From IMG/VR virus record IMGVR_UViG_3300035643_000008, positions 1 through 27,836 of that record: a stretch of 27,836 nucleotides of DNA, one strand, 5' to 3'. Under the pieces are notes generated by a model. That model ran no database searches. It had not been told where the DNA came from and worked only from the letters and a program-made list of their open reading frames with translations. The translations under genes and the position numbers were made by a program. The stretch comes from a virus. This document shows, in pieces, positions 1 through 27,836 of the stretch (within the stretch, counting starts at the first letter, position 1; every line of letters begins with the position of its first letter).

Positions 1-2873
1 GAGGCGGTGACTACTGTCCCGGGCGGGCCTGACGCTGGACTCAACGTGAAACTTGGCCCCGTAGGAACATTGAATGATGCAATGCCAAAGTCACCAGTCG
101 AGCCCGTGACCGTCACCGAGTATGAGCCGGTCGCACTAGGCGCCACGGTGAACGATGCCGACACGACGCCACCCGCAACGGAGCAGACCGGATTCGAGAT
201 AAGAGTAGGCGAGGAAGGAGAAGACGAGATCGTGCAAGGTAAGCCCGAATCGCCCGCAGCAAAGTTTGTGCCCATGATCATGACGTTCGTTCCAGCAGGC
301 CCAGAAGCCGGCACCAACGAGAGGCCACCCGTAACTGTGAAGCTGCCGGTTCCCTTATCGCCAGCGCTCCCGGTAAGAGTCAAAACACGAGGCCCCGTAG
401 ATACTGACGCGACCACGAAGGAACAGATGATCGTCCCGGCACTCGCCGCTGTGCAAGCCTTCGGGCCACCTGTAACTGGATCTGGGGCTGAGCCATCAAT
501 CGTGGAAGCCGCCGTGTCAGTCAACGCGAAGCCAGTTCCAGTCACCGTCACCGTCGCGCCCGCAGGTGCAGCGGGAGGCGAAGCAGTGACCACATGTGGA
601 ATGACGTTCAGTGTAGTCGATGCCGACACCGTGCCATCACTCAGCGTCATAGAGTAGCTAGCGGCGCTGGCTGTCGGATTGAGTATGAGCGTTCCGGTCA
701 CGAGATAAGTTGTGCTATCGATCGCGCAAGTACTAAAGGTAAAGTCAGTTAACGTGAAACCAGACCAATTCGTAGCAGGGGTTGTGTGACAGTCAGACAC
801 GCCGGTGGCGAAGTTCGATCCCGTAAGCGTCAATGAACCCCCTACCTGAGCTGGGTTCGGTGTCACAGCGATCTTCGGGACAACCTTGAATGACGCCCCA
901 GCACCATCTCCTAAGCTCCCCGTCAACGCTATGGTGACCAAGCCGGCCGGGTTGGTCGATGTCGTGACGACGAAAGAGCCCAAAGCGGCACCCCCAGTGA
1001 GAGAGCATGAGGGAGTGCCCTGGATAGTGTTGGCTCCCGATGAGGCGATCGTGCAAGTGGCTGCATCTCCTGTACTGAACCCGGAACCGGAGACTTGAAT
1101 GGTATCTCCGCCGCTACCGCTGTTCGCAGAGAGTGTTGCACTCGGCACGGTAACCGTGAAGGGCTGGGTTACGATCGTCTGAGGAACCTGCGTCGCGCTG
1201 ATAATACTGAAAGTGTGGACTCCTGGAACCGCTGTATTGTCGACCTTGAATTGTCCGGTAAGTAGACCGGTGGGACCTATGTTGCAGATGAGTGAACCAG
1301 CATGAGTAAGAGGTGCTGGTGTCTCAGTTGGAGTAACACAGGCTGCGCCCACTGGGAGATAGCCTGAGCCGGAGAGCGTCACCAGCGCTCCTGATGCAGC
1401 CGTGGGATTTATGCCACCGTTGTTGGGTGTCAGTGTTAGCGTAGCTAAGACGAGGAAATTTGCGCCCGAAGAATCGCCCACTGGGTTGCCGAGGGCTGTT
1501 ATCGTCCACCCTGGGGGCGCAGCTGCACCCCCGGTTGCGGCGACCGTGAACGTGCACCCGGTCGCAAGGTTGCCTCCCGAAACCGAACATGTGAATGTCG
1601 CAGGCGTAAACAGGTTAGAGGGCCCCACAGAACTAGAGATCGACACAGACGTGTCCGCTCCGTTGAACCCCGACCCGGTTATGGTCACAACGGTTCCAAT
1701 CGTACCTTGGAGAGCTGTAAGTGAAATCACCGGCCCTCCTGTTTTTTGGAATGTCGTGGTCGCTATTGGCCCACCAGCGCTTTCGTCCTGGTACTGCACA
1801 GTGTATGTCCCGGATGGTGGGAGTGGTCCGTTTACAATGAAAGAACCTACAACGTTGCCCACGAGGTCCTGGTTGCATACTGAGGATACTGAGGATACTA
1901 CGCTACTTCCAATCAGCCCTGGACCGAAGCCTGAGCAAGGACTAGCCGCGTAAGCAGCGCCAAGAGACCCGAAACCTGAGCCGGCAAAGTCTATTGTTGA
2001 ACCCGCCGATCCAGAAGTTGGAGAAACCACTAGGTTAGGAACCACGGTAAATGTTGGTATAGCTGCGCCCGCTGGCGTATCTCCGACCGGGCTTCCGGTT
2101 ACAATGACCTGAACTGCGACGGCGGTCCAGACGGAGTTTGCGGCGACCGAGAATGAGCCGGTTAATTGACCGTTTGAAGTGTTTATCGAACAGCTTACGG
2201 AAGTAATGATTAGAGTACTTGCTGCCGAGGTTATCGTGCATCCAGTTGTATCGCCAACGGAAAAGCCAGTCCCTGAAACGCTTACCGCCGCGGGTTTGGC
2301 TGGAGCGCTAGGTGGACCCGCTATGGGGGGAGAACCACTTGTCGGACTCACAGTTGCCATAGGGAGAATACCGAAGGTAGCTACCCCTGTCACTCCAGTG
2401 TTGCCTGTACGCTGATCCGCAGCGGTCACAGTGTAACCTCCGGGCGACGGCCAAGCCCTGCCTGGCGCCGTGGAGGAGATGATGAATGAGCCACTCAGCG
2501 TGCCGGCGGCGGTGATTGAACATGTGTAAGAAGCAAAGATGTTGGAAGGACTCGAAGTTAAGCTGCAGGGTCCAGGATTTGCCGTCACCCCGAAATCGCC
2601 GGCTCCCGAGCTAACGGTTATGGTCTGTCCCGCATAACCACTCGAACTAGGAGCGAAAGTTATCGTAGGTGATGCGAAAGCGCGCGGAAAATTACTTAAC
2701 GAGGGTAAATTAATCGATGGGATGGTGATTTTCGGAATTGTAACCTGGGAGAAGGGGGGAACTGGAATTTGGGAAATGGTCTTCTGAGGGAGAGATATTT
2801 GCGGGACGGGAACCAGAAAAGCCGCTAGGAATAGGAGTATTACAAATACCGAGCTAGCCCTATGAGTAGCCAA
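1..2873 (-). CDS. Giant secreted Ig/TIG-like repeat protein (partial, open at left edge)
   Basis: An uninterrupted reading frame of 957 codons runs from a TTG at 2873 to the left edge without a stop. An in-frame TAA lies about 15 codons upstream and no ATG or GTG lies between, so TTG is the best start; this genome uses TTG often. Residues 1-25 form a signal peptide (basic ATHR, then a hydrophobic VFVILLFLAAFLVP core). The rest is low in charge, rich in Thr, Ser, Gly, Val and Pro, and consists of roughly nine degenerate units of 80-100 residues. A typical unit has a start like SPxSGxxGxxVTVxGxGF, a central pair of cysteines and an end like TGSxGDxxxASFxV, as in TIG/Ig-like adhesin domains. It is last in the structural gene order. 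I infer a surface or virion-attached adhesin. The C-terminus, which might hold an anchor, is outside the window. Confidence 0.8.
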   Translation of the reverse strand, partial: MATHRASSVFVILLFLAAFLVPVPQISLPQKTISQIPVPPFSQVTIPKITIPSINLPSLSNFPRAFASPTITFAPSSSGYAGQTITVSSGAGDFGVTANPGPCSLTSSPSNIFASYTCSITAAGTLSGSFIISSTAPGRAWPSPGGYTVTAADQRTGNTGVTGVATFGILPMATVSPTSGSPPIAGPPSAPAKPAAVSVSGTGFSVGDTTGCTITSAASTLIITSVSCSINTSNGQLTGSFSVAANSVWTAVAVQVIVTGSPVGDTPAGAAIPTFTVVPNLVVSPTSGSAGSTIDFAGSGFGSLGAAYAASPCSGFGPGLIGSSVVSSVSSVCNQDLVGNVVGSFIVNGPLPPSGTYTVQYQDESAGGPIATTTFQKTGGPVISLTALQGTIGTVVTITGSGFNGADTSVSISSSVGPSNLFTPATFTCSVSGGNLATGCTFTVAATGGAAAPPGWTITALGNPVGDSSGANFLVLATLTLTPNNGGINPTAASGALVTLSGSGYLPVGAACVTPTETPAPLTHAGSLICNIGPTGLLTGQFKVDNTAVPGVHTFSIISATQVPQTIVTQPFTVTVPSATLSANSGSGGDTIQVSGSGFSTGDAATCTIASSGANTIQGTPSCSLTGGAALGSFVVTTSTNPAGLVTIALTGSLGDGAGASFKVVPKIAVTPNPAQVGGSLTLTGSNFATGVSDCHTTPATNWSGFTLTDFTFSTCAIDSTTYLVTGTLILNPTASAASYSMTLSDGTVSASTTLNVIPHVVTASPPAAPAGATVTVTGTGFALTDTAASTIDGSAPDPVTGGPKACTAASAGTIICSFVVASVSTGPRVLTLTGSAGDKGTGSFTVTGGLSLVPASGPAGTNVMIMGTNFAAGDSGLPCTISSSPSSPTLISNPVCSVAGGVVSASFTVAPSATGSYSVTVTGSTGDFGIASFNVPTGPSFTLSPASGPPGTVVTA

Positions 2874-2907
2874 CCCTAAGCACGCAACACATCTTTTCGT
2901 GAGCCTA

Positions 2908-2920
2908 GATTATTTAATGT
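2908..2920 (-). promoter_or_regulatory. Possible archaeal TATA element for the adhesin gene
   Basis: Read on the minus strand the bases ACATTAAATAATC include ATTAAATA, close to the archaeal TATA-box consensus. The element lies about 35-45 bases upstream of the TTG start at 2873, so a transcript starting some 25 bases downstream would have a leader of only about ten bases. No clear ribosome binding site precedes the TTG, which would fit a short leader. This is inference from position and composition. Confidence 0.3.
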
Positions 2921-3146
2921 TAGATACTCGAACGGATTCTGGCGCATGTACAAGATGCTTAGTCATTCACCCACGCTATGGCCGATACGGCGTTGAAATG
3001 CACTAGAATTGTATTTTCCATGTCAACAGCTGTGCCCAGATTTCAAAATGGGCTGCAATAATCGACGAGGATGCATTCCACCGACGAACCCATGTCTGAT
3101 ATTATCATGACCTTAACGGACATAATAGGGCGAGAGGATGAAGATC

Positions 3147-3171
3147 AGAAGAGCCCCGTTAAGGCTCCTCT
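3147..3171 (-). terminator. Imperfect hairpin, possible terminator of the tail operon
   Basis: The arms GAGCC (3151-3155) and GGCTC (3163-3167) pair around a seven-base loop, and after one mismatch three more pairs extend the stem. On the minus strand it is followed by a mixed pyrimidine-rich stretch rather than a clean T-run. Its position after the last tail gene makes a transcript end plausible, but the structure is weak. Confidence 0.25.
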
Positions 3172-3249
3172 TGGCCATGGGCCTGGATCGGCGGCGCTCA
3201 CGGTAACGGTTGTCACAGTGCAGAGAAAATCGAAGGACCAGCAGGCCTC

Positions 3250-3357
3250 TTAGAAGATCGGTTGATACGCAGGGTCGGTCCACGCCATCCTCAACTCTCC
3301 AAATGAAGAGAGCAGGTAGCTGACGCTTGCAGATGCGGCATACAAAGCGGGGCGGCT
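3250..3357 (-). other. +1-frame continuation after the tail protein stop
   Basis: The tail gene ending at 3356 stops with GCG TAG C. Skipping the T of TAG gives AGC and an open frame of 35 codons ending in TAA at 3250. It encodes SRPALYAASASVSYLLSSFG followed by ELRMAWTDPAYQPIF, which reads like ordinary protein and not like noise. It could be a frameshifted C-terminal extension, the remnant of another tail gene, or an overlapping small gene starting at the internal ATG (MAWTDPAYQPIF). There is no direct proof that it is translated. Confidence 0.3.
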
Positions 3358-3730
3358 ACGCGACTTCTAGCAGCGTGACAGAGTAGGAAACCCAATATTG
3401 CGTGTAGTCGTACCAGAGCGAAGTGTCGAGCGCGTATGACGGGTCGGTGAGTTTCGCGTTGAATGTTGGCGTCTGGCCGTCCTCAAGGTCGAGGACGCGC
3501 TCGGTATCATCGGCTAGGCGCCGTAAGAGCTCTATCCAAGATCTGGCCACGCTGATCGTAGAAGCGCGAATATCACCGGTGATTTTGACGGTTCGGCCCT
3601 TCGTTGTTTCATCAGAATGGTACGCGACATTGCGACCTGGGATGCTTCGCTCTATCTCAACGCGGGCGATCTCGATCTCGGCCTCCTGGACATTCGGCAG
3701 CGAATAGTTCCCGAAACGGACCAAGCTCAA
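3356..3730 (-). CDS. Tail-tip protein, Dit-like domain (second copy)
   Basis: A 124-residue protein with a TTG start at 3730, overlapping the stop of the upstream gene by 4 bases. Visible pattern: FGNYSLPNVQ near the N-terminus, an IPGR motif, KGRTVKITG around residue 48, a helical WIELLRRLAD stretch, then beta-rich sequence ending VSYSVTLLEVA. The same arrangement (xLPxVQ..., KGRSLKIQGW, LREYADGQ..., a final beta strand) forms the C-terminal half of the neighbouring upstream protein, so the two are probably paralogous. Small beta proteins of this pattern near the hub are often distal-tail (Dit) or baseplate proteins. The function is inferred from position and pattern. The frame may continue by a +1 shift past its TAG. 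Confidence 0.55.
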   Translation of the reverse strand: MSLVRFGNYSLPNVQEAEIEIARVEIERSIPGRNVAYHSDETTKGRTVKITGDIRASTISVARSWIELLRRLADDTERVLDLEDGQTPTFNAKLTDPSYALDTSLWYDYTQYWVSYSVTLLEVA

Positions 3731-4548
3731 TCAACCGCCTCAACCGCGGTGAGTATGTAGTCGTAACGGAAATAGTTCGCGACATCCTCCGGGGTTTGCA
3801 CATCGCTGATGAGAACATACATCGAATCGCCAGTCGGTAGGAGGAGGAAGTGTTTCTGTCCGTCGGCGTACTCGCGTAAAGTCTCTAGGGTTACAAGCGA
3901 GTCGGTCCAGCCTTGAATCTTCAATGAGCGGCCTTTCTTCCCGATCTGTCTTCGATACGGGAGCGCGTCCATGATCGCGAGATCCTGAACGATGCTGGGC
4001 TCGTCAACGCTGACGCTCTGCACGTGCGGCAACGCGGTGCCGTCGAGACAGATCTGGCCTTGCGTCAGGTATGTGAAGTCGACACCGAGGGCGTAGTCCG
4101 CGAAGTTGTACCAGAAGGTAAGCCATGCGACATCGACGCAGACCCCTAGATCAACGACCGTGAACGTGAAGTTGAGGCTGAGCGTCTCCGCTGCAGATCC
4201 GGCGTCCTGGATTGTGAATGAGACCGTGACGGATGTTACAGAATCCGAGCCTGCACCCGCATCTGAGAGACTAAGAACTGCTTCAAGATTGGAGGCATCC
4301 ACACCTGCACCTGTGTCATAAACATTGATCGGTTGGTACTCTCCAACCGCCACCCACTCACTGGCAGATCCCGAATCGGCGGCTGTGAAATCGTTCTCCA
4401 GGTGAGTAAGTGAGTCAGACCCGCTCCCCGGATCGCTGACGGATAGCGCAATCGAGGGCACGCTATCGCTGCCGGTTCCGGAATCGCTGACATTGATGTA
4501 GGTTTTGCTAGGTACTTTCGTGAGTAGTAGGGTGCTGCGGTACGACAT
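3727..4548 (-). CDS. Tail-tip protein: SDxGxGSDS repeats plus Dit-like domain
   Basis: A 273-residue protein starting with ATG. Residues about 20-130 contain at least five degenerate repeats of the form (V/L)SDxGxGSDS(V/L), for example SDSGTGSDS, SDPGSGSDS, YDTGAGVDA, SDAGAGSDS and QDAGSAAET, spaced irregularly by 15-30 residues and rich in Asp, Gly and Ser. Such acidic repeats could bind calcium or form a flexible beta array. Residues about 165-273 resemble the whole of the next protein (LPHVQSVSV, KGRSLKIQGW, LREYADGQ), suggesting a Dit-like or baseplate domain. I infer a tail-tip component with a displayed repeat region. No database family is recognised for the repeat. Confidence 0.55.
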   Translation of the reverse strand: MSYRSTLLLTKVPSKTYINVSDSGTGSDSVPSIALSVSDPGSGSDSLTHLENDFTAADSGSASEWVAVGEYQPINVYDTGAGVDASNLEAVLSLSDAGAGSDSVTSVTVSFTIQDAGSAAETLSLNFTFTVVDLGVCVDVAWLTFWYNFADYALGVDFTYLTQGQICLDGTALPHVQSVSVDEPSIVQDLAIMDALPYRRQIGKKGRSLKIQGWTDSLVTLETLREYADGQKHFLLLPTGDSMYVLISDVQTPEDVANYFRYDYILTAVEAVD

Positions 4549-4578
4549 GATCTCGCTCTCACATAATCACGGCCACGG

Positions 4579-4929
4579 TTAATCGGTGTAAACCGCCCAG
4601 TCGAAGGTACGGGCTGTACCCGCTGTCTGCTTCACCGTCAGCTTCCACTCATAGGCCGCCGTCATGGCTGGAATGTAGAGAACCGGGCTTTTCTGGTTGC
4701 CGACATCATCCTGTGCATTCGTGAACTTCTGATAGTAGGCTCGGCTCAGCGTCCCGCCTGAGAGCGCCATTACATAGAGCCGAATCTCAACCGTGTCGCC
4801 GCTTGCGAGGTTCCGCAGATCAAGCACTCCATCCAATACATGCCCTTGCGAGCCCGTCTGGTCGGTCACTGTTACTTCGGAACCCACGGTCGCCGTCACC
4901 GTACCCGATGCTAATACGCTACGAGCCAT
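4579..4929 (-). CDS. Small virion-associated beta protein, function unknown
   Basis: A 116-residue protein with ATG preceded by a good AGGTGA ribosome binding site. It is rich in Thr, Val, Gly and Ser and has few charged residues. Sequence features such as VLDLRNLASGDTVEIRLYVM and YEWKLTVKQTAGTARTFDWA suggest an all-beta sandwich. It lies in the run of tail-tip genes with short spacers and is presumably a minor tail or capsid surface protein. I do not recognise a family. Confidence 0.55.
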   Translation of the reverse strand: MARSVLASGTVTATVGSEVTVTDQTGSQGHVLDGVLDLRNLASGDTVEIRLYVMALSGGTLSRAYYQKFTNAQDDVGNQKSPVLYIPAMTAAYEWKLTVKQTAGTARTFDWAVYTD

Positions 4930-4951
4930 CTGTGACAGTCACCTCCCACCG

Positions 4952-5386
4952 TCATTCAGTCTCCATCAAGCCTAACACGACATAGATCACGGCACTCGCG
5001 GTGCTGCATTGACATCGCGCTGCGATTCGTGTCCCCGCCGGGATCTGAACCGGAAAGAACACTGCGGCACTACCTGCGCCATAGCTGCCGCCGAAATTTA
5101 CATACACGTCTGGGATCAAGACGCTCTCCGAGCCAGAGGCGCCTGTGCCAATGTCGACCATGAACTTCCCCGTGCCGCTCTGATGCATTAGGACAACTAT
5201 TCCAACAACCTTCCTCGTCGTTGACGCGATGAGTTGAGCCCAGCTTCCTTTAGAATTGGCTGAGCTGGCCGCCGTCACCGATGTGCCGCAAATATAGTTC
5301 TGGGTCCCGGAGCTTCCCCAGCCGGCAGCCTCATAGTTTGGAGGTGAATAGGGTGGGAAGTCCACTACTTCTTCGATGTCAGGCAA
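4952..5386 (-). CDS. Virion beta protein, tandem paralogue B
   Basis: A 144-residue protein with a TTG start immediately after the TAA of the upstream gene, and GAGGTG about ten bases upstream. It shares a colinear pattern with the gene before it: GSW-QL-ASTT-K-V-I-V, then IG-GASGSES, then V-IPAG-RI-A, then AS--IYV---L-E. The two are therefore tandem duplicates of one fold that have diverged strongly. Ser, Gly, Ala and Val dominate and no membrane segment is visible. Position among tail-tip genes suggests a fibre or decoration role. That is inference. Confidence 0.6.
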   Translation of the reverse strand: MPDIEEVVDFPPYSPPNYEAAGWGSSGTQNYICGTSVTAASSANSKGSWAQLIASTTRKVVGIVVLMHQSGTGKFMVDIGTGASGSESVLIPDVYVNFGGSYGAGSAAVFFPVQIPAGTRIAARCQCSTASAVIYVVLGLMETE

Positions 5387-5809
5387 TTAGGCGGGCACCT
5401 CGACAAGATAGCAGCCAACATAGATGTTTTGACTGGCGGTTACTGCCGCAGCACATGCTGAGATCCTGCTTCCCGCTGGAATGTTCACTAGATATGCGGC
5501 GTAGTCCGAGGGTTTGCCCGATGTGCTTGATGCCATATACGTCATCTCGCAGATAGCGCTCTCTGAACCGGAGGCTCCTACACCTATCTGTATGCGAAAT
5601 CGGGCTGAGCTGCTAGCATCCACGACGATGATTAGTACAACCGCCTTGTTTGTGGTAGAGGCGAGTAGTTGAGTCCAGCTTCCGAAGGTGTATGTGCTAC
5701 TGCCCGTCGTTACCTGCGTCAGTGTGGTGCTGCCTTCGTTGAAGCCCGCTGTCTCAACACTCACGCCTGAGACAAGCGGCAGGCTTGAAAAATAGGGAAA
5801 ACGTGGCAT
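5387..5809 (-). CDS. Virion beta protein, tandem paralogue A
   Basis: A 140-residue protein starting at ATG with GGTGA upstream. It is the partner of the next gene. Shared blocks include GSWTQLLASTTNKAV, IGVGASGSES and VNIPAGSRISA, and both end with an IYVG/IYVV strand followed by L-E. The composition is typical of an extracellular or virion beta protein. Duplicated small proteins at this location in tailed viruses often serve host-range or capsid/tail decoration roles. I cannot assign a specific one. Confidence 0.6.
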   Translation of the reverse strand: MPRFPYFSSLPLVSGVSVETAGFNEGSTTLTQVTTGSSTYTFGSWTQLLASTTNKAVVLIIVVDASSSARFRIQIGVGASGSESAICEMTYMASSTSGKPSDYAAYLVNIPAGSRISACAAAVTASQNIYVGCYLVEVPA

Positions 5810-5824
5810 CTCTGTTTCACCGCT

Positions 5825-6424
5825 CTAGGAGAGCGTCACCTGTAGCGTGGCTACCCATGAGGCTCCGGAGGCCTTCGTGCCCATGGTCTGAACCAGACGA
5901 TCCAGATTCACCCCGGAATCGGAGTTGCTATTGCAGGCTGTAATCTCGTTCCACGGGAAGTTCGCAACGCCGGTGCCGAATGTTGAGCGCCATGTCGCGT
6001 ACTGCGATGAGCCGTAGGTTGGATATCCCGAGTCGACGGCGTTGTAGTACTTGTTCGTTGTCGCTTGCAGGCCTGTCTGTGTAGCGGCGGCCGCTGTGGT
6101 TGAGTCCCCGACGCCGACGTAGGCGTTTGCGTTGTTCCAGGGTGTGCCTGATCCACCGCAGGCCAGGGTCCACAGTAGGTTGATGCCTTCGTTGAGCAGT
6201 AGATTACGCGGGATCCGGAGCGCCTCTAGCAGCTCGAAGTTCTCAAGCAGGTAGGAGAGCGGTAATCCCTTGATGTGGCCTGCCTTGTAGACGCGATCGC
6301 GATGCTCGCGGAATTTGTGAATAGACCACATGGGGCTCCAGAGCCCGTGCTCGACAACCCTGACGAGCGGCCTCATGTTCGCGAGGTCTACGCCTCGGCC
6401 TCCATCTCTTCGATGTCCTTGCAT
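5825..6424 (-). CDS. Conserved tail/baseplate structural protein
   Basis: A 199-residue protein; ATG is preceded by GAGGTGAG at good spacing. Residues about 75-199 show a pattern I associate with a common tailed-virus structural protein: LLNEGINLLW, CGGSGTPWNNANAYVGVGDS, ATQTGLQA, YPTYG, FGTGVANFPWNEI, then a terminal GTKASGASWVATLQVTLS. In many phages proteins of this type sit among tail genes next to the hub. The first 70 residues are basic and helical (WSIHKFREHRDRVYKAGH) and may attach it to the tail. The exact role is unknown. Confidence 0.65.
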   Translation of the reverse strand: MQGHRRDGGRGVDLANMRPLVRVVEHGLWSPMWSIHKFREHRDRVYKAGHIKGLPLSYLLENFELLEALRIPRNLLLNEGINLLWTLACGGSGTPWNNANAYVGVGDSTTAAAATQTGLQATTNKYYNAVDSGYPTYGSSQYATWRSTFGTGVANFPWNEITACNSNSDSGVNLDRLVQTMGTKASGASWVATLQVTLS

Positions 6425-6428
6425 CTTC

Positions 6429-6656
6429 TCACCTCCCCTCGCTGAGATGCCGATCGAGTTCGCTGATCACCGCTAGAGCACTGGCCAGCTTGCCGCCATC
6501 AATGGGACCGAGTTTAGCGGATCCGTCGAGGGCCTCCAGCGTGTAGAGGCCTGAAGAATCCTCGCTGATCTTCCAGTTCGCATTCATAACAGTGAACAGT
6601 TCTGGAGTCGAACTCGAGGCAACCCGTACCCTGACTTTGCTCATGCCTGTTTTCAC
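6429..6656 (-). CDS. Small conserved tail-region protein, unknown
   Basis: A 75-residue protein with GTG at 6656. An ATG four codons later (6644), with GGGAG about eleven bases ahead, is an equally good start. The sequence shows an N-terminal beta part (VRVRVASSSTPELFTVM, WKISEDSSGLYTLEAL) and a C-terminal helix (GGKLASALAVISELDRHLSEG). It is separated by only 4 bases from the next tail gene. No family is recognised. Confidence 0.5.
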   Translation of the reverse strand: MKTGMSKVRVRVASSSTPELFTVMNANWKISEDSSGLYTLEALDGSAKLGPIDGGKLASALAVISELDRHLSEGR

Positions 6657-6727
6657 TCCCGAAAAATTCCTCTCTACTTGGTTAGTCGCCGCTCTGAGGA
6701 AGCGACATCATTTACGCCGAATGATTG

Positions 6728-8818
6728 TCAGATGTTAGTTTTGGCGCCGAGATCGTTCAGTTCCCGATGCAGCTGCCCGTAGAGGTCAGTCCATTCAAGC
6801 GAGATCTTGTTTAGGAAGTCCACTTTAGCGTAGTTGGGATCCGTCATATCACGCTCTATGCGGACAACTTGGAACGTATCCGACAAGCCCTGCTCCGGTA
6901 TGGTGAGAGTGACGGAATCGTCGAGGCCCCAGATGCCGGCCGGGTAGTCATCATTCACTTCCGCCTCGATCGCGATGTTCTTCCCTGCCAGCTTGGCGAG
7001 TTCAGCTACCGCTGCAATGTTCAATGTGTTCTGGTCGATGATGGATTTCTCGAATGTGACCGTCTCCAGGAGGCCGAGGTCATCGTTCTCTATTGAGGCG
7101 CCGTCGAACTGAGTTGAGACAAGTGTGTTGGCTCCACGCATGCGAACGGAATTGCAGACTTGTTGGTCATCGATCTTGTAGTCGTTCGTGAAGAGGTTCT
7201 GGCCTTCAACGAACTGGATCGCGGGCTTCAAGGAGCCGAAGTTCGGTTGAAGATCCAATAGGTTGCTCGTGTCGACGCGGTACAGCCAGCCGAGAATGTC
7301 GCAAAGAGCAGCGATCGCGGAACTGAGCGATTGGTCGGCGAACGTCTGCGTGATCGTTGAGGGGTAGGATGCGACTGTACCGAGTGCGACGCCGCACCAG
7401 AAACTCGTCAGCAGATCATTGAAGATATACTGAACCGTCTGCGCTGAATAGTCCTTGATGGTGACGACCCGCGTGTCCATGAGGGATTTGCTGTCGAGTC
7501 CCGTCAAAGTCACATGCGGCGGATCGGCAAGGTTCCTTTCTATTGCCGTTAGAACTCCGGAGTACTCTTTCACACCGTAACGGAAGATCGAGACGATTCC
7601 GCGCCGAGTGATCGTGCTAAGCCACTGTGGGATCTCAACGGTGAACTGCTGCGGCGTATTCTCGTCGGATAGGACATAGCTGCCGGTCGAGTATTGGTAT
7701 TCGATGCCTTCGATGAAGAGTTGAAACTTCTTAGTGGCATCGCCGACCTCTAGATCGTAGAGGATATGATGCGTCGCATAGGCAACGGCGGCGGGTACGG
7801 ATGCATCGCCTGCCCATGACGCCTTAACGACCGCGATTCCCTGTGTGCTGCCCGTGAGCGTAGTCTGGACGTTGCCATTCGCATCCGTCGTCGCTGAGGT
7901 AGGTGAGACTGTGCCATTACTTGTCCAGAAGTTGACGGTCTTATTCGGGTATGGGGCGCCTGCAAGAGTCAGCAATGTTGCCGTCACGGTCGCCGACTGG
8001 GGTGAGCCTGAGCTTCCCGAGCGGTAGATCGTGTACGCATTGCTGAGGATGCTAAGGGTTCCAAGCGGTATCGTCCATTGCCAGGTGTCTCCGCCACACA
8101 TGATGTAGTTGGCTGTGACCTCAATGAGCGTGGCGCCATCAGTCGCATAGACCTTCAGGTACATATACTCAGGATAGTCCTCAGCGTCTACGTTCAGAGC
8201 GACGCTGGTTGCTCCCGCAGCGCAGGTCTCGCTGTCGATCTGGATGTTGTCGCTCGCCCGGAAGATTTCGACGATTTGGCCGGGGCTGAGCCCTGTCACC
8301 GTCACATATTGGCTTAGCGAGATGACGCAGTGATCAACCCAGTCGGCAATCGTACTTCCAAGACTGCCGGTGCAGATGACTACTTGAGGATAGATGGGGC
8401 CGCCAACGAAGTTGGATGGAAGGTTGCCTGTCCTAAAGGTCCAGTCTTCAGTTCCAGCTTTCGTGAAGACACTGGTGGAATATAGAGGATAAGGTACGTT
8501 GCCTGCGCCGCAGGAAGGGCAGTAGACGCATAGGTACCATGTGTGGTTCGAGTCCGTTGACTTATGCCAGATGTGAATCCTATTTCCGGGAGCGGCGCTC
8601 GCTGCGGCTGGGCTCTCTTCCCACCAGCCGCCGCCTTTGAAACTGCTCTGCGGGCCCGTCGAGGTGCCGGTCAGTTTAAGCGAGCCCGTGCCCTGCTTGA
8701 ATATCGTCGAGTCGATGGACCATGCGAAGTTGTCAGCGTTGTACCAGCTGCTTCCTTCATTGAGCGAGTCGCAAGGCCGCTCATACAGGAGGCCCGCTAC
8801 GGTCTGACTGATCGGCAT
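6728..8818 (-). CDS. Tail hub protein (Gp37-like) with N-terminal binding and Ig domains
   Basis: A 696-residue protein starting 3 bases after the tape measure stop. Three parts are visible. Residues about 1-170 have a Trp/Cys-rich jelly-roll-like character (FKGGGWWEES, VYCPSCGAG, TEDWTFRTGNLPSN), suggesting a carbohydrate-binding-like module. Residues about 265-345 resemble a bacterial Ig (Big_1/invasin) domain (SATVTATLLTLAG, TVNFWTSNGTVSPTSATTDANG, AVVKASWAGD). Residues about 350-696 look like a siphovirus hub of the Gp37/gp27 kind (QLFIEGIEY, GIVSIFRYGVKEYSGVLTAI, HVTLTGLDSKSLM, LGWLYRVDTSNLLDL, YAKVDFLNKISLEWTDLY). It would cap the tail tube and may contact the host surface. The order directly after the tape measure is as expected. 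Confidence 0.65.
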   Translation of the reverse strand: MPISQTVAGLLYERPCDSLNEGSSWYNADNFAWSIDSTIFKQGTGSLKLTGTSTGPQSSFKGGGWWEESPAAASAAPGNRIHIWHKSTDSNHTWYLCVYCPSCGAGNVPYPLYSTSVFTKAGTEDWTFRTGNLPSNFVGGPIYPQVVICTGSLGSTIADWVDHCVISLSQYVTVTGLSPGQIVEIFRASDNIQIDSETCAAGATSVALNVDAEDYPEYMYLKVYATDGATLIEVTANYIMCGGDTWQWTIPLGTLSILSNAYTIYRSGSSGSPQSATVTATLLTLAGAPYPNKTVNFWTSNGTVSPTSATTDANGNVQTTLTGSTQGIAVVKASWAGDASVPAAVAYATHHILYDLEVGDATKKFQLFIEGIEYQYSTGSYVLSDENTPQQFTVEIPQWLSTITRRGIVSIFRYGVKEYSGVLTAIERNLADPPHVTLTGLDSKSLMDTRVVTIKDYSAQTVQYIFNDLLTSFWCGVALGTVASYPSTITQTFADQSLSSAIAALCDILGWLYRVDTSNLLDLQPNFGSLKPAIQFVEGQNLFTNDYKIDDQQVCNSVRMRGANTLVSTQFDGASIENDDLGLLETVTFEKSIIDQNTLNIAAVAELAKLAGKNIAIEAEVNDDYPAGIWGLDDSVTLTIPEQGLSDTFQVVRIERDMTDPNYAKVDFLNKISLEWTDLYGQLHRELNDLGAKTNI

Positions 8819-8821
8819 CTC

Positions 8822-11152
8822 CTATCCCGGCGCGGTGGTTCGGCTTGTCGCAGTGATCTTGTTCACGATTCGACGCTCAACGGTACGGCTGAATGTTTGC
8901 CCATCCACTTGGAGCGTAACTGGAATTGTGATGCTTATCTGCTTGCCGCCCGCGAGCTGTTGCAGAGCGGTGGTGATGGCCGTATTGATCGCCCCGCCTC
9001 CGGTTGCGGATGGGACCGCGGGAGCGATCGCCCCGAAGCCGCCTGTGAATGTCTTGAGGATATTGGTCATGGCATCTGTGGCCTGGTCCTCCATCGCTTG
9101 GAGCATATCCGTCCAGATCGAGTGACCGACCAGTGCGTTCCAGAGATCCGTCGCTGCAGATGCAATGTTGTTGACGGTGCCCGAGACCGCTTTCTCTATC
9201 CCTGACAGCGCCGAGCCGGTACTTCCCTGCATTGAAGTGAATGTTGATGTGGCCATCCCGGCCGCTCCACTCACAGCACACTCCACTTGGCTGACTCCAG
9301 ATGAGATGAAAGAGGAGAACGCGGACCAAGCGTCCTCCATTGTCGAGATGGCGCCGGATAGGATGCCCTCAATCGCATCCATGGCAGCTGTAAAGGCGCC
9401 TTCCAAATCCTCGAACGCGTTCTGTGTGGCTAGCTCGGTCGCAGACCAGAAGCTGTTCATGGCCTGGTTCATGGTGTCGAGGAAGTCTTTCCACGCATCC
9501 TTTATGTCATCGCTGATGGTCTGAAAGGTCGATTGCATCGTTTGCCAAGCAGACTGCCACACCGTCTGAAGCAGATCTGTCGCTGTCGTGAAATTAGCCT
9601 CAACCGCCTTGAACCAGGCGTTCAAGTCATCGCTGATTGCGGTTGAGGTTGCGGTGAACGCGTCTCGAATTACACTCCAAGCCTTGCTCCAGAGATCCTC
9701 AACGAGCTGGAGCGCCTTCGTGAAAGCATCCTGCATTGCATCGAATAGTTTTGTCTGCAAGACCTCCAGCAGGTCGGTGATTGCTTTCTCGGTCATGTCG
9801 AGAATGGCGTTCCACAGGTCGTTCCAGAGGGATGCGCCGACAAGCCAGTTGTAGAAATCCGTGAAGAGATCTTCGATAGCCTTTAGGAAGTCTGTGAGTG
9901 CAGTCGCTATATCCGTGAGTATTGGTTTCAGCAGATCATCGGCGGCTTGGAAGGCATCTGTGAAAACTTTGATGCTGGTCTTGATGTTATCCATGATTTC
10001 GGAGATGTCTTTCTGCATCTGCGTAAGCAGTGCGTTAGGGAGGTTTGCTAGGTCCTGCCAAGCAACCTGCCAGTTTCCATGAATCACATCCATGCCCGTC
10101 TGTATGATGCCGCCCATCAGCGGCATCTGCTGGTTCACCTTGTCTTTGATCTGGTCCCACGCTGTCGTCGTGCTGTCAACGACCGAGGTCCACGCATCCT
10201 GGACGGGCTTCGCGATCGTATCTTTCATGGTGCCGAGGGTGTTGCCGATCACCGTGATGGCATCACTAACGACATCACGGAAGCCACCCCAATTGTTCTT
10301 CCAAGCCTCATACGCAAGCCCGACCGGACCGGTTAGGGCTGCAACGAGCACGTCTTGCCAATTCGATTTCAGCCAATCAACGGCGCCGCCGATCGCAACT
10401 TTCACAGCATCAGCGAAGTCGTTTAGCGTATTGCCAACTTGCTCAAGGCCTGACTGGATGTCTTTAACAGCGTTGGCGGTGATCTCACGAATGCCGCCCC
10501 AATCATTCGTCCAAGCCTCATAGAGAAGGGCGACTGCTGCGATGATTGCGATAATCGCTATCCCAACCGGTCCGAGCGCTGCAACAACTCCTCCGATAGC
10601 GTCGCCGGCACTTCCGAGCGCCCCGCCTAGACCGCCGAGGCTTCCCGCCATCTGGGTGATGCTAGCGATAATCATTGGAATCTGGAGGCCCATCTGGACA
10701 TAGTTGAGCAGGTTTCGCTGTTGGTAATAGTTAAGACGATCTTCATCGGTTTGCAGCGTTTCTAATGCAAGAGACGCTTGCTGACTGTTCTCACCGTATT
10801 TCTGGACGGCTGCGTTGTAGGCTTCCTGCGCCTTCTGAACTGCTTCCGTTGATGCTTCGATGCGGATGTGCATCATCTCCATCCGCTCGTAGTCACTGAT
10901 GCCCATCCGGAGCGTCGAGGACAGGCCCATCATGCCCTGCATGGACCACATGGTCGACTGGTTCAGGCCGTCCATGCTGTCGGTTGCATCGGTGGTCGAG
11001 CCTGCGACATCAGTCATGGCGGGGCCAACGCTGTCAGCGGTCGTTGTCAGATCCGAAAGGTTCGACTGAACGTTCTGAATGACTTCCGAGGCCTGATCTA
11101 CGGCGCTGATCGTGATCGCAACTTCGCCAGTGTCGGATGTTCCTCCACTCAT
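8822..11152 (-). CDS. Tape measure protein
   Basis: A 776-residue protein, the second-longest frame in the window, with GAGGTGAGAAG directly before ATG. It is mostly alpha-helical and Gln/Ala/Trp-rich. There is a hydrophobic segment near residue 200 (VGIAIIAIIAAVALLYEAW), followed by recurring W-x-x-x-W and (N)DWGG/NNWGG motifs (TNDWGGIREI, KNNWGGFRDV) and many helices of the type AWxxMxxxF. The C-terminal end (ISITIPVTLQVDGQTFSRTVERR) is typical of siphovirus tape measures. It sets tail length and is ejected into the cell. Position right after the frameshifted tail chaperone and before the hub supports the call strongly. Confidence 0.88.
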   Translation of the reverse strand: MSGGTSDTGEVAITISAVDQASEVIQNVQSNLSDLTTTADSVGPAMTDVAGSTTDATDSMDGLNQSTMWSMQGMMGLSSTLRMGISDYERMEMMHIRIEASTEAVQKAQEAYNAAVQKYGENSQQASLALETLQTDEDRLNYYQQRNLLNYVQMGLQIPMIIASITQMAGSLGGLGGALGSAGDAIGGVVAALGPVGIAIIAIIAAVALLYEAWTNDWGGIREITANAVKDIQSGLEQVGNTLNDFADAVKVAIGGAVDWLKSNWQDVLVAALTGPVGLAYEAWKNNWGGFRDVVSDAITVIGNTLGTMKDTIAKPVQDAWTSVVDSTTTAWDQIKDKVNQQMPLMGGIIQTGMDVIHGNWQVAWQDLANLPNALLTQMQKDISEIMDNIKTSIKVFTDAFQAADDLLKPILTDIATALTDFLKAIEDLFTDFYNWLVGASLWNDLWNAILDMTEKAITDLLEVLQTKLFDAMQDAFTKALQLVEDLWSKAWSVIRDAFTATSTAISDDLNAWFKAVEANFTTATDLLQTVWQSAWQTMQSTFQTISDDIKDAWKDFLDTMNQAMNSFWSATELATQNAFEDLEGAFTAAMDAIEGILSGAISTMEDAWSAFSSFISSGVSQVECAVSGAAGMATSTFTSMQGSTGSALSGIEKAVSGTVNNIASAATDLWNALVGHSIWTDMLQAMEDQATDAMTNILKTFTGGFGAIAPAVPSATGGGAINTAITTALQQLAGGKQISITIPVTLQVDGQTFSRTVERRIVNKITATSRTTAPG

Positions 11153-11164
11153 CTTCTCACCTCA

Positions 11165-11293
11165 TCATTCTGGTTTCTCGTTCCGTTTCGCGTAGGCTAG
11201 CAGAAGCCAATTCTTCTGCAGTGGCGTTAGGTCGCGCACTTCCTGGACAAGCGGAATATGTGCATCAAACACAAGGATGCTTAGCGAATCGCT
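11165..11293 (-). CDS. Tail assembly chaperone, +1 frameshift extension (gpT-like part)
   Basis: After the TAG that ends the upstream chaperone frame (11292-11294), the +1 frame starts with AGC and stays open for 42 codons to TGA at 11165, ending 12 bases before the tape measure. It encodes protein-like sequence (LSILVFDAHIPLVQEV, LTPLQKNWLLLAYAKRNEK). It has no start codon of its own with a ribosome binding site. Tail chaperone genes just upstream of tape measures commonly make a longer product by frameshifting (lambda G/GT; +1 or -2 in some phages). A +1 shift at GGC TCT TAG C would give a fusion of about 190 residues. Confidence 0.6.
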   Translation of the reverse strand, partial: SDSLSILVFDAHIPLVQEVRDLTPLQKNWLLLAYAKRNEKPE

Positions 11294-11738
11294 AAGAGCC
11301 AGCCACTTGCCGTGAACGAAATTTCTCCAAAGTCTCCGATGTCTTTGGGCCGAGGCCGCTGATCTCGAGAATCATCCCGAAGAGTCGCGCTCGCTCTGAT
11401 GCGGGCAACGCGGTTCTGAGCTCGTCAGGCGTCAAGTCGCTACCCACTTGGGCGACAGCAATGATTTCGTCTAGGAATCGCATCTTAGCAACTGTTTTCG
11501 GGTCCCGGTTCGAGAGGTCTGCTGCCTGCGCCTTTACTAAATCAGGTAGCGTCAGGCCTGTCTTCTCAGCCGCCTCGATGACTGTCAGCTCTGTGAGGGC
11601 ATGGATCTCGAACTCGTACTGCTGGTTCTCCCTAGTGATGACTGGCACCTTGACTTTGCGCTGCATGCCCTGAACGATGTCACGACTCAGCCTAGCGAAC
11701 TCGCGTCGAGTCGCCTGCACATCCTTCTTTTCATCCAT
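11292..11738 (-). CDS. Tail assembly chaperone (gpG-like)
   Basis: A 148-residue protein with ATG after AGGAGGAATT. It is acidic/basic mixed and helical: VPVITRENQQYEFEIHALTE, then a long charged helical region (DLVKAQAADLSNRDPKTVAKMRFLDEIIAVAQVG) and SDLTPDELRTALPASERARL. It sits directly ahead of the tape measure, the usual place for the G-type tail chaperone that coats the tape measure during tail assembly and is absent from virions. The frame ends in GGC TCT TAG, and the +1 frame behind it continues the protein (see the extension). The function rests mainly on gene order and the frameshift arrangement. Confidence 0.65.
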   Translation of the reverse strand: MDEKKDVQATRREFARLSRDIVQGMQRKVKVPVITRENQQYEFEIHALTELTVIEAAEKTGLTLPDLVKAQAADLSNRDPKTVAKMRFLDEIIAVAQVGSDLTPDELRTALPASERARLFGMILEISGLGPKTSETLEKFRSRQVAGS

Positions 11739-11768
11739 TTTCCAATTCCTCCTACAATTCTATGACTG

Positions 11769-12122
11769 TCAAGTCGAGAAAGCGTCCAGCACCTGCTCGT
11801 TGATACTGCTGACAATCGCCTGCATGTAGACGTCAATAGCTGGGCGGATGTATGGCTCAGCTCTCATACGGCGAGTCCCGAACTCAACGTATTTTGCATA
11901 TGGCGCTGTGGCCATGATGATCAACTGCCCATCCGCAACTGTGTAGGTGATCGAATTCCTCAGCCTGCCCGTTCGGACCGGCACGATCTGCTGCGCATAG
12001 ATCACGATCTCGTTTCCAGCCTCATCGAGGCCTGCATTGATCTGATCCTGGATCTTCGCAAGCGCAGCCTCCAGTAGCGGCGATGCTTGGTCGTCTATAT
12101 CGATCTGAATCTGAACCGTCAA
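11769..12122 (-). CDS. HK97 gp10-like tail completion/neck protein
   Basis: A 117-residue protein with a TTG start that overlaps the upstream stop. It carries the family pattern clearly: VPVRTGRLRNSITY (P-x-x-T-G-x-L-R-x-S), then ATAPYAKYVEFGTRRMRAEPYIRPAID (PYAxYVExGTxxMxAxPxxxPA). HK97 gp10-type proteins act at the head-tail junction or tail end. In most siphoviruses this gene precedes the tail tube gene; here it lies behind it, with a glycosyltransferase gene in between. Confidence 0.8.
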   Translation of the reverse strand: MTVQIQIDIDDQASPLLEAALAKIQDQINAGLDEAGNEIVIYAQQIVPVRTGRLRNSITYTVADGQLIIMATAPYAKYVEFGTRRMRAEPYIRPAIDVYMQAIVSSINEQVLDAFST

Positions 12123-12409
12123 TCTTTGTCGAGGCCTTCCTTGATCTTCTTCAGCAGCAAGTAGTCGTCTTCGGTGACGATGTAGAGGCGGACGCTCGCA
12201 TTGCTGCAGTAGATCACATGGAAGCGCAGGTCGCTCCTGATCAGTTCGCGTAGGGCGATTAGATCCTTCAGCTTTCCTTGGACGATGAGTCCAGCTGATA
12301 GGATGACATCTAGGTCGCGCGTGTCCACAAGGATGCGCTGCTCAGTCTTGGATTGAGTAGCCGAACGCTCCTTTCCACTGCTCAAATGCTTCATCACTCC
12401 CCGTGACAT
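12119..12409 (-). CDS. Small protein overlapping the glycosyltransferase gene, unknown
   Basis: A frame of 96 codons whose first 23 codons overlap the end of the glycosyltransferase gene in another frame. Internal starts (ATG at 12394, or a GTG near 12320 behind the glycosyltransferase stop) are possible and would give a shorter protein. The convincing part is the C-terminal 65 residues: VDTRDLDVILSAGLIVQGKL, LIRSDLRFHVIYCSNASVRL, VTEDDYLLLKKIKEGLDKD, an alpha/beta pattern. No family is recognised. It may be a small tail-assembly factor or belong with the glycosyltransferase. Confidence 0.45.
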   Translation of the reverse strand: MSRGVMKHLSSGKERSATQSKTEQRILVDTRDLDVILSAGLIVQGKLKDLIALRELIRSDLRFHVIYCSNASVRLYIVTEDDYLLLKKIKEGLDKD

Positions 12410-13028
12410 GCGTCACGATGTGAAGACAGTCCACGGCAGTATCGACTAGAATCTTGAAACCCGCTCGGCGAGCGTAAAGGCAGAAGTACACATCCTCACC
12501 CATGTTCTGCCTCGCATGGAACCAAGGTGCGACCATGCTGCGGAAGACCTCCCGCTCGATTAGGAGACAGCCTGCCGGGGCCACATCACATTCTAAGAGG
12601 CGGCTCTTCGGCGGTCTGCAGAGATAACGAAATCGGAAGCGCAGCTTCTGTTCACGGTTCTTCGGCGTGTCAATGATTATCGGCCTGTGCCGTTGGTCAC
12701 GTTCATAGTAGAGGCCTGATACGATTGGAGCTTTCCGCTTCAGCAGTCGCAGAATCGTATCTGGCATGATCAACACATCATCATCTAGGAAGAACAGGTG
12801 CGTTGCCTTCGTCTCCTCGAGAAAGTACTGGACGATGCTGTTGCGGACTGCGGCGAGCGGCTGACCGAACGCCTGCCGCAACCCAACTGAGACGCCAGTT
12901 CTAACTAGGGTGAAGGTGTTGGCGAAAAGACCGGACAGGAAGAAGGCGAAGTACTTCGCGTCGAGAGGACGATTCCCGTGGGGAATCCCGATCAGGACAG
13001 ATTTGCCATTAGAAGAAGACGGCTCCAA
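12342..13028 (-). CDS. Family 2-like glycosyltransferase (GT-A fold)
   Basis: A 228-residue protein with TTG start. Features seen: an N-terminal strand and turn SVLIGIPHGNRP, a helix with AVRNSIVQYFLEE, then FFLDDDVLIMPDTI (residues 79-92) containing the acidic D-x-D metal/nucleotide-sugar motif at 82-84, GLYYERD, APAGCLLIEREVF, and GEDVYFCLYARRAGFKI (177-193) with an E-D pair at the usual acceptor/catalytic position. It lacks a membrane segment and is short, as in viral GT2 enzymes. I infer transfer of a sugar to a virion protein or host surface glycan. The location between tail tube and tail genes favours modification of the virion or a cargo gene. Confidence 0.75.
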   Translation of the reverse strand: MEPSSSNGKSVLIGIPHGNRPLDAKYFAFFLSGLFANTFTLVRTGVSVGLRQAFGQPLAAVRNSIVQYFLEETKATHLFFLDDDVLIMPDTILRLLKRKAPIVSGLYYERDQRHRPIIIDTPKNREQKLRFRFRYLCRPPKSRLLECDVAPAGCLLIEREVFRSMVAPWFHARQNMGEDVYFCLYARRAGFKILVDTAVDCLHIVTHVTGSDEAFEQWKGAFGYSIQD

Positions 13029-13059
13029 TGTTGAACAACTCCAAAACTACTGGCGGCTT

Positions 13060-13494
13060 CTACGTGGTCTTCGTTACAGTCTCGGCTGAGAAATCGAACC
13101 TTTGAGTCGCGATCCCATCCACGCTCGGCGATGTCATAGGTTCGCAGTTGCCCTTCACGTTGCCCAGCTGATACTTGGTACCTGTGGTCTTGTTCTTGAT
13201 CTCGATCCAGTGAGCGGTGAGCGCGGCGGTCTCAAACGCGTTAGCTTCCGTCGCGAAATCACTTGTGCCGTCGACAGTATCCTCACCGTAGTCCTTGATG
13301 ATTGTGCCTGTGATCTTGGTTAGCCCTTCCTTCGCAACTGTGGCCCGTGAGCCGAGCCCCGATGGCTGCAATGTTACGCCTTGGTCAACCTTCCAGGTGA
13401 CGCTTTGAATCTCGCCGGCGGCGGTGGCGCTCGTCAAGGCTGCCTGCGTAGTGGCGAATCTGATTTCGACTTCTGTCCCGCGATATTTCACCAA
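13060..13494 (-). CDS. Major tail tube protein
   Basis: A 144-residue beta-rich protein. The TTG start at 13494 is supported by GAGGTGA six bases upstream. Pattern: KYRGTEVEIRFATTQAAL, SVTWKVDQGVTLQPSGLGSRA, KITGTIIKDYGEDT, a central helix (FATEANAFETAALTAHWIEI), then IKNKTTGTKYQLGNVKGNCE and a final beta strand TQRFDFSAETV. This layout matches siphovirus tail tube proteins of the type with an early insertion loop and a G-x-V-K-x-N/C strand. Position between the head-closure genes and the tape measure fits. No Ig-like C-terminal extension is present. Confidence 0.6.
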   Translation of the reverse strand: MVKYRGTEVEIRFATTQAALTSATAAGEIQSVTWKVDQGVTLQPSGLGSRATVAKEGLTKITGTIIKDYGEDTVDGTSDFATEANAFETAALTAHWIEIKNKTTGTKYQLGNVKGNCEPMTSPSVDGIATQRFDFSAETVTKTT

Positions 13495-13570
13495 GCATTT
13501 TCACCTCGCTTCTGATTTGTCAAAACTCGCGCGAACGCTCGCGGTGAGCCGTGACTACGAAACAATTCTT

Positions 13571-14023
13571 ATGAGGAGCCCGGGGACATCGTACACCTGG
13601 CGGCTCTTCTTGGTCTACGCTGAGCAGATGGATTTGCTTGTCAGGACATGCCAGGCTGCAGGCTTGCCGAGGATAATTAGTTCACGGGAAAGCGTCGGCG
13701 AGACGATAGCGGCTTTTCACACATCACGCCTCGACGATGTGCTAGGCTTAGAGTTCGCTGACAATACAATCCTATTCATTCGAGCGAGGCCGCTCTCATA
13801 TCCTGATGATTGCGATGCTGAGATCGACACCATCGATGATCTCTCATCTGATGAGGCTTACGGCGCTCTCCTGTCCCTACTTGAGCAGAAGGCGCCGGAA
13901 AGATACAAGGAGATTCAGAAACCACTTGACGAAATAGCCGCTCGGAAACACCGGGAAAAAGAGGAACGCCTCGAACGCGCTGACTACGAACGCCTCAACG
14001 CGAAGTTTGAAGGTGTTCGTTGA
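13571..14023 (+). CDS. Plus-strand cargo gene 1, unknown function
   Basis: The only clear genes on the plus strand are this one and the next, and the minus strand holds no gene here. ATG at 13571 gives about 150 residues; GTG at 13544 or TTG at 13517 are possible earlier starts and none has a clear ribosome binding site, so a leaderless transcript is possible. Sequence: TSYTWRLFLVYAEQMDLLVRTC, an alpha/beta core with VLGLEFADNTILFIRARPL, an acidic stretch ending DDLSSDEAYGALLSLLEQ, and a strongly charged C-terminal helix (EIAARKHREKEERLERADYE) likely to be a coiled coil. No family is recognised. The reverse orientation suggests a moron-like insertion with its own promoter. Confidence 0.55.
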   Translation: MRSPGTSYTWRLFLVYAEQMDLLVRTCQAAGLPRIISSRESVGETIAAFHTSRLDDVLGLEFADNTILFIRARPLSYPDDCDAEIDTIDDLSSDEAYGALLSLLEQKAPERYKEIQKPLDEIAARKHREKEERLERADYERLNAKFEGVR

Positions 14024-14208
14024 TGATGAGATACGATGTTTATGACGGTCACTCGGGGCTGGTCCTGCTGGCACGAGGCGTGACCGCTGATGAAGTGCGA
14101 GAGCGTTTCGAAGCCTTCCTAAGACAGTCTGAGGATGGGACCGAGTTTCGAGTGGAATGTGTGAGCGACAAGCTTCGAGCTGACAGAGGTGCATTCGTGG
14201 AGCCATAA
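14023..14208 (+). CDS. Plus-strand cargo gene 2, small unknown protein
   Basis: A 61-residue protein whose ATG (14023) overlaps the TGA of the preceding gene, so the two are translationally coupled. Sequence pattern: MMRYDVYDGHSGLVLLARGV, TADEVRERFEAFLRQSEDG, TEFRVECVSDKL, which is a beta-hairpin followed by a helix and a strand, as in small regulatory or anti-host proteins. Its TAA ends at 14208, directly adjoining the TAG of the convergent minus-strand tail gene at 14209. No family is recognised. Confidence 0.5.
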   Translation: MMRYDVYDGHSGLVLLARGVTADEVRERFEAFLRQSEDGTEFRVECVSDKLRADRGAFVEP

Positions 14209-14748
14209 CTAAGAAGATAGGTCGGTGACTTGGAAGAAAGATTCCACTTCATTTTGGGTGCGTCTAAGCGGGTACGGTGTGTGTTGGGGGTCGTCAAGTT
14301 CCCGCCAGACGCGAAGCCGCATCGCTTGTATTCCGCTTGGTACGAGCGGGTTGTAGTGGACGGGGTAGTCGGCTGGTTGACCTGTGCCCCAGGGGCTGTA
14401 CATCGGATATGATTTGTTCGCCTTGATGATCTGGGAGACCGCCTGAACAAGCTTCCATCGCATAGTATCATCCGTGATGATCTGGTTGCCGTTCGCGTCG
14501 AATTTGGTGGCAGCCCACACATTGATCTCAGTAACGTGGGTGTGGTCGTCGTATGGGTCCCCGATGCCTGACGGCAACACCGTGTCATCAATCGTGCCCA
14601 AGGTGACGATTCCATCGCAAGCGTTCATCGTCTTATCATCGTACCATTTCGTCATAATCTGAATGTTTGCAGACGTGACTCCGTCGTCTTTCGTGACGCT
14701 GATCTTTCGTGTCAGGATGTCAACCAGGATTGTCTTGGGATCCTCCAA
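14209..14748 (-). CDS. Putative tail terminator / neck protein
   Basis: A 179-residue protein with TTG start two bases after the upstream stop. Visible features: MEDPKTILVDILTRKISVTKDD, NIQIMTKWYDDKTMNACDGIVTLGTID, a beta strand HVTEINVWAATKFDANG, a helix MRWKLVQAVSQIIKANK, and a final RLRVWRELDDPQHTPYPLRR strand. The alpha/beta pattern with a DP-x-x-I-L N-terminus, after head closure and before the tail tube, fits tail terminator or tail completion proteins. The assignment rests on order and fold pattern. Confidence 0.45.
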   Translation of the reverse strand: MEDPKTILVDILTRKISVTKDDGVTSANIQIMTKWYDDKTMNACDGIVTLGTIDDTVLPSGIGDPYDDHTHVTEINVWAATKFDANGNQIITDDTMRWKLVQAVSQIIKANKSYPMYSPWGTGQPADYPVHYNPLVPSGIQAMRLRVWRELDDPQHTPYPLRRTQNEVESFFQVTDLSS

Positions 14749-14750
14749 GG

Positions 14751-15146
14751 CTAGACCCCCGTTGGGATTGGCGTGATCAACTGGCGGATCCTAGCTCGGC
14801 TGAAGATCTTCATCTCAGCCTCTGTTGTCGGAAGGAAGGCGCGAACCTCATACTCGACGCCCTGATACACGATGCGGTCTAAGATGTCGATGTTGTAGGC
14901 TACATCGTACTGAATTGTCAGGTACTGCTCCATCACGTAGCCAGGTTCGGTGAGGCGTACCTCCATCGGCTCGGTTCCGCGGACGATCGCCTTGATGCTG
15001 GTAGGGTTGAACTTCACGATTGGGTTCCCGTACTTGTCGCGGCCGACAACTTGCCGCTGCTCCCACACGACCGTACTGCCAACATTGTTGAGCGCATCCA
15101 AGAAATCGCTTGCCGCTGAGGCTAACGTGTCACTTTCCGAGCTCAC
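14751..15146 (-). CDS. Head closure / head-tail joining protein
   Basis: A 131-residue protein with GTG start overlapping the previous stop (GTGA). It begins with a helical segment (DTLASAASDFLDALNNVG), then a beta barrel pattern: TVVWEQRQVVGRDKYGNP, SIKAIVRGTEPMEVRL, EQYLTIQYDVAYNIDILDRIVYQGVEYEVRAFLP. The closing I-x-x-x-D-x-I-x-Y-x-G-x-x-Y-E-V motif is typical of head-closure (SPP1 gp16 / head-tail joining) proteins. Its position after the putative adaptor is the canonical one. Confidence 0.65.
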   Translation of the reverse strand: MSSESDTLASAASDFLDALNNVGSTVVWEQRQVVGRDKYGNPIVKFNPTSIKAIVRGTEPMEVRLTEPGYVMEQYLTIQYDVAYNIDILDRIVYQGVEYEVRAFLPTTEAEMKIFSRARIRQLITPIPTGV

Positions 15147-15574
15147 GGCTTACCACCTGCCTTCGCAATCGAGAACTGGGTGAGCTGCATCGCCAGGCTC
15201 TCAGCCTCGCCTGAGAAGTCCGTGATCAAGCCATTGTAGACATTGAACCGCTCGCTCCGCTGCAGGTTGAGATCCGACATGACGATGTTGAAGCCTGAGA
15301 CGATGAGGCCACCGCAGAGCACACTGAGAACCATCGTGCACGCGTAGAGTAGAAAGAGCCGCTGCACTACCAGCGCCGTCACCGGATCCTGTGTGTTCCA
15401 GATGGCATCGCCGATGAAGAAGTGAAGGTATGCGCCAGCGCTATCGATGTGTTTCTGTACGCTCGCTTCACTCATCGAGTCCTTGTAGAAGATCAGGGTG
15501 CGGTTTGGGGCGGTGCCTTGGGAGCTGGCGCTAAGGAACTCAACGATATCGTCGAAAGAGAGTGATGGCGCCAA
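15143..15574 (-). CDS. Putative head-tail connector (adaptor) protein
   Basis: A 143-residue, mostly helical protein with a TTG start five bases behind an AGGTGAG site. Sequence: PSLSFDDIVEFLSASSQGTA, DSMSEASVQKHIDSAGAYLHFF, VVQRLFLLYACTMVLSVLCGG, then a charged C-terminal part (NLQRSERFNVYNGLITDFSG, EAESLAMQLTQFS). A helical protein upstream of head closure is usually the adaptor bound to the portal ring. The hydrophobic central helix is unusual and could instead be a membrane segment. The role is inferred from order. Confidence 0.5.
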   Translation of the reverse strand: MAPSLSFDDIVEFLSASSQGTAPNRTLIFYKDSMSEASVQKHIDSAGAYLHFFIGDAIWNTQDPVTALVVQRLFLLYACTMVLSVLCGGLIVSGFNIVMSDLNLQRSERFNVYNGLITDFSGEAESLAMQLTQFSIAKAGGKP

Positions 15575-15584
15575 ACCTTCTCAC

Positions 15585-15701
15585 CTAACCGTGCTTCTTC
15601 CGGTGGCCATCACCGCCATGGCTAGTGTGACTAGTGTGGCTAGTGTGGACGTGAACATGCACCACCGACGATGATCTCCGGCGGTGACTATGAAACACCA
15701 T
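15585..15701 (-). CDS. Small histidine-rich protein
   Basis: A 38-residue frame with ATG at 15701 and GGGAGGTGA eight bases upstream, the best ribosome site among the alternatives in this gap. Ten of 38 residues are His, in alternating H-x-H patterns and a three-fold H-T-S repeat (HVHVHTSHTSHTSHGGDGHR), ending in basic residues. Such arrays bind Zn, Ni or Cu. It lies between a zinc-ribbon gene and the connector gene. The prohead protease of the same virus carries a similar His-rich stretch. No family is recognised. Confidence 0.6.
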   Translation of the reverse strand: MVFHSHRRRSSSVVHVHVHTSHTSHTSHGGDGHRKKHG

Positions 15702-15709
15702 GGCTCCAT

Positions 15710-16087
15710 TCACCTCCCAACGAGAATGTCGACGACAACCTTACGCGACATGTAAGCCGTGCCATTATTCTGGTAGTACCAGCAGTTCGGGTTCGTGCAA
15801 TAGTAGAAGTACCGTTTCCACCATTCGATAAGTTCCTGCGGTGTTTGTGGGACGATCCGTACCGTCGCCTTCGAGGGATCTGGCGGAATCGGCTGCATCT
15901 GCTGTGAGCAGTAGGGACACATCAGCGTGCATTCATGTGTGGTGTCATGGTGGCCCTGAGGGATCCAGAGAATCGCACCGCAGACTGGACAGCGAATCTT
16001 CGTCCAAGGACTCGCGTTGATGTAGCCGTATGTCTCGGTGACGCCCTGCTCGCCAGGTTGGAGGAACCGCCATCCGTACTCCGACAT
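15710..16087 (-). CDS. Zinc-ribbon protein
   Basis: A 125-residue protein; ATG lies just behind the TAG of the GtrA-like gene. Cys pairs are visible at CPVC (about 33-36) and CPYC (about 57-60), with HH and H in between, then a third pair in YYCTNPNCWYYQN. A Trp-rich segment (LIEWWKRYFYYC) precedes the last pair. It has no membrane segment. Zinc ribbons of this kind in archaeal viruses are often DNA- or protein-binding small proteins. A specific role cannot be given. Confidence 0.6.
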   Translation of the reverse strand: MSEYGWRFLQPGEQGVTETYGYINASPWTKIRCPVCGAILWIPQGHHDTTHECTLMCPYCSQQMQPIPPDPSKATVRIVPQTPQELIEWWKRYFYYCTNPNCWYYQNNGTAYMSRKVVVDILVGR

Positions 16088-16088
16088 T

Positions 16089-16361
16089 CTACGCCATCCC
16101 TAGTCGTCTTGCCGCTACGTGCACGCGATCGTCAATGAATACCCAGACTTTCGAGAGAGTGAAATGGACCGAACCGCCGACAATGCTGACGAGCATATAG
16201 TAGCCTAACTCAACCACATTGACTCGAAATCCTTGCACTATGTAAAACATCTGGGGCAGAGTGTCCTTGTACCCGTAGTACAAGCACGCGCTGATCGCGG
16301 CGCCGAGGATCCCGCTGACTCCGAACTTGAACGCCTGCCGAAGGGTGGTTCTGACTGTCAA
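16089..16361 (-). CDS. GtrA-like membrane protein
   Basis: A 90-residue protein with TTG start. The N-terminus FKFGVSGILGAAISACLYYG and the C-terminal half YYMLVSIVGGSVHFTLSKVWVFIDD match the GtrA/DPMS family pattern (F-x-x-x-G, small-residue helix, then F-x-x-x-K/R-x-W-V-F after the last helix). Family members are usually 120-140 residues with four helices; this one appears to have two or three, so it is a shortened version. GtrA proteins are thought to flip lipid-linked sugars across membranes and work with a glycosyltransferase. A GT2-like enzyme is encoded at 12342-13028. The location inside the virion gene block is unusual. Confidence 0.65.
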   Translation of the reverse strand: MTVRTTLRQAFKFGVSGILGAAISACLYYGYKDTLPQMFYIVQGFRVNVVELGYYMLVSIVGGSVHFTLSKVWVFIDDRVHVAARRLGMA

Positions 16362-16372
16362 AGCTCATGCGC

Positions 16373-16615
16373 TCATCGCTTCTTGAGTAGGCTGATGACA
16401 GCGATCACTAGGAATACGACGCCTGCCCAGAACATGCTACCTGTTAGGAACCAGACCACGACTGCGAGGATGGCGGCGGGTAGCAGGAATATGAGCGCCC
16501 CAATGATCATGATGACGATTACTCCGATCACGAGGAGCCCAAAGCCTATGATGAGATCAATCACCGGCACGCCGAAGACGCTGCCTAAGACAAGAGCGAT
16601 CGAAATTGGAAACAT
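16373..16615 (-). CDS. Small hydrophobic membrane protein
   Basis: An 80-residue, almost entirely hydrophobic protein with GGGAGGTGAG before ATG. Three segments are visible: FPISIALVLGSVFGVPVIDL, a long run through LIIGFGLLVIGVIVIMIIGA, and AAILAVVVWFLTGSMFWAGV to VFLVIAVISL, ending in basic LLKKR. The size and topology would suit a holin or a membrane partner of the adjacent GtrA-like protein. There is no motif to decide. Confidence 0.55.
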   Translation of the reverse strand: MFPISIALVLGSVFGVPVIDLIIGFGLLVIGVIVIMIIGALIFLLPAAILAVVVWFLTGSMFWAGVVFLVIAVISLLKKR

Positions 16616-16624
16616 CCGTCACTC

Positions 16625-16861
16625 TCACCTCCCCGACTTTGTCGCAAAGTAGAGTTCAGTCACTCCTGCTAGGAGGAGCAGGAGCGGAAGGATCGCTGGC
16701 GGTAGATCACCGGATCCCCAGAACCAGCCTAGAACTGTGGAAGGCATGTCCATGCCGGCAAGGTCGCCGCTAAACTGCACCTGATCCAAAACTAGGATAG
16801 CGGCGGATATCACGGTGACCGCGAGCGCCACGGCCGCCAATACTATTCGAACTATCTTCAT
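16625..16861 (-). CDS. Two-helix membrane protein
   Basis: The frame is open from 16903, but ATG at 16861 is preceded by GGTGAGG at proper spacing and starts at a natural N-terminus (MKIVRIVLAAVALAVTV), giving 78 residues. One helix covers residues about 4-22 and a second about 53-71 (ILPLLLLLAGVTELYFATK), separated by an extracellular loop with WFWGSG. It belongs to the membrane cassette between capsid and connector genes. Function unknown. A signal-anchor topology with a helical hairpin is likely. Confidence 0.55.
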   Translation of the reverse strand: MKIVRIVLAAVALAVTVISAAILVLDQVQFSGDLAGMDMPSTVLGWFWGSGDLPPAILPLLLLLAGVTELYFATKSGR

Positions 16862-16880
16862 CGTTTTCCTCACCACCTGT

Positions 16881-17255
16881 CTAGTTGCATAGCAGATTGT
16901 CAATCAGGCTGATCGTTTCTTTCATGAGCAGGTCTTTCAAGCGAGCAAAACGTCTGCGCTTCAACACTCTGAACTCGAAGAGAACAACCCTGTCGAGCTC
17001 GTTCACATCTGGCAACTTGTGGTAGTACACCCGCCTGATCCTGCAGCCTGTAACGCATGTGAGGTGCGGCCGCTTCAGATCCCAGCCGCACAGCGGCCGG
17101 CAAGGCATCGCGAAACGGCGCCACGGCATCTCTCGAGTCCGCTGCCGGATGCCTACGGGCTTCCAAACGGTTTCCATGAAGAGCCTGCCCTGATCGTCAA
17201 GCCAGAGCAGCAGGTTCCGCGTCTTTCCGGTCAGTGATTGAAGTAATCGAATCAT
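16881..17255 (-). CDS. Unknown basic protein following the capsid gene
   Basis: ATG at 17255 is chosen because GGGAG lies about eight bases upstream; the frame is open up to 17312. The 124-residue product is strongly basic with many Arg, Trp and Leu: RLLQSLTGKTRNLLLWLDDQ, MPWRRFAMPCRPLCGW, CVTGCRIRRVYYHKL, then VVLFEFRVLKRRRFARLKDL. Four Cys in two C-x(3)-C pairs could bind metal. The ribosome site is partly enclosed in a hairpin (17264-17284). No family is recognised. Confidence 0.45.
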   Translation of the reverse strand: MIRLLQSLTGKTRNLLLWLDDQGRLFMETVWKPVGIRQRTREMPWRRFAMPCRPLCGWDLKRPHLTCVTGCRIRRVYYHKLPDVNELDRVVLFEFRVLKRRRFARLKDLLMKETISLIDNLLCN

Positions 17256-17263
17256 CGTGAAGG

Positions 17264-17284
17264 CTCCCGTAATAGAAGCGGGAG
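17264..17284 (-). promoter_or_regulatory. Hairpin behind the capsid gene, overlapping a ribosome binding site
   Basis: CTCCCG (17264-17269) and CGGGAG (17279-17284) form a perfect six-base stem around a nine-base loop. On the minus strand the 3' arm contains GGGAG, the likely ribosome binding site of the next gene. No T-run follows, so this is more likely to lower translation of the downstream membrane genes relative to the capsid protein, or to stabilise the capsid mRNA end, than to end transcription. Confidence 0.35.
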
Positions 17285-17330
17285 AGAAAGAGGTTTGAAC
17301 GGTCGGCATCAAGCCGAGCCGAATTTGCGC

Positions 17331-18437
17331 CTAATGAGTGACTGCGAGTTCTGCTACCGCCATGTGTCGGCAGATACCTAGGTTGATTCGGCTTGTGAAC
17401 GCTGCGCCCGACAGGTCTTTGTTCGGGTCGATGAGGTGCTCAACGGTGACGTCGCGTCTGATCACGAACCCTGCGGCTCGTGCGGTGTCCAACATTAACG
17501 GAGTGCCTGAGGTTTGTAGGGTCGATGTCAGCGTTCGGAACCCTAACATCTGCCCGAAAAACTCCGCTGGCCCAAGCGCCTTCTTCATCAATCCACCGAA
17601 GTAGAACGCATTGATGAAGGTCGTATCCTTCAGCAGGGATCCTTCCTCGGTTGGATTCACGAAGAGCGTGTCTGGGAACGCGTTCTGTCCACGCAGGGTC
17701 TGGATGAGGTTGACGACATCGTTGTAGACGAAGCTACCGCTCGTCGCCGAGTTGACGGAGCTACCGTAGCCCTGATAATTGTTGCTTGAGGTGGCCTGCG
17801 TATTCAGCACTGCAAGTCCGAGCTCATTCTCTTTCTGAGCCATGGCTCGGCCGCCCTCCGCAATCTGGCGGGCGACCACATCCCATTGTGCATCCTCAAC
17901 CATTTCACGTGAGATCTCGGGTCTGATGCCGATCTTGCGCATGTTCACATCGATGTAGTCGTATTTCTCGCCCGCGATGGGGATCTCGGTGGCTTCTTGG
18001 ATATCGAAGGCTCTCGGAACTAGGATGGCTCGTATGAACCTGTATGTTGGCCTGTCAGTGTGCCAAATGGTGACGAGTTCACGAAACGCGAGGTTCGGTT
18101 TGAGCGCTTCCCACACGATGCGGTTGATCTCCGCAACCGCGTATGCCTCGTCGCTCAACGCCATTTCTTTGAGCTTCGGTCTCACCTGCTCCTTCAGCTT
18201 CTGGAAGGTGGAATCTTTGCGTATGTCGATTGGGTCAGTGTTCCCGCCTGGACCGAAGATCTGGAACTCTCTGAGCTTGCAGAACTCCTTCAGTTTCTCT
18301 TCGGCCGCCGCGGGACTTTCGTCGTCAGGGCAGAAAACTGCTAGTTCACGTGCAGTGGGTGGTTCCTTCCGATCCCACGTGGTGTCGTAGGCGTGCTCGT
18401 ATGCTTCAACGATATTGGCGATTGGAGTTGGGGCCAT
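17331..18437 (-). CDS. Major capsid protein (HK97 fold)
   Basis: A 368-residue protein with GGAGG before ATG. The first 100 residues are charged and helical (AAAEEKLKEFCKL, FQKLKEQVRPKLKEMALSDEA), which could be an N-terminal arm or scaffold-like delta region. The core shows typical major capsid traits: FRELVTIWHTDRPTYRFIRAILV, IPIAGEKYDYIDVNMRKIGIRPEISREMVEDAQWDVVARQ leading into the long spine helix, a helix plus strand NVVNLIQTLRGQ/TLFVNPTEEGSLLKD, and a final P-domain with VIRRDVTVEHLIDP and ICRHMAVAELAV. It follows protease, scaffold and decoration genes in canonical order. Confidence 0.82.
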   Translation of the reverse strand: MAPTPIANIVEAYEHAYDTTWDRKEPPTARELAVFCPDDESPAAAEEKLKEFCKLREFQIFGPGGNTDPIDIRKDSTFQKLKEQVRPKLKEMALSDEAYAVAEINRIVWEALKPNLAFRELVTIWHTDRPTYRFIRAILVPRAFDIQEATEIPIAGEKYDYIDVNMRKIGIRPEISREMVEDAQWDVVARQIAEGGRAMAQKENELGLAVLNTQATSSNNYQGYGSSVNSATSGSFVYNDVVNLIQTLRGQNAFPDTLFVNPTEEGSLLKDTTFINAFYFGGLMKKALGPAEFFGQMLGFRTLTSTLQTSGTPLMLDTARAAGFVIRRDVTVEHLIDPNKDLSGAAFTSRINLGICRHMAVAELAVTH

Positions 18438-18438
18438 T

Positions 18439-18846
18439 TTAGACGACGCCTCCGAAGATGTACACTAACCCGTTGTCGCCGCAGGCGAATACCTGGGTTG
18501 CCTTAGCGACTCCTGTCTTACCTGTGACTGAGTAGACGGCGCTTTGACTGTGCGGGAGGACTGAGGCACCTGCATTGATCGGACCCCAAGCCGTAGTCTT
18601 GACGACGCCGAGCGTGACGACGCCAATCAAGCTGCCTGGTGATCCTGCCTTCATGACAATGCCGTATGCGTAGTCATCCTTCGCCGATGCAGTGACAGTC
18701 GGGCAGGGATCCGTGCTGCTGGTTGAGACAAGCGTGACCCAGTCGCCTTTCGCGACTGCAGCGCTTGTCGACGCGAGCCAACATGAGACTGCCTTATAGT
18801 CACCTGTAGGTTCGCCTAGGTTGAACTCTGGCGCATTATCTGTCAT
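18439..18846 (-). CDS. Capsid decoration (cement) protein
   Basis: A 135-residue protein one base upstream of the major capsid gene. It is rich in Gly, Ala, Val, Thr and Ser with a beta-tulip-like pattern: GDYKAVSCWLASTSAAVAKGDWV, AYGIVMKAGSPGSLIGVVTLGVVKTTAWG, and INAGASVLPHSQSAVYSVTG. The A-x-G-D-W-V and G-V-V-T-x-G elements are like small capsid-stabilising proteins of the DUF2190/gpD-like kind. Gene order (decoration directly before the capsid) is the common one. It would bind the mature capsid from outside. Confidence 0.65.
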   Translation of the reverse strand: MTDNAPEFNLGEPTGDYKAVSCWLASTSAAVAKGDWVTLVSTSSTDPCPTVTASAKDDYAYGIVMKAGSPGSLIGVVTLGVVKTTAWGPINAGASVLPHSQSAVYSVTGKTGVAKATQVFACGDNGLVYIFGGVV

Positions 18847-18920
18847 TTCTTTCTCTCTTTTTTCTCCGACCTCTTGAGTTGTACGACCAAAATTGCCGTC
18901 TCATCATTGCGAGGCGGCAT
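18843..18920 (-). CDS. Possible 25-residue basic peptide ahead of the decoration gene
   Basis: ATG at 18920 opens a frame of 25 codons that ends at TGA overlapping the decoration protein ATG (ATGA). The product begins MPPRNDETAILVVQL and ends in a Lys/Arg/Glu-rich tail. The overlap would couple it to the capsid genes. There is no strong ribosome site, and it coincides with the terminator-like hairpin, so it may be only a leader or chance frame. Confidence 0.25.
   Translation of the reverse strand: MPPRNDETAILVVQLKRSEKKERKK
18888..18918 (-). terminator. Hairpin with T-run in the gap before the capsid genes
   Basis: In the 129-base gap before the decoration gene, GCCG-C-CTC pairs with GAG-A-CGGC (eight positions, one mismatch) around an eight-base loop, followed on the minus strand by AATTTTGG. 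This looks like a weak intrinsic terminator or attenuator dividing the packaging/scaffold transcript from the capsid transcript. The T-run is short. Confidence 0.35.
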
Positions 18921-18975
18921 ACTCTGCCACGTGAATTAACTCGTGACTATGAACGAATGAAAAGGGAGGGAGAGG

Positions 18976-19233
18976 TCACGCCTTCTTTGAGAGGGCCGTC
19001 ATGACTTCCGCTAGGCTTCGCCGCGGCGGGTGGCGCTCAGACACGCCGTACTGAACTAGGACGATGTAGCATTTGTACTGCTCATCGTAATGCACCGATG
19101 GTAGGATGGTGAACCTGTCATGCCCTAGGACCTTCCTCGCCTGCTGTTTCGCCCTGAACGCTAGGTCGAAGAGATCCTTCACCGGCTTCCGCTCAACATG
19201 AATCGCGAGCGGCTTCCGCGTTGTCTCGCTCAT
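18976..19233 (-). CDS. Small unknown protein in the head module
   Basis: An 85-residue protein whose ATG overlaps the TGA of the preceding zinc gene (ATGA). It is basic: MSETTRKPLAIHVERKPVKD, LFDLAFRAKQQARKVLGHDRF, then beta-like YDEQYKCYIVLVQYGVSERH and a C-terminal helix SLAEVMTALSKKA. Tight coupling suggests it works with the zinc protein. No family is recognised. It is followed by a 129-base gap containing a possible terminator. Confidence 0.5.
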   Translation of the reverse strand: MSETTRKPLAIHVERKPVKDLFDLAFRAKQQARKVLGHDRFTILPSVHYDEQYKCYIVLVQYGVSERHPPRRSLAEVMTALSKKA

Positions 19234-19673
19234 GCGGATGCCAGCACGCTCTTCGGTAGGAAGTCTCGAACTTCGTCCAGGATGCCGAGCCTCTCAAGTT
19301 CGTCTACACGAGTTACTGGGATGACCTCCTGCCAGTAGACTTGCTTGCAATGCTTGCAACGCTGGCGGACAGTGATTAGTCCCTTGCTTGGATCCACGTT
19401 TGGGCCGGCCTGTCTGGTGTCAATCGCTTGCTCAAGGTCCAAGTCGTGGTAACTTCGGGCGTTCGAGATGAGGTTGACATCGTAGTTCCAGCACTTCTTG
19501 ACCGGCTTCTTGAAGTGCGCAACAGCATCGGGGTTAACCCGATCTATCGTGTCTTTCGTAGCCTCGCGGATCGTTGGGCAGCCACAGTCAGGGCATTGCT
19601 TAGGGAACTCTTTCGCGTTCTCATCGAACCATCCGCACCGAGCACACTGAGGAAAGGTGTTGCTATCTCCCAT
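19230..19673 (-). CDS. Zinc-ribbon protein of the head module
   Basis: ATG at 19673 is preferred over TTG at 19679 because GGAGGTGAG then has a seven-base spacer; this gives 147 residues. Two Cys pairs near the N-terminus (CARCGWF and CPDCGCP) form one ribbon, and CKHCKQVYW near residue 110 gives another pair. The end is helical (RVDELERLGILDEVRDFLPK). The short distance between pairs resembles rubredoxin-like or ribbon-type knuckles common in archaeal proteins. Role unknown; it is co-transcribed with scaffold and protease genes. Confidence 0.6.
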   Translation of the reverse strand: MGDSNTFPQCARCGWFDENAKEFPKQCPDCGCPTIREATKDTIDRVNPDAVAHFKKPVKKCWNYDVNLISNARSYHDLDLEQAIDTRQAGPNVDPSKGLITVRQRCKHCKQVYWQEVIPVTRVDELERLGILDEVRDFLPKSVLASA

Positions 19674-19717
19674 TTCCAACTCACCTCCTCCAAACTACAC
19701 TCTCTTCGGAGGCTGCC

Positions 19718-20791
19718 TTACTTGCGTCGTCTCGAGGCTCTCTCCATAGCCTCTGCGAAGCTGCGGGGCGGCTGCACTTCGGTGCCGAAGCTGGGTGGCG
19801 CTACGCCTTCCTTCTTGCCGACCATGTCTGCAGTTGCGACTGCGCCTTGAGCTAGTGGCGCTCCCACAGGAGCGGCCTGCTCCTTTACCTTCTCAGGTGG
19901 CTTGCCCTGCTCCTTCTTCTTCTCTTGGTCCTTGTCACCGTCGCCGTTTCCGTTGCCCTTGTCGCCGTTCTGGTCACCTGCTGGCGGCGCGAGCTTTGCG
20001 ACGGCCGCCTTGAGGTTCTTCAAGTCCTCACGCATCGCGCTCAGCTGGTATGTTGCATCTAGCTCGCCCAGTTTCTTCTTCATCTCAGCATGCTTTGCCT
20101 TGAAGGCCTCCATCTCATCTCGGACTGCTTGCACATCGGGATGGACGCGGGTCTGCAGAGCGTAGGCTTCGCCCTGCTCCTTGACCTTCTTGAGCGCATC
20201 CGCGATCTTGCTGTCGACGAGCTCGGCTAGTTTCTTCTCTTCCATGTCACTCACCTCCGAGTCAGGTTCACCTAGTTTCTCAGCGTGTTTCTTGACGTCG
20301 TCGGATAGTTCAATGCCATCGCGTTTTGCGGCAGCGATGATCCGTCGCCACATGAACTTCTGCTCCTCAGGCGAGTAGGCGCTCCGATTGTCAGCCTGGG
20401 AGAAGTAACCGATCGCGGCGCGGGTATGGTCGTATGTGTCTAGGGGATACTTGTAGTTCTCAGGGTCCGCGTACTGGTCTCGGCTGGTCGGGTAGCCTTT
20501 CGGCGGACTCTTAGGTGCACCCTTCTTCGGACCTGGCCGCTTCGCTTCGCCCAAGTTGACTACGCTACCTAAGGCTTCGACAAGCTCGTCCTCAAGCCAG
20601 TGTTCAGGTGGGTTCAGCTGGTCTCCACCCTCGTTTCCGTTATTGCCATTGTCACCGTTGTTGTCACCGCTGAGATCCTCGCCAAGCTTGCTCTCGAGAT
20701 CTTTGCGCAGTTCGTCCAGTTCCTGCCATGACATTTCCTTAAGATCCTTCAACTCTTCCCTCCTCTTGCTCTGTTTGTCATCCGCGTTCAA
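19718..20791 (-). CDS. Scaffold-like protein with DUF6582-type domain
   Basis: A 357-residue protein with TTG start overlapping the upstream stop. Order of parts: a charged helical N-terminus (ELKDLKEMSWQELDELRKDL), an Asn/Gly spacer near residues 43-57, then about residues 95-165 a domain with YPTSRDQYADPENYKYPLD, DHTRAAIGYFSQ, YSPEEQKFMWRRIIAAAKRDGIEL (pattern of a domain seen in phage prohead protein fusions). Next comes a coiled-coil region 180-265 (VQAVRDEMEAFKAKHAEMKKK), a Gly/Asn/Asp/Lys-rich linker and a C-terminal SFAEAMERASRRRK helix. Coiled coil plus basic C-terminal helix directly before the capsid genes fits an internal scaffold. Confidence 0.6.
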   Translation of the reverse strand: MNADDKQSKRREELKDLKEMSWQELDELRKDLESKLGEDLSGDNNGDNGNNGNEGGDQLNPPEHWLEDELVEALGSVVNLGEAKRPGPKKGAPKSPPKGYPTSRDQYADPENYKYPLDTYDHTRAAIGYFSQADNRSAYSPEEQKFMWRRIIAAAKRDGIELSDDVKKHAEKLGEPDSEVSDMEEKKLAELVDSKIADALKKVKEQGEAYALQTRVHPDVQAVRDEMEAFKAKHAEMKKKLGELDATYQLSAMREDLKNLKAAVAKLAPPAGDQNGDKGNGNGDGDKDQEKKKEQGKPPEKVKEQAAPVGAPLAQGAVATADMVGKKEGVAPPSFGTEVQPPRSFAEAMERASRRRK

Positions 20792-22185
20792 CGGGTGACT
20801 GTGAAGTTCCTCATCACGGCGACTGTACGGTCAAACTGCTCTCGGATGATGCGGCGCCGTTGTTCCCAGAGGACATCGACCAGTGTTGGTACGGCTGCCT
20901 TCATCTTCTTGGTTCTTGGCTTGCTAACTCTTGGTTTCCTAACTTTCGGCGCCTTCGCCTTCGGCGCCTTCGGAGCTCGCGGTTGACCAGCAGCTTTCTT
21001 CGCGGCCGTCCGTGCTCGGCGGGCTGCTGCGGCGGCAGCTCTGGCTGCGGGCGTCCAGCCTGTCTCTATCAGTTGTTGTTCGAATTCCTCATCTGATAGC
21101 GGCTCCAACTCGTCCAACTCGTCATCTGACAGCATGTCGAATTCTTCTGAGTCATCGTCTCCTGGCGGAGCTGACTGTTCGCGCATCATCTCCATGAGTT
21201 TCTCCATCATCTTGATCGTCGCGTCGGGGTCGCCTGGGGTTTCAGGCTTTGTGATGATCGATAGGTCCTCGAACATGATGCCGACAGGCTTGTCGTCGAC
21301 CATGTCACGCGGCACGGCTCCGATTGAGACACCCAGCGCTTCCCCGGCCTTCACGAGATCCTGTGTTGCCGGATCGGTGACTTCCCCGACATACTCGACC
21401 GCTTGGTCGTCATCTGCGAACTCGCTGTCACGGACGAACCCAACATTCGGGTCGTTGCGGCTGATGATGCCTTGGATCGCTCTCCGAACGAGCGCTGAGA
21501 GCTGGTCGCCTTTGTCGGCGAGGTACTGCTTCGCTTCCTGAACGGTCTCGAGGTGATTGATGAAGATGGGCTTCTTCGCTAAGGTTCTCGCGGAGCGTAA
21601 GAGTTCATCCTTCGTGTACGGAATCTTATTCAGCGTCTTGCCGACCGTGATCGCAGCGCCCTGGATCAGGCGTTTGCCAGCTTGCAGCTTAGATTTGAAA
21701 GGCATCGTCCAGCTGAAGGCTTCCCGCATCTTCTTTGCCTTCGCTGTGTGGGGATGGTAGTGGCTCGCTGGGTGAGGATGTGGTGCTCCTTTCACGTGAG
21801 CGTGCGCGTGGCTATGGACAACGCCATGGCTTGGGTGGCCGACAGCGTGGCCGTGAACATGAGCGTGAGTTACGAGCACAGGCGGTTGGAGGCCCCGTTG
21901 GATCGCAGTCGTTATGTGGGCTTGGGCTGCCGCTTGCGCTTCGGTTGGGGCGACTCCTGCGGCTGCATGTCGGGCCAACCGCGCTTCCAAGGCAGCTGCT
22001 CGAGCCGCAGGCGTCCACCCGCGCTCCTTCAGAACCACACCTTCATCGGGTGAGAGCCCGCTTATGTCAGGAGGGAAGTGACGCTCCAAGGGGGCGCCTG
22101 CTGCTGGGGGTTGGCCGACGCCGCCTTGAGCATCCGCTGTCTGCTCCTGCTCTCTCAGTTTTCTCTTTCTCTTCTTCTTAATCAA
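20788..22185 (-). CDS. Prohead protease (S78-like) with histidine-rich insert
   Basis: A 465-residue protein with TTG start overlapping the portal stop. The protease core lies at about 160-340: KKPIFINHLETV (His211 as likely catalytic His), EYVGEVTDP, GVSIGAVPRD (Ser287 as likely nucleophile), and MFEDLSIITKPETPGDPDATI, as in S78-type prohead proteases that cleave scaffold and capsid arms. Odd features: residues 107-146 contain 15 His, mostly in H-x-H pairs; the motif GWTPAARAAA occurs twice (56-65 and 376-385), each preceded by E-R/T and followed by an Ala/Arg helix; and the C-terminal 80 residues are Lys/Pro/Ala-rich. The flanking extensions may act as a scaffold domain that is lost after maturation. 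Confidence 0.7.
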   Translation of the reverse strand: MIKKKRKRKLREQEQTADAQGGVGQPPAAGAPLERHFPPDISGLSPDEGVVLKERGWTPAARAAALEARLARHAAAGVAPTEAQAAAQAHITTAIQRGLQPPVLVTHAHVHGHAVGHPSHGVVHSHAHAHVKGAPHPHPASHYHPHTAKAKKMREAFSWTMPFKSKLQAGKRLIQGAAITVGKTLNKIPYTKDELLRSARTLAKKPIFINHLETVQEAKQYLADKGDQLSALVRRAIQGIISRNDPNVGFVRDSEFADDDQAVEYVGEVTDPATQDLVKAGEALGVSIGAVPRDMVDDKPVGIMFEDLSIITKPETPGDPDATIKMMEKLMEMMREQSAPPGDDDSEEFDMLSDDELDELEPLSDEEFEQQLIETGWTPAARAAAAAARRARTAAKKAAGQPRAPKAPKAKAPKVRKPRVSKPRTKKMKAAVPTLVDVLWEQRRRIIREQFDRTVAVMRNFTVTR

Positions 22186-23414
22186 CTTCCAAGACCTACT
22201 GGGTGATTCGCAGATGGATCTAGTGCTCGAATCTTCTCTGCGAGCGCTTGCCCGTTGGCTTCCGTAGGCGGACCGGTCGGAAGCGCTTGACTGGATGGAA
22301 GCGCTAGTGGAGGAGCTGGCATGGCGCCAGGTGGTAGCGGATCTAATTCTAGCAGCTGTCTGAGGAGGTTCTCGACCGCGAATCGTGTCTGAGGGCTGAT
22401 CATAACCTGGGCTGGGTTAAGCAGCTTCAGCAAATTGTCCATTTGTTGCTGCGGATCTTGGACCTCAGGTTCGCCGAAGATGAGTTCAGGCGTGAACTCT
22501 TCGTCAATGCCTTGCTGGATGATAAGCGGTTTGAAGATCAGGTCCTCCCAGTTTTCCTTGATGACTTCTTGGGTCGTCTGGATCTTCCTGTTCCAGGCTT
22601 CTTGCATGGCGGTTGCGGAGGCGTCGGAGACTCGGAACGGGACCATAAGCTGGTTGAGGTTCGGGTTCTGGAGGCCTGCGGTTACGGTTGACCGGAACTG
22701 AGTGACATATTCCTCGAAGCGTGCTCGCACATCGGGCGAGAATGTTTTCGCGTTGACTAGGAAGCTGCCAACCCAATCCTCATCAGGCTTGATCGTGGTG
22801 AGCTTCTGCGCCCATTCTTGGATGTCGCTTGGTTTCGGGGGAAAGTCCTTGTCGCCTAGCTGCCAAAGCATCTTCGGCGCCGCATACCGGCGCATGATGC
22901 GGACCATGTAATCCTCCATCTGCTGGAGGCCCCAGACATAGTCGAGGCATGGCTGGACGAGGCCCATGCCGTAGAAGTCTGCACCCACATAGCCGCCTGT
23001 TATGTTCGTTTTGAACCAGGCGATCTGTTCAGGCGCGAATTGTTTCCATTGACCCATGATGATCTGCGTGTAGCCTTTCGGCGGATCCGCGCCAGTGTAC
23101 ATGTCAGGCACGATACGCATCGTGCTGATAGGTAGCGGCTGAACTGTTACGAGGTTGCCGAGCTTCATGATCTTGAACGCGTCGTTTGGATCCTTCTCCC
23201 ATCCGTCGAAGCGTCGCTCGAGAGGACTATTTCCGTAAAGCGCCAGTTCACGCGCTATTCGAAGCATCATCACCTTCGCGTTGATCTTCTTCTCGTTGAA
23301 GTCCTGGCAGATATCGACTGCGCGTCGGGACGCGGTGGAATCATCATGCGCCTTCAAGTAGAAGCCTGGACCAATCGTCTGATCGGCCAGCTGCTCAATG
23401 CAGTAAGAGACCAT
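22182..23414 (-). CDS. Portal protein
   Basis: A 410-residue frame from ATG. Portal-like features: VSYCIEQLADQTIGPGFYLKA at the start, MLRIARELALYGNSPLERRF, LPISTMRIVPDMYTG, PEQIAWFKTNITGGYVGADFYGMGLVQPCLDYVWGLQQMEDYMVRIMRRY, the long stem helix region (RARFEEYVTQFRSTVTAGLQNP) and TAMQEAWNRKIQTTQEVIKENWEDLIFKPLI. The frame is open upstream to 23456 (VDWYRIEQIYRSFPM), sequence that clearly belongs to the portal, but no normal start exists there. The ATG at 23414 is therefore probably internal, and the true N-terminus lies in other frames upstream (see the next feature). The portal forms the DNA channel at one capsid vertex. Confidence 0.8.
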   Translation of the reverse strand: MVSYCIEQLADQTIGPGFYLKAHDDSTASRRAVDICQDFNEKKINAKVMMLRIARELALYGNSPLERRFDGWEKDPNDAFKIMKLGNLVTVQPLPISTMRIVPDMYTGADPPKGYTQIIMGQWKQFAPEQIAWFKTNITGGYVGADFYGMGLVQPCLDYVWGLQQMEDYMVRIMRRYAAPKMLWQLGDKDFPPKPSDIQEWAQKLTTIKPDEDWVGSFLVNAKTFSPDVRARFEEYVTQFRSTVTAGLQNPNLNQLMVPFRVSDASATAMQEAWNRKIQTTQEVIKENWEDLIFKPLIIQQGIDEEFTPELIFGEPEVQDPQQQMDNLLKLLNPAQVMISPQTRFAVENLLRQLLELDPLPPGAMPAPPLALPSSQALPTGPPTEANGQALAEKIRALDPSANHPVGLGS

Positions 23415-23633
23415 TGGGAAGCTGCGGTAGATCTGCTCAATCCGATACCAGTCAACCCTCGGCGGAACTCTGGCCGGCTAAGGTTCGCCAGCCTAAAGCC
23501 GGTATCCATACGTGTACCAGCCGCCAGGAACACCTAGAATCATTCCTTGAGCGACAGCTGGCTCCGCTTTCGGTTGGCCACGAATCGCTTCACGCAAACG
23601 CTGAATTATGCCCAGTCTCCCACCTCCTCTCAT
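23415..23633 (-). CDS. Displaced N-terminal part of the portal gene
   Basis: In the same frame as the portal body, an open stretch begins at ATG 23633 or, better placed behind GGAGGTG (23621-23627), at CTG 23615: GIIQRLREAIRGQPKAEPAV then AQGMILGVPGGWYTYGYRL, ending at TAG 23493. This is a portal-like N-terminus. Between this TAG and the portal body (GTT 23456) the body frame has a second TAG, while the +1 frame reads RLANLSRPEFRRG. Reading CTT, skipping the T of TAG, then stepping back one base after GGG (23456-23458) would give one continuous portal of about 477 residues. Sequencing indels, two recoding events or genuine damage are the alternatives. Confidence 0.5.
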
Positions 23634-23823
23634 TCGACCTTGGCCGGGGCAACGGCAGCTTCTCCATGTTTCACTCTTCCAAATCTAGTGATGAGCGGGA
23701 CTCCTTGACAGACGATCTCCACATTGCATAAGCCGCGCATCGATAGAGACAGGTTGGTGGAAGCTGGGACTCCGAGTGTTTGTCTTGAAGACGCATCTCC
23801 CTACGGCATGATGGACAGATCAA
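23630..23823 (-). pseudogene. Small zinc-ribbon gene split by a frameshift
   Basis: From TTG 23823 (the frame is open further upstream without a start) one frame reads ICPSCRREMRLQDKHSES, then LPPTCLYRC and runs to TGA at 23671. A -1 step after GCG (23735-23737) continues as GLCNVEIVCQGVPLITRFGR then VKHGEAAVAPAKVE to TGA 23630. Joined, the two give a plausible single zinc ribbon (C-P-S-C, then C-L-Y-R-C and L-C). Neither half alone is a complete module. The TGA at 23630 overlaps the ATG at 23633. Either an indel or a shift site is present. Confidence 0.4.
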
Positions 23824-23851
23824 CGAGTACCCGTCAGAAGCTGCAGCTGAT

Positions 23852-23968
23852 TCATGTCCATGCTCTACAGGCCGAGATGATCAGAGCAAGCAAAACTAGA
23901 ACAGCGGCGGCTGTGAGTAGACTGATGAACCAGCCTTTCGCAAACTCTTTCGCTGCGAATTGCATCAT
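23852..23968 (-). CDS. Tiny single-helix membrane protein
   Basis: A 38-residue frame with ATG five bases after the terminase stop. It is MMQFAAKEFAKGW, one hydrophobic helix (FISLLTAAAVLVLLALIIS), then CRAWT. GAGG lies about nine bases upstream. A short amphipathic start followed by one transmembrane helix is the form of small phage membrane proteins such as antiholins. Function unknown. Confidence 0.5.
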   Translation of the reverse strand: MMQFAAKEFAKGWFISLLTAAAVLVLLALIISACRAWT

Positions 23969-23973
23969 GTCGG

Positions 23974-24519
23974 TCAGCCTCTTCTAGACGCGCCTCTCAA
24001 ATCGAACAAGCCCGTTGTATCTCGTGTTCTCGATGCGTAGACGGCGAGTGCCACGGCCCAGAGGATGTCATCATGTGTACCTTCGGGGTGCGAGAACATG
24101 ATCTGGCCTGTTTTCGTCAGCTCGAATCTCTCAACATTGAGTTCGCCTGTGAGATCGACACCGTGTTCATCGTCGAAAGGGTAGGTGAAAAGGCGGTTTT
24201 GCATCAGTTGTTTCAGGTAGCCAAGGATCTCCTGCTTCGATTGTAGAGAGAGCATGATTCCCTCTACGTTCCGTATCCCCGCATTCTTCATGTCCTCGAC
24301 GAAGTACTCGCTTCCGGTTTGGTCTACGAGGATCTTCACGACACCGCCGAGTTTCTCGCTGATCTTCTTGACGGATCCCATGACAGATGCGTATGGGGTT
24401 TCGAGGGGCCACCGCTTGTAGTAGATGAGTTTCACTTGGTCGCCGTGTTTTGCGACTACCGCGACGACAGAGAAATCCTGTTTTTTGCCAAGATCGACCC
24501 CAAGATAGTAGGGTCCGCT
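23974..24519 (-). CDS. terL: Large terminase, nuclease part (+1 frame)
   Basis: The RNase H-like nuclease domain of the terminase, 181 codons counted from AGC at 24519. Motifs: YYLGVDLGKKQD (first catalytic Asp at about residue 9), VKILVDQTGSEYFVEDM (second, residue 66) and GTHDDILWAVALAVYA (third, residues 150-151). There is no ATG, GTG or TTG in this frame ahead of the first Asp; the first in-frame start (GTG 24435) would remove it. It must therefore be joined to the ATPase part by a +1 shift at TTC TAG C, which gives a smooth DEVFGF-SGPYYLGVDLG junction and a total of 477 residues, a normal large-terminase size. The nuclease cuts the DNA concatemer at the start and end of packaging. Confidence 0.8.
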   Translation of the reverse strand, partial: SGPYYLGVDLGKKQDFSVVAVVAKHGDQVKLIYYKRWPLETPYASVMGSVKKISEKLGGVVKILVDQTGSEYFVEDMKNAGIRNVEGIMLSLQSKQEILGYLKQLMQNRLFTYPFDDEHGVDLTGELNVERFELTKTGQIMFSHPEGTHDDILWAVALAVYASRTRDTTGLFDLRGASRRG

Positions 24520-25408
24520 AGAAGCCGAAGACCTCGTCGCTGAGGAATTGGCTGTCAGGGTCTATGCACCGCGTGATCAGGTCTTGGCTAAGGTAGGCTA
24601 ACTCGTCCTCGACAAACTCTGCTTCGAACTCACGTCGGAACCGTTCAAGTGGAAGATTGCGACGCATTTCCTCGATGAACGCTTCCGTGCCCAGTCCGGC
24701 CTCGATGACTTTCTTGTAGTCGATCTTGTGTTTCTTGAAGTCGGGACTCTGCACGAAATGATAGAAGACGCTGTTCTTTCCCCAAGGCGTAGAACTCACA
24801 ATCAGCGTGCCATCAGTGGTTTGAAGCATCGGGAAGAGCACGTTATAGAACACAAGCTCGTCGTCACGGAAGAAGGCGGCCTCATCGCATAGGACCTGAT
24901 GGGCCGTGTATCCTCTAAGGAGGTTCGGCGAGTTTGGGAGCGCTACGATCTGGCTGCCTTTCCTGAACCAGATCACCGTGCGTTGCATCTTGGAGATCAG
25001 TTCGCGCCTGACAGGTTTGGGCATGGTCATGATGAGGGCTTGTATGCGATCCATGAGGATCATGCTTTGGCGGAGACCAGGTGCCACGATGAGGCTTAGT
25101 GTGCGTTCATGCGTGCAGGCGTACCAGATCATTCGTGCAGCTAGCGTTGTTGACTTGCCTGACTGGCGAGGCCAGACGACGGCTATCCGTTTGCTTGTAT
25201 CGTCGAGCAGTTTCTCCTGATAGGGCTTGGCGACGAACCTGAGGAATGTCCTACCGAATATCGTCGCGGTCCTAGTGTTTTCAGGGGTGAGTTCTGGAAC
25301 GGTGGAAGCTACCGCCTGTTCTCGGAAGCTGCCTGACCTAGCTTTCCGTTCCGCTCTTTCCACGCGTCGATGCAGGCTTGGCCTCAGCAATCCCCAATTC
25401 CTCTTCAA
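24518..25408 (-). CDS. terL: Large terminase, ATPase part (zero frame)
   Basis: A 296-residue frame. Walker A is WPRQSGKST (79-87), Walker B VLCDEAAFF (172-180, Asp175-Glu176) and the coupling motif SSTPWGKNSVFY (205-216). The N-terminus is basic, and an adenine-binding-like element RFVAKPYQEKLL precedes Walker A. It ends at TAG 24518 with CIDPDSQFLSDEVFGF, exactly where the linker to the nuclease domain would lie. The frame overlaps the end of the putative small terminase gene by 71 bases. The motor drives DNA into the prohead through the portal. See the nuclease entry for the frameshift. Confidence 0.88.
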   Translation of the reverse strand: MKRNWGLLRPSLHRRVERAERKARSGSFREQAVASTVPELTPENTRTATIFGRTFLRFVAKPYQEKLLDDTSKRIAVVWPRQSGKSTTLAARMIWYACTHERTLSLIVAPGLRQSMILMDRIQALIMTMPKPVRRELISKMQRTVIWFRKGSQIVALPNSPNLLRGYTAHQVLCDEAAFFRDDELVFYNVLFPMLQTTDGTLIVSSTPWGKNSVFYHFVQSPDFKKHKIDYKKVIEAGLGTEAFIEEMRRNLPLERFRREFEAEFVEDELAYLSQDLITRCIDPDSQFLSDEVFGF

Positions 25409-25763
25409 CGCGCTTGAGCCGCTGGTTCAATTCGCTGATCTCGACGTTCTTGCAGACGCCGTCCATGACTTGGATAATGTAAGCCATGACTTGGTACCAT
25501 CGCTCTTTAGGTGAGGTGCCTCCCGACCCCTTCACAGGATCGGGCGGGGTAGTCTTCGCAAGTGCGTTGATTTCACGCATGGCATCGAGCAGAGTCTCGA
25601 TAGCCTCCTCCCGAACCTTCGGAACATCAGCCGCAAGCCAGACACCTGAGAGAATAGCCCTCGTCGCTGCCAAGTGCTGTTTGAGGGCCGCCTCATGAGA
25701 ACTCAGGGTACCCCCCCTATAGGGGGGGTTGGCGTTAGGAATCAATACCATACTTACAGTCAC
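25338..25763 (-). CDS. Putative small terminase subunit
   Basis: A 141-residue frame with GTG at 25763 overlapping the methylase stop (GTGA). ATG at 25751 or TTG near 25676 are alternatives. The first 25 residues span the C7-TATA-G7 palindrome and may not be translated. The rest is helical: HEAALKQHLAATRAILSGVW, VREEAIETLLDAMREINALA, SPKERWYQVMAYIIQVMDGV, then a C-terminal coiled coil (ISELNQRLKRVEEELGI). Size, helical nature and position immediately before the large terminase fit a small terminase that recognises the packaging site. No helix-turn-helix is certain. Confidence 0.5.
   Translation of the reverse strand: MTVSMVLIPNANPPYRGGTLSSHEAALKQHLAATRAILSGVWLAADVPKVREEAIETLLDAMREINALAKTTPPDPVKGSGGTSPKERWYQVMAYIIQVMDGVCKNVEISELNQRLKRVEEELGIAEAKPASTRGKSGTES
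25710..25729. repeat. Perfect 20-base palindrome A-C7-TATA-G7-T
   Basis: Seven C, TATA and seven G, flanked by A and T, form a perfect inverted repeat of 20 bases. The base composition is unlike anything else in the window. It lies at the start of the putative small terminase gene, just ahead of the large terminase. A packaging (cos/pac) recognition site, an operator for the packaging genes or a methylation/recombination site are possible. No experimental basis is available here. Confidence 0.6.
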
Positions 25764-26617
25764 AACCCGAACAGATCCAACAGAGGCATCGGAGTCGCAA
25801 CAGCTGTGTAGAGCGTATGCTTGGGCGGCTCATAGTTGCGGATGATCAGCTGCTTGAATGTGGGCCGCTTATCACCGATGATCTTCGGAACGGACAGGTG
25901 CTTCTTGACGCGTTCCATCGGAAAGCCATGGTAGAGTTTACGTATCTTGGGATGGTCTCCGACCGTCATGAGCCATTTGCTCCTCGCACATCGCAGCAGG
26001 TCAGCGAGGTCCATGTGATCTTGGAGCGTAAAGACGCCAAGTCTGTACTCTTCGGCCTCCAGATACGGAGGGTCTAGGAACATGAAGGTCTGCGGTGCGT
26101 CCCGGTTCTTGATGCATCGCCTGAAGTCAAGGTGATCGATTTCAACTGTCCTAAGCCGGTCGTGGATCGCTCGTATGCTAGCGCCCGCATTGATGATAGT
26201 CTGTGGGCGGTTCCGATTTGCCGTCTTCGCGAAAGCCCAGCCCTTGTACGGATGAGCCGCAAATGAGGACCGCATTAGATACCAGAATCTGAGAGCCCGC
26301 TCAACCTTATCCTCGGGCACGATGCCGTTCTTGAGGTCGTTCTTCCACTTCTCGTTCAGTTCTCGACTGTATAGAAGCCAATCCGCCTTTTCCACGAAGG
26401 CATCGACATTGTCACGGATGACCTCGAATAGGTTCACCAGTTCGCTATCCCAATCGTTGTAGACATCTAAGGCGCTTGGAGGCTTGTTGAGCAGGAGCGC
26501 CGCTGCGCCTCCGAACACCTCGACATAGCAGACATGCTCAGGGATGAGCGGCAAGAGTTTTGGAACTAGCGCTTGCTTGCCGCCGAGATATGGCAACAGC
26601 CGCAGCCGCGATGGCAA
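25760..26617 (-). CDS. Dam-like DNA N6-adenine methyltransferase (D12 class)
   Basis: A 285-residue protein. LPYLGGKQALVPKLLPLIPEH (about 8-27) is the N-terminal S-adenosylmethionine-binding region, EVFGGAAALLLNK (33-45) motif I, YNDWDSELVNLFEVIRDN the following D12 signature, and FLDPPYLEAEEY (180-191) the catalytic D-P-P-Y. ALRFWYLMRSSFAAHPYKGWAFA matches the family's Y-x-x-R-F/S stretch. Start at ATG 26617 overlaps the upstream gene by 80 bases; a TTG seven codons later is possible. It would methylate adenine in viral DNA, for protection from restriction or to mark DNA for packaging. Confidence 0.85.
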   Translation of the reverse strand: MPSRLRLLPYLGGKQALVPKLLPLIPEHVCYVEVFGGAAALLLNKPPSALDVYNDWDSELVNLFEVIRDNVDAFVEKADWLLYSRELNEKWKNDLKNGIVPEDKVERALRFWYLMRSSFAAHPYKGWAFAKTANRNRPQTIINAGASIRAIHDRLRTVEIDHLDFRRCIKNRDAPQTFMFLDPPYLEAEEYRLGVFTLQDHMDLADLLRCARSKWLMTVGDHPKIRKLYHGFPMERVKKHLSVPKIIGDKRPTFKQLIIRNYEPPKHTLYTAVATPMPLLDLFGL

Positions 26618-26987
26618 CTAGAAACACCACGAGTGGCGAAGGAAATTCTGGGATCGGCCGAGCGTCGACTGTGAAGCCCGTTTGCACGTACTGGTGATCC
26701 CACGTGACTGTAACAGTGTACAGTCCGCTTGGCGCATCTTGGGGGACCTTGTACGGGATCGTTGTGGTCAAGTGGCCGGCGCCGAGTTCCTGATAGTAGA
26801 GGTTGTGTCCGTCTGGACTGTCAATGGAGAGCCAGAGCGAATCGTCCCAGCCCTGAGGCGCTAGGCAGGTGCAGATTGTGATTGTGATCGTGTCGCCGGG
26901 GTTTGGAAACGGATTATTTACTGCGACGCCTACGACTGGTCCGGACTGTGATAGCACTAGCGCGGCAAGGAACAGCGTGAACCACAA
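26538..26987 (-). CDS. Secreted Ig-like protein with archaeal PEF-type C-terminal anchor
   Basis: A 149-residue protein with TTG start three bases behind the previous stop. A hydrophobic signal peptide (WFTLFLAALVLSQSGPVVG) is followed by one beta domain with NPFPNPGDTITITI, two Cys in ICTCLA, and VPQDAPSGLYTVTVTWDHQYVQTGF (MG2/Ig-like). The end is PIPEFPSPLVVFLVAIAAAA then VAISRR, i.e. an I-P-E-F-P-S motif, one membrane helix and an Arg pair. This C-terminal pattern is characteristic of archaeal surface proteins handled by archaeosortase-type systems (PEF-CTERM-like) and is common in Bathyarchaeia and Nitrososphaeria. It suggests display on the host cell surface. The last 13 residues lie beyond the Arg pair and overlap the methylase gene. 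Confidence 0.7.
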   Translation of the reverse strand: MWFTLFLAALVLSQSGPVVGVAVNNPFPNPGDTITITICTCLAPQGWDDSLWLSIDSPDGHNLYYQELGAGHLTTTIPYKVPQDAPSGLYTVTVTWDHQYVQTGFTVDARPIPEFPSPLVVFLVAIAAAAVAISRRQASASSKTLAAHP

Positions 26988-26990
26988 TGT

Positions 26991-27176
26991 CTAGCCGCCT
27001 CCGCTGCTAGGATCGCCGGACTGAATGTACGTGATCCGGGGGTTTGCGCATGTACGGCAGAGTCGGAGGCAGATGATCTGACCTTCCGTATCTTTCGCGT
27101 ACACATTCGTCATTTCGCTGGATGGTTTGAACATCTCACAGAGTGCGCAGACCTCAAGCGGTGCAGTTCGACTCAA
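26991..27176 (-). CDS. Small zinc-finger protein
   Basis: A 61-residue protein with TTG start three bases behind the preceding stop. CALC (about 10-13) and CRTC (about 40-43), with one more Cys between, make a treble-clef or ribbon-type zinc site: LEVCALCEMFKPSSEM, IICLRLCRTCANPRI. The tail is Gly/Ser-rich. Small knuckle proteins of this type are frequent in archaeal viruses. It is tightly packed between the membrane protein and the secreted protein. Specific role unknown. Confidence 0.55.
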   Translation of the reverse strand: MSRTAPLEVCALCEMFKPSSEMTNVYAKDTEGQIICLRLCRTCANPRITYIQSGDPSSGGG

Positions 27177-27179
27177 ATC

Positions 27180-27527
27180 CTAATCGCTCTCACGTGGTCG
27201 AATCTCTACCGCTCGCTGCACGACAACTCCAATCGACAAGTACGATAAGACTGCAAGCGCCGAGGCCAAAGTGACTGCTAGGCCGAGAATTATCGCGGCG
27301 ACCTGGTAGATTGGAAGGGTCAGCAGGTTGCCCACATTGAGACCCCACAGTTCCGTGGACAGCCAGTAGGAGCCGCCTGCGATGCTCGTCACGAAAGCGA
27401 GAAGGAACCGTTTCTCAGCTCGCTCAAGATTCTTCAGCGCCGAGAATCGCTCGCCTGAACTCGCTACTTTGGTGAGGATGAGTTCACGCCTGCGGAGCAG
27501 ATGCTCAACTAGCGCCTGCCTGTTCAT
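27180..27527 (-). CDS. Two-helix membrane protein
   Basis: A 115-residue protein whose ATG overlaps the end of the protease gene by 23 bases. A basic helical N-terminus (LLRRRELILTKVASSGERF, LKNLERAEKR) precedes one helix (FLLAFVTSIAGGSYWLS) and a longer hydrophobic stretch (IYQVAAIILGLAVTLASALAVLSYLSIGVV) that could be one or two helices. The tail is charged. A membrane protein next to a subtilisin-like protease might be its partner or a lysis/egress factor. No family is recognised. Confidence 0.5.
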   Translation of the reverse strand: MNRQALVEHLLRRRELILTKVASSGERFSALKNLERAEKRFLLAFVTSIAGGSYWLSTELWGLNVGNLLTLPIYQVAAIILGLAVTLASALAVLSYLSIGVVVQRAVEIRPRESD

Positions 27528-27836
27528 TCTTCCTCAAAACCTCGTATGATCGTAACGCGTTGATTCGCCCGGCGCCTGCGCTCCAGCGTGGATCGGCTTG
27601 GTTTACGAGCGCTGTTCGAACCTTCACCGCAAGGCGTTTCCGCAAACTGGCTCCCGCTGCGACGCGTGAAAGGAGCGAGGGTCTAACTGAGTCGCAACCT
27701 GCCATGAGCGCTCGTTTCATTTCGGCGACCGAGACACTTGGATACGCTTGCTTGAGCAAGACGAGAACTCCCGCCACATGCGGGGTCGAATAGCTTGTGC
27801 AGTCGAAGCTGGCGTACAGGCCCTTACTGAGCGGAA
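27505..27836 (-). CDS. Subtilisin-like serine protease, C-terminal fragment (partial)
   Basis: The frame is open at the right edge, so only about 109 C-terminal residues are seen. The visible catalytic block is FDCTSYSTPHVAGVLVLLKQ, matching the S8 pattern G-T-S-x-S/A-x-P-H-V-A-G with the nucleophilic Ser in T-S-Y. The usual Gly before Thr is replaced by Cys. After it come MKRALMAGCDSV (the typical helix after the Ser block), an insertion rich in basic residues, and GAGRINALRSYEVL (G-x-G-x-I/V-N/D-A, the family's end motif). Asp and His blocks are outside the window. It may process virion or host surface proteins. Confidence 0.75.
   Translation of the reverse strand, partial: PLSKGLYASFDCTSYSTPHVAGVLVLLKQAYPSVSVAEMKRALMAGCDSVRPSLLSRVAAGASLRKRLAVKVRTALVNQADPRWSAGAGRINALRSYEVLRKNEQAGAS

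What the first reader, a model, noticed from the sequence alone, without database searches (positions are those of the whole stretch)
24480..24560. Large terminase split by a +1 shift exactly at a TAG
The ATPase frame ends GGC TTC TAG C and the nuclease domain continues in the +1 frame from the AGC that starts on the A of TAG. The nuclease frame has no usable start before its first catalytic Asp, so a second separate gene is unlikely. The +1 frame is open for only about 14 codons ahead of the TAG, which confines the shift to a small window. Skipping one T gives a natural linker. TTC TAG C resembles the arrangement of the bacterial prfB site (CTT TGA C).
Basis: partly seen in the sequence, partly recalled or inferred. 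Interest (0 to 1): 0.68.

Follow-up and report, generated by a model that had tools for sequence, protein, structure and literature searches.

The report
Packaging motor encoded as two genes
A tailed virus, probably of Bathyarchaeia archaea, really does encode its DNA-packaging motor (ATPase) and DNA-cutting nuclease in two overlapping reading frames, but relatives suggest these are two separately started genes, a split that arose several times in these viruses, rather than one protein made by a ribosomal frameshift.

Summary
On the minus strand the TerL ATPase frame (25408-24518) ends GGC TTC TAG, and the nuclease continues in the +1 frame. It is not a sequencing error: six further distinct IMG/VR sequences (L002, L004, L037, L038, L040, L041) share the split, ending FGF-stop (TAG or TAA) with the +1 frame open beyond, and both halves are under purifying selection. 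About 100 other relatives, including the sister L003, have one continuous terL.

The frameshift reading is poorly supported. The shift site is not conserved at RNA level, no downstream structure is conserved, and UUC cannot re-pair well in +1. Hosts are probably Bathyarchaeia, so the prfB/RF2 analogy does not carry over. Instead, all seven have a GGTG Shine-Dalgarno core 8-11 nt before an in-frame CTG or ATG in the nuclease frame (1 of 67 unsplit relatives). L040 and L041 have a nuclease with its own TTG. Further Bathyarchaeia proviruses have terL split at the same linker with ATGA/TTGA overlaps or SD-led ATG/CTG starts.

Best reading: recurrent fission of TerL into separate ATPase and nuclease genes; here the nuclease starts at CTG 24558, overlapping the ATPase gene by 41 nt. 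The start codon is inferred. A rare +1 fusion product is not excluded.

The parts
24518..25408 (-). TerL ATPase gene (TTG start, TAG stop 24520-24518), 296 aa, ending ...LSDEVFGF
   Evidence: ORF; Pfam Terminase_6N E=1.5e-17; phrog_7579 terminase large subunit E=4e-30; Walker A RQSGKST and Walker B VLCDE visible in alignment A3
23974..24558 (-). TerL nuclease gene in the +1 frame, 194 aa if started at CTG 24558; the domain itself begins at about 24519
   Evidence: phrog_5909 and phrog_5713 terminase large subunit; catalytic-type Asp motifs GVDLG, LVDQTG, HDD conserved in A1 and A4; start inferred
24556..24558 (-). inferred CTG start codon of the nuclease gene
   Evidence: same place in L002, L004, L038, L040, L041; ATG one codon later in L002 and L037
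24567..24571 (-). Shine-Dalgarno-like CGGTG, 8 nt before the CTG (weak here, -5.4 kcal/mol; -6.2 to -10.3 in the other six)
24518..24558 (-). 41-nt overlap of the ATPase and nuclease genes
   Evidence: follows from the rows above

Best explanation
TerL has undergone gene fission in the linker between its two domains. The ATPase is made from the first frame and stops at FGF-TAG (shown by sequence). The nuclease is a separate polypeptide initiated in the +1 frame at CTG 24558, guided by a GGTG Shine-Dalgarno core, overlapping the ATPase gene by 41 nt (inferred). The two proteins would re-associate at the portal as a two-subunit motor and headful nuclease (inferred). The same fission happened several times in viruses and proviruses of Bathyarchaeia.
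For: [AC]GGTG core plus ATG/CTG 8-11 nt downstream with the +1 frame open to the domain: 7 of 7 in the window clade, 1 of 67 in unsplit relatives. This virus's genes commonly use GAGGTG/AGGTG SDs, and its portal gene starts at CTG behind GGAGGTG (-16.8 kcal/mol), aligned with the TTG start of L003. L040 and L041: nuclease as its own TTG gene. A second clade (L042, L043, L095, L096): overlapping nuclease ORFs with own ATG or TTG. Bathyarchaeia genomes: L215 ATGA, L216 TTGA, L222 ATGA, L223 TTGA overlaps; L217 and L219 ATG; L218 CTG behind GGAGGTG (-16.4) exactly where L217 and L219 have ATG; L220 genes 1.5 kb apart. Split/unsplit changes at least 7 times on the ATPase tree. Both halves conserved. 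No RNA-level conservation at the stop and no conserved fold.
Against: The window has no ATG/GTG/TTG before the first catalytic Asp, and its own SD core is weak (-5.4). The seven window-type sequences are one clade, so 7 of 7 is not seven independent events. FGF-stop keeps its place while inserts of 3, 29 and about 85 codons sit after it, which a frameshift would also allow. A 41-nt overlap is longer than the 4-nt overlaps reported for efficient termination-reinitiation in archaea (PMC10666635). No expression data.
Confidence: 0.8

Rival explanations
1. Programmed +1 ribosomal frameshift at UUY-UAR: the ribosome skips one base and makes a fused ATPase-nuclease TerL, with a shorter ATPase-only product from normal termination.
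For: The stop sits at the same alignment column in all seven, followed at once by an open +1 frame. L002 has UUU-UAG, a re-pairable site. The window and L037 have fairly stable downstream folds, z -2.4 and -3.6. +1 frameshifting has been suggested in a haloarchaeal tailed virus, HSTV-2 (PMC8211752).
Against: Six of seven have UUC, for which +1 re-pairing to UCU is poor (own knowledge; CUU_U and to a lesser degree UUU_U are the known RF2 sites, PMC5009743). Gly and Phe wobble bases vary and there is no excess synonymous conservation. Folds are not conserved (z from -3.6 to +1.0). In L040 and L041 the +1 frame does not lead to the nuclease in one open frame. A conserved candidate start makes a shift unnecessary.
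Confidence: 0.13
2. A sequencing or assembly indel in an ordinary terL.
For: Single-base indels do occur in this family's contigs: L031 and L033 (again as L162 and L165; dataset 3300050342) have lone frame breaks inside the ATPase while near relatives are intact.
Against: The same break at the same place in six further distinct sequences from other samples, with different codons and inserts.
Confidence: 0.01
3. The window carries a decaying virus in which terL is a pseudogene.
For: The portal gene also shows two in-frame TAGs near its N-terminus; the window's SD core is the weakest of the seven.
Against: dN/dS against L002 is 0.10 (ATPase) and 0.16 (nuclease), and the same arrangement is kept by relatives at dS above 1.
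Confidence: 0.06

Closest known systems
Two-domain large terminase (TerL; T4 gp17 type, Pfam Terminase_6N plus RNase H-like nuclease)
   Same: Both domains, their order and their motifs are present; continuous relatives have both in one ORF of about 440-550 aa
   Different: Here the two domains lie in two reading frames, with a stop at the interdomain linker
Overlapping unidirectional gene pairs coding subunits of one complex (Huber et al. 2023, PMC10666635)
   Same: Two consecutive genes whose products must act together overlap; four of the other splits (L215, L216, L222, L223) have exactly the 4-nt ATGA/TTGA overlap
   Different: The window's overlap would be 41 nt, so simple termination-reinitiation is less likely and an own SD is proposed
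prfB (RF2) and antizyme +1 frameshift sites
   Same: A codon followed by a stop, with the remaining coding sequence in +1
   Different: UUC instead of CUU or UCC, no SD spacer of prfB type conserved, no conserved downstream structure, archaeal host, and a candidate start present

Membership tests
Programmed +1 ribosomal frameshift | 0-frame stop followed by conserved coding sequence in +1 | tested here: met
   seven sequences
Programmed +1 ribosomal frameshift | nucleotide-level conservation of the shift site | tested here: not met
   GGC/GGT/GGA, TTC/TTT, TAG/TAA; synonymous conservation 1.05-1.13 of background (sd 0.16) in the last windows
Programmed +1 ribosomal frameshift | conserved stimulatory element (downstream structure or upstream SD) | tested here: not met
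   fold z-scores from -3.6 to +1.0 with unlike structures; GAGG just upstream of the stop only in the window and L002
Programmed +1 ribosomal frameshift | no alternative start for the downstream frame | tested here: not met
   SD core plus CTG or ATG in 7 of 7, against 1 of 67 unsplit
Programmed +1 ribosomal frameshift | fusion product observed | not testable with these tools
   no proteomics held
Split TerL (two genes) | ATPase and nuclease domains complete and conserved in separate ORFs | tested here: met
Split TerL (two genes) | own ribosome-binding site and start for the nuclease ORF | tested here: inconclusive
   met in L040, L041, L217, L218, L219, L222, L223; in the window a CTG behind a weak SD core
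Split TerL (two genes) | two separate proteins made | not testable with these tools
   needs mass spectrometry

The most novel reading that the evidence does not exclude
A UUY-UAR +1 programmed frameshift in an archaeal virus sets the ratio of ATPase-only to full TerL, alongside or instead of independent initiation, so that the motor ring holds a controlled number of nuclease-bearing subunits.
Probability: 0.12. Interest if true: 0.72.

Novelty: new variant of a known kind. Interest (0 to 1): 0.45.

Why it matters
In well-studied tailed phages the packaging ATPase and the headful nuclease are one polypeptide, and how they are switched against each other is debated (own knowledge). A virus group in which they have come apart several times provides natural two-component motors in which stoichiometry and docking can be tested. 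It also warns that a +1 frame break at a stop codon, even a conserved one, is not by itself evidence of frameshifting: overlapping starts, including CTG, must be ruled out first. The split was not found described in the open-access library (a search for the phrase 'split terminase' gave no paper, and neither Bathyarchaeia virus paper that was searched mentions it).

Tried and rejected
Sense reading of TAG (amber suppression or pyrrolysine): coding signal does not continue past the terL TAG, the same stop is TAA in four relatives, and PylS is over its cut-off in only 3 of 257 Bathyarchaeia genomes. A four-base codon: considered from the sequence alone, but the changing fourth base (C, A, T) and TAA in place of TAG speak against it. 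Intron at the junction: there is no insert in the window, L002 or L038. Conserved downstream RNA structure: none. Source of the 85-codon insert of L040/L041: no PHROG match and no other IMG/VR copy. First scan of genome contigs with the nuclease alignment: no relative; the second, with the ATPase alignment, gave the host lead. Meiothermus phage MMP17, annotated 'terminase, ATPase subunit', proved to be full length.

Full report
Observation. The window is an IMG/VR virus record of 27,836 bases. On the minus strand the ORF 25408-24518 encodes a TerL ATPase (Terminase_6N, phrog_7579) and ends GTC TTC GGC TTC TAG. The nuclease domain (phrog_5909, phrog_5713) follows in the +1 frame, SGPYYLGVDLGKKQ, to a TGA at 23974. 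The statement that no start is available is not: CTG at 24558-24556 lies in that stretch.

It is real. A scan of viral contigs found 34 relatives of the ATPase, and scans with the nuclease and with a wider alignment added more. Seven distinct sequences (window, L002, L004, L037, L038, L040, L041) share FGF-stop with the +1 frame open immediately after it. The stop is TAG in three and TAA in four. In the window, L002 and L038 the nuclease domain follows directly; in L037 after three extra codons; in L004 after 29 extra codons; in L040 and L041 an 85-codon +1-frame stretch intervenes and the nuclease then has its own TTG start. About 100 other relatives are continuous through the linker. Trees put the seven together with the continuous L003 as nearest relative. 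Both halves evolve under purifying selection: dN/dS 0.06-0.16, the L002-L004 nuclease value being only a bound because dS is saturated. Contigs L031 and L033, with lone indels inside an otherwise normal ATPase, show what an error looks like in this family.

Frameshift or second gene? Three tests speak against a programmed shift. Synonymous sites in the last 13 codons and at the shift site are not more conserved than elsewhere in the gene (1.05-1.13 times background, sd 0.16). Downstream folds differ and range from z -3.6 to +1.0. UUC, present in six of seven, is a poor +1 re-pairing codon (own knowledge; the known RF2 sites are CUU_U and sometimes UUU_U, PMC5009743). One test speaks for a start: in all seven, [AC]GGTG stands 8 nt before CTG or 11 nt before ATG in the nuclease frame, which is then open to the domain; this holds in 1 of 67 unsplit relatives. 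GAGGTG/AGGTG is a common ribosome-binding core of this virus's genes, and its portal gene has a CTG start behind GGAGGTG. The Arg-Cys and Pro residues that create the core and the CTG belong to the ATPase frame, so part of the signal could be inherited protein sequence; the seven are one clade.

Host and recurrence. The second genome scan hit two Candidatus Bathyarchaeota MAGs, and 96 of 257 genomes of that class carry the ATPase, nearly always in a full-length ORF. Ten ATPase ORFs that looked short were fetched: one ends at a contig edge (L224), one is interrupted by an in-frame TAG inside the nuclease (L221), and eight are true two-ORF splits. L215, L216, L222 and L223 have ATGA or TTGA 4-nt overlaps. 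L217 and L219 start the nuclease with ATG in +1, and L218 with CTG behind GGAGGTG at the very place of that ATG. In L220 the genes lie 1.5 kb apart. A separate viral clade (L042, L043, L095, L096) is also split, with own ATG or TTG. The split/unsplit state changes at least seven times on the ATPase tree (quick tree, with long branches). L218 is the best evidence that a CTG can start such a nuclease gene, since its near relatives have ATG there.

Conclusion. Fission of TerL into an ATPase gene and a nuclease gene at the interdomain linker is a recurrent feature of Bathyarchaeia-type tailed viruses. In the window the nuclease most likely starts at CTG 24558. Shown: the split, its conservation, selection on both parts, candidate starts, and recurrence. 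Inferred: use of the CTG, two separate proteins, their re-association, and the host of this particular virus. Not excluded: a minor +1 fusion product. The conserved FGF C-terminus of the ATPase may be a docking peptide; this is a guess.

Known or not. A search of the open-access library for 'split terminase' gave nothing. Bathyarchaeia virus papers describe TerL without mentioning a split. A -1 frameshift in haloarchaeal tailed viruses and a +1 case in HSTV-2 are reported as apparent (PMC8211752).

Noticed in passing
window 23466-23501 (minus strand), portal gene 22182-23615: Portal gene starts at CTG 23615 behind a very strong SD, but a 36-nt stretch absent from the only close portal relative (L003) holds two in-frame TAGs (23495, 23480) and contains inverted repeats (CCGGCT/AGCCGG); fold z only -1.5, no other IMG/VR copy. 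Bypass, readthrough, decay and error are all open.
   Followed up: partly
L040:2971-3222 and L041:5719-5970: An 85-codon +1-frame insert between ATPase and nuclease, 95% identical between the two, without a PHROG match or other IMG/VR copy; dN/dS 0.29 on few changes.
   Followed up: partly
L221, L227, L228, L229 (Bathyarchaeia genomes G019, G088, G071, G153): terL reading frames carry a TAG at the interruption; all four are TAG, e.g. FTLKIV[TAG]CDE in L229 and LPNSL[TAG]LLRGY in L228. None of these genomes has PylS over the cut-off.
   Followed up: partly
genomes G061, G212, G218: The only 3 of 257 Bathyarchaeia-class genomes with a PylS match over the curated cut-off.
   Followed up: no
window 23628-23974: Between nuclease and portal lie short ORFs, one a possible membrane protein (MMQFAAKEFAKGWFISLLTAAAVLVLLALIISACRAWT) and one with a CPSC pattern.
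   Followed up: no
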